Assembly (NCBI GenBank): GCA_035699745.1
Contig: DASSPH010000074.1
Coordinates: 1-64,000, forward strand
Direction: 5' to 3'
Source of the DNA: Vicinamibacterales bacterium
GTDB lineage: Bacteria; Acidobacteriota; Vicinamibacteria; Vicinamibacterales; 2-12-FULL-66-21
Length of the DNA stretch: 64,000 nucleotides
The notes beneath the pieces were generated by a model. The model was not told the origin of the DNA. It ran no database searches and worked only from the letters and a program-made list of their open reading frames with translations. Below are positions 1 to 64,000 of the stretch, one piece after another; positions within the stretch are counted from its first letter, which is position 1, and each line of letters opens with the position of its first letter. A program made the position numbers and the translations under genes.

Positions 1-302
1 GCCGCTACGGTGGACACCCTTCGCATGTCTGTGACGTGAGCTCGCGATCAGGCCCGACCTGACCTTCCCTGAGCACGCGTGAAAGGTGGCTTGCCACCCG
101 TAGGTCGCTCACGAGTGCAGGCGAGCGAAGGGTGGTGGACCTGAACAGCGCCAGTTGGAACCGACTGATCAGTTGGTTACGCTCAGTCGAGGGCCTTAGG
201 GATGTCGCGTAGCGCTCGATTTGGTCTGCTTGCCGCTCCCGGCTCATCCGCAGCATCGACTGCCGTGGGTCGGGACAGTGACGACGGAACAGCGTTCGCG
301 CC
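1..302. other. Left edge, no supportable gene
   Basis: No reading frame here has a recognisable domain, a Shine-Dalgarno site or convincing codon use; the longest frame (positions 5-256, minus) looks like chance. The stretch holds the candidate attachment site at 133-144 and a small hairpin near 87-98. It ends at the stop codon of the double acetyltransferase gene. Confidence 0.5.
133..144. other. Candidate att site (tRNA-Ala 3' end copy)
   Basis: The 12 bases TGGTGGACCTGA are identical, in the same orientation, to 5591-5602, which is the 3' CCA end and acceptor strand of the tRNA-Ala gene. GAAGG lies 1-2 bases before the motif in both places. About 0.01 such 12-base matches would be expected by chance in a window this size. 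This is consistent with a duplicated integration core marking the far end of the recombinase element. Confidence 0.5.
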
Positions 303-1325
303 TCAGAGCAGTTTACGCATGAAGACGCAGGGCATGGACCGGCCGGTCATGAGCAACGCATCTCCGCGTCCGAGCTCTTCAAACCCATTCGCCCGATAGA
401 AAGCCACGCCCGCTAGGGATGCTTGAATCTTGATGCTCTTGGCACCATGTGCCCGCGCGTGTTCTTCGGCCAGCCCTAACAGCGTCGTTCCGATACCACG
501 ACGCGAAGCCATGCCTCGAACGTATACAGAGGCGCCATCTTGATCATCGTCAACGCGATGACTGGCAAAACCCAGCACGGCCAATTCCCCGTTGACTGCG
601 CCGATGGCGATGAAGAAGACCTCACCGCCTTCCATTGCGCTCACATACACGTTCGGTGTCAGGCCCGCACTCCACGCCTCAACAATCTCCGGTGGATAGA
701 AGCTCGGACCGATCGATCGGATGGAATCCAGATGGGCCGCCAGGATCGCGTCGGCGTCATCCGGATGAGCCTCGCGCGTTTCGATTGCGCCGATGGCCAT
801 TGGAGACGATTCGTCCATGCGGTTGTTGAAATGCGCGCCATTCGCGCGAAGACGACTGGCTACATGCGTTCCCAGTGGCGGACCGAACCTCATTCGTAAG
901 AACGGCGCCTCGAAGCCGGTAACTTCAAACCCGAGCCGCTCATACAACTGTTTGGCCCGAGGATTAGCAGGAACCACAGAGAGCGTGACCGTTGCTCCAC
1001 GACTGGCAGCCTGCGTGATGATCTGCCGGACTACGGCGGTACCAATCCCTTGTCCTTGCCATTCGGGTAGAACTTGGATCTCGTGGACGTAGATCGAATC
1101 CGCCAGCGGTTCTAGCAACAACCCGCCGATCGGGCGGCGCTCATATTCGATGACTGACGCGAGGTACTGACGAAAACGCCGCTCGAAGTCTATTCGTTGC
1201 CATTCCTCGTCCCAGCCCCACGTCTTTTCGATGACCTCACGCATCGTACGGCAATGGAGCTCGTACAGAAACTCTCGGTCGCTTTCCGATGCCTGTCGGA
1301 GAATCCACGCAACCGTCATCGCCAT
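303..1325 (-). CDS. Double GNAT-domain acetyltransferase
   Basis: Predicted 340-residue protein with two GNAT folds in one chain. Domain 1 (about residues 1-150) has the acetyl-CoA pyrophosphate loop QGQGIG near 90-95 followed by a typical LYERLGFE end. Domain 2 (about 170-340) has RRGIGT near 275-280 and FYRANGFEELGR. The joining stretch (about 150-175) looks like uninterrupted spacer, and there is no Shine-Dalgarno before the internal ATG at 818, so one fused product is likely. The frame stays open upstream to 1655, but that part overlaps the SLOG gene and lacks protein character; I start at 1325, where GGGAAG lies 8 bases upstream. Third gene of the 2462-303 operon. Substrate unknown; acetylation of a small molecule, tRNA or protein are all possible. 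Confidence 0.8.
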   Translation of the reverse strand: MAMTVAWILRQASESDREFLYELHCRTMREVIEKTWGWDEEWQRIDFERRFRQYLASVIEYERRPIGGLLLEPLADSIYVHEIQVLPEWQGQGIGTAVVRQIITQAASRGATVTLSVVPANPRAKQLYERLGFEVTGFEAPFLRMRFGPPLGTHVASRLRANGAHFNNRMDESSPMAIGAIETREAHPDDADAILAAHLDSIRSIGPSFYPPEIVEAWSAGLTPNVYVSAMEGGEVFFIAIGAVNGELAVLGFASHRVDDDQDGASVYVRGMASRRGIGTTLLGLAEEHARAHGAKSIKIQASLAGVAFYRANGFEELGRGDALLMTGRSMPCVFMRKLL

Positions 1326-1338
1326 TGCGAACACTTCC

Positions 1339-1890
1339 CTACCCAGGGAGCATTGTGCCGTGCCCGAGATCGTGCAGGTGCAGCTCGCTGACGATCCGTT
1401 CGACGCTGTCCGAATCGCCTTGCGCCAGAAGATCCTTGAGATCGTCAAAGGATTTGATCGTGCGAAATTGCCTTGTCGGCGCGACGTAGACGACAACCGG
1501 CTTGTGATCGCGTGACAGGTTGACGACGTTGTTAACGGTGCCCTTGCTTTTGCCGTCCCAGAGCATGAGCCCGTAGTCTGCCGTGTCAGCCATCGCGCGG
1601 TCCTTGAGGGAGTAGTAGTCGAAGCCTTGGGCGCCGCGCGGGGCGGCGACCTCACGCGTTGGCCAGTTCCCGACGTTGTTCCGGCAGTGGTCCTTCATGC
1701 AGTGCACGAGGACGTTCGGATACGACTTGTCGGCAAGGTAGCGCTGGACCGCCTTGTCGGCGCCATTGGCATCGCCGACGAGGATCTGAAAACCCTTTTC
1801 GATCATCGTGTCGAGACGACTTGTGACCTCGACCGGAAGCCGAGAAATCTGTCGTGAACCGGCGACGAAAACGGTGGATGGATGGCTCAT
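1339..1890 (-). CDS. SLOG-fold (YAcAr/LOG-like) nucleotide-binding protein
   Basis: 183 residues. The N-terminal beta-strand and loop FVAGSR (8-13) and the later GDANGADKAV (39-48) are the signature elements of the SLOG/YAcAr Rossmann-like family, related to DprA and LOG proteins; GLMLWDGKSKGT near residue 110 fits the third nucleotide-contacting segment. SLOG proteins bind or process nucleotides or nucleotide-derived ligands, and several families sit in biological-conflict loci. Its ATG overlaps the stop of the phosphoribosyltransferase gene (ATGA), and the acetyltransferase starts 13 bases after its stop, so the three are probably translated from one message. The specific ligand is unknown. 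Confidence 0.75.
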   Translation of the reverse strand: MSHPSTVFVAGSRQISRLPVEVTSRLDTMIEKGFQILVGDANGADKAVQRYLADKSYPNVLVHCMKDHCRNNVGNWPTREVAAPRGAQGFDYYSLKDRAMADTADYGLMLWDGKSKGTVNNVVNLSRDHKPVVVYVAPTRQFRTIKSFDDLKDLLAQGDSDSVERIVSELHLHDLGHGTMLPG

Positions 1891-2462
1891 TTCGTTCGTG
1901 TCATCGCGAGGGCTCTGACCTCGGTGGCGCCCATTTGCCCGAGCACTTCGGTGACGCGCCTCAGCGTACTACCAGTCTCCCACAGGTCGTCGATTAGTAG
2001 AATCCGCTGCCCTTGGACCGCATCCGTGCCCGCCTGGATGGCCGCAGAGAGCAGCGGGCCGCGCTCGTGCAACGCGACGTTCTTCATCTGCGGTGTCGCG
2101 GTGGCCTTGACTGCTGCGGCGGGAGCCGCCGGGACCCCGAGCGCCGCCGCTATTCCTGCAGCGATCAGCACTGCGGGCTGCTTCGTCCGGTGCAACGATG
2201 GCGGCGGTGACACGACGCAGTCGATGACGCCATTCCACCGTTCGTTTACGAAGGCAACGGTGGTGTCTACGATGTCATTCAGCGGTCCGTTTCGGTACTT
2301 CAGCTGATACACTAGTTCGCCCAGGGCGGAGCGGGTTGTGTCGAACTGCATGTGCTCGCCGAGATAGCCAATTGGCACGCTGGAGATCACGTGGCGATCC
2401 AGGGCGAACCCCTCGATCCACGGCCCGTCGATCGGCACCGGATGGACCTCCACAATTGCCAT
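1887..2462 (-). CDS. ComF-like phosphoribosyltransferase
   Basis: 191 residues. The PRPP-binding loop ILLIDDLWETGSTL (154-167) with paired acidic residues is the hallmark of type I phosphoribosyltransferases, and SPPPSLHRTKQPA (85-97) resembles the ComF arrangement. Start chosen at 2462 because GGAGG lies 4 bases before that ATG; the longer open frame to 2771 runs through the repeat-rich leader and has no protein character. First gene of an operon with SLOG and GNAT genes, overlapping SLOG by 4 bases. ComF proteins act in DNA uptake, but no other competence gene is here, so a nucleotide-salvage or signalling role with the SLOG partner is at least as likely. Confidence 0.8.
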   Translation of the reverse strand: MAIVEVHPVPIDGPWIEGFALDRHVISSVPIGYLGEHMQFDTTRSALGELVYQLKYRNGPLNDIVDTTVAFVNERWNGVIDCVVSPPPSLHRTKQPAVLIAAGIAAALGVPAAPAAAVKATATPQMKNVALHERGPLLSAAIQAGTDAVQGQRILLIDDLWETGSTLRRVTEVLGQMGATEVRALAMTRTK

Positions 2463-2532
2463 TCGCCCTCCACTGGTCCACCGGCCTTCACCGGGACCAC
2501 CACGACCATGGTAGCCGCCAGATTGAGGGTGT

Positions 2533-2585
2533 CCAGGGGGAACACCGGGGGGAACACCCCCTCCGCGCGAGGTGTTCCCCCTTGG
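2533..2585. promoter_or_regulatory. Triple GGGGAACACC repeat, operator-like
   Basis: Two direct copies of GGGGAACACC (2537-2546 and 2549-2558) and one inverted copy (2571-2580). The second and third form an 11-bp perfect stem (2548-2558 with 2571-2581) around a 12-base loop. The block lies 70-125 bases upstream of the phosphoribosyltransferase ATG, where a repressor or activator site would be expected. Could instead be a structured RNA leader. Confidence 0.45.
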
Positions 2586-2754
2586 ATTGGCCCGCATCGA
2601 CGTTACGTCCTGGTCAACTAACGCGGCTCGCAAGCCGTGAGCGCATCCGGCAACTGCCGATCGTCGTGGAGGTTGCAGCCCGTCGTCCTCGGGCGGCGCT
2701 CTATGCCGCCCGCCTGGTGGAGCCGCCGTCGGAGCGGTCGCCAAGAGCAACACC

Positions 2755-2829
2755 GTGGCGTGAGCGACCACCCGAAATGGCCGGTTGGCCTGCCAAGCCT
2801 GCGGCCAGCGATGTGGTCGCTCACGCCAC
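2755..2829. repeat. Long hairpin repeat, copy 1
   Basis: Perfect 17-bp inverted repeat: GTGGCGTGAGCGACCAC at 2755-2771 and its reverse complement at 2813-2829, separated by 41 bases. Arm and interior resemble those of the 3189-3260 hairpin (shared GGCGTGAGC, CCGGTT-GGC and GGCC-GCG blocks), so the two are probably copies of one element. Confidence 0.6.
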
Positions 2830-3188
2830 CGCTCAAAGGGTGTTGGCGACCCGTGCCAGCAGCGTCAGTCCGGTGGAAGCCGCGGTGAATTCGACGCGCA
2901 ACCTGCGAGAGAACTTGAGGGATTTCTCGACGCTCTTTTCACTCTGGTCCCGGCTCTTTGATCAGAACGGCTGACGCCGCGAGGGGGGCCGCGACAAAGA
3001 GCGGTGGTTGGCGCAGTTCTGGAACGCTAAGTTGTCAGTCGAAGCCGATGGCCGATGAACCGGCGCCCGCGAAGCCTGATGTCGCAAGTCTCTCCACACC
3101 GACGACTTGCAACTTGAGAGGGAGAGCAACAAGCGCGGCGTTCTGTGCCGCGCACGAAACACACTTAGCCGACGTCACTGATGGAGCG

Positions 3189-3260
3189 GGGGCGTGAGCA
3201 ACCCCCCGGTTCGGCGCCTACTGCCGTCCCGAGGCCGGCGCGGAGGGTTGCTCACGCCCC
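3189..3260. repeat. Long hairpin repeat, copy 2
   Basis: Perfect 16-bp inverted repeat: GGGGCGTGAGCAACCC at 3189-3204 and its reverse complement at 3245-3260, around a 40-base interior that is itself GC-rich and partly self-complementary. Homologous in arms and interior to 2755-2829. No extrahelical bases as in integron attC sites. Role unknown. Confidence 0.6.
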
Positions 3261-3866
3261 TGTGCGGGTGTCGCAAACCGCCATCGAAAGGGCGAGTGAT
3301 CTGCGCGTCGTTTGCGAGTGCATTGTTCGTTGCGTACTCGTCGCAAATCGCGCACGGCATGCAGTGTACTTTCGACGCTGATTTCTGCTCCGTACTCGTT
3401 TGCCTTGGCCATCACATGATCAGCGTCGAGCTGTGCTCGACGTCGTCAAGGCTCTCGCTGCGCTCGACCCTGCGGGCTTCGGCCTTGACGACGCCTGCGC
3501 GCAGCTCGAAACTAGCACTTATGTGATGGCCGACGAAGCTCGACCTCATTTCGGCGTTGACCGGAGGCGCCAGCGGTCGTATCGTGAAGTTCTCGTCGAT
3601 GCCATCAGGCATCCCTCCGCAGTCTCACCAGACGCGGACCGCTGAAGCCGACGCTCTCAGAGCAAAGCCGCAAGCTCCTTTCAACAACCAGCAAATCGAT
3701 CGCCCACGTTCACGCGATCGTCGCGTTCGACTTCAAGTCACGCGCTTCGGTGTCGGCGTCACGCCACATCCACGCTCATCGTCTCGGCGCGCTGACATCA
3801 TATCGGCGCGCTTCGAGCGCACTCCGCCGCATCCCGAACGTCTGCATCGAGCTCGCAAAGGTAGCC

Positions 3867-4052
3867 ATGGAGTACGTCGAACGTGCGGATCCGAAGCCGG
3901 AACCGATCTCGATCGCGCGCTGTCGCGAACTGCTTGGCGAGGACGCGGAATCGATGACCGATCAGGAGGTCGAGGAGATCCGCCAACACGCACAGACCCT
4001 GGCGTGCATCGTGGTCGAGATGTACCAGGAGCAGTGCCGCGCTTCCGAGTAG
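3867..4052 (+). CDS. Small acidic protein upstream of recombinase
   Basis: 61 residues, acidic and helix-rich, with LLGEDAESMTDQEVEEIR followed by a hydrophobic helix. Start chosen at 3867, where AAAGG lies 5 bases upstream; the frame is open earlier but without protein character. It ends 59 bases before the recombinase ATG and reads in the same direction, so the two are probably co-transcribed. I recall short proteins of this type beside serine recombinases in other genomes but cannot confirm it here. Possible partner or regulator of the recombinase. Confidence 0.5.
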   Translation: MEYVERADPKPEPISIARCRELLGEDAESMTDQEVEEIRQHAQTLACIVVEMYQEQCRASE

Positions 4053-4111
4053 CAACAGTGCCTCGCAAACGCCGCTTGCCCGAGTCGGCGAATGGATCTA
4101 CGCTGCCAAAC

Positions 4112-5629
4112 ATGGTCGGCGCGGTGATCTACGTGCGCGTGAGCACGAAGGAGCAGACCGAAAATCTCAGTCTGCCGACACAGCTTCGCGCGTGCGAGGA
4201 GTACTGCCGCCGCCAGGGCTATGAAGTCCTCGAACGCTTCCACGAGGAAGGCGAGAGCGCCAAGTCCACCGACCGCAGCCAGCTTCAGAACCTGCTCACG
4301 TTCTGCCGGTTGAATAAGGGCCGCGTCCATTTCGTGGTCGTGTTCAACCTGACGCGCTTCGCGCGCGACAAGTACGACCACTTCGCGCTGCGCTCCCATC
4401 TGCAGTCGCTTGGCATCTCCCTTCGCTCCGCAACGGAGCCGATCGACGACACCTCAACCGGCAAGTTGATGGAAGGTGTGCTCGCCGCGTTTGCCCAATT
4501 CGACAACGATGTGCGCTCCGATCGCACGCGCGCCGGTATGAAGGCAGCACTCGAACTAGGACGATGGGTGTTTCTGGCGCCGATCGGCTTCCTGAATGCG
4601 CCGCGCGCAGCGGGCAAGAGCCTGACGCATGACCCCGAGCGGGCACCGCTCGTGCGACGCGCGTTCGAGGAGTACGCGACAGGTCGATTCACGAAGGAAC
4701 AACTGCTCAAGCAGGCCAGAGCCTGGGGCCTCACTAACCGCCGCGGTCGGCCGCTCACGTCGCAGGCCATCGGCATGCTGCTGCGAAATCAGCTATACGC
4801 GGGCATCGTGGAGGTTCCGGAGTACGGCGTTCGCGGAAAACGCGGCGACTTCGAGCCCCTGATCTCCGAAGACCTGTTCTACCGTGTGCAAGCGGTCTTG
4901 TCAGGGCGAGCTCCGATCACCACGCCACAGCAGCGGGCGCACCCGGACTTCCCATTGCGCGCGTTCGTGCGCTGCGAGTCCTGTGGCCGAGGCCTCACCG
5001 GCAGCTGGTCGAAGGGACGAAGCGATTACTACGCCTACTACCACTGCCGCCCTGGTTGTCGCGCGGTGAACGTCACGAAGGCAAAGCTGGAGGGGCTATT
5101 CGCAGACGAACTGGCGCTGCTGCAGCCGTCGCCAGGCTACATGCGGCTGCTCAAGGAATCCGTGCTGCAGATCTGGAAGGCGAGGAAGGCGGCAGTCACC
5201 GAGGAGATTGCGATCGCCGAGCGAGCCGCCAAAACCATCCAAGACAAGCTGAACCGCCTGGACGAAGCGTTCCTCTTCGAGCGCTCGATCGACATCGAGA
5301 CCTACGACCGCCACGCGGAGAAATTGCGCGAGGAGCTCACGCTCGCGCGAATCGACCGTCACTCCGGCCAGCTCGAAGAGCTCGACGTAGAAGGCATCCT
5401 GGCGTTCGCAGAACGTGTTCTGCCGCGCGCCGCAGACCTGTGGGTGCAGGCATCACTCGACCAGCGACAGCGGTTCCAACAACTGTTCTTTCCAGACGGA
5501 ATCGCGTTCGACGGAATTCGGTTTGTTGGAACCGGCGCAACCGCACCGGCCTTCAACTACTTGCGGGAAATCAGAACCGAAAATGAAGGTTTGGTGGACC
5601 TGACCGGGATCGAACCGGTGACCTCCTGA
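4112..5629 (+). CDS. Large serine recombinase
   Basis: 505 residues. N-terminal resolvase domain with catalytic Ser in YVRVSTKEQ (Ser11) and the conserved FNLTRFARD region; then the recombinase domain (about 170-270); a zinc ribbon with CESCG near 288 and HCRPGC near 311-316; then a long charged coiled-coil (about 340-420), as expected for phage/island integrases of the large serine family. The last eleven residues, ending GIEPVTS, are encoded by the antisense of tRNA-Ala, so integration at the tRNA supplies the stop codon. Start chosen at ATG 4112; an in-frame GTG at 4058 would add 18 residues. It would catalyse site-specific insertion and excision of the element. Confidence 0.9.
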   Translation: MVGAVIYVRVSTKEQTENLSLPTQLRACEEYCRRQGYEVLERFHEEGESAKSTDRSQLQNLLTFCRLNKGRVHFVVVFNLTRFARDKYDHFALRSHLQSLGISLRSATEPIDDTSTGKLMEGVLAAFAQFDNDVRSDRTRAGMKAALELGRWVFLAPIGFLNAPRAAGKSLTHDPERAPLVRRAFEEYATGRFTKEQLLKQARAWGLTNRRGRPLTSQAIGMLLRNQLYAGIVEVPEYGVRGKRGDFEPLISEDLFYRVQAVLSGRAPITTPQQRAHPDFPLRAFVRCESCGRGLTGSWSKGRSDYYAYYHCRPGCRAVNVTKAKLEGLFADELALLQPSPGYMRLLKESVLQIWKARKAAVTEEIAIAERAAKTIQDKLNRLDEAFLFERSIDIETYDRHAEKLREELTLARIDRHSGQLEELDVEGILAFAERVLPRAADLWVQASLDQRQRFQQLFFPDGIAFDGIRFVGTGATAPAFNYLREIRTENEGLVDLTGIEPVTS

Positions 5630-5667
5630 ATGCCATTCAGGCGCGCTCCCAGCTGCGCCACAGGCCC
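5591..5667 (-). tRNA. tRNA-Ala(GGC)
   Basis: 77-base gene including encoded CCA. Acceptor GGGCCTG pairs with CAGGTCC (one G-U); anticodon stem CCTGA/TCAGG encloses loop ATGGCAT, giving anticodon GGC; the T loop has GGTTCGATCC. The 3' end lies at 5591, inside the last codons of the recombinase gene on the other strand, and its first 12 plus-strand bases recur at 133-144. Functional integrity appears complete. Confidence 0.93.
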
Positions 5668-5778
5668 ACGTTGCGGGAGGAACGAACCTCCAGTGTACAT
5701 CATTCCGGCATCGCCGGCAGCGGTCCTCCGCGATGCGGGAGCAGGGGGAGGCGGCGCGCCGCCCCCACCCGAAGTTCG

Positions 5779-7899
5779 CTACTTCGTTGCGGTCGCCAGG
5801 TCGGTGACCGCCGCCGCGAGGGTGCGGACCTTGTCCTGCTCCTTCGCCGAGGCCGCCTCGCTCGTCAGCTGCGCCGCGAGCTGCGTCAGCGCCGTCCGGC
5901 GCTGCGCGCCCGAGCGCCGTTCGGCGTTCGACAGCGCCGTGCGCGCCGACGCGATCGTGGTCGCGGCCAGCCCCGCCGAGCGCTCGAGCTGATCGAGGTA
6001 GGCGCGTGCCAGCACGAAGCTCGGCGGCCAGACGAACTTCTGCTGGTCCTGCGTGTTGTAGTAGGTCATCTTGACCGTCTTGGCCGCGGCAAGCTCGTTC
6101 GCCGACAGGAGCGGACTCGGAACCAGCTCGTAGATGTCGAGGCCGCGCGCGATCTCGGAGCTGACGATCAGGCCGTTGTACCAGTACGCCGACCACGAGC
6201 CGCCCGACACCAGGCGCTCGGCGGCGACCGGACCGCGATCGTAGAACGCGATTTCCTTCGGGTGATCCGGATCGGTCCAGTCGAACACCGTCAGGCCCCC
6301 CTGATACCAGCCCTGCACCATCACGTCGCGGCCCGGAACCGGGATCAGCGAGCCGTTGTGGGCGACGCAGTTCTCCTGCGCGGTCTGCGGCGCCGGCAGC
6401 TTGTAGTAGCTGCGGAACTTCAGCTTGTTGTCCTCGATGGTGAAGATCGCGTTCGCCCCCCATTCCGGCTTGTCGGTGTCGCGGCAGCGCGGCGCCGATC
6501 CGCCGCCCCACTCGTCCGAGAACAGGACCTTCCTGCCGTCGTTGCTGAACGTCGCCGAGTGCCAGAACGACATGTTCTGATCGGCGGCGAACTCGATCCG
6601 CTTCGGGTTGGTCACGTCGCGGACGTCGAGCAGCAGCCCCAGCCCGGCGCACGCGCCGCCGGCGAGTCCCACGTCGGAATACAGCGTGATGTCATGGCAC
6701 TGGTTCGGCCCGGTCGGCGGTCCCTGGTTGCCGCGTCCGCGGCCGCCGCCCGCCGCGCCGGCGGCGCCGCCCGCGCCCGCCCCGGCCTGTCCGCGCTGCG
6801 CCGCCTGCTGCTCACGCTCGCGCTGCGCCAGCGCGTCGCGCTCGGCGTTGCGCGGCGCCACCGGCAGATCCTGGAACACGCGCGGCGAACTGACGACGGC
6901 GGCGTTCTGCGGCGTCGCCAGCGGCACCTTGATCACTTCCAGGCGGAAGCGCGCCGAGTTCGGATCGTCGCGGCCGCCGTCCTGGCATCCCGGCAGCTCC
7001 TCTGCCGAACGCACGCTCGACGTGCCCGAAATGTAGATGTAGACGTTGTCCTTGTCGCCGGCCTGCCGCGCAACCGTATGGGTGTGCGACCCGCGGCACG
7101 TCTGCACGCTGGTCACCAGCTTCGGCTTCTTGATGTCGCTGATGTCGAAGATGCGGATGCCGCGCACCCGTTCCTTGCTGACCGGATCCGGCACGCCGCC
7201 GAAGCCGCAGTCGGCGCGGCTGTTCGGCGCTTCCGACGACATGAACAGCAGGTTGCCGTACACCGAGACGTCGTTCTGCGACGCCGGGCAGACGTACTGC
7301 TGCACCAGCACCGGCTCCTCGGCGTTCGAGATGTCGTACATGTCGAACCCGTTGTAGTGCCCCTGGATCGTGTACTTGCCGGTGAACGCCAGATCCGAGT
7401 GGGTCGCTCCGAGCGATCGTCCGGTCGGCGGCGTCGTCGACACCAGGTTCATGTTCCACGCGGCGGCGCCGGCGTCCCACCAGCCGGCCTTCAGTCCGAC
7501 GCGCGGATCCGGCGTCGGCGGCGCGGCGGAGACGATCGGCTTCGGCGGACGCGGCATCACTGCGGGCAGGGGCGGCGGGGGCGGCGGCGGATTCCCCCGG
7601 CCTCGTCCGCGGCCGGCAGCCGCAGCGAAGGGATCGGCAGCGGCCTCGGCGCCCGGCGCGGGCGCCGCCACGCCCGTCGGTGACGGCGCAGGGCGTTGAG
7701 CGGCCGGCGTCGTCGCGGTCTCTGCCCGCGGCGGCTGCGCCGAGGCGGTTGGCGATGTCGTCGCCGGCGCCGGCGGTGGTGCCGCCGCCGGTGCCGCGGC
7801 CGGCGGCGCCGTTCCCGAAGAACTGGCGCACGCCGCAGGCAGCAGCGCCGACGCCGCGAGCACCGCGGCGCACAACGCGCCGGTGACGATTGGCCTCAT
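5779..7899 (-). CDS. LVIVD-repeat secreted lipoprotein
   Basis: 706 residues. Starts with a lipoprotein signal ending in the lipobox-like LLPAACASS, followed by about 90 residues rich in Ala/Pro and a GRGRGR-proline tract. The rest holds beta-propeller-like LVIVD repeats such as FDMYDIS and IRIFDIS, with a second low-complexity Gly/Arg insert near the middle. Probably anchored at the outer face of a membrane; no catalytic motif seen. Start at 7899 overlaps the stop of the DUF305 gene (ATGA), indicating coupled translation; the frame stays open into that gene but is a shadow there. Confidence 0.85.
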   Translation of the reverse strand: MRPIVTGALCAAVLAASALLPAACASSSGTAPPAAAPAAAPPPAPATTSPTASAQPPRAETATTPAAQRPAPSPTGVAAPAPGAEAAADPFAAAAGRGRGRGNPPPPPPPLPAVMPRPPKPIVSAAPPTPDPRVGLKAGWWDAGAAAWNMNLVSTTPPTGRSLGATHSDLAFTGKYTIQGHYNGFDMYDISNAEEPVLVQQYVCPASQNDVSVYGNLLFMSSEAPNSRADCGFGGVPDPVSKERVRGIRIFDISDIKKPKLVTSVQTCRGSHTHTVARQAGDKDNVYIYISGTSSVRSAEELPGCQDGGRDDPNSARFRLEVIKVPLATPQNAAVVSSPRVFQDLPVAPRNAERDALAQREREQQAAQRGQAGAGAGGAAGAAGGGRGRGNQGPPTGPNQCHDITLYSDVGLAGGACAGLGLLLDVRDVTNPKRIEFAADQNMSFWHSATFSNDGRKVLFSDEWGGGSAPRCRDTDKPEWGANAIFTIEDNKLKFRSYYKLPAPQTAQENCVAHNGSLIPVPGRDVMVQGWYQGGLTVFDWTDPDHPKEIAFYDRGPVAAERLVSGGSWSAYWYNGLIVSSEIARGLDIYELVPSPLLSANELAAAKTVKMTYYNTQDQQKFVWPPSFVLARAYLDQLERSAGLAATTIASARTALSNAERRSGAQRRTALTQLAAQLTSEAASAKEQDKVRTLAAAVTDLATATK

Positions 7900-8528
7900 G
7901 ACTTGATCTCCTCCAGCATGTCCTTCATGACGTCGATCTCGATCGCCTGATCGACCTGCACGTCGTTGGCGAACTTGAAGACGGTCTCGTCCTGCGCCGC
8001 GCCGTACGACTTGAACAGGACCTCGACCATGTCGATCGCTCCCTGATGGTGCTTGATCATGCCGCTCAGGAACAGCCGATCGAACTCGGCGCCGCGCGCG
8101 CGATCGAGCGCCGCCATCTCCTCGTCGGTGAGCATCCCGGGCATCAGCATGTCGTGCACGGCGCCGTCCGGCATCCGGTGACGATGACGCGTCGACGTCG
8201 CCTCCGGCACCGGCAGGCCGCGATCGCGCAGCCACTGCTGCATCAATGCGATCTCGTCGCGCTGGGCGACGACCATGCGCTCGCACAGCACCGCGAGATC
8301 CTTGCGGGCGCCGTGCGATCCGCACCAGCCGGCCATGACGACCGCCTGGGCGTGGTGGGGAATCATGCCCGACATGAAGTCGACGTCGGCGTCCGAATAG
8401 CTGTAATGGCTGTCGGGAATCGATTGTGCCGCCGAGCCGGCGGCGCGCGGCGGCGTGCTCGCGCAGCCGGCGGCCAGCATGGCGGCGCACAGGCCGGCCG
8501 CCGCGGCGGCCCGTGAGAAAGCCCCCAT
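7896..8528 (-). CDS. DUF305 lipoprotein
   Basis: 210 residues with a signal peptide ending in a lipobox (LAAGCAS). Two DUF305 half-repeats are visible: FMSGMIPHHAQAVVMA near residue 55 and FLSGMIKHHQGAIDMV near 155, each with the paired His and following Met typical of this ferritin-like four-helix family, often linked to metal (copper/silver) handling. First gene of a two-gene operon with the LVIVD protein. Confidence 0.9.
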   Translation of the reverse strand: MGAFSRAAAAAGLCAAMLAAGCASTPPRAAGSAAQSIPDSHYSYSDADVDFMSGMIPHHAQAVVMAGWCGSHGARKDLAVLCERMVVAQRDEIALMQQWLRDRGLPVPEATSTRHRHRMPDGAVHDMLMPGMLTDEEMAALDRARGAEFDRLFLSGMIKHHQGAIDMVEVLFKSYGAAQDETVFKFANDVQVDQAIEIDVMKDMLEEIKS

Positions 8529-8628
8529 CCCGTGTCCTCCTGGCGAGGATCCTATGCGATCGCGGACGTCTCGGCCACTGGCGCCGGGGCGGCGGGGGCT
8601 GGACGACGCCGGCGGAAAGGACCCGCCG

Positions 8629-9516
8629 CTACCGCGTCGAGGGAGCGAGCTGCCACCCGGTGTGGATCCACCGATCGCCCTGCCTGACGAAGATCTCGGT
8701 CGCGGCGCCGCGCTCGGTCCGCGTCTTGCCGTCCACCAGCAGGTCCATGTCGTAGGTCGTGTAGAGAATCACCGTCGCCCCATAGGCCTGGAACTCCGTC
8801 GTCGGAAACACGAGCCGCGTCAGCCTGCCGCCGCCCGCGGCGAAGCCGCGCGACGCCTCGAGGTTCGACTCGAGACTGCCGAACCGCGACGACGAGTCGA
8901 TCGTGATCAGCTCCGGCGCGAGCAGGGAGGTGAGCTGCTTCGCGTCGCCGGCGAACCACGAGCGCCAGACCCCCTCGCGGGTGGCGAGCACCTCGCGCTT
9001 CTCGGCGTCGCCGAGCGGCCGCAACTGCGACATGCGGCGGGCGAACTCGTCGGCGTGGTACGACGTATTCGACGCCACCTGCACCCAGCGCCGCGGCTCC
9101 TTGTGGAAGACGTCGAGGATCGTCAGCTTCTGCGTGACGCGCTGGGTCCCGCGCACGCCATCCACGTCGAGCACGAACGAGGCGACGGCGGTGTCGCCGT
9201 AGAAGACGACGTCGAAGTCGGAGATGCGATACCCCACCATGCCCTGCCCCTTCGGCGTGCGCGGATCGAAGGTGGCCTCGTTCATGTAGCCGTCGCGGCC
9301 GCGGATCACATGGTCCGATTCCGGCGTGAAGCCACGCCAGTCGGCGCCGTGTGTCGCCTCCAGGGTCCGGCGATCCTTGTCGACGAAGGCCTGACAGATG
9401 ATCTCGATCTCGCGCTTGATCTGCGCGGCGTCGGCGGCGCGCGAGGCGGGGATGCTTTGCGCGGCCGCTCGAGGGGCCAGGGCTGCGAGCACGATGCATG
9501 CGAGGATGGTCTTCAT
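8629..9516 (-). CDS. Secreted protein with two NTF2-like (DUF4440) domains
   Basis: 295 residues with a cleavable signal peptide (ends near AAAQS). Two SnoaL/DUF4440-type repeats follow: one with ADWRGFTPES near 45 and one with APELITIDSSSRF near 180, each closing with an RWxHTGWQ- or RWVQVASN-like strand. Such domains form cone-shaped folds that bind small molecules or carry out isomerase-type chemistry; no function can be assigned. Start at 9516 gives the signal peptide; the frame continues upstream without coding character. Divergent from the 9629 kinase. Confidence 0.75.
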   Translation of the reverse strand: MKTILACIVLAALAPRAAAQSIPASRAADAAQIKREIEIICQAFVDKDRRTLEATHGADWRGFTPESDHVIRGRDGYMNEATFDPRTPKGQGMVGYRISDFDVVFYGDTAVASFVLDVDGVRGTQRVTQKLTILDVFHKEPRRWVQVASNTSYHADEFARRMSQLRPLGDAEKREVLATREGVWRSWFAGDAKQLTSLLAPELITIDSSSRFGSLESNLEASRGFAAGGGRLTRLVFPTTEFQAYGATVILYTTYDMDLLVDGKTRTERGAATEIFVRQGDRWIHTGWQLAPSTR

Positions 9517-9614
9517 GGCCACATCGTCGGCCCGCCGCCGCGGCACGGCAAGAACGAATCCGGCAGCGGCGCGAACTTTGACGCGAACGGTCGGCGCGGT
9601 CCCCGGCGAGGAGG

Positions 9615-9620
9615 GATAAT
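9615..9620 (+). promoter_or_regulatory. -10 box, sensor kinase gene
   Basis: GATAAT lies 8 bases before the GTG start at 9629, so a transcript starting 6-8 bases downstream of the box would be leaderless or nearly so. No Shine-Dalgarno is present. Confidence 0.5.
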
Positions 9621-9628
9621 CCGCCGGC

Positions 9629-10723
9629 GTGGCTGCAAATCGGGTGCGTCCGTGGATGCTGGTGTCGGCCGCGTGGATCGGCCCGGCGGTGCTCGGCGCC
9701 GTCAACGAGGTCGCACAGCGCCGCCTGTGGGGGGGCGAGCGGGCCGGACTGGGCCAGATCCTGTTTGCGAGCGGCGACTGGCTGATCTACGCGTTCCTGA
9801 CGCCGCTGGTCTTCGCGGTCGCGCGGCGATGGCCGATCGCGCGCCCGCACCTGGCGCGCCGCGCGCTGCTGCACGCCGCGATCTCGCTGGTGTTCTGCGC
9901 CGCCTGGGCGGGCACCGGCACGCTGCTGAAGGTCGCCCTGCTCGGCGTCCCGCCGGAAGGATGGCTGCTGCCGTTCGTCAGTTGGACGTTCATTACCCTG
10001 CCCTTCGGCGTGTCGGTCTATCTCGCCGTGGTCGGCATCGAACACGCGATCCGCTACTTCGTCGAGGCGCGCGATCGGGAGATCCAGATGGCGCGGTTGT
10101 CCGAACAGCTGTCGGGCGCCAGGTTCGCCGCGCTGCAGGCGCAGCTCAATCCCCACTTTCTCTTCAACACCCTGAACACCATCGCCGTGCTCGTGCGCGA
10201 CGGCGATCGCGCCGGCGCGTCGCGCATGGTCGAGCAGCTCAGCGACGTGCTGCGGCGGACGCTGAACCGGGGACGCGCGAACGAAGTGCCGCTCGACGAG
10301 GAGCTCGAGCTGGTGCGGCAGTACCTCGCCATCGAACAGGCGCGCTTCCCCGATCGCCTGCGCGCCGACATCGACGCCGATCCGGCGCTCGGCGCCGCGG
10401 CGATCCCGAGCTTCGCGGTGCAGCACCTGGTCGAGAATGCGATCCGGCACGGCATCGCGGGAAGCGCCGCCGGCGGACGCGTCCGCGTCTCGGCCAGCCG
10501 CGACGGCGGCTCGCTGGTGGTCGCCGTCTCGGATGACGGCCCCGGCTTCGACGTGACCGCACTGCCGGAGCGGCACGGCCTGGCAAATACCCGGGACCGC
10601 CTGCAGGCCCTGTACGGGCGCGCCGGGGCGCTGACGCTGGAGAGCCGGCCGGCGGGCGGGACGGTCGCAACCCTGCGCGTGCCGTATCATGAAGCGGCGC
10701 CGGATATCGAAGATGGCGGATGA
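9629..10723 (+). CDS. LytS/AlgZ-type sensor histidine kinase
   Basis: 364 residues. Four hydrophobic segments in the first ~145 residues form a membrane anchor; a short coiled linker leads to the His_kinase domain with the phospho-acceptor in [11 protein letters not shown] (about residue 174) and an HATPase_c domain with VENAIRHG (N box) and DDGPGFD (G1 box). Translated from GTG with a -10 just upstream and no RBS. It overlaps the LytTR regulator, its probable partner. The stimulus is unknown. Confidence 0.9.
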
Positions 10724-11450
10724 ATGGACCGTGCTGATCGCGGATGACGAGCCGGCCGCCCGCCGTGGCGTCCGCCAGCTCCTGGCGGGCTACGCGGAAT
10801 TCACCGTCTGCGGCGAAGCCCGCAACGGCGCGGACGCGCTCGCGGCGCTGGACGCCCGCCGGCCGGATCTGCTCTTCCTCGACATCCAGATGCCCGGGCT
10901 CGACGGCTTCGACGTCATCCGGCGCCGCACGCCCGAGCGGATGCCGCTCCTCGTATTCCTCACCGCCTACGATCAGTTCGCGCTCCGCGCGTTCGAGGCG
11001 CAGGCGCTCGACTATCTCGTCAAGCCCGTCACCGAAGCGCGCTTCGCCGCGACGATGGCGCGGGTGACGAGGCAGCTGCGTGCCGCACGGGCGATCGAGC
11101 CCGAGCCGCCGATCGTCGTCACGACCGCGAAAGGGATCACCGTCCTGCGCCCTCGCGATATCGACTGGATCGAGTCGTCGGACAACTACGCCCGGCTGTG
11201 GATCGGCGGCCGGAGTTATCTCCTGCGCGAGTCGATGCGCGAACTGGAGCGGCGGATCGGCGCGCGCGGGTTCGTCCGCGCGCACCGCCGCGCGCTGGTT
11301 CGCGTCGGCGCCGTGACGGAGGTCGCGACCACGGCGGGCGGCGGCGTCGTCGCGCGCCTCGAGAGCGGCGCCACCATTCCCGTGTCCCGGCGTCTCCGTC
11401 CGGCGTTCAGCGCCGCGGTTCGCACCGGAACGCGGGTGGATCTGACGTGA
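10713..11450 (+). CDS. LytTR-family response regulator
   Basis: 245 residues. Receiver domain with acidic pair IADDE and phospho-acceptor Asp in LLFLDIQMPG (about 53), conserved Lys in LVKP; the C-terminal LytTR DNA-binding domain (about 140-240) contains the IESSDNYARLW strand. Start placed at ATG 10713, giving an 11-base overlap with the kinase gene; an ATG at 10689 in the same frame is possible. Expected to bind imperfect direct repeats; target genes are not evident. Confidence 0.9.
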   Translation: MADEWTVLIADDEPAARRGVRQLLAGYAEFTVCGEARNGADALAALDARRPDLLFLDIQMPGLDGFDVIRRRTPERMPLLVFLTAYDQFALRAFEAQALDYLVKPVTEARFAATMARVTRQLRAARAIEPEPPIVVTTAKGITVLRPRDIDWIESSDNYARLWIGGRSYLLRESMRELERRIGARGFVRAHRRALVRVGAVTEVATTAGGGVVARLESGATIPVSRRLRPAFSAAVRTGTRVDLT

Positions 11451-13126
11451 AGCTGATCAGGCTGGCGGCGGTCGTCATTCTCGTGGCCTGGGCCGGCACG
11501 GCTGCCCGACAGCCGCAGTTCGACGTACTGATCGCCGGCGGCACCGTCTACGACGGGACCGGCGCGCCGGGCGTGCGCGCCGACGTCGGCATCACCGGCG
11601 ATCGCGTGGCGGCGATCGGACCGCGGCTCGATCCGACGCTCGCCGGCACGGTCATCGACGCCTCCGGCCTGGCGGTCGCCCCCGGTTTCATCAACATGCT
11701 GTCGTGGGCGACGGAGTCGCTGCTGCACGACGGGCGCTCGCAGAGCGACATCCGCCAGGGTGTGACCACCGAAATCTTCGGCGAAGGCACGTCGATGGGG
11801 CCGCTGACGGCGGAGATGCGCGCCCGCTGGACGCGTCAGCAAGGGGAAATCAAGTTCGACATCACCTGGACGACGCTGCGGGAGTACCTCGAGCTGCTCG
11901 AAAGGACAGGCGTGTCGCCGAACGTCGCGTCGTTCGTCGGCGCCGCGACGGTCCGCGAGTACGTCGTTGGACTGGAGGATCGAAGACCGACCGCGCGCGA
12001 GCTGGAGCAGATGCAGGCGCTGGTGCGGCAGGCCATGGCGGACGGCGCGCTCGGCGTCGGCTCGTCGCTGATCTACGCACCCGGCTTCTACGCGAGCACC
12101 GGGGAGCTGATCGCGCTGGCGGCAGCGGCAGGGGAATATCACGGCAAGTACATCTCGCACATCCGCAGCGAAGGCAATCGCCTCGAGGAGGCGGTCGCCG
12201 AACTGATTCGCATCAGCCGCGAGGCGCGGGTGCCGGCGGAGATCTACCACCTCAAGGCGGCCGGCGAGCGCAACTGGCCGAAGATGGACCGCGTGCTCCG
12301 GACCATCGAGGCGGCACGCGCCGAGGGGCTGCGCATCACCGCCGACATGTACCTCTACACGGCGGGAGCAACCGGGCTCGACGCCGCGCTGCCGCCGTCC
12401 GCGCTGAGCGGAGGCTGGGAGGCGTTGTTCGAGCGAATCCGCAATCCGGCGGAGCGCGCGAAGCTCCGCGCCGCCATCGTCACGCCGACCCAGGACTGGG
12501 AGAACCTCTATCTCGCGGCGGGCTCGGCGGAGCGGGTGGTGCTGGTCGCCTTCAAGAACGAGCAGCTCCGCCACCTGACCGGCCGCACGCTCGCGTCGGT
12601 GGCCGCCGAGCGGCGGCAGCGTCCGGAAGACACGATTCTCGACCTGATCCTCGAGGATCAATCGCGCGTCGGCACGGTCTACTTCCTGATGTCCGAAGAG
12701 AACATCAGGACGCAGCTGAGCAAGCCGTGGGTGTCGGTCGGCTCCGACGGCGGGTCGTTCGCGCCCGAGGGCGTGTTCCTGGCGTCGAACCCGCACCCGC
12801 GGGCCTACGGCAACGTCGCGCGGCTTCTCGGCAAGTACGTGCGCGACGAGAAGGTGATCACGCTGGCCGATGCGGTGCACCGGCTGACCGGGCTGCCGGC
12901 GGCAAACCTCGGACTCGATCGGCGCGGCATGCTGAAGCCGGGCTTTTTCGCCGACGTCGCCGTCTTCGATCCGGCGACGATTGCCGACCGGGCGACGTTC
13001 GAGAAGCCGCACCAGTACGCCGTCGGCATGAAACACGTGCTCGTGAACGGACGCATCGTCCTGAAGGACGGCGAGCACACGGGCGCCACACCGGGGCGGG
13101 CGCTGAAGGGCCCCGGCGCGAAGTAG
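11447..13126 (+). CDS. Atypical D-aminoacylase-like amidohydrolase, secreted
   Basis: 559 residues starting at GTG 11447, overlapping the regulator stop (GTGA). A signal-like hydrophobic N-terminus precedes an amidohydrolase/D-aminoacylase fold (FDVLIAGGTVYDGTG, then APGFIN at strand 1, QGVTTEIFGEG, ISHIRSEG, YHLKAAG, GSDGG, and the C-terminal HVLVNGRIVLKDGEHTG). Unusually, the metal-binding His-x-His expected after PGFI is absent: the stretch reads PGFINMLSWATES. The later His residues are kept. Members of this secreted subfamily may use an altered metal site. Co-directional with the two-component genes, so possibly under the same control. Confidence 0.85.
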   Translation: MKLIRLAAVVILVAWAGTAARQPQFDVLIAGGTVYDGTGAPGVRADVGITGDRVAAIGPRLDPTLAGTVIDASGLAVAPGFINMLSWATESLLHDGRSQSDIRQGVTTEIFGEGTSMGPLTAEMRARWTRQQGEIKFDITWTTLREYLELLERTGVSPNVASFVGAATVREYVVGLEDRRPTARELEQMQALVRQAMADGALGVGSSLIYAPGFYASTGELIALAAAAGEYHGKYISHIRSEGNRLEEAVAELIRISREARVPAEIYHLKAAGERNWPKMDRVLRTIEAARAEGLRITADMYLYTAGATGLDAALPPSALSGGWEALFERIRNPAERAKLRAAIVTPTQDWENLYLAAGSAERVVLVAFKNEQLRHLTGRTLASVAAERRQRPEDTILDLILEDQSRVGTVYFLMSEENIRTQLSKPWVSVGSDGGSFAPEGVFLASNPHPRAYGNVARLLGKYVRDEKVITLADAVHRLTGLPAANLGLDRRGMLKPGFFADVAVFDPATIADRATFEKPHQYAVGMKHVLVNGRIVLKDGEHTGATPGRALKGPGAK

Positions 13127-13148
13127 GTTCCACCCGGAAGGGGGACAC

Positions 13149-14129
13149 ATGGTCACCGTACAAGACGACGAGACCGCGCGGCTGGCGGCGCTGCGGCAGT
13201 ACCGGATTCTCGACACCGAACCGGAGCGCGCCTTCGACGACCTCGCCCTGCTCGCCTCGCAGATCTGCGAGACGCCGATCGCGCTCATCACGCTGGTCGA
13301 CGCGGACCGCCAGTGGTTCAAGGCGCGCACCGGCATCGCCGAGACCGAGACGCCGCGGGCGATCTCGTTCTGCACCCATGCCATCAAGCAGCAGGACCTC
13401 TTCATCGTCCCGGACGCCCGCGACGACGATCGATTTCGCGACAATCCCCTGGTCACCGGCGGGCTGTTCGTGCGGTTCTATGCCGGCGCTCCGCTCGTCA
13501 CCCCCGAAGGGCACGCGCTCGGCACGATTTGCGTCATCGACTGCGTGCCGCGCACGCTGACCGCCGAGCAGCGCGAGGCGCTCGACGCGCTCAGGCGCCA
13601 GGTACAGGCGCAACTCGAGCTGCGGCGCAATCTCTACGAGTTGAAGGCGGCGCTGAAGGCACGGGACGAGGCGGAAGCGGACGTGGTCAAGTTGAGCAGC
13701 CTGATCCCCTACTGCTCGACGTGCCAGCTCGATCTCACGCTGCCTGCCGAGCCGTCCGCGATCCCGCAGATCACCGACGGGGTCACCGCGGTGCTGCGCG
13801 GCAAGCGATGGCCCGAAGAGGACGTCATGGCGGTCGAACTCTCGCTGCAGGAAGCGATCGCCAATGCGGTGCGTCATGGCTGCCAGGGCGATCCCACCAA
13901 GCGCGTCCAGTGCTGCGTGAACGTCGATGCCGCCGGCGAGGTGGTCATCGTCGTGCGGGATCCGGGCCCGGGGTTCGATCCGTCGAAGGTGCCCGATCCG
14001 CTCGGTCCCGAGAACCTGTTCAAGCCGAGCGGGCGCGGCGTGTTCCTGATCAACGGACTGATGGATCAGGTCACCTACACGGACGGCGGCCGCGAGGTCC
14101 AGATGCGCAAGCGGAGCGAACCGGTCTAG
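13149..14129 (+). CDS. GAF-domain protein with RsbW-like ATPase
   Basis: 326 residues. N-terminal GAF domain (about 15-165) of the type beginning RLAALRQYRILDTEPE; a short coil; then an anti-sigma-kinase-like HATPase_c domain with LSLQEAIANAVRHG near 238 (N box) and DPGPGFD near 274. GRGVFLINGLMD at the end fits RsbW/SpoIIAB-type kinases that phosphorylate anti-anti-sigma factors. GGGGGA lies 6 bases before the start. It precedes a hybrid kinase and a receiver-ATPase with a similar C-terminal domain, which suggests one signalling system. Confidence 0.85.
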   Translation: MVTVQDDETARLAALRQYRILDTEPERAFDDLALLASQICETPIALITLVDADRQWFKARTGIAETETPRAISFCTHAIKQQDLFIVPDARDDDRFRDNPLVTGGLFVRFYAGAPLVTPEGHALGTICVIDCVPRTLTAEQREALDALRRQVQAQLELRRNLYELKAALKARDEAEADVVKLSSLIPYCSTCQLDLTLPAEPSAIPQITDGVTAVLRGKRWPEEDVMAVELSLQEAIANAVRHGCQGDPTKRVQCCVNVDAAGEVVIVVRDPGPGFDPSKVPDPLGPENLFKPSGRGVFLINGLMDQVTYTDGGREVQMRKRSEPV

Positions 14130-14166
14130 CCGGGATCTCTTTCGGCCGCGATCCCCGGGCGGCGGC

Positions 14167-14172
14167 TATAAT
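14167..14172 (+). promoter_or_regulatory. -10 box, hybrid kinase gene
   Basis: Perfect TATAAT, 12 bases before the ATG at 14185, with no Shine-Dalgarno between. Predicts a leader of about five bases. Confidence 0.55.
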
Positions 14173-14184
14173 GGCCGTCCCGCT

Positions 14185-17100
14185 ATGGCGTCCCCGCCTC
14201 ACGCGCCGCGGGCCGCCGCCGAGCCCCGGCGGCAGTTGACCGCAGCGCACGCGACTGCGCGCGTGCTGGTCGAAGCGTCGACGCTCGCCGAAGCCACGCC
14301 CAAGATCCTCGAAGCCATCTGCGAGTCGCTCGGCTGGGAGCACGGCGCGCTCTGGACCGTCGACCGCGACGCGGATGTGCTGCGCTGCAGCGACATCTGG
14401 ACGATGCCGGGGCGAAGCTTCGAGGCGTTCGACGCCGGCAGCCGCGAGCGGACGTTCGCACGCGGCGTCGGGTTGCCCGGACGCGTCTGGGCGACCGGCC
14501 AGCCGGCGTGGATTCCCGATGTCGGCCGCGACAGCAACTTCCCGCGGGCGCCCATCGCGGCGCGCGAAGGGCTGCATGCGGCGTTCGGGTTCCCGGTGGT
14601 GATGCACGGCGACGTGCTGAGCGTCATGGAGTTCTTCAGCGTCGAGATCCGGCCGCCCGACGACGAGCTCCTCGCGATGCTGTCGAGCGTCGGCCATCAG
14701 ATCGGCCTGTTCTACGGCCGGCGCCGGGCGCAGGACGATCTCGATCGGTTCTTCGCGCTCTCGCTCGACCTGTTGTGCGTCGTCGGCTTCGACGGCTACT
14801 TCAAACGCGTCAACCCGGCGTGGGGACGGATCCTCGGCTACACGTCCGACGAGCTGCTGTCGCGGCCCTATCTGGAGTTCATCCATCCCGAGGACCGCCA
14901 GGCGTCACAGCAGGAAGCCTTGAAGCTCTCCACCGGGGCCGAGCTGCTGCACTTCGAGAACCGCTTCCTCCACAAGGACGGCACGTGCCGCTGGTTCCTG
15001 TGGTCGGCGACGCCGTTTCCGGAGCTGCAGGTGATGTATGCGGCGGCGCACGACATCACCGACCGCAAGGCGGCGGAAGAGACGCTGAACGTGTACGCGC
15101 GCGACCTGGAGACCAGCCACCGCGCGCTCGAAGACCAGACCGCGCGGCTGGCGCAGCTGGTGAAAGAGCTCGAGGCGGCGCGGCGGCGCGCGGAAGAAGC
15201 GGCCGAGACCAAGAGCGCGTTCCTCGCCAACATGAGCCACGAGATTCGCACGCCGCTGAATGCCATCCTCGGCATGACGGCGCTGACGCTGCACACCCGG
15301 CTCCGGCCCGACCAGCGCGAATTCCTCGAGACGGTCAAGTCGTCGGCGGAATCGCTGCTCGGGATCATCAACGACATCCTCGACTTCTCGAAGATCGAGG
15401 CCCGCCGCCTCGATCTCGAACGCGCCGAATTCGACGCGCGGGAGGCGATCGGCAACGCCACCAAGCTGCTGGCGGTTCGCGCCTCGGAAAAGGGGATCGA
15501 GCTGGCGTGTCAGATCGCGCCGGACGTGCCGGCGCTGCTGCTCGGCGACGAAGGACGCCTCCGCCAGGTGCTGCTGAACGTGCTCGGGAACGCGATCAAG
15601 TTCACGGACGCCGGCGAGGTCATTCTGCGGGTCACCGTCGAGCAGCTGGCGCCCCGTCATGCCACACTGCATTTCGCGGTGACGGACACCGGCATCGGCA
15701 TCCCGCCGGAGAAACAGCAGCATATCTTCGACGCCTTCACGCAAGCCGACAGCTCCACCACGCGGCGTTTTGGCGGGACCGGACTCGGACTGGCGATCGC
15801 GATGCGCCTGGTGGGCCTGATGGACGGACGCATGTGGGTCGACAGCACGGTTGGCCGGGGCAGCACGTTCCATTTCACCGCCAGTTTCGAGGTGCCGCGC
15901 GACGCCGCCGCGGCGGACGCGCGGTGGCGCAGCGAGCTGGACGGCTTGCGCGTCCTCGTCGTCGACGACAACGCCGCCAACCGCCGCATCCTCGACGAAA
16001 TGCTGATCAGCTGGCGGATGACGCCGACCTCGGTCCCCGACGCGACTCACGCGCTGGAGCTGCTGCGGCAGGCCGCGGGCAGTCCCGAGGCGTTCGACCT
16101 CGTGGTGTCCGACTGCCAGATGCCGGGTGTCGATGGCTTCACCTTGGCCAGGCGGATCAAGAACGACCGCCGCCTCGCCGCCACGCCGCTGGTGATGCTC
16201 ACCTCGATGGGCGAGCCGCGGCACGTCGAACGCTGCCGCCGGCTCGGCGTCGATGCCTACCTGACCAAGCCGGTCAAGCATTCAGACCTGCTCGACGCGC
16301 TCGTCACCGTGTTCGGCGTGTCGACGCGGAAGCCCGCGTCGGAGCCGCGGCCCGGGCGCCGGCAGACGCGCGCGCTGCGCGTGCTCGTCGCCGAGGACAA
16401 CGCGGTCAACCGCAAACTGGTCACCCGGCTGCTGCAGAAGCGAGGGCATCACGTCACCGCGGTCGAGAACGGGCGCGATGCCGTCGGCGCGGCCGCGTCG
16501 TCGCGGTTCGACGTGGTGCTGATGGACGTGCAGATGCCGGAGATGAACGGGCTCGAGGCGACGGCGGCGATCCGCCGGCACGAAACCCGGCCCGGCACGC
16601 ACCTGCCGATCGTCGCGCTGACCGCGCACGCCATGCAGGGGGATCGGGAGCGCTGCCTGGCGGCTGGAATGGACGGCTACCTGTCCAAGCCGATCGACGT
16701 GGACGATCTGGTCGCCACGGTCGAGCGCGTTGCCGAAGTCGAGCGCGTTGCCGAAAATGCTGCGCCGGCTCCCGCCGGGGCGGTCGCGGCCCCTCACTCC
16801 GCAGCCGTGCCGATCTTCGATTCGCAGGCCGCGCTGAAGCACGCCGGCGGCGACCGCAAGCTGATGGCGGAAGTCGTCGGACTGTTCCGCGGGGACTATC
16901 CAGCCAGTCTTCGTTCGATCGCCCGCGCCATCGACGCGCAGGACCCCGAACAACTGCGGTTCGCCGCGCACGCGCTCAAGGGCGCGCTGGCGACCGTCGG
17001 CTCGCCGGCGGGGCGGGAGGCGGCGCTCGCGCTCGAGCAAATGGGACGCAACGGCGAGATCGACGGCGCCCGCGCGGCGCTGACCGCGCTGCGCGCCAGC

Positions 17101-17232
17101 CTGGTCTCGCTCGAACGCGAGTTCGCCGGCGCCGGACTGGCGCCGCGCCAGCGCGCCAAGGCTCGGGTCAGAAAGCGCGCCGCAGCCGGCACGCGGAGGC
17201 TCCATGGCAAGGATTCTCGTCGTCGACGATGA
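14185..17232 (+). CDS. Hybrid sensor kinase: GAF-PAS-HisKA-HATPase-REC-REC-HPt
   Basis: 1015 residues, cytoplasmic (no membrane segment). GAF (about 15-180), PAS (about 190-305), coiled coil, HisKA with SHEIRTPLN near 352, HATPase_c with LLNVLGNAIKFTD near 465 and GGTGLGLAI near 530, receiver 1 with Asp in VVSDCQMPG near 650, receiver 2 with Asp in VVLMDVQMPE near 780, and an HPt domain with AHALKG near 931. All phospho-sites are present, so an internal His-Asp-Asp-His relay is possible. Its last 29 bases overlap the receiver-ATPase gene, the likely downstream partner. Confidence 0.93.
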   Translation: MASPPHAPRAAAEPRRQLTAAHATARVLVEASTLAEATPKILEAICESLGWEHGALWTVDRDADVLRCSDIWTMPGRSFEAFDAGSRERTFARGVGLPGRVWATGQPAWIPDVGRDSNFPRAPIAAREGLHAAFGFPVVMHGDVLSVMEFFSVEIRPPDDELLAMLSSVGHQIGLFYGRRRAQDDLDRFFALSLDLLCVVGFDGYFKRVNPAWGRILGYTSDELLSRPYLEFIHPEDRQASQQEALKLSTGAELLHFENRFLHKDGTCRWFLWSATPFPELQVMYAAAHDITDRKAAEETLNVYARDLETSHRALEDQTARLAQLVKELEAARRRAEEAAETKSAFLANMSHEIRTPLNAILGMTALTLHTRLRPDQREFLETVKSSAESLLGIINDILDFSKIEARRLDLERAEFDAREAIGNATKLLAVRASEKGIELACQIAPDVPALLLGDEGRLRQVLLNVLGNAIKFTDAGEVILRVTVEQLAPRHATLHFAVTDTGIGIPPEKQQHIFDAFTQADSSTTRRFGGTGLGLAIAMRLVGLMDGRMWVDSTVGRGSTFHFTASFEVPRDAAAADARWRSELDGLRVLVVDDNAANRRILDEMLISWRMTPTSVPDATHALELLRQAAGSPEAFDLVVSDCQMPGVDGFTLARRIKNDRRLAATPLVMLTSMGEPRHVERCRRLGVDAYLTKPVKHSDLLDALVTVFGVSTRKPASEPRPGRRQTRALRVLVAEDNAVNRKLVTRLLQKRGHHVTAVENGRDAVGAAASSRFDVVLMDVQMPEMNGLEATAAIRRHETRPGTHLPIVALTAHAMQGDRERCLAAGMDGYLSKPIDVDDLVATVERVAEVERVAENAAPAPAGAVAAPHSAAVPIFDSQAALKHAGGDRKLMAEVVGLFRGDYPASLRSIARAIDAQDPEQLRFAAHALKGALATVGSPAGREAALALEQMGRNGEIDGARAALTALRASLVSLEREFAGAGLAPRQRAKARVRKRAAAGTRRLHGKDSRRRR

Positions 17233-18031
17233 TCGAGGCACGCGGCACATCCTGCAGCAGCTGCTCAACGCCGACGGCCACCAGGCGTCGGTCGCCAAAG
17301 ACGGGCTCGACGCGCTCGAGGCGCTGAAGAGCCGCCGCTTCGACCTGCTGCTGCTCGACGTCTGGATGCCGCGCATGAACGGGATCGAGCTGCTGGCGAA
17401 GCTGCGCTCGCGCAAGTCCCGGCCGCGCGTCGTGGTGATGACCTCGGACGACGCGCCGCAGACGCTGCTCGAGGCGGTGCGCGAGAACGCCTTCCGCTAC
17501 GTGCACAAGCCGGTCGATCCGCCCGCGCTGCTGAACACCGTGCGCGAGGTCCTGGCCGCGCCGGAAATTCCCCCGATCGAGGTGGTCTCGGCGCGGCCGG
17601 AGTGGATCGAGCTGGTGGTGCCGTGCACGCGCGAGGCGGTCGATCGAATCGGTCCCGTGATGGCGCAGCTCGAAGCGGCGCTCGCGCCGGAGGTGCGCGA
17701 GTCGATTGCCTATGCCTTCCGCGAGCTGCTGCTGAACGCCATCGAGTGGGGCGGCCGGCTCGATCCGACGCGCCGCGTCCGCATCGCCTGCCTGCACTCG
17801 CCGCGCATGCGGATGTACCGGATTGCGGATCCCGGCTCGGGCTTCACCATCGAGGATCTGCCCCACGCCGCCATCGGGCAGCCGCCCGATCAACCGGTGG
17901 AGCACATGCGCGTCCGCGAAGCCAAAGGTCTCCGGCCCGGCGGGTTCGGGCTCCTCACGGTGCGCGCCAGCGTCGACGAGCTGCTCTACAACGAGAAGCG
18001 GAACGAAGTCGTGTTCGTGAAGTACCTGTAA
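17204..18031 (+). CDS. Response regulator with C-terminal HATPase domain
   Basis: 275 residues. Receiver domain with DDD, Asp in LLLLDVWMP (about 51) and Lys in VHKPVD; the C-terminal half (about 135-275) is an RsbW-like ATPase with ELLLNAIEWGG as N box and DPGSGFT as G1. Receiver-to-anti-sigma-kinase proteins link phosphorelays to partner-switching control of sigma factors. Starts inside the hybrid kinase gene (29-base overlap). Confidence 0.85.
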   Translation: MARILVVDDDRGTRHILQQLLNADGHQASVAKDGLDALEALKSRRFDLLLLDVWMPRMNGIELLAKLRSRKSRPRVVVMTSDDAPQTLLEAVRENAFRYVHKPVDPPALLNTVREVLAAPEIPPIEVVSARPEWIELVVPCTREAVDRIGPVMAQLEAALAPEVRESIAYAFRELLLNAIEWGGRLDPTRRVRIACLHSPRMRMYRIADPGSGFTIEDLPHAAIGQPPDQPVEHMRVREAKGLRPGGFGLLTVRASVDELLYNEKRNEVVFVKYL

Positions 18032-18169
18032 GGGCGGTCTCCCGGTCCGGAGGATCTCGTGGCGGGACGCCCGATGCTCCTCGAGACCACGCGCTGGTCG
18101 GATTCTTTTCGCGCGAGTACCGCCGCAGCCGGGAGATGCGCCCGGATGCGGCGGTCGTGCGGTGATGAA

Positions 18170-20686
18170 TCAGCGTCGCGCGGAGGCGCTGGTCCTCGTG
18201 CGGTGACGCTCCGTCGAGACGAACGCCACGATGTCCGCCGCCACCCGCGCCGGGTCCTCCCAGTGGACGGCGTGGCCGATCGCCTCGTACACCTTCAGCT
18301 CCGCGCCGCGGATGCCGTTCAGCAGCGCCTCCTGATCGGCGCGCGGCGCGACGGAGTCGCGCGTCCCCCAGATGATCAGCGTGCGGGCATTCACGCGCCG
18401 CATGGTGCCGCCGATGTCGGCCCCCATCAGTCCGGTCAGGGCCGAGCGCCAGACCCGCGCCGGCACCTTGAGGCTCTCGTCCACGAACGTCTCGACCAGC
18501 GCCGGCGCGATCGGCCGGGCGATCGTGCCCATCTGGAAATCGTGCGCGAACTGCCGATCGATCGGATCGGACAGCGTCGACACCGCCTTGTCGAACGCCA
18601 GCACGTCGGCGCTGAACTCGCGCCGCCCGAGGGCGCCGATCATCACGAGCGCGACGGTGCGGCCGGGGTAATCCGCGGCGAACCGCATCGCGTTGCCGGC
18701 GCCCATCGAGTGGCCGACGATGACGGCGCGCGGCAGGCCGAGGGCGTCCATGAAGCGGGCGACGTCGGCGGCGAACTGGCGCGGCGTGTAGCCGCCGGCC
18801 GGCCTGCTCGAGTCGCCGTGGCCGCGCTGCGAGATCGCGAACACGCGCAGCGAGCGGGGCAGATGCGGCAGGATCGGCTCGAACGACCGCAGCGAGTCGG
18901 TGATGCCGTGCAGCAGGATCACCGGCGTTCCGGCCGGATCGCCCTGCGCCGCGTACGACAGCGTCACGCCGCCCGGCAGGTTGATGACGCGGGCGTCAGC
19001 GGGTGACGACGGGCGCCGGTCGCTGCCGATGATCCGCGAGGACGTCAGCGTGATGTCGGCTCGCTTCCACGCCTGCGCGAAGCGCTCGCGAACGGCCGCC
19101 GCGTCCGCGCTCCGCTGCTGCAGCTCGAGGCTCCGCGCCAGGCCGAACAGCGACCAGCCGTTCTCGCGGACGCGGACGAGATCGGCGCGATAGACCGTCT
19201 CGGCCTCGCGCGCGCGGCCGGCATCGAGCAGCACGCCGCCGAGGACCTGGCGCACCGGGTGATGCCACACCGGCGGCTCGTTGTACGGAATTGCGTCCTC
19301 GAGCGCGACCGCCTCCTCCAGCACCCGCACCGCGGCGTCGAATGCGCCGCGCCGGGCCGCCAGCTCCCCCTTGACGATACGCGCGGCGATCTGCAGGTTG
19401 ATCTGCAGCGGCGAATCCTTGAGCGTGGTCTTGAACGCGTCGTGCGATGCGAGCGATTCGACGGCGCCGATCTCCGTCGCGGCGCGGTCCAACTGTCCGC
19501 GCGCGACCAACGCCAGGCCGCGCCCGTAATGCCAGATGCCCGTCGCATACGGATCGCTCGCGGGCGGCGGCGGCGCGGTCAGCATCTCCGTCCACATGCC
19601 GAACCGCACGAACGCGAGCCAGGGCGTGACCGGAAAGTCCGCCGTCCACGCCACCGCTCCGGCGTGGTGATGCGGCACCTTCTCGGCGACCTGTCGCGCC
19701 GCGGCGACCGCCGCGTCCCTGCGTCCCTCCAGCGTCGCGGCCGCCCAGAGGAAGTGCAGGTTGTGCGGGTAGTAGGTGATCGGATACAGCCCCTGCGCCT
19801 GACACTGCGCGAGATAGTCCTCGTCGGCCGCGATGGCGCGGACGTTCGCCTCCGCCGCGTCGGCGTAGCGCCCGACGCGCAGGTAGATGTGCGCCGGCAT
19901 GTGCACCATGTGGCCGGCGGACGGCATCAGCGACCCGAGCACGTCGGCGCTCTTCAGCGCCCGATCGGGATCGTCCGACGCCTCCATGGCGTGGATGTAG
20001 TAGTGATGCGCGCCGGGATGCCTGGGGTGCGCCGCGATCACCGACTCGATCGTCTGCAGCACGCGCGCCGTCGCCGGCTTGGGCGAGCCGTCCTTCTGCC
20101 AGTAGTCCCACGGCATCGTATTCATCACCGCGTCGGCATAGAACGTCTGCACGTCGGGATCGTTCGGATAGGCCGCGGCCACGCGCTCCATCGCGGCGGC
20201 GTATGCGCGGTCGAGCGCCGGCCGGTCGCCGATGCCGGCGGCGGCGAACCGCGAGGCCAGCGCCTCGACGAGCGCCCGCTCGCGTGGCGACGCGCCGTCG
20301 GCCGCGCGTCTGGCGGCCTGAATGGCGTCGTACGCCTTGCTTGCGTTCTCGGCGCTCAGCGGCGCGTTCAGGTTCGGCCCGACCGCCATCGCCTGCCCCC
20401 AATAGGCCATGGCCAGCGCCGGATCGAGACGCGCCGCCTCGCGAAACGAGCGCAGCGCTTCGGGAAAGTTGAAGGCGTAGAGCAGCCGGACGCCCTGGTT
20501 GAAAAACTGTCTCGCCCGCGGGACGCCGGTCGTCACCGGCCACTCGTGGGTACCCAGCCCGGCGAGCAGCGGTGCCACGGGCGTGTCGGATGCGGCCGAC
20601 GCGGAATGCCCCGAGATCAGCCCGGCGCCGCAGACCAGTACGGCGCCCGCCAGCAAACGTAATGAATTCTTCATGTTACTCAGCAT
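18170..20686 (-). CDS. Secreted TPR protein fused to alpha/beta hydrolase
   Basis: 838 residues. Signal peptide (about 1-32), then a TPR-rich region (about 50-540) with segments such as FNFPEALRSFREAARLDP and HHYYIHAMEASDDPDRAL, then an alpha/beta hydrolase (about 575-825) with oxyanion loop VILLHGITD, nucleophile elbow GHSMGAG, acid in WGTRDSVAPR and His in IGHAVHWED. The full triad suggests an active esterase-like enzyme delivered with a protein-interaction scaffold. Start at 20686: GGGAG is 6 bases upstream. It follows an ECF sigma gene by 82 bases and may be its target. Confidence 0.85.
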   Translation of the reverse strand: MLSNMKNSLRLLAGAVLVCGAGLISGHSASAASDTPVAPLLAGLGTHEWPVTTGVPRARQFFNQGVRLLYAFNFPEALRSFREAARLDPALAMAYWGQAMAVGPNLNAPLSAENASKAYDAIQAARRAADGASPRERALVEALASRFAAAGIGDRPALDRAYAAAMERVAAAYPNDPDVQTFYADAVMNTMPWDYWQKDGSPKPATARVLQTIESVIAAHPRHPGAHHYYIHAMEASDDPDRALKSADVLGSLMPSAGHMVHMPAHIYLRVGRYADAAEANVRAIAADEDYLAQCQAQGLYPITYYPHNLHFLWAAATLEGRRDAAVAAARQVAEKVPHHHAGAVAWTADFPVTPWLAFVRFGMWTEMLTAPPPPASDPYATGIWHYGRGLALVARGQLDRAATEIGAVESLASHDAFKTTLKDSPLQINLQIAARIVKGELAARRGAFDAAVRVLEEAVALEDAIPYNEPPVWHHPVRQVLGGVLLDAGRAREAETVYRADLVRVRENGWSLFGLARSLELQQRSADAAAVRERFAQAWKRADITLTSSRIIGSDRRPSSPADARVINLPGGVTLSYAAQGDPAGTPVILLHGITDSLRSFEPILPHLPRSLRVFAISQRGHGDSSRPAGGYTPRQFAADVARFMDALGLPRAVIVGHSMGAGNAMRFAADYPGRTVALVMIGALGRREFSADVLAFDKAVSTLSDPIDRQFAHDFQMGTIARPIAPALVETFVDESLKVPARVWRSALTGLMGADIGGTMRRVNARTLIIWGTRDSVAPRADQEALLNGIRGAELKVYEAIGHAVHWEDPARVAADIVAFVSTERHRTRTSASARR

Positions 20687-20768
20687 GGTGTTCTCCCTGA
20701 TGCACCTCTCCATTCGTAGTGGCGGGAGAACGGCGGAAACCGCCAACCGCTCCCGACTTCGCTCGCTG

Positions 20769-21368
20769 TCAGAGATCCGGGGGGTGAGGTGCCCGGGCCT
20801 GCGCGTCGCCGAGCGCGCGCTGCAGCCACGCCCGTGCGAAGCGCCAGTCCTCGGAAACCGTCGTATGCGACACCCCGAGCGCGTCGGCCGTCTCGGGGAT
20901 CGTCAGTCCGCCGAAGTAGCGGCATTCGACCACCCGGACCAGGCGATCGTTCACCTGCGCCAGGTTCTCGAGGGCAGTGTCGATCGTCAGCAGCTCCTCG
21001 AACGATGGCGTCGACGTCAGCTCGTCCTCGACTGCGGTCAGACTGACGCGCTCTCCTTTCCGCTTGCCCGCGGTCTTCGCCCGCGCGTAATCGATCAGGA
21101 TCCGGCGCATCGCGTGCGACGCGGCGCCGAAGAAGTGCGCGCGCCCCTGCCACGGCTGCCGCTGATCGGCGAGCCGGAGCCACGCCTCGTGCACGAGCGC
21201 CGTCGCGCTCAGCGTGTGGCCGCGGCGCTCGCGCCCGAGATGCGAGCCGGCGAGGTTCCGAAGCTCGCCGTACACCGCGTCGACCAGCGCGGCGACCGCG
21301 GCGCGGTCGCCGCCGCTCACGCGCTCGAGCAGCCGCGTCACGTCGGTGCGGGAAGGACGGGCGTTCAT
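20769..21368 (-). CDS. ECF-type RNA polymerase sigma factor (TIGR02999-like)
   Basis: 199 residues. Region 2 includes VYGELRNLAGSHL and ATALVHEAWLRL, typical of the TIGR02999/ECF subgroup with the conserved HEAYLRL-like motif found in Acidobacteriota and Planctomycetota; region 4 carries the helix-turn-helix TIPETADALGVSHTTVSEDW. No anti-sigma gene is adjacent. Its likely target is the TPR/hydrolase gene that follows. Confidence 0.9.
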   Translation of the reverse strand: MNARPSRTDVTRLLERVSGGDRAAVAALVDAVYGELRNLAGSHLGRERRGHTLSATALVHEAWLRLADQRQPWQGRAHFFGAASHAMRRILIDYARAKTAGKRKGERVSLTAVEDELTSTPSFEELLTIDTALENLAQVNDRLVRVVECRYFGGLTIPETADALGVSHTTVSEDWRFARAWLQRALGDAQARAPHPPDL

Positions 21369-21390
21369 GGTCTCGTTCGCCGCCAGTCTA

Positions 21391-22032
21391 CTAGCGCGCC
21401 AGTCCCGGCAGCAGACCGCCGATGCCGCGGCCCAGCAGCCCGAACGCCGTCGCGCTGACCAGGATCCCCATCACCCGCGTCACGATGTTCATGCCGATCG
21501 GCCCCAGGCGCCGGGCGATCGGCCCCGAGGATCGAAACGCGATCCACATGATGAGCGCCGCCGCCGCACAGATGACGGTGATGATCGCCAGGTCCCGCGC
21601 GCTCCCGAACGTCGTCGCCTGCACGACGACGGTGGTGATGGTCCCGGCGCCGACGGTCCCGGGAATCGCCAGCGGCACCACGGCAAGCGTCTTCCAGTGT
21701 TCTTCCGGCACTTCGAGCGCCGATTCCTGCTCCGCGGCGGTCAGCTTCAGCTCGTCCACCGTCACCATGCGGATGCCGTAGAGAAGCAGGATCAGCCCGC
21801 CCGCCGCCTGGAGCATCGGCACGCTGATGCCGAGGATCTGCAGCAGGAAGCGGCCGGTCCAGGCACAGACGAGCAGCACGCACAGCACGGCGAACGCGCT
21901 CTGGTTCGCCATCCGCCGCTGGATGTCCGTCGTGAACTTCCCCGCCATCGCCGCAAACAGCACCGACGAGCTGATCGGATTGAGGATCGCCAGGAGCGTC
22001 GTCGTGAAGAGGACGATGTTCTGGGCGTTCAT
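21391..22032 (-). CDS. MarC-family integral membrane protein
   Basis: 213 residues with six predicted hydrophobic helices; LFTTTLLAILNPISS at the N-terminus and PGTVGAGTITTVVV in the second half are the paired family motifs. MarC proteins are of unclear function, possibly transporters. Its ATG overlaps the stop of the upstream nucleotidyltransferase gene (ATGA), so the pair is co-translated. Confidence 0.88.
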   Translation of the reverse strand: MNAQNIVLFTTTLLAILNPISSSVLFAAMAGKFTTDIQRRMANQSAFAVLCVLLVCAWTGRFLLQILGISVPMLQAAGGLILLLYGIRMVTVDELKLTAAEQESALEVPEEHWKTLAVVPLAIPGTVGAGTITTVVVQATTFGSARDLAIITVICAAAALIMWIAFRSSGPIARRLGPIGMNIVTRVMGILVSATAFGLLGRGIGGLLPGLAR

Positions 22033-22610
22033 GGCGCGATGACTCTCGCGTAGTCGGCCGGCGTGTCCACGTCTTCGATGACGCCGGGATCGTCCACCTC
22101 GACGTCCTCGATCGCCGCGGCGCGCAGGATCGGCTTGGCTCCGACCGCCGGATCGGCGGCACGCAGCGCCGCGAACAGCTCGCGCTTGACGATCACCGGA
22201 TGACCGTGCCGGCCGTGGTGAACGGCGCGGATGACGGCGGCGGCCGAGGCTGCGGCGCGCGTGCAGAGCCCGCGGATCGTCCGGGCAGTGACGAGCGGCA
22301 CGTCGACGAGCGTGACGAGCGCCGCGGACACGTCTGGTCCATCCACCGCATCGAGTCCCGCGACCAGCGAGGTCAGTTGCCCGTCGGCGGCCCGAGGGTT
22401 CACGACGGCCCGCCCGAAACCGGCCGCCGCGACCTCCGCTTCGATGGCAGTGTCGCCCTGGCGGATCACCACGACCGCCTCGGTGACGCCGCCCTCGCGC
22501 AGGCTCTCCAGGATCGTGCGCACGAAGGTCCGGTCTCCTATCGGGAGTAGTGCTTTCGCGCGGCCCATGCGGCTCGACGCGCCGGCCGCCAGCACGATCG
22601 CCGGTATCAT
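22029..22610 (-). CDS. MobA/MocA-like nucleotidyltransferase
   Basis: 193 residues. The NTP-binding start IPAIVLAAGASSRMGRAK and the metal-binding LVDVPLV motif place it in the MobA/CoxI/MocA group that transfers CMP or GMP to molybdopterin, or NMP to related acceptors. The characteristic GHPV is present. Molybdenum cofactor genes moaE and moaD occur elsewhere in the window, so a role in cofactor maturation is plausible. A minus-strand TACGAT lies 11 bases before the start. Confidence 0.85.
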   Translation of the reverse strand: MIPAIVLAAGASSRMGRAKALLPIGDRTFVRTILESLREGGVTEAVVVIRQGDTAIEAEVAAAGFGRAVVNPRAADGQLTSLVAGLDAVDGPDVSAALVTLVDVPLVTARTIRGLCTRAAASAAAVIRAVHHGRHGHPVIVKRELFAALRAADPAVGAKPILRAAAIEDVEVDDPGVIEDVDTPADYARVIAP

Positions 22611-22646
22611 GTGCACGGCCCATCGTAAACGAACGTGGAGGAAGCC

Positions 22647-24842
22647 TTGATCAAGTCGAGCGTGCGACGCCCGGCCCGCACGGGGCTGTGGTTTCTGATA
22701 GCAGCAGCGATGCTGACCCCGGTGGCCGCGCAGCAGGCGGCACCGCAGCCCGCGGTCGAAGAAGTTCCGAAGGACCTCGAGCCGCTGCTGGCGTCCGCGC
22801 CGAGCGAAATGCGCCTGGTCGCGCAGACGTATCGGCTGGATCGCGCGACGCTGAACGGCAACTATCAAGGCGCGTCCGGGCGCGGCGGCGGAGGGCGCGG
22901 GCGCGGCGCGGCGGAGCCGCCGCCGGCGGCGCCGCCCATCTCGCTCTCGACCGCGCGGATCGGCCGATTGAAGCGGTTCGAGCTGGACTGGCAGGCGGCG
23001 CTCGCCAGGCTCGACGTCGACGCGCTGACGCCCGACGGGCGGACCGATCTCGCGGCGCTGCAGCAGACCATCGCGGCGAACCTCAAACAGCTCGACGTCG
23101 AGGCCAGCGCGATGGCGGAGGTGCTGGCCCTGGCGCCCTTCGCGCCGACGCTCGTCAACCTGATCGAGGCCCGCATCAAGCTGGAAGACGTCGACTCGAA
23201 AAAGGCCGCGGGCGATCTCACGGCGGTGGCGAAAGCGATCGCGGCGGCGAAGCCGGACGGCGACGCGAAGTTCAGCAAGGCCGCGGGGGCGCGGGCGGCC
23301 GACGCCGTCCAGGCGCTCCGCGCCAATCTGTCCACCTGGTACACCTTCTATTACGGCTACGACCCGATGTTCACCTGGTGGGTCGAGATGCCCTACAAGA
23401 AGGTCGACGCCGCGCTGGAGGGCTACATCTCGCATCTGCGCCAGGCCGGCGTCGACAGCATGGTGGACGCCGGCGGCGGCCCCCGGATTCCGCCGGCGCC
23501 GGCCCCGCGCTTCAATCAGGTGCCCGACCTGCAGGCGCTCATCAAGCTGCCGTACGACGAGATGACGCCGATCGTCGAGCGCTTCATCGGAGCGCGCGGC
23601 GGCGGGCGCGCCGCCACCAACAGCCCGGGAGCGGGACGGCCGCAGGCGTACTACGAAGCCTGGCTCAAGGCGCTCGAGACGCTGGAGTTCGACAGGCTGT
23701 CACGCAACGCGCAGGTGGACTACCTGTTCATCCGCAACGCCGCCGAACGGCATATCGCGCGGATGCACTTCACGCCGCCGGCCAATCCGCCGCGCAAGAC
23801 CGACAGCACCGGCATTCCCGGCGCAGCGCGCGGGCGCGAGGGGCTGATCATGGATCTCGCCGACGAGATGATCCCCTACACGCCCGAGCAGCTCATCGCG
23901 CTGGCCAACCGCGAGTTCGCCTGGTGCGAGGAGGAAATGAGGAAAGCGTCGCGGCAGATGGGATTCGGCGACGACTGGAAGAAGGCGATCGAGAAGGTCA
24001 AGGACATGCACGTGCCGCCGGGCGGGCAGCCGATGATGATCAAAGACCTGCTCTTCGAAGCCATCGACTACCTGCGCGCAAAGGATCTGATCACGGTGCC
24101 GCAGGTGGCGGCCGAGTCCCTCCACATGTCGATGATGTCGCCCGAAGCGCAGCTCTCGAACCCGTTCTTCCTCGGCGGCTCGCAGATCATCGTCTCGTAT
24201 CCGACCAACACGATGGAATACGAGGCGCGGCTGCAGAGCATGCGCGGCAACAACCGGCCGTTCTCGCACGCGACGGCGCATCACGAGATGATTCCCGGCC
24301 ACAACCTCGTCGGCTACGTCGGCGCGCGATCCGCCGGCTACCGCGCGCGGATCGGCGGCAGCACGCCGTTCTTCGGCGAGGGCTGGCCCCTCTACTGGGA
24401 GCTGACGCTGTACGACATGGGGTTCAACGACACGCCGGAAGAGCGCGTCGGCGCGCTGTTCTGGCGGATGCACCGCTGCGCGCGGATCATCTTCTCGCTG
24501 AACTTCCACATGGGCCTGTGGTCGCCGCAGGAAGCGATCGATTTCCTCGTCGATCGCGTCGGACACGAGCGCGACAACGCCACCGCCGAAGTGCGGCGCT
24601 CGTTCCAGGGCGGCTACGGTCCGCTGTACCAGGCGGCGTACCTGCTCGGCGGCCTGCAGCTCCGCGGACTGCGCCGCGAGCTGGTGGATTCCAAGCAGAT
24701 GACCAACAAACAGTTCCACGACGAGATCCTGCGCCAGGGCAGCATGCCGATCGCGTTGATCCGGCTGGCGCTGACCAGGCAGAAGCTGGCGCCGGACATG
24801 AGCGTGGACTGGAGGTTCTACGGCGATTTGCCGTCGAAATAG
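22647..24842 (+). CDS. DUF885 family secreted peptidase-like protein
   Basis: 731 residues from TTG 22647, chosen because GGAGG lies five bases upstream; GTG at 22635 is also in frame. Signal peptide to about residue 35, then a DUF885 fold with the metal-site motif HHEMIPGH near 550. A Gly/Arg then Pro-rich insert lies near 77-100, like the LVIVD protein. DUF885 enzymes are zinc carboxypeptidase-like proteins whose substrates are mostly unknown. Divergent from the nucleotidyltransferase. Confidence 0.88.
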   Translation: MIKSSVRRPARTGLWFLIAAAMLTPVAAQQAAPQPAVEEVPKDLEPLLASAPSEMRLVAQTYRLDRATLNGNYQGASGRGGGGRGRGAAEPPPAAPPISLSTARIGRLKRFELDWQAALARLDVDALTPDGRTDLAALQQTIAANLKQLDVEASAMAEVLALAPFAPTLVNLIEARIKLEDVDSKKAAGDLTAVAKAIAAAKPDGDAKFSKAAGARAADAVQALRANLSTWYTFYYGYDPMFTWWVEMPYKKVDAALEGYISHLRQAGVDSMVDAGGGPRIPPAPAPRFNQVPDLQALIKLPYDEMTPIVERFIGARGGGRAATNSPGAGRPQAYYEAWLKALETLEFDRLSRNAQVDYLFIRNAAERHIARMHFTPPANPPRKTDSTGIPGAARGREGLIMDLADEMIPYTPEQLIALANREFAWCEEEMRKASRQMGFGDDWKKAIEKVKDMHVPPGGQPMMIKDLLFEAIDYLRAKDLITVPQVAAESLHMSMMSPEAQLSNPFFLGGSQIIVSYPTNTMEYEARLQSMRGNNRPFSHATAHHEMIPGHNLVGYVGARSAGYRARIGGSTPFFGEGWPLYWELTLYDMGFNDTPEERVGALFWRMHRCARIIFSLNFHMGLWSPQEAIDFLVDRVGHERDNATAEVRRSFQGGYGPLYQAAYLLGGLQLRGLRRELVDSKQMTNKQFHDEILRQGSMPIALIRLALTRQKLAPDMSVDWRFYGDLPSK

Positions 24843-24858
24843 AAAAACCGTGAATTTG

Positions 24859-24888
24859 TTGACTTTTCCGGCCGCTTGTCCCTACACT
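24859..24888 (+). promoter_or_regulatory. Sigma70 promoter of cold-shock gene
   Basis: TTGACT (24859-24864) and TACACT (24883-24888) separated by 18 bases, in a locally AT-rich stretch. Transcription would start near 24895, leaving an untranslated leader of about 75 bases before the cold-shock ATG, as is common for csp genes. Confidence 0.65.
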
Positions 24889-24970
24889 GGCGCCGTTTCA
24901 AGCTCAGCGTCTGGAGCCTGCGGGATGTTCCCGGGGGCGCCGTCGTACGGCACATCGGAGGACACGGGCT

Positions 24971-25177
24971 ATGCCAACCGGGACGATCGCTCGACTTCTT
25001 ATCGACAAGGGGTTCGGGTTCATCCGCGACGAGGGGGGAATCGAGCACTTCTTTCATCGCAGCTCCGTGCGCGGAGCGGTGTTCGAGCTCCTGCGGGAAG
25101 GCCAGCGGGTGGAATTCACGCCCGAAGAGTCCGGCAAAGGCCCGCGCGCCGGTGAAGTCCGGCTGGTTGAAGGCTGA
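24971..25177 (+). CDS. Cold-shock domain protein
   Basis: 68 residues, the usual single-domain length. RNP1 is GFGFIR (14-19) and RNP2 is FFHRSSV (27-33), so the nucleic-acid-binding face is intact, giving a likely RNA chaperone. GGAGGA is 8 bases before the ATG, and a good promoter lies upstream. Monocistronic with a long leader. Confidence 0.95.
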   Translation: MPTGTIARLLIDKGFGFIRDEGGIEHFFHRSSVRGAVFELLREGQRVEFTPEESGKGPRAGEVRLVEG

Positions 25178-25274
25178 AGCGCTGCCGACGTTTACCCGGT
25201 GCGGAGGCATCCCTCCGCGCCGGGCCTCCCGCCTCCGCGCTCCCCGCTCCTGACCGCGTTCCGCCGCACTCCCC

Positions 25275-25901
25275 ATGCGCCTCCTCGTCCGCCGGACGCT
25301 GCTTGCGGCCCTGCTGCTGACCGCCGCGGCCGCAGGCTGGCTGCTGGTGTACGGCGGCCGCTACCTGCAGCACGAGGATCCGCTGCAGAGAGCCGACGCC
25401 ATTTTCGTCCTGGGCGGCACACGCGTCGAACGCTGGCTCGAAGCGTACGAGCTCTATCGGGCGGGCTACGCGCCGGTGATCTTCCTCAGCCCGGAGCGCG
25501 CGGAACCGGGCGAAATGCTCATCCGGACCCGCGGCGTGCGTTTCCCGAGTACGCCCGAACTGCAGCAGGCCGCGCTCGTGCAGATGGGCGTGCCGCCCGC
25601 CGCGATTCACGCGCCGGCCGGGTGGGTCGACAACACCGCGCAGGAAGGCAGCCTGCTGCGCACCACCGCGCAGGCCAGGGGGTGGAAGCGGCTGATCGTC
25701 GTCACCTCGAAATACCACACGCGGCGTTCGGGCTTCGCCGTGCGCCGTGCGCTGAAGGGGACCGGCACCGACGTCATCATGCGCGCGTCACGCTACGACC
25801 CGGCCGACCCGGCGCGCTGGTGGCGCACGCGTGCCGACCTCAGGTTTGCCGGCTCCGAGTGGATCAAGCTGGTGCTGTATCGACTGGGACTGGCCGGGTA
25901 G
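25275..25901 (+). CDS. DUF218 (YdcF/SanA-like) membrane-anchored protein
   Basis: 208 residues with one N-terminal hydrophobic helix and a DUF218 domain: AIFVLGG near 42, GWVDNTAQEGSLL near 115 and VTSKYHTRRS near 148. SanA/ElyC-type proteins affect envelope polysaccharide synthesis; the enzymatic reaction is not settled. Confidence 0.88.
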   Translation: MRLLVRRTLLAALLLTAAAAGWLLVYGGRYLQHEDPLQRADAIFVLGGTRVERWLEAYELYRAGYAPVIFLSPERAEPGEMLIRTRGVRFPSTPELQQAALVQMGVPPAAIHAPAGWVDNTAQEGSLLRTTAQARGWKRLIVVTSKYHTRRSGFAVRRALKGTGTDVIMRASRYDPADPARWWRTRADLRFAGSEWIKLVLYRLGLAG

Positions 25902-25930
25902 CCCTCCGCGCAGGGCTTCGCAATAAAGGG

Positions 25931-26020
25931 CTTCGCAATAAAGGCACAAAGGCACGAAGGCACGAAGCCAGTTACTCGGGGACGTTGCTGGCTTGATGCC
26001 CCTGTGCCTGTATTGCGAAG
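25931..26020. repeat. Dispersed hairpin repeat (AAAGGCAC family)
   Basis: Left arm 25931-25971 has CTTCGCAATAAAGGCAC followed by an 8-base period (AAAGGCAC, GAAGGCAC); right arm 25988-26020 is its imperfect reverse complement, ending TATTGCGAAG. Same plan and termini (CTTCGC...GCGAAG) as 63880-63963, and related to the units at 36.5-37.6 kb. Confidence 0.7.
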
Positions 26021-26224
26021 ATAATCTGGATAACAGCCAGGCTCGGAAGAGATGACCCGAGCGAGCGCAGCGAAGCGGTCCAGAGCCGCGAGCGAGCGAA
26101 GCGATGCGAGCCACGCGAACGAGCCGACAACCATAGCTCACGACAGCGTCAGGCACCGACGGGCGGAGGTTGGCGCGAGTGAGCGTGCAGGGGAGTCCGA
26201 GGGGCGAAGCCCCTCGGGTAAAGA
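26021..26224. other. Repeat-rich gap upstream of selC
   Basis: No supportable gene. Contains GAGCGAGCG/GAAGCG-type simple repeats (about 26050-26105) and a perfect 7-bp hairpin GAGGGGCGAAGCCCCTC at 26200-26216, 8 bases before the tRNA gene. The hairpin may be part of tRNA leader processing or a repeat remnant. Confidence 0.4.
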
Positions 26225-26322
26225 GGAAGCGAACGGGGCCCGGTGGCCCTCCCGGTCTTCAAAACCGGTTGTCTCCCGCGTTGAGCGGGAGGGCTGAGTT
26301 CGACTCTCAGGCGCTTCCGCCA
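26225..26322 (+). tRNA. selC: tRNA-Sec (UCA anticodon)
   Basis: 98 bases including encoded CCA. Acceptor GGAAGCG/CGCTTCC; long D stem (GGGCC/GGCCC); anticodon stem CCGGT/ACCGG with loop CTTCAAA giving UCA, which reads UGA; long variable arm with 7-bp stem CTCCCGC/GCGGGAG; T stem CTGAG/CTCAG with loop TTCGACT; discriminator G then CCA. The large extra arm and UCA anticodon define selenocysteine tRNA. selA, selB and selD are not in this window, and no gene here shows a convincing in-frame UGA. Confidence 0.93.
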
Positions 26323-26415
26323 TTCGACTCGCCTGCCATCAGTCCTGCGCAGGCTCGCTCATGGCAGGCCATCAGCGAATGGCCCTGAGCGAGCGAAGCG
26401 AGTCGAAGGGCTACC
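26323..26415. repeat. Simple GAGCGAGCGAAGCGAG repeat after selC
   Basis: Gap between selC and the HAD phosphatase stop. Holds an inverted pair of TGCCAT/ATGGCA blocks around CAGTCCTGCGCAGGCTCG, and a GAGCGAGCGAAGCGAGTCGA motif also seen near 26050-26100. Possibly a transcription-terminating or REP-like structure. Confidence 0.35.
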
Positions 26416-27096
26416 TCACAACAGCTTCAGGAATTCCTTCGTATCCGACAAATCCTCGAACACGATCTCGGCTCCCGCGGCGCGCAGATCGCCGATCGAG
26501 TAGCCGCCGGTCGCGACGCCGATCGGCGTCGCACCGACAACCAGCGCGCACTCGACGTCGTTCGGCGTATCGCCGATCACCAGCACCTGCGACGGCTCGC
26601 CGTTGACGATGCCGGATTGGCGCGCGCGGCTCAGGGCGACGGGCACGAGATCGTTGCGGCTCGCGGAGTCGCCGCCGAACGCGCCGCACGGGAAGTACTT
26701 CCAGAGATCGAAGTACTCGAGCTTGATCCGCGCGCCCTCGACGAAGTTTCCCGTCAGCAGCGCCAGCGCGACGTCCCGGCGCCGCTGCAGCGTGTCGAGC
26801 AGCGGCCGGATGCCGGGCATCACGTCCTTGACGCCGGTCCCCGGCTGCTCGATCTCCTCCGCCAGGTACCGCACGTAGCGGCCGCGCAGATCCGCCAGTG
26901 CCGCGGCGTCGAGGTCGCGGCCGTGCTGCGCCATCACGTCGCGCAGAATGCTCCAGTCGGTCCGTCCGGCGAATTCGACCGACGCCATCGGGTCGTCGGC
27001 CTCGAGCACGTCGCGGCAGGCGCGGTTCATCGCGCGCCAGCCGGCTCGGCCGGTGAGACACAGGGTACCGTCGATGTCGAACAGGATGAGATACAT
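26416..27096 (-). CDS. HAD-superfamily phosphatase
   Basis: 226 residues. HAD motif I DIDGTL (7-12), motif II LLTGN near 113, motif III/IV GDTPNDVECA near 173. A helical cap follows motif I, as in phosphoglycolate-phosphatase-type subfamily IA. Probably acts on a small phosphorylated metabolite; specificity not deducible. Ends just after selC. Confidence 0.88.
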   Translation of the reverse strand: MYLILFDIDGTLCLTGRAGWRAMNRACRDVLEADDPMASVEFAGRTDWSILRDVMAQHGRDLDAAALADLRGRYVRYLAEEIEQPGTGVKDVMPGIRPLLDTLQRRRDVALALLTGNFVEGARIKLEYFDLWKYFPCGAFGGDSASRNDLVPVALSRARQSGIVNGEPSQVLVIGDTPNDVECALVVGATPIGVATGGYSIGDLRAAGAEIVFEDLSDTKEFLKLL

Positions 27097-27114
27097 TTAC
27101 GCGATGGAGGCCTG

Positions 27115-27684
27115 ATGATGGTGAAGCATCCAGCGATCATACTTGCGTCGATGGTGGCGGTGGGAGGCGCCGCGCTCGCCGCGCAGCAGAAACCGCAGCC
27201 GGCGTCGGGGGCCGGCATCGTCCGCGCCCACGCGGCGATCAAGGGAGAGGGGATCAGCGGCACGGCCGATTTCGTCGAGAGTCAGCAGGGCACCGGCAAG
27301 GTCGTCAGCGTCACGCTGTCGGTCACCGGACTGAAGCCGGGGCTGCACGGCGTGCACCTGCACGCGGTCGGCAAATGTACCCCTGATTTCGCCGCGGCGG
27401 GCGGCCACTTCGACCCCGGCCCGGCGGGGAATACCGATCCGGATGCCAATCACCCGTACCACATGGGCGATCTGCCGCAGTTGAACGCCGCGGGCAAGGG
27501 GGCGGCGACGATGAAGGCGACGACGACACGGGTGACGCTGTCGGAAGGGCCGCTGTCGCTGTTCGATGCGGACGGCTCGGCCATCATCATTCACGGCAAC
27601 CCCGATCAGGGCATCACCGGCGAACCGAAGTCGGGCGTCAGCGGCGGGCCGAGAGTGGCCTGCGGCGTGATCGAGAAGAAATAG
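27115..27684 (+). CDS. Cu/Zn superoxide dismutase, secreted
   Basis: 189 residues with signal peptide (to about 25). Copper ligands in GVHLHAVGKC and the zinc/copper loop GGHFDPG are present, and IIIHGNPDQ provides the last His; GPRVACGVI carries the second disulfide Cys, and KCTPDF near 84 the first. Converts superoxide to peroxide in the periplasm. GGAGG lies 4 bases before this ATG and 7 before the next (27118), so either could be used. Confidence 0.92.
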   Translation: MMVKHPAIILASMVAVGGAALAAQQKPQPASGAGIVRAHAAIKGEGISGTADFVESQQGTGKVVSVTLSVTGLKPGLHGVHLHAVGKCTPDFAAAGGHFDPGPAGNTDPDANHPYHMGDLPQLNAAGKGAATMKATTTRVTLSEGPLSLFDADGSAIIIHGNPDQGITGEPKSGVSGGPRVACGVIEKK

Positions 27685-27755
27685 GGCCACGGTTCACACG
27701 GACACGGATCCGGACGGGATCCGGTGAGCCCGTCTCGGACACGGCGACGCTGTTG

Positions 27756-28463
27756 ATGTCTGCACCCGTTCTCCGCATTGCGGCGGTCCGCAAGCAGTAT
27801 CAGGGCTTGCGGCCGCTGCGGGTGCAGTCGCTGACCGTCGGGGCGGGCGAGCGCGTCGCGCTGTCGGGGTTCGATGCCGGCGCCGCCGAAGTACTGGTGA
27901 ATCTGATCACCGGTGCGTCGGTCCCGGACGAAGGGACGGTGGAGGTCTGCGGCCACGCGACCGACGCGATCGCGGACGGAGACGACTGGCTTGCCTGGCT
28001 CGATCGCTTCGGCATCGTGAGTCCGCGCGCGGTGCTGCTCGAGGCGGCGACGCTCGGGCAGAACCTGGCGATGCCGCTCACCCTCGCGATCGACCCTGTT
28101 CCACCTGAGATCGCGGCGCAGGTCGAGACGCTGGCAGACGATGTCGGTCTCGACCGGGCTCTGCTCGGCGCGCCGGTCGCGGGTCTGGACCGGTCGCAGC
28201 TGGCCCGCGCGCATCTGGCCCGCGCGATCGCGTTGGGACCATCGCTGCTCATCGTCGAACACCCGACCATCGGGTTCACGCCCGGTCAGGCCGGCCCGTT
28301 CGGCGAGACCGTGGCCCGCGTCGCGGGCTCACGCTCGCTGGCCGCGTTGATCATCTCGGAAGACACCGATTTCTCCTCGGCCGCCGCGCCGCGCCGGCTG
28401 CGCCTGCAGCCGGCATCCGGCGAACTGAAATCTCCGCGCCGCTGGCCCTTCGGACAGCGGTGA
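27756..28463 (+). CDS. Degenerate ABC-type ATPase-like protein
   Basis: 235 residues with the length and order of an ABC nucleotide-binding domain, but the functional motifs have drifted. The Walker A position reads SGFDAGAAEV (no GxxGxGKS, no Lys); the signature helix is GLDRSQLARAHLARAI instead of LSGGQ; Walker B is LLIVEHP, with Glu for Asp and His for the catalytic Glu. ATP hydrolysis seems unlikely; it may be a regulatory or structural half-dimer. No permease or partner gene is adjacent. Confidence 0.7.
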   Translation: MSAPVLRIAAVRKQYQGLRPLRVQSLTVGAGERVALSGFDAGAAEVLVNLITGASVPDEGTVEVCGHATDAIADGDDWLAWLDRFGIVSPRAVLLEAATLGQNLAMPLTLAIDPVPPEIAAQVETLADDVGLDRALLGAPVAGLDRSQLARAHLARAIALGPSLLIVEHPTIGFTPGQAGPFGETVARVAGSRSLAALIISEDTDFSSAAAPRRLRLQPASGELKSPRRWPFGQR

Positions 28464-28484
28464 GCGAATGGCGGAGCGCGGCGG

Positions 28485-29306
28485 CTAGCGCCCGGCGGCA
28501 GCCCGCAGTCTGGCGAAATCCTCCGCCGGCAGCGTCACCTGCCCCAGCGCGTTCACCCGATGGCCGGCGTCGGCGCCGTGGAAGTCCGATCCGCCCGTCA
28601 CCAGGATTCCCAGCGTGCGCGCGAGATCGCGATAGCGCGCTTCACTGGCGGGGTCGTGATCGGCGTGCACCGCCTCGAGCGCGTCGAGGCCCGCGGCGGC
28701 AAGCGCCGGCAGCAGGTCGTCGCGCCTGGTGACGCCCGGATGCGCCAGCGACGCGAGTCCGCCGGCGTCGTGAATCAGGGCGATGACCGCCTCGGGAGAC
28801 GCGCCGCGGCGCGGCACGAAAGCGGGACCGCCCGCCTGCAGGAATCTTGCGAACGCCTCGTCGCGGTCGCCGACGTGCCCGGCGGCGATCAGCGCGTCCG
28901 CAATCTGCGGCCGGCCGACGCTGCGGCCGCGCGCCGCGTCCGCGGCAATCGGACCGACATCCACTGGTGCGCCGAGCTCGGCCAGCCGCGCGCCGATCTC
29001 GTGCACGCGGCGCAGCCGATCCTCGCGCTGCTGCAGGAGGAAATCGCGGAGCCGCGGCGTGGCCGGATCGATGAAGTAGCCCAGCATGTGGACGTCCCGG
29101 CCGCCGGCGACCGCGGTGATCTCGATCCCGGCGATGAGCTGCAGGCCGGCATCCCGCGCCGGGACGCTGGCGGCATCGAGGCCGGACGTCGTGTCGTGAT
29201 CGGTGATGCTGAAAATGGAAAGGCCCGCGGAGCGGGCCTGGGAAACCAGCTCCGACGGCGTCGACGTGCCGTCGGAGGCGGTGGTATGCAGATGGAGATC
29301 GATCAA
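28485..29306 (-). CDS. PHP-domain phosphoesterase
   Basis: 273 residues starting at TTG. DLHLHTTASDGT (3-14) and SITDHDTTSG (33-42) give the metal-binding His/Asp clusters; GIEITA, LAHPG and GGSDFHG complete the PHP active site. Similar to YciV/RNase AM-type nucleoside-bisphosphate phosphatases. Starts directly at the stop of erpA, so co-transcribed. Expected to remove phosphates from nucleotide substrates. Confidence 0.85.
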   Translation of the reverse strand: MIDLHLHTTASDGTSTPSELVSQARSAGLSIFSITDHDTTSGLDAASVPARDAGLQLIAGIEITAVAGGRDVHMLGYFIDPATPRLRDFLLQQREDRLRRVHEIGARLAELGAPVDVGPIAADAARGRSVGRPQIADALIAAGHVGDRDEAFARFLQAGGPAFVPRRGASPEAVIALIHDAGGLASLAHPGVTRRDDLLPALAAAGLDALEAVHADHDPASEARYRDLARTLGILVTGGSDFHGADAGHRVNALGQVTLPAEDFARLRAAAGR

Positions 29307-29636
29307 CTAAACCGAGAACGACGAGCCGCAGCCGCACGTGGACTTCGCGTTCGGGTTCTTGATGGTGAACCCGCCGCCGGTCACGTTGTCGACGAAATCG
29401 ACCTCGGCGCCGCGCAGGTAGCGCGCGCTGATCGGGTCGACCAGCAGCTTGACACCGTTCACTTCGATGATGGCGTCGGTGGTGGCGTCCCCTTCGCCTT
29501 CGTCGATCATCAAGCCGTACTGGAAGCCGGAGCAGCCGCCGCCCTGCACGAACACGCGCAGACCCGCGTCGGTCTTGTTCTCTTCCGCGAGCAGCTCGGT
29601 GATCTTGCTGGCCGCCGTGGGGGTGACATTGATCAT
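29307..29636 (-). CDS. erpA: Iron-sulfur cluster insertion protein ErpA/IscA
   Basis: 109 residues, the standard A-type carrier length, with GGGCSGFQYG near 34 and CGCGSSF at the C-terminus giving the three conserved Cys. It delivers Fe-S clusters to apo-proteins. Start at 29636, with AGGAG 10 bases upstream; the frame extends to 29666 without support. The class I fumarase and other Fe-S clients are close by. Confidence 0.9.
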   Translation of the reverse strand: MINVTPTAASKITELLAEENKTDAGLRVFVQGGGCSGFQYGLMIDEGEGDATTDAIIEVNGVKLLVDPISARYLRGAEVDFVDNVTGGGFTIKNPNAKSTCGCGSSFSV

Positions 29637-29657
29637 TGCTAACGTTCTCCTGCTCTG

Positions 29658-29667
29658 ATTATACACT
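29658..29667. promoter_or_regulatory. Overlapping divergent -10 boxes (erpA / pgi)
   Basis: On the minus strand TATAAT (29663 down to 29658) faces erpA; on the plus strand TATACA (29660-29665) or TACACT (29662-29667) faces the isomerase gene, whose GTG at 29674 is only 6-8 bases downstream. The two boxes share four bases, so the polymerases cannot occupy both at once. erpA keeps a normal leader with a Shine-Dalgarno; the isomerase would be leaderless. Confidence 0.6.
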
Positions 29668-29673
29668 GGCGCC

Positions 29674-31281
29674 GTGGACTACCGTCTCATAGGACGCATC
29701 TGGCGCCGCGACGTCTCCGTCTGGACGGCCGACCCGACCGGAGAGGCCGCGCAATCCATCGCCAACCGCCTGGGGTGGCTCGACGTGCCCACCGGAATGC
29801 AGCCCGAACTGGAGCGCGTCGAGGCGCTCGCCGACGAGGTCCGCGGGGACGGGATCGCGATCGTCTACCTGCTCGGGATGGGCGGGAGCAGCCTGTGCGC
29901 CGAGGTCATGCGCAGCGTCTACGGCGTCCGCGACGGGTACCCGCAGCTCGTCGTCATGGACACGACCGACGAGGCCGCAATCCACGGAGCGCTGACCCGT
30001 CTCGAACCGGACCGCACGCTGTTCCTGGTGGCGAGCAAGAGCGGCGGGACCATCGAGCCCGCGTCGATGGAAAAGCTGTTCTGGGAGCAGATGTCGGCCG
30101 AGCTCGGCGATCGCGCCGGGCGCCATTTCGTCGCCGTGACCGACCCGGCCACCGAGCTCGCGCGTCTCGCCGAGGCGCGCGGGTATCGGAAGTCGTTCCT
30201 CAACCCTCCCGACATCGGCGGCCGCTTTTCGGCGCTGTCGCTCTTCGGACTGGTGCCGGGGGCGTTGATCGGCGCGCCGGTTCGCGAGCTGCTCGCGGGC
30301 GCGGTCGACATGGCGCAGGGCTGCCGCCAGGAGAGCTACAAGAATCCCGGCCTGGATCTCGGCGTGTTCATCGGCTTCAACGCCGCCGAAGGGCGGGACA
30401 AGCTCACCGTGATCCTGCCGCCGTCTCTTCACACCCTCGGTCTGTGGATCGAGCAGCTCGTCGCCGAGAGCACGGGCAAACACGGCAAGGGAGCCCTGCC
30501 GGTCGTCGACGAGCCGCTCGGCCGCCCCGACGAGTACGGCGCCGACCGCGCGTTCGTCGCGATCGCCACCGACCGGGACGCGCCGGACGCGGCGCGGCTG
30601 GATGCGCTCGAGGCCGCCGGGCACCCGGTGCTTCGCTTGAGCACGCGCCTCGCCGGCCTCGGCGCCGAATTCTTCCGCTGGGAGTTCGCCACCGCGATCG
30701 CCGGCGCGGTGCTCGGCATCAATCCGTTCGACGAGCCGAACGTGTCCGAGGCGAAGGAAAAGACCAAGGCGATCCTCGCGAAGCGCGATTTCACCGGGGG
30801 CACGCCGGTCGCGGCCGCAGACGGGGTGTCGGTGTTCTCGTCACGCTTCGCCGGGCCGTCGCCTGCCGCGGTGGTGGCCGACGCGATCGAATCGATCGGT
30901 CCGCGCGACTACGCGGCGTTCCTCTCCTACCTCCCCAACGAAGCGGCGACCGAGCAGGCGATTGCGAAACTGCGCGACCGCATCCGCGCCGCGAAGCGCA
31001 GCGCGACCACGTTCGGCGTCGGCCCGCGCTATCTCCACTCCACCGGCCAGTATCACAAAGGCGGGCCCAACACCTGCGTCGCGTTCGTCATCACCGGAGA
31101 GGACGCGACCAGCACGCCGATTCCGGGCGCACCGTTTACGTTCGCGCAGCTGAAGCGCGCGCAGGCGGTCGGCGACTATCAGACGCTCGAGGCGCACGAT
31201 CGCCGGACGGTGCGGATCCACCTCGAGCGAGGGGTCGATGCGGCCGCGGTGTTGGGGGGAGTGGTCGGATACCCTGCTTAA
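29674..31281 (+). CDS. pgi: Glucose-6-phosphate isomerase
   Basis: 535 residues from GTG. Typical phosphosugar-binding segments: LLGMGGSSLCAEV near 66, LVASKSGGTIEP near 115, the catalytic-region GTG-free LPPSLHTLGLWIEQL and a conserved YLHSTGQYHKGGP near 450. It resembles the C-terminal half of fused transaldolase-isomerase proteins but stands alone here. Interconverts glucose-6-phosphate and fructose-6-phosphate in glycolysis. Lacks a ribosome-binding site and has a -10 just upstream. Confidence 0.9.
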   Translation: MDYRLIGRIWRRDVSVWTADPTGEAAQSIANRLGWLDVPTGMQPELERVEALADEVRGDGIAIVYLLGMGGSSLCAEVMRSVYGVRDGYPQLVVMDTTDEAAIHGALTRLEPDRTLFLVASKSGGTIEPASMEKLFWEQMSAELGDRAGRHFVAVTDPATELARLAEARGYRKSFLNPPDIGGRFSALSLFGLVPGALIGAPVRELLAGAVDMAQGCRQESYKNPGLDLGVFIGFNAAEGRDKLTVILPPSLHTLGLWIEQLVAESTGKHGKGALPVVDEPLGRPDEYGADRAFVAIATDRDAPDAARLDALEAAGHPVLRLSTRLAGLGAEFFRWEFATAIAGAVLGINPFDEPNVSEAKEKTKAILAKRDFTGGTPVAAADGVSVFSSRFAGPSPAAVVADAIESIGPRDYAAFLSYLPNEAATEQAIAKLRDRIRAAKRSATTFGVGPRYLHSTGQYHKGGPNTCVAFVITGEDATSTPIPGAPFTFAQLKRAQAVGDYQTLEAHDRRTVRIHLERGVDAAAVLGGVVGYPA

Positions 31282-31291
31282 CGGAGGTTGA

Positions 31292-31968
31292 CGGAGGGAA
31301 CGGAGGAGGGAACGGAGGGAGGGAACGGTTTAAGCGGAAACGGAGGAACGGAGGGAACGGAGGGGAACGGACTATTCACGAATCTGCACGGGCCGATACT
31401 TCGCGTTCACCACTCGGTTTATCCCGCCCTGGCTCAGGGTTTCCACGTTGAAGTTGATCAGCAACCCCACCGGCAGGTTCGTCAACCAGAGTTGCGAGAG
31501 AAGCTGCTTCTTGTGAATGGCGGCCAGCATTGAGATCGACTTGAGTTCCACTGGGACCGTTTCCTCGACCACCAGATCGAGGTAGAACTTTGATTTCAGG
31601 CGGACTCCTTTGTAGACGACCGGTGCTGCGATATTCGACTGGAACGAAAGGCGCTCCTGCTTGAATTCGTACTGGAGGCATTCGTTGTAGATGCTCTCGA
31701 AGAGACCGGGCCCGAGCACGTCGTGCACCTTGATCGCGCACCCGATGATCCGCTTGGTGATCGGACTGGTTCCGTAGGGGTCGGTGAGCATGGCGGTCGG
31801 ATGGCAATTCGCGATCCCGACCCTGAGCGGCACATTTTCCTGGGAAATTCCGGCTGTTCTCAAGGGCCCCTGGGTGAAGCCCGTCGCCTCCGTTAACCTC
31901 CGTTTCCTCCGTTCCTCCGTTCCCGCTTAAACCGTTCCCTCCCTCCGTTCCCTCCTCCGTTCCCTCCC
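31292..31968. mobile_element. Inverted-repeat cassette carrying a GxxExxY gene
   Basis: Arms at 31292-31363 and 31897-31968 are reverse complements, 45 bases perfectly (31293-31337 with 31923-31967) and about 72 with only a few mismatches. They consist of GGGAACGGAGG-type short units around a unique TTTAAGCGG. The enclosed segment holds one GxxExxY gene. The cassette lies between the stop codons of two convergent genes (pgi and fumarase), leaving both intact, as a neutral insertion would. No transposase is encoded. Confidence 0.65.
31372..31791 (-). CDS. GxxExxY family protein (PD-(D/E)XK-like)
   Basis: 139 residues. The name-giving GLFESIY occurs in GPGLFESIYNECL near 30, followed by a FYLDLVVEE core with acidic residues and an ELKSISML segment, as in PD-(D/E)XK nuclease folds. 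I start at ATG 31791, since the longer frame (to 31863) begins with TTG. Base composition is less GC-rich than its neighbours. Family function is unsettled; proposed nuclease or repeat-associated protein. Sole gene of an inverted-repeat cassette. Confidence 0.85.
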   Translation of the reverse strand: MLTDPYGTSPITKRIIGCAIKVHDVLGPGLFESIYNECLQYEFKQERLSFQSNIAAPVVYKGVRLKSKFYLDLVVEETVPVELKSISMLAAIHKKQLLSQLWLTNLPVGLLINFNVETLSQGGINRVVNAKYRPVQIRE

Positions 31969-31984
31969 TCCGTTCCCTCCCGGG

Positions 31985-33517
31985 TTACCTCGGCAGCGCC
32001 GCCAGCCTCGCGCCGGACGCCTCCTCGACCTCTCTGTGCAGGCTGTTGCCGTGCGCGTCCATGGTGACGATGGCGGGGAAATCGGTGACGTCGAGGTGCC
32101 ACATCGCCTCCGGCGTGCCGAACTCGAGCAGCGACACGCCGGCGACGCGATCGATGCACCGCGCGTAGAACTGCGCCGCGCCGCCGATCGCATTCAGGTA
32201 CACCGCGCCGGACTTCTGCAGCCCGGCGAGCGTCTTCGCCCCCATCCCGCCCTTGCCGATCACGACCCGCACGCCGTAGCGATCGAGGATGTCGGCCTGA
32301 TATGGCTCCTCGCGAATGCTCGTCGTCGGGCCGGCGGCGGTGACCCGATACCGATCGTCCGCGTCCTTCACCACCACTGGACCGCAGTGGTAGAGAACGC
32401 CGCCGCGCAGGTCGACCGGCGGCGGGTTCTTCATCAGGTGCGCGTGCACCGCGTCCCGGCCCGTGAACATGCGGCCGGAGACGAGGACGACATCGCCGAC
32501 CTCGAGCGCGCGGATCTGCTGCTCGGAGATCGGCGCCTGCAGCCGCACTTCCCTGCCCGTCCGCGGGAAGCCGGCGGCGGCCTGCTCCGGCGTGAGCATC
32601 GGCGCGGACGCCGTGCTGCCGTCGCGGTACAACCACGAGGAGATCGCGCCGGACTGCGCATCGAGGAGTACGCCGAGACGGCGGAAGGCCCAGCAGTCGT
32701 AGGCGACGGACACGAAAAAGCTGGCGGGCAGCCGGTTCAGCGCGCCGATCTTGCAGCCGATCAGCGAAGTCTGTCCGCCGAAGCCCATGGGTCCGACGGT
32801 GAGCTGGTTCGCGGCGTCCATCACCGCGGTTTCGATCGCCGCGAGGCGCGGATCCGGATTGGTGTCGTCGAGCGTGCGGAACAGCTGTTCCTTGGCGTGC
32901 AGATAGCCTGAGGTGCGGTCGCCGCCGATGCAGACGCCGACGGCGCCGGGGGCGCATCCCTTCCCTTGCGCCTTCCATACCGCGTGCAGGATGCACTTGC
33001 GCACACCGTCGAGGCTGCGATCGGCGCGGCCGAGATGCTCCAGCTCCGCCGGCAGCGCGTATTGGGCGTTCGTGTTCTCGCAGCCGCCGCCCTTGAGGAT
33101 CAGCTTCACTTCGATCCCGTCTTCGTCCCACTGCTCGAAGTGCACGATCGGCATGCCGGGGCCGAGGTTGTTCCCCGAGTTCTCGCCGGTGATCGAGTCC
33201 ACCGAGTTCGGCCGCAGCTTGCCGCGCTTCGTGGCTTCCGCGACCGCGGCCTTGATCTGCGCCTTCATCCAGATCTGGTTCGCGCCGATCGGGACCTTGA
33301 CCTCGAAGGTCGGCATGCCGGTGTCCTGGCAGATCGGTCCTTCGCAGCTCGCCGCCTGATCGATGTTCTGGGCGATGATCGTCAGCGCCTGGCCGGCGCG
33401 GGTCGCCGGCGCTTCGGCCTGCAGCGCGAGCCCCATCGCGTTGCGCACGTCCGGCGGCAGATCCGTCGAGGTGCGCGCGATCAACTCGACCATGCTGTCG
33501 AAGAAAGAAGCAAGCAT
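31985..33517 (-). CDS. Class I fumarate hydratase
   Basis: 510 residues, single-chain form. N-terminal alpha-like part with ASCEGPICQDTGMP near 63-76 and the cluster-binding Cys region GGGCENTN near 130, then KGCAPGAVGVCIGGDR near 187; C-terminal beta-like domain with AGPTTSIRE and IGKGGMGAKT. It interconverts fumarate and malate with an oxygen-sensitive [4Fe-4S] cluster. ATG 33517 chosen because the upstream part of the frame is antisense to the aspartase gene. Divergent from it with only 24 bases between. Confidence 0.92.
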   Translation of the reverse strand: MLASFFDSMVELIARTSTDLPPDVRNAMGLALQAEAPATRAGQALTIIAQNIDQAASCEGPICQDTGMPTFEVKVPIGANQIWMKAQIKAAVAEATKRGKLRPNSVDSITGENSGNNLGPGMPIVHFEQWDEDGIEVKLILKGGGCENTNAQYALPAELEHLGRADRSLDGVRKCILHAVWKAQGKGCAPGAVGVCIGGDRTSGYLHAKEQLFRTLDDTNPDPRLAAIETAVMDAANQLTVGPMGFGGQTSLIGCKIGALNRLPASFFVSVAYDCWAFRRLGVLLDAQSGAISSWLYRDGSTASAPMLTPEQAAAGFPRTGREVRLQAPISEQQIRALEVGDVVLVSGRMFTGRDAVHAHLMKNPPPVDLRGGVLYHCGPVVVKDADDRYRVTAAGPTTSIREEPYQADILDRYGVRVVIGKGGMGAKTLAGLQKSGAVYLNAIGGAAQFYARCIDRVAGVSLLEFGTPEAMWHLDVTDFPAIVTMDAHGNSLHREVEEASGARLAALPR

Positions 33518-33524
33518 ACCGGGC

Positions 33525-33532
33525 AGTATAAT
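33525..33532. promoter_or_regulatory. Overlapping divergent -10 boxes (fumarase / aspartase)
   Basis: Plus-strand TATAAT (33527-33532) lies 9 bases before the aspartase ATG; minus-strand TATACT (33530-33525) lies 7 bases before the fumarase ATG. The boxes share four bases within a 24-base intergenic region. Initiation in either direction would give leaderless or nearly leaderless messages and should exclude the other. Confidence 0.65.
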
Positions 33533-33541
33533 TGACGGTAC

Positions 33542-34951
33542 ATGGCCACCCGGGTCGAGCGGGATCCTCTCGGTGAGCTGCGCGTGCCGGCCGACGCGTA
33601 CTACGGGGTGCAGACGCAGCGCGCGGTCGAGAACTTTCCGATCAGCGGCCTGAAGGCTCCCGCCGCGCTCGTCACTGCCACCGTCCTCGTGAAGCAGGCC
33701 TGCGCCCGCGCCAATGCCGAGGAAGGACGGCTCGACCGCGCGCTCGCCTCCGCGATCATCGCTGCCGCCGACGAGATTCTCGCCGGCAGGCTGCGCGATC
33801 AGTTCGTGGTCGACGTCTATCAGGCGGGCGCCGGCACCTCGCACAACATGAACGCCAACGAGGTGCTCGCCAACCGCGCCGCCGAGATCCTGGGAGAGCC
33901 GAAAGGCACCTACACGCGCGTGCACCCCAACGACCACGTCAACATGGGGCAGTCGACGAACGACGTCTTCCCCACCGCGACGCGGCTCGCGATCCTGCTC
34001 GTGCTTCCCGATACCCGCAAGGCGGCGCTCGTGCTCGCCGACGCGCTCGACGCGAAAGCGCGCGAGTTCGCGCGGGTGCTGAAGACCGGCCGCACGCACC
34101 TGCAGGATGCGGTGCCGATCACGCTCGGCCAGGAGTTCAGCGGCTACGCCGCCAACGTGCGCCACGCCGTCCTCGAGCTCGATCACGCGGCAGAGAGCCT
34201 GCACGAGCTGAATCTCGGCGCGACCGCGCTCGGCACCGGGCTGAACGCCGGCGAATCGGTGACGGCGCGCGCGATCGCGCATCTCTCGGCGGCGACCGGA
34301 TTGCCGCTCGCGCCGGCGGAGAATCGCTTCCGCGTCACGCAGAGCATGGGCGACGTGCTCGCGTATTCCGGAGCGCTGCGGCGGCTCGCCATGGAAGTGG
34401 ACAAGATCGCCTCGGACCTGCGGCTGCTGAGCAGCGGGCCCCGCGCCGGCATCGCGGAGGTGGTGCTGCCCGCGGTGCAGCCCGGATCGTCGATCATGCC
34501 CGGCAAGGTCAATCCATCCGTGCCCGAGATGGTCAACCAGGTGTGCCAGCAGGTGTTCGGCTGCGATGCGGCGGTGCTCGCGTCTGCCGCCGCCGGGCAG
34601 CTCGAGCTCAACGTGATGATGCCGGTGATGGCGTGGAACGCGCTCCACGCGACGTCGATCCTCGGCAACGCGATGCAGGTGCTCGCCGATCGCTGCGTCG
34701 CCGGCATCGCCGCGGACGAAGCGCGCTGTCGCGAGCTGCTCGATCGCAGCACGGCGGTGGCGACCGCCCTCAGCACCTACATCGGCTACGCGCAGACCGC
34801 CGAGATCGCGAAGACGGCGGTGAAGACGGGACGATCGATCGCCGACATCGTCCGCGAGCGCAAGCTGATGCCCGACGACGAGCTGCAGCAGATCCTGTCG
34901 CCCGAGGCGATGACCTCGCCGGGGATTCCCGGATCGACCAGGAAGGCGTAA
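33542..34951 (+). CDS. aspA: Aspartate ammonia-lyase (class II fumarase family)
   Basis: 469 residues of the aspartase/fumarase superfamily, with signature GSSIMPGKVNP near 320. Strings such as PADAYYGVQTQRAVENFP, VYQAGAGTSHNMNANEVLAN and LKTGRTHLQDAVP match aspartases more closely than FumC, hence aspA; FumC is the alternative. It would convert aspartate to fumarate and ammonia, and the adjacent fumarase would hydrate the product. No Shine-Dalgarno; -10 box directly upstream. Confidence 0.8.
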   Translation: MATRVERDPLGELRVPADAYYGVQTQRAVENFPISGLKAPAALVTATVLVKQACARANAEEGRLDRALASAIIAAADEILAGRLRDQFVVDVYQAGAGTSHNMNANEVLANRAAEILGEPKGTYTRVHPNDHVNMGQSTNDVFPTATRLAILLVLPDTRKAALVLADALDAKAREFARVLKTGRTHLQDAVPITLGQEFSGYAANVRHAVLELDHAAESLHELNLGATALGTGLNAGESVTARAIAHLSAATGLPLAPAENRFRVTQSMGDVLAYSGALRRLAMEVDKIASDLRLLSSGPRAGIAEVVLPAVQPGSSIMPGKVNPSVPEMVNQVCQQVFGCDAAVLASAAAGQLELNVMMPVMAWNALHATSILGNAMQVLADRCVAGIAADEARCRELLDRSTAVATALSTYIGYAQTAEIAKTAVKTGRSIADIVRERKLMPDDELQQILSPEAMTSPGIPGSTRKA

Positions 34952-35598
34952 TGCAGGTCCGGGCCGCCGTCCTGCTCGCGCTCCTGCTCGCCGGCGGCGC
35001 CGGCGCCGCGGCCCAGCACGTGCGGCTGTTCCCGCCCGAGGACCTCGGGCAGCTCGAGGGCCCCGATCGCGACGCGTATCAGCGCCCCGATCAGATCATG
35101 GACGCCCTCCAGATCGGCGAAGGCAGCGTCGTCGCCGACCTCGGCGCCGGGGGGGGCTGGTTCACGGTGAGGCTGGCGCGCCGCGTCGGGCCGAACGGAC
35201 GCGTGTACGCCGAAGACATCCAGCCGCAGATGATCGATGCGATCGGGCGCCGGATGGCGCGCGAGCAGCTCAAGAACGTGGAGACGGTCCTGGGGACGCC
35301 GGTGGATCCGAAACTGCGGCCGTCATCGCTCGACGCGGCGCTGATGGTCGACGCGTACCACGAGGTCGAGCACCCGGTCACGCTGCTGCGCAACGTCGCG
35401 CGCGCGCTGAAGCCGCACGGCGTGCTCGGCATCGTCAACTACAAGAAGGATGGCGGCGGACCCGGGCCCGCGATGGAGATGCGCGTCGATCCGGAGAAAG
35501 TGATCGCCGACGCCAAGGCCGCCGGGCTCGAGCTCCGCCATCGCCCTACATTCCTGCGCTACCAGTACATGCTCACGTTCGGCATCCCGCCGAAATGA
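34951..35598 (+). CDS. Secreted class I methyltransferase-like protein
   Basis: 215 residues. Signal peptide of about 20 residues, then an AdoMet-dependent methyltransferase fold with motif I VADLGAGGGWFTVRLA near 62-77 and acidic VYAEDIQ near 89. An exported methyltransferase is unusual, though this Acidobacteriota-type family is known to have such leaders. Starts at the last base of the aspartase stop and overlaps the next gene by 4 bases. Confidence 0.8.
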   Translation: MQVRAAVLLALLLAGGAGAAAQHVRLFPPEDLGQLEGPDRDAYQRPDQIMDALQIGEGSVVADLGAGGGWFTVRLARRVGPNGRVYAEDIQPQMIDAIGRRMAREQLKNVETVLGTPVDPKLRPSSLDAALMVDAYHEVEHPVTLLRNVARALKPHGVLGIVNYKKDGGGPGPAMEMRVDPEKVIADAKAAGLELRHRPTFLRYQYMLTFGIPPK

Positions 35599-36455
35599 GT
35601 GTCCCGGCCTTCCTGGCGGAGTACCAGCGGCCGGTCCTCGCCGAGATCGAGCGCCTGGTCGGAAGCGGCGAGAGCGCGGTCGAACGATCCATGGCCTACA
35701 CCGCCCTGGCACCGTCGAAGCAGGTGCGCGCCGGCCTGGTGCTGCTCTGCGCGGAGCTGTGCCGCGGACATGCCGCGCCGGCGGTGCCCGCCGCGGCGGC
35801 GATCGAGCTGGTCCACGCGTCTTCGCTGATTCTCGACGACCTGCCGTCGATGGACGATGCGCCGCTGCGGCGAGGGCGCCGCGCCAACCATCTGGAATTC
35901 GGGGAATCCGTCGCGATCCTCGCCGCGTTCGGCCTGCTGAATCTGGCCTACGGGTCGATCGCGCGCGCCTACGAGCCGGCGCTCGCGGTCGCGATGACGT
36001 CCCGCATCTCCGATGCCGTCGGCCCGTCGGGACTCATCGGCGGCCAGGCGCTGGATCTCGCGGCGACCAGTCGTCCGATCGATTTCGAGACGCTCGAACG
36101 GATCCACCGCGGCAAGACCGGCGCGCTGTTCGTCGCCGCGGCCGTCTGCGGCGCCCTGACCGCCGGCGCGGCGGCGGAGCCGATCGCCGCCCTCTCCGCG
36201 TACGCGAAGAACCTCGGGCTCGCCTTTCAGATCGTCGACGACCTGCTCGACGTCGCCGGCGATCCGCGGGAGACGGGGAAGGCGGTCCGCGCCGACGCGC
36301 GCAAGACGACCTTCGTCTCGTTCAGCGGCGTGGACGGCGCGCGGCAGCTCGCGGCGGAGCTGTGCGACACGGCGGATCGCGCGCTGACGCCATTCGGCGC
36401 AAAGGCGGATCGATTGCGCGAGCTGTCACGGTTCGTGGCGGCGCGGCGGCTGTAG
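35595..36455 (+). CDS. Polyprenyl (farnesyl/geranylgeranyl) diphosphate synthase
   Basis: 286 residues. First Asp-rich motif DDLPSMDD near 82 followed by RRGRRANH; second Asp-rich motif DDLLD near 214; KNLGLAFQIVDD region and GKAVRADARKTTF typical of IspA-like synthases. Makes C15-C20 isoprenoid diphosphates for quinone and cell-wall lipid carriers. Start overlaps the methyltransferase stop (ATGA); the length is normal. Confidence 0.9.
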   Translation: MSVPAFLAEYQRPVLAEIERLVGSGESAVERSMAYTALAPSKQVRAGLVLLCAELCRGHAAPAVPAAAAIELVHASSLILDDLPSMDDAPLRRGRRANHLEFGESVAILAAFGLLNLAYGSIARAYEPALAVAMTSRISDAVGPSGLIGGQALDLAATSRPIDFETLERIHRGKTGALFVAAAVCGALTAGAAAEPIAALSAYAKNLGLAFQIVDDLLDVAGDPRETGKAVRADARKTTFVSFSGVDGARQLAAELCDTADRALTPFGAKADRLRELSRFVAARRL

Positions 36456-37609
36456 ACGAGACACGCAGAGACGCGCCACGTCTCGTCTCTGCCACCTTAC
36501 AGACGAAACCCGCTGAGACGCGCCACGGCGAGCGGGCACCACGATCACGAAGATCACCAAGTTCACAAAGAAGACGAGTTGGTGTCTTCGTGTCCGCTGC
36601 CGTCGGCCCGTCGCAGTCAAGCCTTGTCCGGTGCTGCAAACGAGACACGCTGAAACGCGCCACGGCGGCGGGCATCAAGATCACGAAGAGATCACCAAGT
36701 TCACGAAGAAGACGAGATTGGTCTTCGTGCCTTTGTGCCTTGGTGTCTTCGTGTCCGCTGCCGTCGGCCCCGTCGCAGTCAAGCCCTTGTCCGGCGCTGC
36801 AAACGAGACACGCCGAGACGCGCCACGGCGGCGGGCATCAAGATCACGAAGATCACCAAGTTCACAAAGAAGACGAGATTGGTCTTCGTGCCTTTGTGTC
36901 TTGGTGTCTTCGTGTCCGCTGCCGTCGGCCCCGTCGCAGTCAAGCCTTGTCCGGCGCTGCAAACGAGACACGCCGAGACGCGCCACGGCGGCGGGCATCA
37001 AGATCACGAAGAGATCACCAAGTTCACAAAGAAGACGAGATGGGTCTTCGTGCTCTCTGTGATCTGGGTGTCTTCGTGTCCGCTGCCGTCGGCCCCGTCG
37101 CAGTCAAGCCCTTGTCCGGCGCTGCAAACGAGACACGCTGAAACGCGCCACGGCGAGCGGGCATCAAGATCACGAAGATCACCAAGTTCACGAAGAAGAC
37201 GAGATTGGTCTTCGTTGCCTTTGTGTCTTGGTGTCTTCGTGTCCGCTGCCGTCGGTCGGCCCGTCGCAGTCAAGCCTTGTCCGGCGCTGCAAACGAGACA
37301 CGCCGAGACGCGCCACGCGGCGGGCATCAAGATCACGAAGATCACCAAGTTCACAAAGAAGACGAGATGGGTCTTCGTGCCTTTGTGTCTTGGTGTCTTC
37401 GTGTCCGCTGCCGTCGGCCCGTCGCAGCCAAGCCTTATCCGGCGCTGCAAACGAGACACGCTGAAACGCGCCACGGCGGCGGGCATCAAGATCACGAAGA
37501 TCACCAAGTTCACAAAGAAGACGAGATTGGTCTTCGTGCCTTTGTGTCTTGGTGTCTTCGTGTCCGCTGCCCGTCGGCCCGTCGCAATCAAGCCTTATCC
37601 CGCGCTGCA
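36456..37609. repeat. Tandem array of seven hairpin units (~160 bp)
   Basis: Six full units start with AAACGAGACACGC at 36638, 36801, 36961, 37126, 37291 and 37449 (spacings 163, 160, 165, 165 and 158), preceded by a shorter unit from about 36502 and a fragment at 36453. Each contains CACGAAGATCACCAAG and, after a short loop, the near reverse complement CTTGGTGTCTTCGTG, forming a stem of about 30 bp with a few bulges; the remaining ~90 bases are a conserved GC-rich spacer. Open frames run through because several unit lengths are multiples of three, but the peptides are repetitive and not protein-like. Function unknown. Confidence 0.85.
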
Positions 37610-37666
37610 GGCGATACCCGGTCGCCACACTGCCAGGCCTTCCCCAAGCGTCGCCCTTGACCGCGC

Positions 37667-37672
37667 GATAAT
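37667..37672 (+). promoter_or_regulatory. -10 box, membrane phosphodiesterase gene
   Basis: GATAAT 8 bases before the ATG at 37681, no Shine-Dalgarno between; predicts a leaderless or nearly leaderless transcript. Confidence 0.45.
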
Positions 37673-37680
37673 GTCTCTGC

Positions 37681-39579
37681 ATGACGTCCGTTCCTGACGC
37701 ACGCGTTGACCAGCTGCGGGCGCAGCTTCGCGCGCTCGGCTATCTCGACGCCGGTGTCGACCGCTTCGTGCTCGGGCCGGCGCAGGATCGGCGCGGGCCG
37801 GCGGGGCTCGCGTTCCGTCTGGCGCTGCGGGTCGGCGTGCTCGGCGGCCTTCTGCTCGGGCCGGCGGCGGCGATTGGCGTCGGCGCGCGGCTGCCGGGAC
37901 TGATCAGCGGCGTTCGCGATGCTGCCGTCATGGCGCTCTACCTCGCCGTCATCTTCTGGCTGGCGGTCGGCGCGCTGACGTTTCTCGTCATGATTGCGAC
38001 GGTCGCGTTCGCGCGGCTCGGTGCGGGGCCATTCGACCGCCGCGGCCCGCGCGCGGCGCGCGCCGCGGCAGGGATCACCACGCTGGCCACTCTCGTGTAC
38101 TTGACGCTGTGGTGGCGCAACGCCAGCGCCGGATTCGGCTGGAGCGCGCCGGCGTGGACCGCCTCGGCGCTGGTGCTCGCCGTCGCGATCAGCCTGCTGC
38201 TCGGCCACGCGCAGCGGATCGCAACGCTGGCCGTGCTCGCGTCCGCCGCGGGACCCTCGGCGCACCTGCCGCCGGTCGGCGCGCGCTCCTGGCGTGTCGT
38301 CCTGGCCGGAGGCGCCCTGGCGTTCGCCGGCGCGGCGGCGCTCCTGATCGTGACCGCGAGCGAAGCGGCGACGGCCTCCGCCACCTCTCCGCTGACCGTG
38401 GTTCCGACGGGCAAGCGACTCCGCGTCATCGCGATCGACGGCTTCGATACCTCGCTGTCGCCCGAGTCGGCGGCGGGTCTGCGCGCGGCGAATCAGGGAC
38501 GGCACGCCGAGGTCGCGTCGCAGGACCTCGCCGATCCGGCGCGGGGCTGGACGACCATTGCGACGGGGACCCCGCCCGACGTCCATGGCGTGCACGCCCT
38601 CGAAACGCGGCGCGTGGCGGGACTCGTCGGCATTCTCAGCCCCGGCAGCGGACAGATCGGGCGGCTCGTGCAGTCAGCCACCGACGTGGTGCGGTTGACC
38701 AGGCCGGCCGCGGCCAGCCGCGAGGAGCGGCGCGTCAAGACCTTCTGGGAAGTCGCCGCGGACGCGGGGCTGCGCACCGCGGTGGTGAACTGGTGGGCGA
38801 CGTGGCCGGCGGCGGCCGAGAGCGGCATCGTGATCAGCGATCGCGCGGTACTGCGACTCGAGCAGGGGGGGCCGCTGGACGCGGAGATCGCGCCTGCCCC
38901 GCTCTATGACACGTTGCAGGCGGCGTGGCCGGGCATCAGGAGCCGGGCGCGGGACGAGGCGCATCTCCAGTTCGACGGCCTCAGCGACGACGACGTGCGC
39001 CGGACGCTGATCCGGTCGGCGGAGCTGGATGCGACGGTGATCGGCATCTTCCAGGCGCTGCCCGGGCCGCCGCGCGACCTGGATGTGATCTATCTTCCCG
39101 GACTGGACATCGCGCAGCATGCGCTGCTGTCCGGCGTCGGCGCGACACCGTCCGTCCTCGCGGCGCGGCTCGACGCGCTGCGCCGTTACTATTCGTTTCT
39201 CGATCGTGCGCTGGCGCCGCTCGTGCCGCAGGATGACCCGTCGCTGATGGTCATGCGCATCCTGCAGCCCGGGCGCGTATCCACGCGCGCGCGCGGCAAT
39301 GTCGCGCTCACCAACGCGGCGGAGCCGGCCGACGTCCTGGCGTCCATCGAACCGGTCGACATCGCACCAACCATTGCGTTCGCCCTGGGCGTGCCGCTGA
39401 GCCGCGAGCTGCCCGGCGCACCGGCGGAATTCCTGTTCCCGGCGGAGTTCACCCGCCGATTTCCGCCACGCTTCGTCGAGCGGTATTCGCCTCCGTCGGC
39501 GGCGCGCGGACCGCGAACAGGCAAGCCGCTCGATCACGAGATGATCGATCGGCTGCGCAGCCTGGGCTACATCAAATAG
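37681..39579 (+). CDS. Membrane type I phosphodiesterase/alkaline phosphatase-fold protein
   Basis: 632 residues. About five hydrophobic helices in the first 240 residues, then an alkaline-phosphatase-superfamily domain with strand RVIAIDGFDTS near 250 and WTTIATGTPPDVHG near 290, both typical of the PF01663 group (nucleophile Thr in WTTIATG). IYLPGLDIAQHALL and later acidic/His segments supply the metal ligands. Probably hydrolyses phosphodiesters or transfers phospho-groups at the periplasmic face. Confidence 0.8.
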   Translation: MTSVPDARVDQLRAQLRALGYLDAGVDRFVLGPAQDRRGPAGLAFRLALRVGVLGGLLLGPAAAIGVGARLPGLISGVRDAAVMALYLAVIFWLAVGALTFLVMIATVAFARLGAGPFDRRGPRAARAAAGITTLATLVYLTLWWRNASAGFGWSAPAWTASALVLAVAISLLLGHAQRIATLAVLASAAGPSAHLPPVGARSWRVVLAGGALAFAGAAALLIVTASEAATASATSPLTVVPTGKRLRVIAIDGFDTSLSPESAAGLRAANQGRHAEVASQDLADPARGWTTIATGTPPDVHGVHALETRRVAGLVGILSPGSGQIGRLVQSATDVVRLTRPAAASREERRVKTFWEVAADAGLRTAVVNWWATWPAAAESGIVISDRAVLRLEQGGPLDAEIAPAPLYDTLQAAWPGIRSRARDEAHLQFDGLSDDDVRRTLIRSAELDATVIGIFQALPGPPRDLDVIYLPGLDIAQHALLSGVGATPSVLAARLDALRRYYSFLDRALAPLVPQDDPSLMVMRILQPGRVSTRARGNVALTNAAEPADVLASIEPVDIAPTIAFALGVPLSRELPGAPAEFLFPAEFTRRFPPRFVERYSPPSAARGPRTGKPLDHEMIDRLRSLGYIK

Positions 39580-39603
39580 CCGGAAGCCGGAAGCTGGCAG
39601 CTG

Positions 39604-40185
39604 TCAGCGCAGGAATCGCCACGCCGCCGGCAGCACGGTGGCAGCGAGCATGACTTTGACGATGTCGGCGGGAATGAACGGAAGCAGTCCCGTGCGCACC
39701 GCGGTGGCGAGACCCACGTGGCCGCCGAACGCGAGCCAGAGCACGCCGCCGGTGAAGATGATCGAGAGCCCCGCGACCATGGCGAGCACCGACGTGAGAT
39801 AGCGGCGGTCGAGGCCCCGCTGCGCGAGGTAGCCGGTGACGAGAGCGGCGATCGGATAGGTCATCAGGTAGCCGCCGGTCGGGCCAAGCAGCCGGGCGAA
39901 TCCCTGCGGCAGAATGGGTGATGCGGCAAAGACCGGGAGGCCGGCGATGCCGAGCGCGAGATAGAGCACCTGCGCGCTCATCCCGAGACGCGCCCCGAGT
40001 GCGGCACCGCCGAGCAGCACGACCATCGGCTGCAGCGTGAAGGGGACCGGGGTGAACGGCAGCGGGATGCTCACCTGCGCGGCGGCGATCGTGAGCACGG
40101 TCACGAACAGCACCGCGGCGGCGCGGATCGCGCGCGACAGATCGGCGCGGCTCGACACCACATCCAGGAGCACGGGAGTATTCAT
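39604..40185 (-). CDS. bioY: Biotin transporter substrate-binding subunit BioY
   Basis: 193 residues with six hydrophobic helices. [13 protein letters not shown] near 45 and [15 protein letters not shown] near 97 are the BioY substrate-site motifs. The S component of an ECF-type biotin importer; no EcfA/T genes are nearby, so it would use shared or solitary transport. Divergent from thiD with 18 bases between. Confidence 0.92.
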
Positions 40186-40193
40186 GGGCCGGA

Positions 40194-40199
40194 ATTGTA
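40194..40199 (-). promoter_or_regulatory. -10 box, bioY gene
   Basis: Minus-strand TACAAT lies 8 bases before the bioY ATG (40185) in an 18-base divergent gap, suggesting a leaderless bioY message. thiD has no clear -10 of its own in the gap. Confidence 0.5.
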
Positions 40200-40203
40200 C
40201 CGT

Positions 40204-41004
40204 ATGGCTACGGCACTGACAATCGCGGGCAGCGACTCGGGCGGCGGCGCCGGCATCCAGGCGGACCTCAAGACGTTCGCGGCTGCCGGGGTCTACGGAA
40301 CGTCCGCGATCACCGCCATCACGGCGCAGAACACGCTCGGCGTCACCGCGTGGGAGCCGGTCTCCACCGATCTCGTCATCGCGCAGATCGAAGCGGTCGC
40401 CGGCGACCTGGCGCCTGATGCGGTGAAGACCGGCATGCTGGCGACGGCCGCGATTGTCGAAGCGGTCGCGGCCGCCATCGAAGCGCTCGATCTGCCGCAG
40501 CTCGTCGTCGACCCGGTGATGATCGCCAAAGGCGGGGATCGGTTGCTGCGGCAGGATGCGGTGGGGGCGATCAAGGCGCACCTGCTGAAGCTGGCGGAGG
40601 TGGTGACCCCGAACGTTCCCGAGGCGGAGGTGCTCTCCGGGGTGCGCATCGCGGCCGAGGCGGACATGTTCCAGGCGGCGGTGCGGATCCGCGAGCTCGG
40701 CCCGCGCGTCGTAATCATCAAGGGAGGACACCTGGATTCCGCGGCGACCGGCGGCGACGTGGTGGACCTCGTGCTGCACGGGGACGGCGAGGTGTTCACG
40801 GTGCGCGGACCACGGATCCAGACGCCGCACACGCACGGCACGGGCTGCACCTTCGCCTCTGCCATCGCGGCGCAGCTCGCGCTCGGCCGGGGCATCGAGG
40901 ACGCCGTCCGTTGGGCGCGCACGTATCTCGAAGGCGCAATCCGCCATGCGCCGGGGCTGGGCGCGGGGCACGGTCCGCTCAATCATTTCTGGCGGGTATA
41001 CTGA
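40204..41004 (+). CDS. thiD: Hydroxymethylpyrimidine (phosphate) kinase ThiD
   Basis: 266 residues, typical length. [16 protein letters not shown] (6-21) binds the pyrimidine, ITAITAQNT is present, and [13 protein letters not shown] near 213 is the ribokinase-type ATP/anion hole. Phosphorylates HMP and HMP-phosphate in thiamine synthesis. ATG 40204 chosen over the TTG nine bases earlier. Its end overlaps the -10 of moaE. No TPP riboswitch fits in the short upstream gap. Confidence 0.93.
40997..41002 (+). promoter_or_regulatory. -10 box, moaE gene
   Basis: TATACT 6 bases before the moaE ATG (41009), within the last codons of thiD. The closest spacing of the set, predicting a leaderless moaE message. 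Confidence 0.5.
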
Positions 41005-41008
41005 AATC

Positions 41009-41488
41009 ATGCCGCCGGCTGCCGGGTTCGTGGTGACGGGCGCCGCGCTCGATCCCGCCGCGGTCGCGGCGTCGGTGGCGCGGGACAGCGATGGCGCGGT
41101 CGCCGCGTTCGTCGGGCTGGTCCGCGACCACAATGCCGGCCGCCGCGTGCTGTGGCTCGAGTACGAGGCGTTCGAGCCGCTGGCGCTGAAGGCGTTCGAG
41201 CAGATCGCGCGGGAAGCCGCGGATCACTGGCCGGGCGCGCGGCTCGCGATTCACCATCGCACCGGCCGGGTCGCGATCGGCGACGCCAGCGTGGCGATTG
41301 CCGCGGCGTCGCCGCACCGCGCCGACGCTTTCGCGGCGTGCCGCTACGCGATCGAGCGGATCAAGCAGATCGCGCCGATCTGGAAGCACGAGCATTTCGA
41401 CGGCGGCGAGGTGTGGATCGAAGGGGCCACCGCCGATCCCGCCGACGAGGCGGCGCGCCAGGCGGCGCTGGAACGCGCATGCACGTGA
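41009..41488 (+). CDS. moaE: Molybdopterin synthase catalytic subunit MoaE
   Basis: 159 residues. Conserved FVGLVRDHNAGRRV near 31, LEYEAFEPLA near 50, HRTGRVAIGDASVAI near 80 and the catalytic Lys in PIWKHEHF near 124. Together with MoaD it converts cyclic pyranopterin monophosphate to molybdopterin. Overlaps moaD by 10 bases. Confidence 0.95.
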   Translation: MPPAAGFVVTGAALDPAAVAASVARDSDGAVAAFVGLVRDHNAGRRVLWLEYEAFEPLALKAFEQIAREAADHWPGARLAIHHRTGRVAIGDASVAIAAASPHRADAFAACRYAIERIKQIAPIWKHEHFDGGEVWIEGATADPADEAARQAALERACT

Positions 41489-41724
41489 GGATTCGTCTGT
41501 TCGCCCGGCTCCGCGAGATGGCGGGTGCGGGGGAGCTGGCGCGCGAGGTGGCGGACGGCGCCACCGCCTCGGACGCGTGGCGGCTGCTGGTGCGCGAGTT
41601 TCCGCCGATGGGCGACTACACGCGCAACGTCGCCTGCGCCGTGAACGAGGAGTACGCGCAGCTGTCGGCGCGACTGAAAGACGGGGACGAGGTCGCGTTC
41701 CTGCCGCCGGTGTCCGGCGGCTGA
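41479..41724 (+). CDS. moaD: Molybdopterin synthase sulfur carrier MoaD
   Basis: 81 residues, beta-grasp fold ending in the required double glycine (PPVSGG), which is thiocarboxylated. FARLREMAG near 8 and VNEEYAQL near 56 are typical. Start at 41479 overlaps the end of moaE. Supplies sulfur to MoaE. Confidence 0.93.
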   Translation: MHVRIRLFARLREMAGAGELAREVADGATASDAWRLLVREFPPMGDYTRNVACAVNEEYAQLSARLKDGDEVAFLPPVSGG

Positions 41725-41742
41725 CCGCGGTCGGCCAACACC

Positions 41743-42817
<1,075 letters not shown>

Positions 42818-42831
<14 letters not shown>

Positions 42832-43669
42832 GCACCTCGCCGCCGCCCGCCGCGCGCTCGAGAGCGCGGGCGTGGCGCCGCCGGAGGCCGGGCTCGACGC
42901 GGACCTGCTCGCACGGCACGTGCTCGGCTGGGATCGCGCGGCGCTCGTGGCGCGCCGCCGCGAAGAGGCGCCGGCGGAGTTCGCCGCCGCGTATCCGGCG
43001 CTGGTCGCGCGCCGCGCCGCCCGCGAGCCGGTCGCCTACATCCTCGGCGAGCGCGAATTCTGGGGACTGGCGTTCGAGGTGACCCCCGAGGTGCTCGTGC
43101 CGCGGCCCGAGACCGAACTGATCGTCGAAGAGGCGCTGGTCGCGTTCGGCGGCGGTCCGCCGCCGGCGACCGTGATCGACGTCTGCACCGGCAGCGGCTG
43201 CCTCGCGGTCGTCCTGGCGCGTGAATTCGGCGGCGCCGACGTCGTCGCCACCGACATCTCGGAGGCGGCCCTCGCGGTCGCCCGGCGCAACGCGCAGCGC
43301 CATCACGTCGCCGCGCGCATCGCCTTTCGCGCCGCCGATCTGCTCGACGGCGTCAGCGCCCGCGCCGATCTCATCGTCTCGAACCCGCCGTACGTCGCCC
43401 GCCGCGACGCGGCGGCGCTGCCGCCCGAAGTCCGCGATCACGAGCCGCACGTCGCGCTCTTCGCCGGCGACGATGGCCTCGAGGTCTACCGCCGCCTGCT
43501 GCCGGCGGCGCGGCAGCGCCTGACGCAGAACGGCAGACTGGTGATCGAGATCGGCCAGCATCAGGCCGATCCGGTGACCGAGCTCGCCGACGCGGCGCGG
43601 CTGCGGCTGGATCACACCCGCCAGGATCTCCAGCGGATCACCCGGACGATGGTGTTCGCGCCGCAGTGA
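42818..43669 (+). CDS. prmC: Release factor glutamine methyltransferase PrmC
   Basis: 283 residues. AdoMet motif [16 protein letters not shown] near 116 and the catalytic NPPY in VSNPPYVAR near 187. N5-methylates the GGQ glutamine of release factors. Follows prfA. Confidence 0.95.
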
Positions 43670-43681
43670 TATGTTCACGGC

Positions 43682-44026
43682 ATGAGCGATTGCCTGTTCT
43701 GCCGCGTGATCCGCAAGGAGATTCCGGCGTCCGTGATTCATGAGGACGAGCGGCTGCTCGTGTTCAACGACATCAACCCGCAGGCGCCGCTCCATGCCCT
43801 GGTCGTGCCGAAGCGTCACATCGCGACGCTGAACGACCTGTCGGCGGCCGACGATGGGATCGTCGGGGAGATGGTCCGCCGGGCGGCCGCCGTCGCCCGC
43901 GAGCGCGGCTACGCCGACCGCGGCTTCCGCACCGTGTTCAACACCAACGCTGAAGCCGGCCAGACCGTTTTTCACATCCACCTGCACGTGCTCGCCGGCC
44001 GCGGCCTGACCTGGCCGCCGGGGTGA
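43682..44026 (+). CDS. HIT-family nucleotide hydrolase
   Basis: 114 residues. CLFCRVIRKEIPAS zinc-associated start, and HIT motif HIHLHVLAG near 99. HINT-branch phosphoramidase or nucleotide hydrolase. A weak TATGTT is 6 bases before the start. Last gene of the prfA run; convergent with the next gene. Confidence 0.93.
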   Translation: MSDCLFCRVIRKEIPASVIHEDERLLVFNDINPQAPLHALVVPKRHIATLNDLSAADDGIVGEMVRRAAAVARERGYADRGFRTVFNTNAEAGQTVFHIHLHVLAGRGLTWPPG

Positions 44027-44035
44027 TCCCCCGCG

Positions 44036-46444
44036 TCACGGTCCGGCGCTGACCGGCACGGGCTGCTCGCCGACACACCCGCCGCCCGCCAGCGCGCCGT
44101 CGATGTCGTGCAGGAGCGTGTCGATCGACGTCTCGCGCCCCGAGGCATGGGCCCAGGTCCACCGATCGGGACCGAGCCGTGCGCGAACCTCCCGCGTGAC
44201 CTGCGCGCACAAATCGGACACGGGTTTCATCACGATCGCCGCGCCGCTGCGTTCGGCGACGATGCTCTGCGCTCCGAGGATGCGCGCCGCCCAGAGATGT
44301 TCCCCTCTCAGCGCCGCGGCGGCGGCGAGCGGCACCGTGACGTGCACGAAGGCGGACTTGTCGTGAAGGTCGCGGATACGCGTCAGACTCTGACGGACCA
44401 GCTTCAGCGCCTGGTCGGCCGCCTGGACCCGCACCGCCAGTACGGCGCGCATGCACAAGGCGCGCGCGACGAACCAGGGGCCCGCCTGTTCGAGCGCCGA
44501 GGCCGCGTCGTCCAGCAGGCGTTCCGCTTCACGCGCGTCACCCATCTCGATCGCGACCGCCGAGAGTCCGACCAGCGCGTTGCCGGTCCCCCACGCGGCA
44601 TCGAGCGCGCTGAACCCTGCCGCGGCACGCGCGAACCACGCGCGCGCCGCGCTGAGATTGCCGGCATCGAACTCGACGCGCGCGAAGACGTCGGCAGCCT
44701 TGGCCCGCACGATCGGATCCACGTCGGCGGCGTCGAGCAGGCCCGCGGCCACCGAGAGCGCCGATCGGGCGCGTTGGCTGTCCCCCTGGAGAAGCCGCAT
44801 CACCGCCGCGCCGGTGAGCGCCTGCGCCTGTTCGGCGCGCGGCAGGGGAGACAGCCGGAGCGCCGCCTCGTACCACCACAACCCTTCCGACGCCCTGCCG
44901 CGAATCACCCAGTAGAGCAGCAGGCCCCAGGCGATGATCGCCACGTCGGCGCCGCGGCGGCGATCGAGCAGCCACACCAGCGCCGCGCGGTAATTCTCGA
45001 GATCCTCTTCGACGCGGTGGAGCCATTCTGCCTGGCCCGGGCCGACGAGTCCCTGAAACGCAACGGCTGCTTCGTTCACGCAGTACCGGGTGAGTCCTTC
45101 CATGGCGCCCTCGAACTCGTTCGACGCGGCCAGCTCGCGTGCGCCATACGCGCGGACGGTTTCGAGGCTGCGGTACACCGGCCGCGCCGGAACGCGGCTC
45201 GTCGCGCGGAGGACGAGGCTCTTGTCGACGAGCGCGGCGACCAGTCCGAGGACGTCGCCGCCGCAGCAGGAACGCCCGGGCTCGGCGAGCACGGCCGCGG
45301 CCGCGTCCATCGAGAACCGGCCGGGCAGCACGCTGACGCGGCGCAGCGCGCGCCGCGTTTCGCGGTCGAGCAGCTGGTAGCTCCATTCGACCGTCGCATC
45401 GATGGTCTGGTGCCGCTCGTGGCGATCGCGCGGCTCGGCGATCGAGAGCAGCGGGTTGCGCTCGAGCCGGTGCGCCAGGTCCTCGGCCGAGAGGACTTTC
45501 AGCCACGGCGCGGCCAGCTCCAGCGCCAGGGGCAGCGCGTCGAGCCGGCGGCAGATGGCGGCGATCACCGGCGCGGTCGCGGCGGTGAGGGAGAACTCCG
45601 GCTGCGCATCGCGCACCCGCTCCAGGAACAGCCGCACGGCTGGCACGCGCAGCAGTTCCGCCGCGGACATCGTCTCGGCTCGCTCCGGCAGGGTGAGCGG
45701 CGCGACCGGATACTGGCGCTCGCCCCGGATGCGCAGCGGCGCGCGGCTGCTTGCCAGGATGCGCAGCACGGGCACCGACGCCAGGAGTTCCGCGACGAGC
45801 GGCGCGGCGTCGAGCACCTGTTCGAGGTTGTCGAGGACCAGCAGTGTCGGGCGGCCGTCGCAGGCCGCGCGCGCGCGCTGCGACAGATCGGTCGCGCTCA
45901 GGTCGGCCAGCCCCAGGGCCTCGGCTATCGCGCAGGCCACCAGTCCGGGATCGCGAATCGCGGCCAGCGGCGTGAACACCACGCGGCTGGACCGATCCTC
46001 GACGATGCCCCGCGCGACCTCCAGCGCGAGACGCGTCTTGCCGACGCCGCCGGGACCGACCAGCGTGATCAGCCGCACGTCCGGGCGGGCGAGCCAGTCG
46101 CGCAGCACGGGGACATCGCTCTCGCGCCCTCGGAACGTGGTGACCGGGGTCGGCAGCAGCGCCGGGCCGAGATCGTCGGCGGCACTCGGCACCGGGGCGG
46201 GACGCGCGCTCGCAAACAGCGCGTCGCGGGTCTCCGCGGCGAGATCCAGCGCGTCCGCCAGTGCCCGAACGGTATCGAGCTGGGGCCGCCGCCGCTGTCC
46301 GCGCTCCAGCGCACTGACCGCGTGAACCGACAGTCCGGCGATCGTCGCGAGTTCCTCCTGCGTGAACCCCGCCGCCTCCCGGAGCGCCTTCAGTCGCGCC
46401 GCGAACGATACCGGCTGATCCTTCATCTCGCCATCGCCGCGCAT
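44036..46444 (-). CDS. XRE-HTH / STAND-type ATPase / TPR regulator
   Basis: 802 residues. XRE helix-turn-helix (about 12-68) with FTQEELATIAGLS; nucleotide-binding domain with Walker A GPGGVGKTRLA near 131 and Walker B LLVLDNLEQV near 200; then winged-helix-like and TPR-type helical repeats (about 440-760) rich in ALxxA patterns. This build is common in large transcription regulators that switch with ligand binding. Start at 46444 gives TGA-G-ATG spacing from the methyltransferase stop; Met7 is a possible alternative. Last gene of the 49669-44036 operon. Confidence 0.85.
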   Translation of the reverse strand: MRGDGEMKDQPVSFAARLKALREAAGFTQEELATIAGLSVHAVSALERGQRRRPQLDTVRALADALDLAAETRDALFASARPAPVPSAADDLGPALLPTPVTTFRGRESDVPVLRDWLARPDVRLITLVGPGGVGKTRLALEVARGIVEDRSSRVVFTPLAAIRDPGLVACAIAEALGLADLSATDLSQRARAACDGRPTLLVLDNLEQVLDAAPLVAELLASVPVLRILASSRAPLRIRGERQYPVAPLTLPERAETMSAAELLRVPAVRLFLERVRDAQPEFSLTAATAPVIAAICRRLDALPLALELAAPWLKVLSAEDLAHRLERNPLLSIAEPRDRHERHQTIDATVEWSYQLLDRETRRALRRVSVLPGRFSMDAAAAVLAEPGRSCCGGDVLGLVAALVDKSLVLRATSRVPARPVYRSLETVRAYGARELAASNEFEGAMEGLTRYCVNEAAVAFQGLVGPGQAEWLHRVEEDLENYRAALVWLLDRRRGADVAIIAWGLLLYWVIRGRASEGLWWYEAALRLSPLPRAEQAQALTGAAVMRLLQGDSQRARSALSVAAGLLDAADVDPIVRAKAADVFARVEFDAGNLSAARAWFARAAAGFSALDAAWGTGNALVGLSAVAIEMGDAREAERLLDDAASALEQAGPWFVARALCMRAVLAVRVQAADQALKLVRQSLTRIRDLHDKSAFVHVTVPLAAAAALRGEHLWAARILGAQSIVAERSGAAIVMKPVSDLCAQVTREVRARLGPDRWTWAHASGRETSIDTLLHDIDGALAGGGCVGEQPVPVSAGP

Positions 46445-46445
46445 C

Positions 46446-47261
46446 TCACCGCCTCGTCGCGCCGACTTCGATGTACTCGGCGTACACCATCGTCGTCCCG
46501 TCGCCGGCGGTGTTGTTGCTGCTCCACAGCGCCGTCAGCTCGTCGTGCAGAAGCTTGCGCCGCTCGCCGCTCAGGGACGCGAACGCGCGCGCCGCGGGAC
46601 CGTAATACTCGACGAAGAAGTCGACGACCTCGCGCGGCGAGAACGGATATTCGAGCGGATACGTGCGCCGGGTGGCGGTCAGATCGGTTACGGCCGCGCC
46701 GAACCGCTGCCGGCAGGTCGTCTCACTGCCCCACAGGAGCGGCGACGGCGCGGACGGCGGCGGCACGTGGCGAGCGATGACGGCGAACATCTGTCCGACG
46801 TGTCCGGTGGCCGTCCAGTTGCCCATGACGATGCGGCCGCCCGGCCGGCAGACGCGGCTCATCTCGCGGGCGACCAGCTCCGGCTGCGGCGCGAACATCG
46901 CGCCGATCAGACTGATCACGACGTCGAACGACGCGTCCGCGTAGGGGAGATCCTCGGCGTCTCCTTCATCGACCCGAACGTCCAAGCCGTACTGCGCCGC
47001 TCTCGCCCGCGCCTGGCGCACCAGGTTCGACGCGAGATCGAGGCCGGTCGCGTGCATGCCGCGCCGCGCCGCCGGCAGCAGCAGTTGACCGGCGCCGCAG
47101 GCGACGTCGAGCAGCTGCGTGCCCGGCTGAAGCGCGAGCCGATCGAAGAACTCCAGCGCCCCTTTCTCCAGGAACCTGGCGAACACGCCGTAGTCGCCCG
47201 ACTCCCACGTGGCCTTGAGGCGCGTCTTCAGTACCTGCATTTCCGGCGACAACGTCAGCAT
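46446..47261 (-). CDS. Class I AdoMet-dependent methyltransferase
   Basis: 271 residues. Motif I LLDVACGAGQLLLPAA near 49, acidic LDLASN near 72, and the ALYADxSFDVVIS-like DASFDVVISLIGA near 108. Resembles UbiE/COQ5-type enzymes; substrate unknown. In-frame starts upstream are absent, so ATG 47261 is taken; it overlaps the stop of a 17-codon ORF (ATGCTGA). No Shine-Dalgarno of its own, so translation probably depends on that coupling. Confidence 0.82.
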   Translation of the reverse strand: MLTLSPEMQVLKTRLKATWESGDYGVFARFLEKGALEFFDRLALQPGTQLLDVACGAGQLLLPAARRGMHATGLDLASNLVRQARARAAQYGLDVRVDEGDAEDLPYADASFDVVISLIGAMFAPQPELVAREMSRVCRPGGRIVMGNWTATGHVGQMFAVIARHVPPPSAPSPLLWGSETTCRQRFGAAVTDLTATRRTYPLEYPFSPREVVDFFVEYYGPAARAFASLSGERRKLLHDELTALWSSNNTAGDGTTMVYAEYIEVGATRR

Positions 47262-47308
47262 GTCGGCACCGCGGGCACGGCCGGCAGGCCGGCGACTGGT
47301 CTCATCAT
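47255..47308 (-). CDS. 17-codon linker ORF between operon genes
   Basis: Encodes MMRPVAGLPAVPAVPTC. AGGAG lies 8 bases before its ATG; the ATG overlaps the metalloprotease stop (ATGA), and its own stop overlaps the methyltransferase ATG (ATGCTGA). It therefore bridges two genes by a translational relay. It could be a leader that sets methyltransferase expression, a true small peptide, or evidence of a frameshifted N-terminus of the methyltransferase. Confidence 0.45.
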   Translation of the reverse strand: MMRPVAGLPAVPAVPTC

Positions 47309-48087
47309 CGATGTCTCTCCTCTTGCCTTTTTTCGTCGACGCCTGTCTTCGCGCCAGCCCGACGCTCAGGCGATCGCGTCGTTGTCTCGGGCCGTATGCA
47401 CGGCGCGACGGGATAATCGAGCAGCGGCTCCCGCGCAAGCGCGCGCAGGCGGTTTCTGAGGCGCACCACGCCGCTGCAGGTCAGTTGAAAGGGCGCGCGA
47501 TCCGGCTCCGCCAGCTCGCCGGGCCGGAACGACGCGCGCATCAGGCCGTCGCGGTCGTGGAACGGCGGCCCGAGAAGCACGTGACCGATCTCGTGGGCGA
47601 GCACCCGTCCGAGCGCAAGCGCCATCTCCGCGTCGCGCACCATGCCGGGCGGTGCCGGGCGGCCGGACCGGTCGGCCAGCACCTGCTCGGTGGCGTCGAA
47701 CGACACACGGATCGGATGCGCCGCGCCGAGATCGCCGCCGAGCGCCGCTTCTCCCAGGGTCATCGGCCATCCGGTCCGCGAGTGCTGCTGGAAGTCGCGC
47801 TCGACGCTGGCATCGAGCGACAGGGCGCGCGGCGCGTCCGAGCCGTTCCCGTCCGCCGCCCATTGCAGCCGCACGCTGTACGGGGCCCAGATCGCCTCCA
47901 CTTCGCTCTTCAGCAGCGGCGCGATCTGCGGCGGGATCGATCGAGGGAGGCGCAGGCAGATGTCGATCGTGAAGTGCTCGAGCGGATCCGTGGATGGCAG
48001 CGGACCGGCCGCCGCGCGTGCCGCGAGCAGCAGCAGCACCGCGGCGCGCGCGAACGTCCCGGTCCTTCCCGTTACCGCCGATCGCAT
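47305..48087 (-). CDS. Secreted metzincin-like zinc metalloprotease
   Basis: 260 residues with a signal peptide (ends near AARAAAG). Zinc motif LAHEIGHVLLG (HExxH) near 179-189, with a later His in PPFHD and the Met-containing GLMRASF that could be a Met-turn; spacing to the third ligand is longer than in classic metzincins. Overlaps the secreted protein before it by 16 bases. Confidence 0.8.
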   Translation of the reverse strand: MRSAVTGRTGTFARAAVLLLLAARAAAGPLPSTDPLEHFTIDICLRLPRSIPPQIAPLLKSEVEAIWAPYSVRLQWAADGNGSDAPRALSLDASVERDFQQHSRTGWPMTLGEAALGGDLGAAHPIRVSFDATEQVLADRSGRPAPPGMVRDAEMALALGRVLAHEIGHVLLGPPFHDRDGLMRASFRPGELAEPDRAPFQLTCSGVVRLRNRLRALAREPLLDYPVAPCIRPETTTRSPERRAGAKTGVDEKRQEERHR

Positions 48088-48640
48088 GAGACGCGCGGGT
48101 TGAAGTCCGCGAACGTGCCCTTGGGATTGTCGCGCCATGCCCACACGTGCAGCTCGTAGAACGCCGGCAGCCGGAACCGGTTCGGGCTCGCGACGAAGTG
48201 AAACACCTGGCCTTCGAGCTCCGGCGGAGTTGCCGGATTGCCGTGCGCCGCATCCCACGCTTCGGCCGGGACGATGAACTCGACGCCGACGAGGCGGGCG
48301 CGGCCGTTCTCGACCTCGTAGATCAACGCCTCCGGCTTGGCGGCGTCGGGCTCCTTGCCGTCCACCAGCTCGAAGTTCACGAAGTGAACGCCCATGGCGC
48401 CGGCCTCCGGGCCGCTCACGCAGCCGAGGAACTGCTGGTAGCCGGGAGGAACGCTCTGGCGGAACGGCTCGGTCGCTTCGCGCACCTTCTCAACCAGCCT
48501 GGAGAGCCCGGCCCCTCCGTCCTGCTCCTGTTCGATCTGCTCGTCGTGCACCAAGCCTGCGGCGGCATGCAGCCGCGGCGCGGCGGTGATCGCTCCGGTG
48601 ATGAGGGCGACAGCCAACAGTGAAAGACCTGTTCTCGACA

Positions 48641-48641
<1 letters not shown>
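48072..48641 (-). CDS. Conserved secreted protein, function unknown
   Basis: 189 residues with a signal peptide. Conserved-looking body with MGVHFVNFELVDG near 102 and FYELHVWAWRDNPKG near 163. I recognise it as a recurrent family without a settled name. Second gene of the operon; AAGGAG is 5 bases before the ATG, which overlaps the sigma54 activator stop (TGATG). Confidence 0.7.
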
Positions 48642-49669
<1,028 letters not shown>

Positions 49670-49765
49670 GAGGCGAGTCTGAACTCGGCGCCCGCGAGGG
49701 ACCACCCACAGCACCCGCACAGGACTCGTACGCGGCGCTGTACGGGTCGACGGCTGAGGAATCCA

Positions 49766-50881
49766 TCAGGAAATTGGCCGCGCGCCGGGCGCCGCCGCGG
49801 CGGCGCCGACATAGACGGAGGCGGGCCGTATCAGTCGGCCGGCGCGGCGCTGCTCATCGACGTGCGCGCACCATCCGACCACGCGCGACACCGCGAACGT
49901 GGCCGAGAAGAGCGAGCGCGGAATGCCCAGCGCGTCCAGCAGGATCGCCGTGTAGAACTCGACGTTCGCGCGCAGGCCGCGCGCGGGGTACCGTTCGGCG
50001 AGGAGGCGCTCGGCCTCCTGCTCGACGGCGCGCGCGAGCGCGAGGCGCCGATCGTCCGCGTGGCTGCGCTCGAGCGACGACGTCACGCGCTCGAGCGCCG
50101 CGGCCCTCGGGTCGCGGACGCGATAGATGCGGTGCCCCATGCCCATGATCCGGCGTCCGGCGGCGAGCTCCGCTTCCAGCCACGCCCGGACGCTTTCGCG
50201 ACGGCCGATGGCGTCGAGCATGTCCAGCACCGGCCCGGGAGCGCCGCCGTGCAGCGGCCCCTTCAGCGCACAGATGCCCGCGACGACCGCGCTGACGAGG
50301 TCCGCGCCGGTCGACGCCACTACCCGCGCGGCGAAGGTCGAGGCGTTCATCCCGTGATCGACCACGCAGGCGAAGTAGGCATCCAGCGCGGCCGCGTGAG
50401 ACGCGCCCGGCAGGCGGCCGGTCAGCATCTGCAGGTAGTCGGCGGCGTGCGAGAGTTCCGGTCGCGGCGGGACAACCGGCTGGCCGGCCTGGCGGCGGGC
50501 CCATGCGGCGGCGAACACGGGAATCGCGGCGGTCACCTGCAGACGATCTATGGCCGGATCGGCCGCGGTGAGCTGGCCGACGGCGGCTCGCAGCGCGTCC
50601 ATGCCGTCGCCGGCGTCGAGCGCCGCGCCCAGGGAGTTCAGACGCGCGAACGCGTCGCGCCTTCCAGTCGCCAGCGCTGCGCGCAGGTCACCGCCGACGC
50701 CCGCCGATGGCCACTCGCCCGTCCACACCAGGCCGCAGAGATCTTCGAACGTGGCGCGCCCCGCCAGATCCTCGACGCTGCAGCCTCGGATGACCAGCCG
50801 GCCGTGTTCGCCGTCGACATCGCTCAGTTCCGTGTGCGCGACCACGATGCCGTCGAGTCCGCTGGCCCGTGCCGTGTTCAT
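49766..50881 (-). CDS. Citrate synthase family protein
   Basis: 371 residues. Active-site His in LHGGAPGPVLDML near 215 and in MGMGHRIYRVRDP near 251 are kept; the third catalytic acid region reads NVEFYTA rather than NVDFY, a conservative Asp-to-Glu change. Condenses oxaloacetate with acetyl- or propionyl-CoA (citrate or 2-methylcitrate). ATG 50881 overlaps the stop of the AraC gene (ATGA), favouring it over ATG 50902. Confidence 0.85.
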   Translation of the reverse strand: MNTARASGLDGIVVAHTELSDVDGEHGRLVIRGCSVEDLAGRATFEDLCGLVWTGEWPSAGVGGDLRAALATGRRDAFARLNSLGAALDAGDGMDALRAAVGQLTAADPAIDRLQVTAAIPVFAAAWARRQAGQPVVPPRPELSHAADYLQMLTGRLPGASHAAALDAYFACVVDHGMNASTFAARVVASTGADLVSAVVAGICALKGPLHGGAPGPVLDMLDAIGRRESVRAWLEAELAAGRRIMGMGHRIYRVRDPRAAALERVTSSLERSHADDRRLALARAVEQEAERLLAERYPARGLRANVEFYTAILLDALGIPRSLFSATFAVSRVVGWCAHVDEQRRAGRLIRPASVYVGAAAAAPGARPIS

Positions 50882-51927
50882 GTCGTCGTTCCACCTGAGC
50901 ATGCCTCCAGTGTGCGGAGGGCGGCACCATCGCGGACAGGCACAGCGCCAGGACAGAGGTCGTACGACGGCCGTACGAGGCGCCAGCTCGCCGGCGGGAG
51001 GCCGACGAGGCGCTTGAAGGCGCGGCTGAACGCCGCTTCTGATTCATAGCCGACGGCGCTCGCAACCGCGGCGATCGGCTGCCGATCGAGCAGCAGGCGC
51101 GAGGCGAGCTGCATCCGCCACAGCGCGAGGTACTGCATCGGCGGCCGGCCGATCATCTCCGTGAAGCGCTGCGCGAGCACCGACCGGGACAGTCCGACCG
51201 CCCGCGCGAGGCGTTCCACGGTCCACCGCTGATGGGGCTCGGCGTGCAGCGCGCCGAGGGCCCGCGCCATCGTCGGATCCCGCAGTCCCGCGAGCCATCC
51301 GGCTCCGGGCGGCAGCGTCTCGAGATGGCGGCGGATCGTTTCGACGAACAACAGCTCGGACAGCCGGGCGAGGACGTTCTCGCGGCCGGCGCGCGTGCTC
51401 CGCGCTTCCTTCGCCGCCATGACCAGCAGGGTGCCGAGCGGCTCGGCGTCCGCGTCGGAACGGCCGGACGACAGGTGCACGACGGAGGGCAACGCGTCCA
51501 GCAGCGGGTTGAAGGGCTGGTCGTCGCACCCGAGGAAACAGCACACGATGCGCGCCCGCTCGCCGCCCGATCCGCCCAGCTCGTAGAACATCGGCAGCGG
51601 CGTCGACCTCCGGGCGAAGGCCTGCATGTCCGGCGCCGCGCGCAGGCCGGGCGCGCTCGCGAGGACATGCGCGTCGCCGTGCGGAAAGACGAGCACGTCT
51701 CCCTCCCGCAGGCGCTCGGGAGGATCGCCGATGGCGTGGCCCCACCCGGATCCCCGGGCGATGAGATGGAACTCGATCAGGCGCTGGGCGCCAGGCATCA
51801 CCTGTCCGACGATCTCGCGCGACCGGGGCGCCTCCACGACCCACGGCGAGCGCAGTTCGAAATCGAAGTACACCGCGCCGGTCATGCGGACGGCGCGCAG
51901 GACGTCGGAGAGGACGTCAGTCTGCAC
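50878..51927 (-). CDS. AraC-family transcription regulator
   Basis: 349 residues. N-terminal cupin-like (AraC_binding) half with DVLVFPHGDAHVLA near 78; C-terminal double helix-turn-helix with LARAVGLSRSVLAQRF near 243 and SAVGYESEAAFSRAFKRL near 290. Co-directional and overlapping with the citrate-synthase-like gene that follows, which it likely controls. Confidence 0.88.
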   Translation of the reverse strand: MQTDVLSDVLRAVRMTGAVYFDFELRSPWVVEAPRSREIVGQVMPGAQRLIEFHLIARGSGWGHAIGDPPERLREGDVLVFPHGDAHVLASAPGLRAAPDMQAFARRSTPLPMFYELGGSGGERARIVCCFLGCDDQPFNPLLDALPSVVHLSSGRSDADAEPLGTLLVMAAKEARSTRAGRENVLARLSELLFVETIRRHLETLPPGAGWLAGLRDPTMARALGALHAEPHQRWTVERLARAVGLSRSVLAQRFTEMIGRPPMQYLALWRMQLASRLLLDRQPIAAVASAVGYESEAAFSRAFKRLVGLPPASWRLVRPSYDLCPGAVPVRDGAALRTLEACSGGTTT

Positions 51928-52106
51928 GGCCGCTCCCGCGGACGCGCGGACGAGCGGCGCGGACGATCGGGCATGCGCGCGCCATTGGCGGACGCGCGGC
52001 GAACGATCCCGGACGCCCGCGCATGGCCCTCACGCCCGACCGTCTCGTATCGTCGGCATCGGACCGCGCAATGACGCACCCGGTCCCCGTTCCCGAGGAT
52101 TCATTC

Positions 52107-52631
52107 ATGATCGACATCGCTGCACACCTTCCCGCCACTACCCCTCAGACCTCGCGCCGCGCCGGCGCGCTCGCCGAGCGCCTCGAAGCGGGCGCCCGCG
52201 CGCTCGCCGCGCTGGCCGCCTCGCTCACCGACGCGCAGTGGCGCTCGCGCATCCGCGGCGACGGCCGCCGCATCGGCGTCGTGGTGCACCACGTCGCGAG
52301 CGTTTATCCCATCGAGATCCAGCTCGCACAGAAGCTGGCCGCGGGATCGCCGATCACCGGCGTCACCTGGAACGACATCCACGCGATGAACGGCGCGCAT
52401 GCCGCCGAACACGACGGAGCGGCGAAGGCGGCGACGCTCGATCTGCTGGCGCGCAACAGTGCCGCAGCCGCGGCTGCGATCCGCGCGCTCAGCGACGAGG
52501 AGCTCGATCGCGCGGCGCCGGCGTCGCTGTACGCGGACGCGCCCGTCACCTGCCAGTTCATGCTCGAAGATCACGCCGTGCGCCACAGTTACCACCACCT
52601 GGCGGCCATCGCGCAGACGCTCGAGTCCTGA
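52107..52631 (+). CDS. DinB-like four-helix protein
   Basis: 174 residues. HHVASVY near 57 and HAVRHSYHHLA near 156 give the three metal-binding His of the DinB/YfiT fold. Could be a metal-dependent enzyme or thiol transferase. Start at ATG 52107, where GAGGA is 7 bases upstream; the frame is open earlier without support. Confidence 0.85.
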   Translation: MIDIAAHLPATTPQTSRRAGALAERLEAGARALAALAASLTDAQWRSRIRGDGRRIGVVVHHVASVYPIEIQLAQKLAAGSPITGVTWNDIHAMNGAHAAEHDGAAKAATLDLLARNSAAAAAAIRALSDEELDRAAPASLYADAPVTCQFMLEDHAVRHSYHHLAAIAQTLES

Positions 52632-52761
52632 GCCATGCAAATTCCGGCGCCACTCGGTAGGCGCCTGATCTGCACGGCAGAAAAGAGAAACGGGAGGTGC
52701 GATCGCGGCTCGCGCTTACGGAGCCGGTAAGCCGCGTTACGGGAAGCGGCTGGCGCGCAGA
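52632..52761. other. Short convergent gap
   Basis: Between the DinB and GNAT genes. AT-poor apart from AAAAGAGAAA near 52681, with partial dyad symmetry around GCTCGC/GCGGC; no gene or clear terminator. Confidence 0.3.
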
Positions 52762-53586
52762 CTAGGTGCGAACGACGAGATACTGGCCGCGTCCGGACGC
52801 GCGGGACAGAAAGAAATCGACCACGCGGTAGTGGCGGGCGAAGTAGTGCTCGAAGATCGCGCGGGTGGCCATGCGCCAGTCGAGCGCGAGCGCCGGCTCC
52901 TGCTGTTGCATCGCCGGGTAGTCGACCGGAATCTCGACCAGCAGCCGCGGCGCGTCAGCCGTCAGATCGGCGGCGCCCGGCGCCAGCCACTGCTTCGCCT
53001 GGCGTGACGGATTGATCAGCGGCGCGGTGACGATCGCCGCGTCGCGGATCAGCCCCACGCCGCGCGCCGCGAGCCGCCGCTCGACGTGCGGCGCCGTCAG
53101 CTTCCACTCGGCGACGAAGCGATCGGTCGGCGATCCGCTGTGCAGCGGGCTGCTCGACCCGCCGTAGATGTTCTCTTCGTACTCCTCGACGACGACGCCG
53201 AGCCGCGCGAAGTTGAGGTGCGCGTTCAGCGCCTGCAGCGGATCGTAGGTCCACTCGATCAGATCGATGCCCATGGCGAGCGCCCGGTCGCGCTGCGCCA
53301 GCTTGAGGCGGAAGCCAAGCCCGCCGTCGCGCGCCCCTGGCACGACGCCCAGCATGTGCGACCACTGCGCCAGCCGGCCGTCCTTGATCGAAGGAATGGA
53401 ATAGACGAAGCCCTGCATGACGCCGGCGCCGTCGAACGCCCCGAGCAGGATGCCGCCGCGCTTGATCGACACGATCAGCACCGGCGGCGGCACGACGTCT
53501 TCGGCGTCGGTGTAGCCCCAGATCTCCCGCTCGAGCGCCGCGACCGCGCGGCAGTCGTCGATCGTCGTCAGATCGCGGATGATCAC
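52762..53586 (-). CDS. GNAT-family acetyltransferase, predicted
   Basis: 274 residues from GTG 53586, overlapping the HAD stop (GTGA). N-terminal ~150 residues resemble GNAT (IIRDLTTIDDC, IWGYTDAED, VYSIPSIKDGRLAQ, AMGIDLIEWTYDPL); the remainder is a distinct all-beta/helical part. Resembles the predicted DUF/GNAT family represented by NAT domains near HAD phosphatases. Acceptor unknown. Confidence 0.75.
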   Translation of the reverse strand: MIIRDLTTIDDCRAVAALEREIWGYTDAEDVVPPPVLIVSIKRGGILLGAFDGAGVMQGFVYSIPSIKDGRLAQWSHMLGVVPGARDGGLGFRLKLAQRDRALAMGIDLIEWTYDPLQALNAHLNFARLGVVVEEYEENIYGGSSSPLHSGSPTDRFVAEWKLTAPHVERRLAARGVGLIRDAAIVTAPLINPSRQAKQWLAPGAADLTADAPRLLVEIPVDYPAMQQQEPALALDWRMATRAIFEHYFARHYRVVDFFLSRASGRGQYLVVRT

Positions 53587-54293
53587 AGGAGCGCCGGCAG
53601 CTCGCGCAGCGAATGGATCACCGGCACCTCCGGCGGCGCCCCTTTCGAGAGCCCGGACCGCACGACCAGCACGCCGCGCATCCCGAGCGAGAGCGCGCCG
53701 GCGATGTCGTGCGGCACGCTGTCGCCGACCATCACCGCTTCCGCCGCGGCGACGCCGGCGCGGCGCAGGCCGGCCTCGAAGATCGAGCGATGCGGCTTCA
53801 TGTAGCCGTGCTCGGCCGACGAGATCGAGACGTCGAACAGCCCGTGCAGCTCGAAGTGCTCCTCGAACGTGGCGAGCGACCGCTGGGTGTTGGAGATCAG
53901 GCCGATCGTGTAACCCGATTGGCGGAGATCGCGCAGCACGTCGGGGACTTCCTCGTACAGCGTGAAGTGGTGGCACGACGACCAGGCATCGTAGAGATCG
54001 CGCGCCGCCGCCTCGGCGCCGGCGCCGGATCCGCCCATCGCTTCGATGATCCGCAGCGTGTAGCCGATGAACACCGCGGGATCGTAGACACCGCCGCGCG
54101 CGTCCAGGTTCGCCGACGCCTGTGCCACCGCAGCCTCGAACCGCGCCGCGTCGACCGCGACGCCGTGACGCGCGCAGGCCTCGGCGTAGCCGTGGCCCTG
54201 GAACGCGGGGCCGGGATGGATCAGCGTGAAGTCGACGTCGAAGAAGACGGCCTTGGTGTTCACACTCGTGGGCTTGCCTCGCCGAAGCGTCAT
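53583..54293 (-). CDS. HAD-family hydrolase
   Basis: 236 residues. Motif I FFDVDFTL near 17, with DxD; motif II LISNT near 126; motif IV GDSVPHDIAGA near 191. ATG 54293 overlaps the M16 stop by one base (TGATG); GTG 54263 would give a product starting right before motif I and is a fair alternative. Substrate unknown. Confidence 0.85.
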   Translation of the reverse strand: MTLRRGKPTSVNTKAVFFDVDFTLIHPGPAFQGHGYAEACARHGVAVDAARFEAAVAQASANLDARGGVYDPAVFIGYTLRIIEAMGGSGAGAEAAARDLYDAWSSCHHFTLYEEVPDVLRDLRQSGYTIGLISNTQRSLATFEEHFELHGLFDVSISSAEHGYMKPHRSIFEAGLRRAGVAAAEAVMVGDSVPHDIAGALSLGMRGVLVVRSGLSKGAPPEVPVIHSLRELPALL

Positions 54294-55669
54294 CAATGAT
54301 GCGGAACCGAAGGCGGGGCTTGCCCGCCGAAGCTCGCGTCACTGTCACCGCGAGCGAAGGCGGAGCCTGCCTCGCCGAAGCTCGCGTGCCCGTCACCGCG
54401 AGCGAAGGCGGAGCCGGCGACGGCAACGCACGCGCGCTCGGGATCGAGCACGGCGGCGGCCGCCGCGTTGACGTCCTCGAGCGTGACCGCGCGCAGCAGC
54501 GACGGCAGCCTGCGATCGTAGTCCAGGCCGAGACCGAAGAACTCGGCGGTCTGGAGGAACACCGCGATGCTCTGATTCGTCTCCAGCATCCGCGGGATCG
54601 AACCGATCAGGTACTGCCTGGTCTCGGCCAGCTCCCGTTCCGTCGCCCCCTCGCGGCCGAGGGCGCCGACTTCCGCGTCGATCGCCGCAATCGCGCGCTC
54701 GACGTTCGCCGGATCGACACCGGCGCGAATCACCAGCGGCCCCGGGCCGAGACTCGGGTCGAACGAGCTGAACGCGTAGTACGCCATGCCCTGCCGCTCG
54801 CGGATGTTCTCCGCGAGCCGGCCGCCGAGCCCGAACTGCCCGAGGATGTTGTTCATCACCCAGTGGCTGCAGTACGCCGGATCCAGCCGGCTGATGCTCG
54901 TGAACCCGTACGCGATGTCCGTCTGCGACTTGTCCGCCATCTCGATTGCCGCCTGCTGCCGGGCCGCGGCCCGGCTCACCGGCGGCACCGGCCGGTTCGG
55001 CGCCGGCACGGCATCCCAGCCGTCGAAGGCGTCGCGCGCCGCCGCCAGCGCCGTGTCGGCGCGCACGTCACCGACGATCGCGATCGAGAGTGCGGCGGGT
55101 CCGAACCGGGCGCGATGGAAGGCAACGAGATCGGCGCGCGTGAACCGCTCGACGCTGGCGATCGTCCCCTTCGCCGGACGCCCGTAGGGATGCGACGCCC
55201 CATAGAGCAGCGTTTGCAGCGCCTCGCTCGCCCGCACCCCCGGGTTGTCGAGATCCTGCCGGATCGCCGTGATCGTCTCCGCCCGCCGCTTCTCGATTTC
55301 CTCTTCGGGGAACACCGGATTGCGGACCACGTCGGCGAGCACGCCGAAGATGTGGTGAAAGTCCTCGCTGAGGCAGGTGCAGGACAGCGAGAGCACGTGG
55401 CGGTTGGTCGAGACCCGCAGCGCGACGCCGCGGTCGTCGAGCGCTTCGGCGACGGCCATGGCGCTTCGCGTCGCCGTGCCCCGATCGATGACGCGGCCGA
55501 GAAACCAGGCCAGCCCCGGACGATCGTCCGGCTCTTCGAGACTGCCGGCGCGGAACGCCAGGTTGATGGTGACGGCCGGCGAGAAGGCGGTTTCCTGGAC
55601 GATCAACACCGCCCCGTTCGCCAGCGGCTCGCGAACCGCGGTCAGCCCGCTCGCCACCGTCGTCGTCAT
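54293..55669 (-). CDS. M16 peptidase-family subunit (second)
   Basis: 458 residues. Insulinase-like fold with two half-domains; the first half lacks the HxxEH zinc motif (DDRPGLAWFLGR in its place), so this is likely the non-catalytic partner of the preceding subunit. The C-terminal ~40 residues are encoded by an intergenic-type repeat (54300-54420). Overlaps the upstream M16 gene stop (ATGA). Confidence 0.85.
   Translation of the reverse strand: MTTTVASGLTAVREPLANGAVLIVQETAFSPAVTINLAFRAGSLEEPDDRPGLAWFLGRVIDRGTATRSAMAVAEALDDRGVALRVSTNRHVLSLSCTCLSEDFHHIFGVLADVVRNPVFPEEEIEKRRAETITAIRQDLDNPGVRASEALQTLLYGASHPYGRPAKGTIASVERFTRADLVAFHRARFGPAALSIAIVGDVRADTALAAARDAFDGWDAVPAPNRPVPPVSRAAARQQAAIEMADKSQTDIAYGFTSISRLDPAYCSHWVMNNILGQFGLGGRLAENIRERQGMAYYAFSSFDPSLGPGPLVIRAGVDPANVERAIAAIDAEVGALGREGATERELAETRQYLIGSIPRMLETNQSIAVFLQTAEFFGLGLDYDRRLPSLLRAVTLEDVNAAAAAVLDPERACVAVAGSAFARGDGHASFGEAGSAFARGDSDASFGGQAPPSVPHH
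54300..54420. repeat. Tandem repeat encoding the M16 C-terminal tail
   Basis: Two 48-base copies, each reading GSAFARGD...ASFG(E/G), form the M16 tail, with GCGAGCGAAGGCGGAGCC blocks matching the GAGCGAGCGAAGCGAG family elsewhere in the window. The unit also reaches into the HAD gene start. Likely an intergenic repeat that was read through and became coding. Confidence 0.6.
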
Positions 55670-56946
55670 CGCTTGCGCTCCAGAGGGCGGAACCAGCCGA
55701 CGGTCCGCCGCTCGCGCGCGAGATAGCGCGCCGCGACGTCGGCCACCTGCGCTGCCGTCACCGCGGCGAGATGCGACGGCATCTCCTCGAAGTATCCCGG
55801 TCCCGTGACGGTCTCGAAGTACCCGAGTTGATGCGCGACGTTGGTGACGCTGTCGTTCTCGAAGACCAGCCGGGCGCGGAGTTGACGCTTCGCGCGAAGC
55901 ACTTCCTCGTCCGTCAGCCCCTGCTCGCGCACGCGCTCGATCTCCGAGGTCGCCGCGGCCTCGAGGTCGGCCAGTGGAACCCCGTCCGTGGCGGTGAAGC
56001 CGACGCTGTAGAGGAACGGCTCGCGCGTCGGCAGCAGCGAGCCGCCCACGGCGGAGGCCAATCCGCGCTCCACGAGTGCGGTGTACAGCCGGGCGCGCCG
56101 CTGCGGCGGGGCGCCGCGGAAGCTCGACCAGATGTTGAGCCCCTTCGCGCCGGTGAGCGCGGCGTCGAGCACGAGCATGGGGAAAAAATCCGCGTGGCGC
56201 GCCGCCGGCGAGTGCCACGCGAACTTGAGGTAGGCAGTCGTCCCCTCGCGTTCGAGCAGCACCCGGCGCTCGCCGATCTGGACCGGTTCGGCTGGCCGGG
56301 TCTGCAGGGGCGCCGGACCGCCGTTCAAACTGCCGAACTGCCGCTGCGCCCGGCGCAGCACGTCCTCCGTGTCGACGTCGCCGACCACCACCAGCGTCGC
56401 GTTCGAGGGCACATAGTGACGCCGATAGTGGCCGTAGAGGTCATCCCGCGTCATCGTCCTCAGATCGTCGATCCAGCCGATGGTCGGGTGGCGGTACGGA
56501 TGGGCGCGGAAGGCAGTGGCCGTGACCTCGGTGTCGAGGAGCTGATCCGGATCGTTCTCCCCGCCCTGCAGCTCCGAGATGATGACCGTCCGCTCGGACT
56601 CGCATTCCTGCGGCTCGTAGAGCCCGTGCGCCATCCGCTCCGCTTCGATGAACAGCAGCGTATCGAGGGCGTCCCTGCCGGCCGTCTCGAGATAGGTGGT
56701 CTGATCGAGCCAGGTGTATCCGTTCCAGGTGCCGCCGAATTTCTCGACGATCCCCTTCATTTCGTCGCGAGGGATGTTGGTCGTGCCCTTGAAATTCATG
56801 TGCTCGACCCAGTGCGAGACGCCGGTGCGTCCCGGCGCCTCGTCGCCCGAGCCGACTTTGTACCAGCACCAGACCGATACCAGCGGCGCGGTATGAAGCT
56901 CCTGAACCAGGATCTTCAGCCCATTGTCCAAATGAGTGGACCGCAC
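55666..56946 (-). CDS. M16 zinc peptidase (catalytic subunit)
   Basis: 426 residues. Zinc motif HWVEHM (HxxEH) in GVSHWVEHMNFKGT near 45, distal Glu expected in ISELQGGEND near 123; inverzincin fold as in PqqF/pitrilysin/processing-peptidase proteins. Start at GTG 56946, six bases after a minus-strand TATACT; upstream the frame is antisense to the LecA gene. Forms a pair with the next subunit. Confidence 0.87.
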   Translation of the reverse strand: MRSTHLDNGLKILVQELHTAPLVSVWCWYKVGSGDEAPGRTGVSHWVEHMNFKGTTNIPRDEMKGIVEKFGGTWNGYTWLDQTTYLETAGRDALDTLLFIEAERMAHGLYEPQECESERTVIISELQGGENDPDQLLDTEVTATAFRAHPYRHPTIGWIDDLRTMTRDDLYGHYRRHYVPSNATLVVVGDVDTEDVLRRAQRQFGSLNGGPAPLQTRPAEPVQIGERRVLLEREGTTAYLKFAWHSPAARHADFFPMLVLDAALTGAKGLNIWSSFRGAPPQRRARLYTALVERGLASAVGGSLLPTREPFLYSVGFTATDGVPLADLEAAATSEIERVREQGLTDEEVLRAKRQLRARLVFENDSVTNVAHQLGYFETVTGPGYFEEMPSHLAAVTAAQVADVAARYLARERRTVGWFRPLERKR

Positions 56947-56952
56947 CCCGTA

Positions 56953-56958
56953 AGTATA
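56953..56958 (-). promoter_or_regulatory. -10 box, M16 operon
   Basis: Minus-strand TATACT 6 bases before the M16 GTG at 56946; predicts a leaderless operon message starting at or near that codon. Confidence 0.45.
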
Positions 56959-57046
56959 TGCGGCGTGCTTGGCCCATCCTTTGCAGTCTTTGGAGATCGG
57001 ATACGAACGTAAACTCGGCAATTGGTGCAATGGAGGCGAGGACAAC

Positions 57047-57847
57047 ATGTTGAAGCGGACGGTTCTCAGCGCGTTCTGCGCCGCGGCCATGCTCGTGACG
57101 GGCGTCGCCTACGCGCAGAACAGCGCAACGCTTACGCTGCGCTCCGGTGAGAAGGTGAGCGGTGATCTCATCGACCTCGGCGGCGTCGGCTTTACCGTGC
57201 GAGTGAGCGGCAGCGAGCGGCAGATCCCGCAGAACGACGTGGCGGTGATCGACTTCACCGGCGGCACGATGAGCGATGCCGACTGGGCCAAGTTCACCGG
57301 CTCGACGCAGGTCATCCTGCGCAACGGTCAGACGATCGACGGCCAGCTCTATGACATCGGCGGCGCCACGCCGCTGCGTCTGACGATCAAGACCGGCAGC
57401 GGCGACCGCGAGCTGTCGTCCAACGAAGTCGCGCGGATCGTGATGGCGCGCCCTGACAACGTGGCCACCGGCACCACCGGCGTCGCGGCGACCCCCGCGG
57501 TCCCCGGGGCGATCACGGTCCAGGCGAATCAGCCGTGGACGTCGACCGGCATGACGGTCCGGCGGGGCCAGACTTTGACCTTCCAGACCACCGGTGAGGT
57601 GCAGCTGAGCACGGATGCGGCAGACACCGCCAGTGCGGATGGGGCGAAGAAGGGGCGTTACGCGCCCAACGCGCCGATGAAGCAGGTGCTCGCCGGCGCG
57701 CTCATCGGGCGCATCGGCAACGGCGCGCCGTTCGCCATCGGCAACCAGACGTCGATCGTCGCCCCGGCGAGCGGCATCCTGTTCCTCGGCATCAACGACG
57801 ATGGGTTCGAGGACAACAAGGGGAACTTCCAGGTCGTCGTCAAGTAA
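57047..57847 (+). CDS. Secreted protein with LecA/PA-IL-like domain
   Basis: 266 residues with a signal peptide (ends near AYAQN). A middle beta-rich repeat (LTLRSGEKVSGDLIDLGG, then ILRNGQTIDGQLYDIGG, residues about 27-120) leads to a C-terminal ~110-residue domain resembling galactose-binding PA-IL (LecA): ITVQANQPWTSTGM and LFLGINDDGFEDNKGNF. Probably a carbohydrate-binding surface protein. GGAGGCGAGGA precedes the ATG. A terminator follows. Confidence 0.8.
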   Translation: MLKRTVLSAFCAAAMLVTGVAYAQNSATLTLRSGEKVSGDLIDLGGVGFTVRVSGSERQIPQNDVAVIDFTGGTMSDADWAKFTGSTQVILRNGQTIDGQLYDIGGATPLRLTIKTGSGDRELSSNEVARIVMARPDNVATGTTGVAATPAVPGAITVQANQPWTSTGMTVRRGQTLTFQTTGEVQLSTDAADTASADGAKKGRYAPNAPMKQVLAGALIGRIGNGAPFAIGNQTSIVAPASGILFLGINDDGFEDNKGNFQVVVK

Positions 57848-57888
57848 CCGCACGGTCGTCGCACGCAGATCCTGGGGTTGATCTGCGG

Positions 57889-57922
57889 GGCCGGCCGCCC
57901 TCCGGGGCGACCGGCCTTTCTT
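57889..57922 (+). terminator. Rho-independent terminator after LecA-like gene
   Basis: GGCCGGCCGCCC pairs with GGGCGACCGGCC (one mismatch) around loop TCCG, followed by TTTCTT. It lies 42 bases after the LecA stop and just before the ileS promoter. Confidence 0.8.
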
Positions 57923-57925
57923 CTG

Positions 57926-57931
57926 TACAAT
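57926..57931 (+). promoter_or_regulatory. -10 box, ileS gene
   Basis: TACAAT 12 bases before the ileS ATG (57944), directly after the terminator; no Shine-Dalgarno between. Predicts a leader of about five bases. Confidence 0.5.
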
Positions 57932-57943
57932 TGGCAGATATCC

Positions 57944-60838
57944 ATGGCCGACTGGAAGGACACGCTCAACCTGCCCCGTACGGGCTTCCCGATGAAGGCG
58001 AACCTGCCGACCACCGAGCCGGAGGCGCTCGCGCGGTGGGCCGGGATGGATCTGTACGGAAAGATACAGGCGGCCCGCGCCGGCGCGCCGAAGTTCGTGC
58101 TGCACGACGGACCGCCGTACGCGAACGGCCAGATCCACCTCGGCACCGCGCTGAACAAGATCCTCAAGGACTTCGTCGTCAAGTCGCGGTCGATGGCGGG
58201 CTTCGACACCCCCTACGTGCCGGGGTACGACTGTCACGGGCTGCCGATCGAGCTGAAGGTGGATCGCGAGCTCGGCCCGCGCAAGCGCGACATGAGCACG
58301 GCCGACTTCCGGCGCGCGTGCCGCGCGTATGCCGAGCGGTTCATCGGCGCGATGACCGAGGACTTCCAGCGCCTCGGCATCTTCGGCGACTGGGAGCACC
58401 CGTACCTGACGATGGACTTCCGCTACCAGGCGGCGATCGCGCGGGCGCTGGGCAAGTTCGTCGAGCGGGGGCTCGTCTATAAAGGCAAGAAGCCGGTCCA
58501 CTGGTGCATTCACTGCCGCACCGCGCTCGCCGAAGCGGAGGTCGAGTACGAGGAACACTCGTCGCCGTCGATCTACGTCGAATTCCCGCTCGCACCAGAG
58601 AGCGCGGACGAGATCGCGCGCCGCATCCCGGACCTGCGCGGCCGCGACGTCAGCGTGCTGATCTGGACGACGACGCCGTGGACGATTCCGTCGAACCTGG
58701 CGATCGCCTTCCATCCGGATTTCGACTACGGCGCGTATGAAGTCGGCAGCCGCGTGGTGATCGTGGCGGAGGCGCTGGCGCCGCGCGTCGCCGAGGCCGG
58801 CGGAAAGACGTTCGGCCCGCCGGTGGCGCGCTTCAAGGGGGCGACGCTGGAGCACATCCGCTTCCAGCATCCGCTGTACGCGCGGATCTCGCTCGGCGTG
58901 CTCGGCGACTACGTCACGCTGGACGCAGGAACCGGCGCGGTGCACACCGCGCCGGGGCACGGCGCGGACGACTTCAACACCGGTGTGCGGTACGGGCTGG
59001 ACATCTACGCGCCCGTGGGTCCGAGCGGCTTGTTCCTCGAGACCGTCGACATGTTCGCCGGCCAGCGCGTGTTCGACGCCAACCCGCACATCGAGCAGGC
59101 GCTGAAGGAGCGCGCCCGGCTGTGGCACCGCGCCGATTTCGCGCATCAGTACCCGCACTGCTGGCGCTGCCACAACCCGGTGATCTTCCTCGCCACGTCG
59201 CAGTGGTTCATCCGCATGGACGGCGAGCCGGCCGTGCCGTCGAGCGGCGGCGCCAAAACCCTGCGCCAGGCGGGGCTCGACGCCATCGACCGCGACGTCA
59301 AGTGGATCCCGGCGTGGGGACGCGACCGGCTGTTCAACATGGTGTCGAACCGTCCCGACTGGTGCATCTCGCGCCAGCGGGCGTGGGGCGTGCCGATCCC
59401 GGCGGTCGACTGCTCGTCCTGCGGCGAAGCGATCATGACCGCCGCCATGGTGGAGCGCGCCGCGTCGGTCTTCGATCAGTACGGCGCGGACGCCTGGTAC
59501 GAGCGGCCGATCGAGGAATTCCTGCCCGACGGATTGACCTGCCCGTCGTGCGGCGGCACGTCGTTCGACCGCGAGCGCGACATCCTCGACGTCTGGTTCG
59601 ACTCGGGATCGAGCCACGAAGCCGTGCTGCCGTTCCGCCGGGAGCTCACCTGGCCGGCCGACATCTACCTCGAAGGCAGCGACCAGCATCGCGGCTGGTT
59701 CCAGAGCTCGCTGCTCGTGGGTCTCGGGACTCGGGGACGCGCGCCGTTCCGCGAAGTATTGACGCACGGGTTCCTGATCGACGTCGACGGGCGGAAGATG
59801 TCCAAGTCGCTCGGCAACACCGTGCTGCCGCAGGAAGTGATCAAGGAAAGCGGCGCCGAGATCCTGCGGCTGTGGGTGGCGATGAGCGACTTCCGCGAGG
59901 AGCTTCGCGTCGGCAAGCAGATCCTCGCCCGCGTCGTCGAGGCCTACCGCAAGTTCCGCAACACACTGCGCTACCTGGTGTCGAATCTCTATGACTTCGA
60001 TCCGGCGACCGACGCGGTCGCGGTGGAGCAGCTGCAGGCGGTCGACCGCTTCATCCTGTCCCGTTATGCCAGCACCGCGGCGGCGGGGATGCGCGGGTAC
60101 GAGGAGTACGACTACCCGTCCGTGTTCCAGACGCTGAACCAGTTCCTCACCGTGGACCTGAGCGCGTTCTACGCCGACGTCTCGAAGGATCGGCTGTATA
60201 CGTTCGGCGCCGGATCGCGCGAGCGGCGCTCGGCGCAGACCGCCATGTTCATCATGGCCGACGGCCTGGCGCGGCTGCTGGCCCCGGTGCTGCCGGTGAC
60301 CTCCGACGAGCTGTGGCGCCACAAGCCGGGCTCCGCGGAACCATCCGTACACATCGCGACCTTCCCGCGCGACGTGGAGCGGTTGATCGATCGCGGGACG
60401 GAACGCGAGTGGGCCGCGCTGCTCGACGTGCGCGACACGGTGAACCGCGCGCTGGAGAACGCGCGGCAGGCCAAGACCATCGGCACCTCGCTGGCCGCCC
60501 ACGTCGCGCTGACGGCCGGAGGCGCCAGCGCCGATCTGCTGCGGCGTCACGAAGCGGATCTCCCGATGCTGTTCATCGTCTCGCAGATCAGCCTGGACAC
60601 CGGCGGCCCCGAAGGGGTGAGCGTCTCGGTGTCCCGCGCCGAGGGCGAGAAGTGCGATCGCTGCTGGCGGGTGCTGCCCGAACTGTCGCGCGAGCCGCGC
60701 GTCGACGGGCTCTGCGCGCGCTGCGTCGAGGCGCTGCCGGCGGGCAGCGGTCCCTCCACGCGCTCCGGGTCGTCCCGAACGGAGCCGACCGGCGGGAGTG
60801 CCCACCGCAGCTTCAGCAAGGGTGGGGAGGTCGCGTGA
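57944..60838 (+). CDS. ileS: Isoleucyl-tRNA synthetase
   Basis: 964 residues, full length. Class I HIGH region as GQIHLGTAL near 65; KMSKS in [10 protein letters not shown] near 617; editing domain with [14 protein letters not shown] near 245; C-terminal zinc finger CDRCW ... CARC near 905-925. Charges tRNA-Ile. Ends with a low-complexity Ser/Gly tail; overlaps lspA by 4 bases (GTGA). Confidence 0.97.
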
Positions 60839-61398
60839 GCACCGAAGAGCCGCTCACTGCCCCGCCGCCGGATCCGCCGCCGGCGACAGTGCTGCCGTCC
60901 GCGCCGTTCGTCCGTCCACTGGAGGTGGTCACGGTCGGCGCGGTGGTGGTGTTCGATCAGCTCACCAAGTTCCTGGTCAAGGCGACCATTCCGCTTTACG
61001 CCAAGCGGGAGATCATCCCGAACTTCCTCGACCTGACGCACGTGCAGAATACCGGCGCGGCGTTCGGCGTGCTCAACGCCGCAGAGTTCCCCTACAAGTC
61101 GGCGGTGATGATTGGCATCGCCACGCTCGCGCTGGTGGCGATCTCCCTCTACGGCCGCCAGCTCGGCTCGCACGAGAAGCTGTCGCGCTACGGACTCTCC
61201 CTGATCATCGGCGGCGCGTTCGGCAACCTGGTCGATCGCGCGCTCGCCGGCTACGTCGTGGACTTCGTCGACGTCTACTGGGGCGAGGCGCACTTCTGGG
61301 CCTTCAACGTGGCCGACGCGGCGATCACCGTGGGCGCGATTCTCGTGCTCCTCGACATGATCGGGCTCGGACGCCAGCATGCATCCCATCCTGTTTGA
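60835..61398 (+). CDS. lspA: Lipoprotein signal peptidase LspA
   Basis: 187 residues, four hydrophobic helices. Catalytic Asp pair in GNLVDRAL near 132 and FNVADAAI near 155; conserved VQNTGAAFG near 73. Cleaves lipoprotein signals, after Lgt modifies them. GTG start with GGGGAGG just upstream. N-terminus carries a Pro-rich extension of about 25 residues. Confidence 0.95.
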
Positions 61399-62188
61399 GG
61401 CCGGCGGCCTCACCATCTACTCGTATGGCGTGCTGCTGGCGGCCGCGTACCTGCTCGGCCTCCAGTTCGCACTGATGCGCGCCCGCGCGCGCGGGCTTCC
61501 CGCGCAGCAGGTGATGGATCTCGGGATCTGGATCATCATCAGCGCGCTGGTCGGCGCCAAGCTGCTGCTCCTGATCGTCGATTTCGACCAGTTCACGTCG
61601 AACCCGCGCGACCTGCTCAGCCTCGCGCGCTCGGGCGGGGTCTTCTACGGCGGACTGATCGCCGCGGTGGCGGTCGCCCTCGTCTACCTGCGGCGCCACA
61701 AGCTGCCGCTGTGGACGACGACGGATGTGTTCGCGCCGGGGATCGCGCTCGGCCACATCGTCGGGCGGTTCGGCTGCCTGCTGGCAGGATGCTGCTTCGG
61801 CAAGCCGGCATCGGTGCCGTGGGCGATCACCTTCACCGATCCCGCGGCGATGGCCAACGTCGGCACGCCGCTCGGGGTTCCACTGCATCCGACGCAGCTC
61901 TACGACGCCGGGGCGGAGGCGCTGATCCTCACGTTCCTGCTGCTGTTCGAGCGGCGCGGCCGTCCGTTCCCGGGCCGCACGTTCTGGAGCTACATGCTGC
62001 TCTACGGCGCGTCGCGGTTCGTCATCGAGTTCTACCGCGGCGACAACCGCGGGATGGTCTTCGGCGCGCTGTCGACGTCGCAGTTCGTCTCGATCCTGCT
62101 GGTGCCGCTCTCGATCGTGATGCTGGTCCTCTTGAGCCGACGAATCGATCCGACGCGGCACCGGGCGGCGCAGCGGGTCGCGGCGTGA
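61379..62188 (+). CDS. lgt: Prolipoprotein diacylglyceryl transferase Lgt
   Basis: 269 residues, seven hydrophobic helices. Catalytic-region HIVGRFGCLLAGCCFG near 134, conserved YSYGVLLAAA near 14 and HPTQLYD near 172. Adds diacylglycerol to lipobox cysteines such as those of the DUF305 and LVIVD proteins. Starts 20 bases before the lspA stop. Confidence 0.96.
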   Translation: MHPILFEAGGLTIYSYGVLLAAAYLLGLQFALMRARARGLPAQQVMDLGIWIIISALVGAKLLLLIVDFDQFTSNPRDLLSLARSGGVFYGGLIAAVAVALVYLRRHKLPLWTTTDVFAPGIALGHIVGRFGCLLAGCCFGKPASVPWAITFTDPAAMANVGTPLGVPLHPTQLYDAGAEALILTFLLLFERRGRPFPGRTFWSYMLLYGASRFVIEFYRGDNRGMVFGALSTSQFVSILLVPLSIVMLVLLSRRIDPTRHRAAQRVAA

Positions 62189-63162
62189 GCGACACCCGTG
62201 AGCTCGAGGCGGCAGCCGAGCACGACGGGCTGCGCCTCGATACCTTCCTCGCCGGCGTGATGCCGGATCGTTCGCGATCGTTCATCCAGAAGCTGCTCAA
62301 GGACGGCCTCGTCACCGTGCCGGGCGGCGCCACGCGCAAGCCGCTTCGCGCCAGCACGCCCGTGCACAGCGGCCAGCGCTTCGTCGTCGCGCTGCCGGAG
62401 CCCGAGCCGGCGACGGCCGAGCCGGAGGACCTGCCGCTGTCGATCCTCTACGAAGACAGCGACATCGCGGTGATCGACAAGCCCGCCGGGATGGTGGTGC
62501 ACCCCGGCGCCGGACACAGCCGCGGCACCGTCGTCAATGCGCTGCTGTACCACGTCGAGGATCTGAGCGGCATCGGCGGCGAGCTGCGCCCGGGCATCGT
62601 GCACCGGCTCGATCGCGGAACCTCCGGAGTGATGGTGGCGGCGAAGAACGATGCCGCCCACCAGGAGCTGTCGCGTCAGTTCCAGGATCGCGAGGTCGAG
62701 AAGGAGTACATCGCGCTCGTCTGGGGGCTGGTGCAGCCGGGCAAGCGGATCGACGCGCCGATCGGCCGCGATCCGAACGATCGGCAGAAGATGTCGACGC
62801 GGGCGCGGCGGGCGCGCAGCGCCGTGACGCGCGTCACGTGGGCGCTCAACCTGCGCGGGGTCTCGCTGATCCACGTGGCGATCCACACCGGCCGCACGCA
62901 TCAGATCCGCGTGCACCTGAACTCGATCGGCCACCCGATTGTCGGCGACGCGACCTACGGCGGGGTGCACCGGCACGTGGCCGACGACGTCCGCGCCGTG
63001 CAGCGGCTGGAGCGTCCCTTCCTGCACGCGGCGCGCCTGAAGTTCACGCATCCGGCCGACGGGCGGGTGATGGAGTTCGAGTCGCCGCTGCCCCACGACC
63101 TGCAGTCGGTGCTGGACGACATCCGCGCGCGTCAGGAGCCGGAGGAGCCAGGTGCCAGGTGA
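62185..63162 (+). CDS. rluD: Pseudouridine synthase RluD-type
   Basis: 325 residues from GTG 62185 (GTGA with lgt stop). S4 RNA-binding domain (about 15-70) then catalytic domain with Asp in HRLDRGTSG near 139, VIDKPAGMVVHPG near 94 and GRTHQIRVH near 235. Modifies helix-69 uridines of 23S rRNA. The usual position next to lspA is kept. Confidence 0.93.
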   Translation: MSDTRELEAAAEHDGLRLDTFLAGVMPDRSRSFIQKLLKDGLVTVPGGATRKPLRASTPVHSGQRFVVALPEPEPATAEPEDLPLSILYEDSDIAVIDKPAGMVVHPGAGHSRGTVVNALLYHVEDLSGIGGELRPGIVHRLDRGTSGVMVAAKNDAAHQELSRQFQDREVEKEYIALVWGLVQPGKRIDAPIGRDPNDRQKMSTRARRARSAVTRVTWALNLRGVSLIHVAIHTGRTHQIRVHLNSIGHPIVGDATYGGVHRHVADDVRAVQRLERPFLHAARLKFTHPADGRVMEFESPLPHDLQSVLDDIRARQEPEEPGAR

Positions 63163-63278
63163 AGCGGCGTACGGTCTACGCTCCGGCACGCTCACCAGCA
63201 CAGCGAGCAGGACTACTGGGAGTTTCCTGGTGGCCTTTGTGTCAGCCAATCAGCGCATGAGCAAACCCAGGAGTTCCA

Positions 63279-63797
63279 GTGTCTGCTGAACGTCTCTCGT
63301 CGGAGCAGGTCTTCAAGGGCAAGGTCTTCTCGGTGGATCGCGATACGGTGAAGATGCCGAACGGGCGCACCGTCGCCGTGGACGTCGTCCGCCACTCGAA
63401 GTCCGTGGTGATCGTCCCGATCCCGGAGCCGGGGAAGGTGATCCTCATCCGGCAATACCGCTATCCGGTGAACGCGTATCTGTGGGAGCTGCCGGCCGGA
63501 AGCGTCGACGAAGGGGAAACGCCGGACGCGGCGGCGCGCCGCGAGTGCCACGAGGAGATCGGCCTGGTGCCGTCGACGGCCGTCCGCCTGAGCGCGATGC
63601 TGCCGACGCCGGGCTACTGCGACGAAGAGATGATCTTCTTCCGCGTATCCGGCCTGGAGCAGACCGACGAGCCGGCGCACGTGGACGAGGACGAGGACAT
63701 CGAAGCGCGGACGTTCGACCTGCGCGACGCCCGCGAGATGGTCCGCCGCGGCGAGATCACCGACATGAAGACGCTGGTGGGGCTGACGCTGATCTGA
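63279..63797 (+). CDS. NUDIX ADP-ribose pyrophosphatase-like hydrolase
   Basis: 172 residues from GTG 63279 (AGGAG five bases upstream). Complete NUDIX box G-SVDEG-E then RRECHEEIGL near 70-92 and preceding IRQYRYPVNAYLWELPAG; LPTPGYCDE near 108 is the ADP-ribose-specific segment. Hydrolyses ADP-ribose to AMP and ribose-5-phosphate. Confidence 0.94.
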   Translation: MSAERLSSEQVFKGKVFSVDRDTVKMPNGRTVAVDVVRHSKSVVIVPIPEPGKVILIRQYRYPVNAYLWELPAGSVDEGETPDAAARRECHEEIGLVPSTAVRLSAMLPTPGYCDEEMIFFRVSGLEQTDEPAHVDEDEDIEARTFDLRDAREMVRRGEITDMKTLVGLTLI

Positions 63798-64000
63798 GCC
63801 CGCGGATGCTTCAGCGGCGGAATCTTCCGCCTGCGCGGAAGCTACAGACAGATCGCTCGGCTGAGACGGGCAGACGCAGCTTCGCAGCAAGGCACGAAGT
63901 CACAAAGCCACACTCAAGAACTGGTTTTTCTTGGCTTCGTGCCTTTGTGCCTTCCTCGCGAAGCCATCGCAAATGCGTGTCAGCGTGCCCTCAAGCTTTT
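63798..64000. repeat. Right edge with AAGGCAC-family hairpin
   Basis: No gene. A hairpin GGCGGAA/TTCCGCC lies near 63816-63831 just after the NUDIX stop, possibly a terminator without a T-run. A long imperfect inverted repeat (left arm 63880-63920, right arm 63924-63963) begins CTTCGCAGCAAGGCACGAAG and ends with GCGAAG, same family as 25931-26020. Nothing else recognisable. Confidence 0.6.

Follow-up and report, generated by a model that had tools for sequence, protein, structure and literature searches.

We analyzed a stretch of 64,000 nucleotides from a Vicinamibacterales genome (hereafter, the window), in which a tandem array of hairpins occupies positions 36456–37609. The array starts at the TAG stop codon of a polyprenyl synthetase gene on the + strand (35595–36455; PF00348, Pfam E 4.1e-46, gene call) and is followed on the same strand by a phosphodiesterase-like gene (37681–39579; PF01663, Pfam E 1.1e-7), which is the neighbour of the synthetase gene in relatives. 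TRF detected a tandem repeat with a period of 163, 6.4 copies and 93% matches at 36579–37609, and seven unit starts were located, confirming the seven tandem hairpin units of ~160 bp that an earlier note on this DNA had described. The seven units are preceded by a 41-nt truncated eighth copy (36456–36496), in which, as read directly from the sequence, the outer end is fused to its own inverse. Unit alignment placed the units at 36497–36639 (unit 1), 36640–36802 (unit 2), 36803–36962 (unit 3), 36963–37127 (unit 4), 37128–37292 (unit 5), 37293–37450 (unit 6) and 37451–37609 (unit 7). Units 2–7 are 158–165 nt long and differ pairwise by 3–15% in this alignment, with private indels. A coding array was rejected, because the unit lengths vary and some cannot be divided by three, which shifts the reading frame.

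The fold of each unit is a hairpin of ~130 nt with 46–50 pairs (39 in unit 1, whose right arm has lost ~25 nt). The outer inverted end of the units, GAGACGCGCCACGGC / GCCGTCGGCCCGTCGCAG, encloses CACxAAG blocks, which are spaced at 9 nt in the left arm and at 8 nt in the right arm. The hairpin is real but larger than the stem of ~30 bp first supposed, because the periodic stem sits within outer inverted ends, and the supposed 9-base period holds for the left arm but not for the right. The change in unit 4 lies in the right arm, as had been claimed; this altered arm has a 9-nt spacing, and its GTGATCT is complementary to AGATCAC in the left arm of the same unit. Unit 3, the reference hairpin, had an energy of −76.4 kcal/mol (z −5.5) when folded as RNA and of −44.7 (z −5.6) when folded as DNA, and none of 200 dinucleotide shuffles folded as well.

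The gap between the synthetase and phosphodiesterase-like genes is 1,225 bp in the window genome and ~35 bp or less, with some overlaps, in all relatives from which both genes were recovered (the comparison covered such relatives within the family and three more distant genomes). Because the flanking genes nearly touch in relatives, the array is a derived feature specific to this lineage, inserted into a gene pair that is otherwise conserved. Further, 11 of the 28 pairs of variable sites in units 2–7 failed the four-gamete test, indicating that the units are mosaics that arose through recombination among themselves.

A dispersed family of palindromic repeats

The CACxAAG motif is common to the array, 25931–26020 and 63880–63963, far above chance, and the dispersed family that the earlier note considered to be amplified here was borne out by a hand tally over combined searches, which put the number of loci in this genome of 6.3 Mb at about 35, with three independent arrays. 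A three-block CACxAAG pattern matched the genome 28 times, compared with no match of the reversed control. In the window, dispersed single copies lie at 25931–26020, with arms of 8-nt period, downstream of a gene at 25275–25901, and at 63868–63963, downstream of a gene at 63279–63797. A selenocysteine tRNA (26225–26318, + strand; Rfam 61.8 bits) is located ~200 bases from the former copy.

In its fullest form, the outer inverted end of the family is CAGGCTTGACTGAGACGxGCCGACGGC, placed around CACxAAG arms of 8- or 9-nt period. The sequence CTGAGACGxGCCxACGGC stands at both ends of several copies, which thus possess terminal inverted repeats as MITEs do. The second array (C62) consists of five units of 165 bp and the third (C40) of three units of 161 bp, and the spacers are unrelated among the three arrays. 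Since C62 and C40 each have their own spacer, amplification occurred at least three times. A minimal copy (C64:39763) is a ~40-nt palindrome without CACxAAG arms that fills a gap between convergent genes, and another copy (C66) is a near-perfect palindrome of about 50 bp. Direct, non-hairpin clusters of CACxAAG blocks also exist (G029 C53).

Among the loci with clear neighbours, with genes called by a simple codon model, 15 of 32 were located between convergent genes, compared with 10 of 55 baseline gaps (p=0.007), and one of 32 between divergent genes, compared with 11 of 55 (p=0.049); this analysis also suggests that locus C99 should be reassigned to the convergent class. In several copies, the outer end (CTGAGACG) supplies the stop codon of the gene before it or abuts that codon. 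Most loci of the family lie behind genes; hairpins are probably tolerated at 3' ends, which would explain why copies sit after stop codons.

In G008, a genome of the same bacterial family, these outer ends and arms surround an extra multi-branched core, with at least 57 matches, and the central stem of this core carries many double Watson-Crick changes. The G008 composite is a cloverleaf-like palindrome of ~400 bp (L217 950–1400, L219, L258, L259, L261, L262, L266 and L268). The 9-mer pattern was present in 53 of 193 genomes of the class, with up to 188 hits each, and in none of 31 genomes of other orders, and the reversed control gave almost no matches. The exact 8-mer pattern was found in one of 50 mostly non-acidobacterial genomes, that of a Phycisphaerae bacterium. 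Presence differs strongly among the genera of one bacterial family, and the repeat family is patchily abundant across one bacterial order. The relatives also contain other intergenic hairpins or clusters with units of 8–9 nt, namely GGTGACTT, GTTGGGAG, ACGCAGAGA and AACATCCCA (L050, L051, L052, L172 and L062). A search of the open-access literature by the literal repeat motifs returned nothing relevant.

GxxExxY genes between periodic inverted arms

One copy of the family (C93:14081–14593; L333 1570–2110, G000) contains an intact 133-aa ORF between inverted CACxAAG arms. The product is GxxExxY, a protein name that comes from NCBI annotation (PF13366 E 5.8e-34, 117.4 bits compared with a Pfam threshold of 22; TIGR04256, 119.4 bits compared with an NCBIfam threshold of 35). 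Its PD-(D/E)XK catalytic residues are intact, E37, D76, E86 and K88 being invariant in nine members, C93 among them; no solved structure related to GxxExxY by sequence was found. The arms of the C93 copy match gene-less hairpins in its own genome, best those at C8, C40 and C26a (scores 73–79). The window units match C93 directly at a score of 30, compared with a shuffle maximum of 29, which is a weak match; the tie between them runs through other copies, among them C40, which combines the outer end of the window units with the collar GCTCCGG of C93. The C93 copy is a candidate autonomous form of the family to which the array belongs.

When 2.43 Mb of loci were scanned, three GxxExxY ORFs were detected besides those in loci chosen for GxxExxY (L333, L173 and L057 had been chosen for the repeat), all three between CAC.AAG and CTT.GTG arms. 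The GxxExxY ORF of G029 (C57) is flanked by 11 CAC.AAG blocks and, on its opposite side, by eight CTT.GTG blocks, and G048 carries a decayed copy. The G029 and G048 copies (L173 and L057) appear to represent one ancestral insertion, because both lie beside what seems to be the same mazG-like gene end.

The window itself contains a second, gene-bearing element at 31290–31981, which has the same architecture and another arm sequence. Its left arm (31290–31372) is periodic and of the GGAGGGAACGGA type, its right arm (31887–31981; TRF, inverted repeat) is of the CCGTTCCCTCC type, and the two form an 82-nt inverted repeat that scored 139, compared with 38 or less at 1,907 other positions of the window. 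The enclosed ORF on the − strand (31375–31833) was chosen from two opposed periodic TRF clusters alone (31293–31371 and 31887–31981) and then proved to be GxxExxY (PF13366 E 4.3e-35, 121 bits compared with the Pfam threshold of 22; TIGR04256 E 7.2e-38, 129.5 bits compared with the NCBIfam threshold of 35).

A blind scan for long-spaced inverted repeats yielded, besides GxxExxY cases, several with arms of 7-nt period. Three of the four of these that were examined enclose a 23S_rRNA_IVP gene, which encodes a four-helix bundle (PF05635, E 1e-26 to 3e-31), in Roseofilum (L085 5342–5770), G203 (L365 3402–4021) and G029 (L400 15202–15775). Therefore, periodic arms are not exclusive to GxxExxY. Further, the 63 entries of the scan were mostly the repeats of one array, GC-rich chance matches and gene-less G008 copies, so that the presence of a gene does not follow from arms alone.

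GxxExxY genes in other phyla

Outside the phylum, GxxExxY genes on plasmids were taken from a tblastn listing. Of the 11 GxxExxY genes tested, six had significant inverted flanks (p<=0.005 in comparison both with shuffles and with the remainder of the locus), namely both Gemmatirosa genes read and those of Bernardetia, Bacteroides, G000 and G029. No clear inverted flanks were found at the other five, in Sphingomonas, Persicobacter, Fusobacteria, Prevotella and Treponema, the last of which was marginal. The flanking arms are periodic, being CACAGAGGA-like in Bacteroides and CGCAGAGGA-like and GGACTGAAGAA in Gemmatirosa; the architecture thus recurs, with other arm sequences, in Bacteroidota and Gemmatimonadota. 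In Bacteroides, arms of 30 bp bound an insert of ~470 bp between radA and the following gene.

Single GxxExxY insertions were observed between housekeeping genes (L362, L386 and L364), at fabD/fabG in Sphingomonas, radA/FAD-dependent protein in Bacteroides and adenine deaminase/mannose-1-phosphate guanylyltransferase in Bernardetia. If GxxExxY belongs to an element, more copies of its arms are expected in the same genome, and Gemmatirosa is the one case counted: on its two plasmids, one arm family has at least 70 matching places and the other at least 78. Two further places that were read are hairpins without GxxExxY. The plasmids of Gemmatirosa kalamazoonensis (L361, L385, L410 and L411) thus bear two periodic-hairpin families, each with a GxxExxY gene. 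GxxExxY was not found in phages or viral contigs, and no similar phage or plasmid DNA was found; a phage or plasmid origin was rejected.

Complementarity of the arms and alternative explanations

It had been claimed that the two sides of the stem drift together within the array, as a sign of selection for pairing. Because periodic arms slip in register, alignment with MAFFT/RNAalifold performed poorly (just 9 pairs from 17 copies), and we therefore used a permutation test in which each left arm was set against inverted right arms, first that of its own copy and then those of other copies. Within the array, own-arm similarity was 0.346 and between-unit similarity was 0.356 (p=0.93, units 2–7; p=0.15 when unit 1 was added), and the claim is unsupported there. 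Across 19 dispersed loci, in contrast, the arms covary (0.379 compared with 0.208, p=0.0002), with a possible slight bias toward own-arm similarity from the delimitation of arms by folding, which would affect the array as well. Arm complementarity is thus kept over the history of the family and has left no trace inside the young array.

Covariation across loci, together with the great stability of the hairpins, the location of about half of the copies between convergent genes and the stop codons in or beside several outer ends (CTGAGACG), would fit functional RNA hairpins, that is, 3'-end (bidirectional) terminators or stability elements whose arms are kept by RNA selection, the array insulating or attenuating the downstream gene. 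Such selection is expected to leave more G-U pairs than A-C mismatches on the transcribed strand. The counts were 34:21 on the sense strand of same-direction loci (p=0.10), 54:48 at convergent loci and, in reverse, 9:16 in the oriented G008 core with one invariant wobble column excluded; they do not favour RNA selection. Nor is the covariation of dispersed copies a proof of RNA, because stems of this kind can be formed and preserved by template switching during DNA replication, which gives an identical signal (PMC8794818). Further, one terminator-like hairpin with a T run was found in the region, compared with 1.7 expected by chance, and an Rfam search of the array and eight G008 loci returned nothing above the gathering threshold; matches to mir-4529 (E 0.06–0.7) were dismissed as chance. 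The source of structured RNA or binding array that the earlier note had suggested is without an Rfam match and is unnecessary for explaining the facts. Given also that the array has no internal covariation and that presence varies strongly between genera of one bacterial family, we regard RNA function as unlikely, with some room left for a 3'-end role because transcription is assumed for REPs located behind genes (PMC3733652). The family appears to be palindromic DNA of a mobile or selfish kind and not a conserved RNA.

Palindromes might also arise by mutation without any mobiliser, through template switching and 8–9-nt slippage, and spread by recombination, the GxxExxY and IVP genes being passengers. 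This would suit arms that covary by Watson-Crick double changes with few wobble steps, the direct, non-hairpin block clusters (G029 C53) and the known capacity of template switching to create and maintain stems (PMC8794818). However, outer ends shared by unrelated loci, and also by another genus, require the copying of a defined element, and two specific families of small proteins are found repeatedly between arms of this kind, which leaves a purely mutational origin improbable. A protein binding-site array, kept in tandem for dosage, would account for a motif repeated at regular spacing but is very improbable, because unit length varies (158–165 bp), the spacers differ between the three arrays and relatives lack the array. 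Even less credible is an assembly artefact in this draft genome of 110 contigs, because units 2–7 differ by 3–15% with private indels and the two other arrays have their own spacers.

Discussion

We consider it moderately probable that the array units are non-autonomous derivatives of a GxxExxY-associated palindromic element that were locally amplified, the spread of the element being driven by the nuclease. This GxxExxY-element reading accounts for the insertion and the constant ends, for the patchy distribution of the family and the copies that bear a gene, and for the parallels seen in other phyla. The gene-bearing copies would be its autonomous form, and gene-less hairpins such as the window units would be the non-autonomous derivatives. 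The GxxExxY nuclease would spread the element, perhaps by acting on an extruded hairpin or four-way junction, and the copying itself may be performed by host replication or repair. The array itself is a single dispersed palindromic copy amplified in tandem, and it may have grown when the hairpin caused slippage during replication or served as a site of unequal exchange.

On a broader view, to which we give an even chance, short-period (7–11-nt) inverted arms mark an undescribed class of mobile or selfish elements of small size in Acidobacteriota, Gemmatimonadota, Bacteroidota and Cyanobacteria, which comprise one gene of ~125 aa and crowds of gene-less hairpins, and the array consists of such derivatives in amplified form. 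The enclosed gene would presumably encode the GxxExxY PD-(D/E)XK nuclease, with the 23S_rRNA_IVP four-helix-bundle protein in its place in a sister group.

The intervening sequences of 23S rRNA that carry an IVP gene (PF05635) have a small ORF enclosed by an inverted-arm stem. Unlike these, the window family is intergenic, has arms of 8–9-nt period and encloses GxxExxY or nothing. To our knowledge, short-period intergenic repeats have no established origin. Like the family described here, the intergenic heptamer repeats of Beggiatoaceae (TAACTGA; PMC4679880) and the cyanobacterial STRRs are short-period, intergenic and patchy, but the TAACTGA sets are direct repeats (PMC4679880), whereas the arms here are inverted and lie inside defined ends. 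The family resembles MITEs in being short, non-coding, intergenic and probably non-autonomous, with inverted ends; it differs in that the element is almost wholly palindromic and that a parent insertion sequence with these ends was not found. TIRtrons, that is, TIR repeats with TIRYT transposases, have been reported also from Acidobacteria and have inverted ends around a small gene as well as dispersed gene-less copies (PMC3733652). However, the three Y1 transposases of this genome are without family ends in the loci read.

A close parallel is provided by the REPtrons, in which REP/BIME sequences are linked to a RAYT gene (Di Nocera 2013, PMC3733652). REPs are likewise high-copy extragenic palindromes, found for the most part downstream of genes, where the neighbouring genes converge or run in the same direction; they can form clusters, and a few copies flank a nuclease-type gene (PMC3733652). 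They differ in length, being 20–40 nt compared with ~100–170 nt and periodic arms here, and in the gene, which is an HUH tyrosine transposase for RAYT and a PD-(D/E)XK GxxExxY protein here. By eye, no constant REP-type GTAG end was seen in the copies read, and CGTC is internal to the outer end, not terminal. Neither an outer end nor a CACxAAG block pair was found by pattern at the three HUH/Y1 transposase loci (PF01797), whose best short match to the repeat had an E of about 0.03–0.1. An adjacent HUH transposase partner was therefore rejected, on the ground that the three loci in the genome are without such arms; action in trans could occur.

The open-access literature on GxxExxY, against which novelty was judged, holds almost nothing, with passing mentions and no statement on repeats. 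The link between GxxExxY and the repeats would give both a first testable role, as a PD-(D/E)XK nuclease paired with hairpin DNA, and it could be tested in Gemmatirosa kalamazoonensis, a named strain whose plasmids are completely sequenced. This pairing of GxxExxY with hairpins would parallel that of RAYT with REP, with unrelated chemistry.
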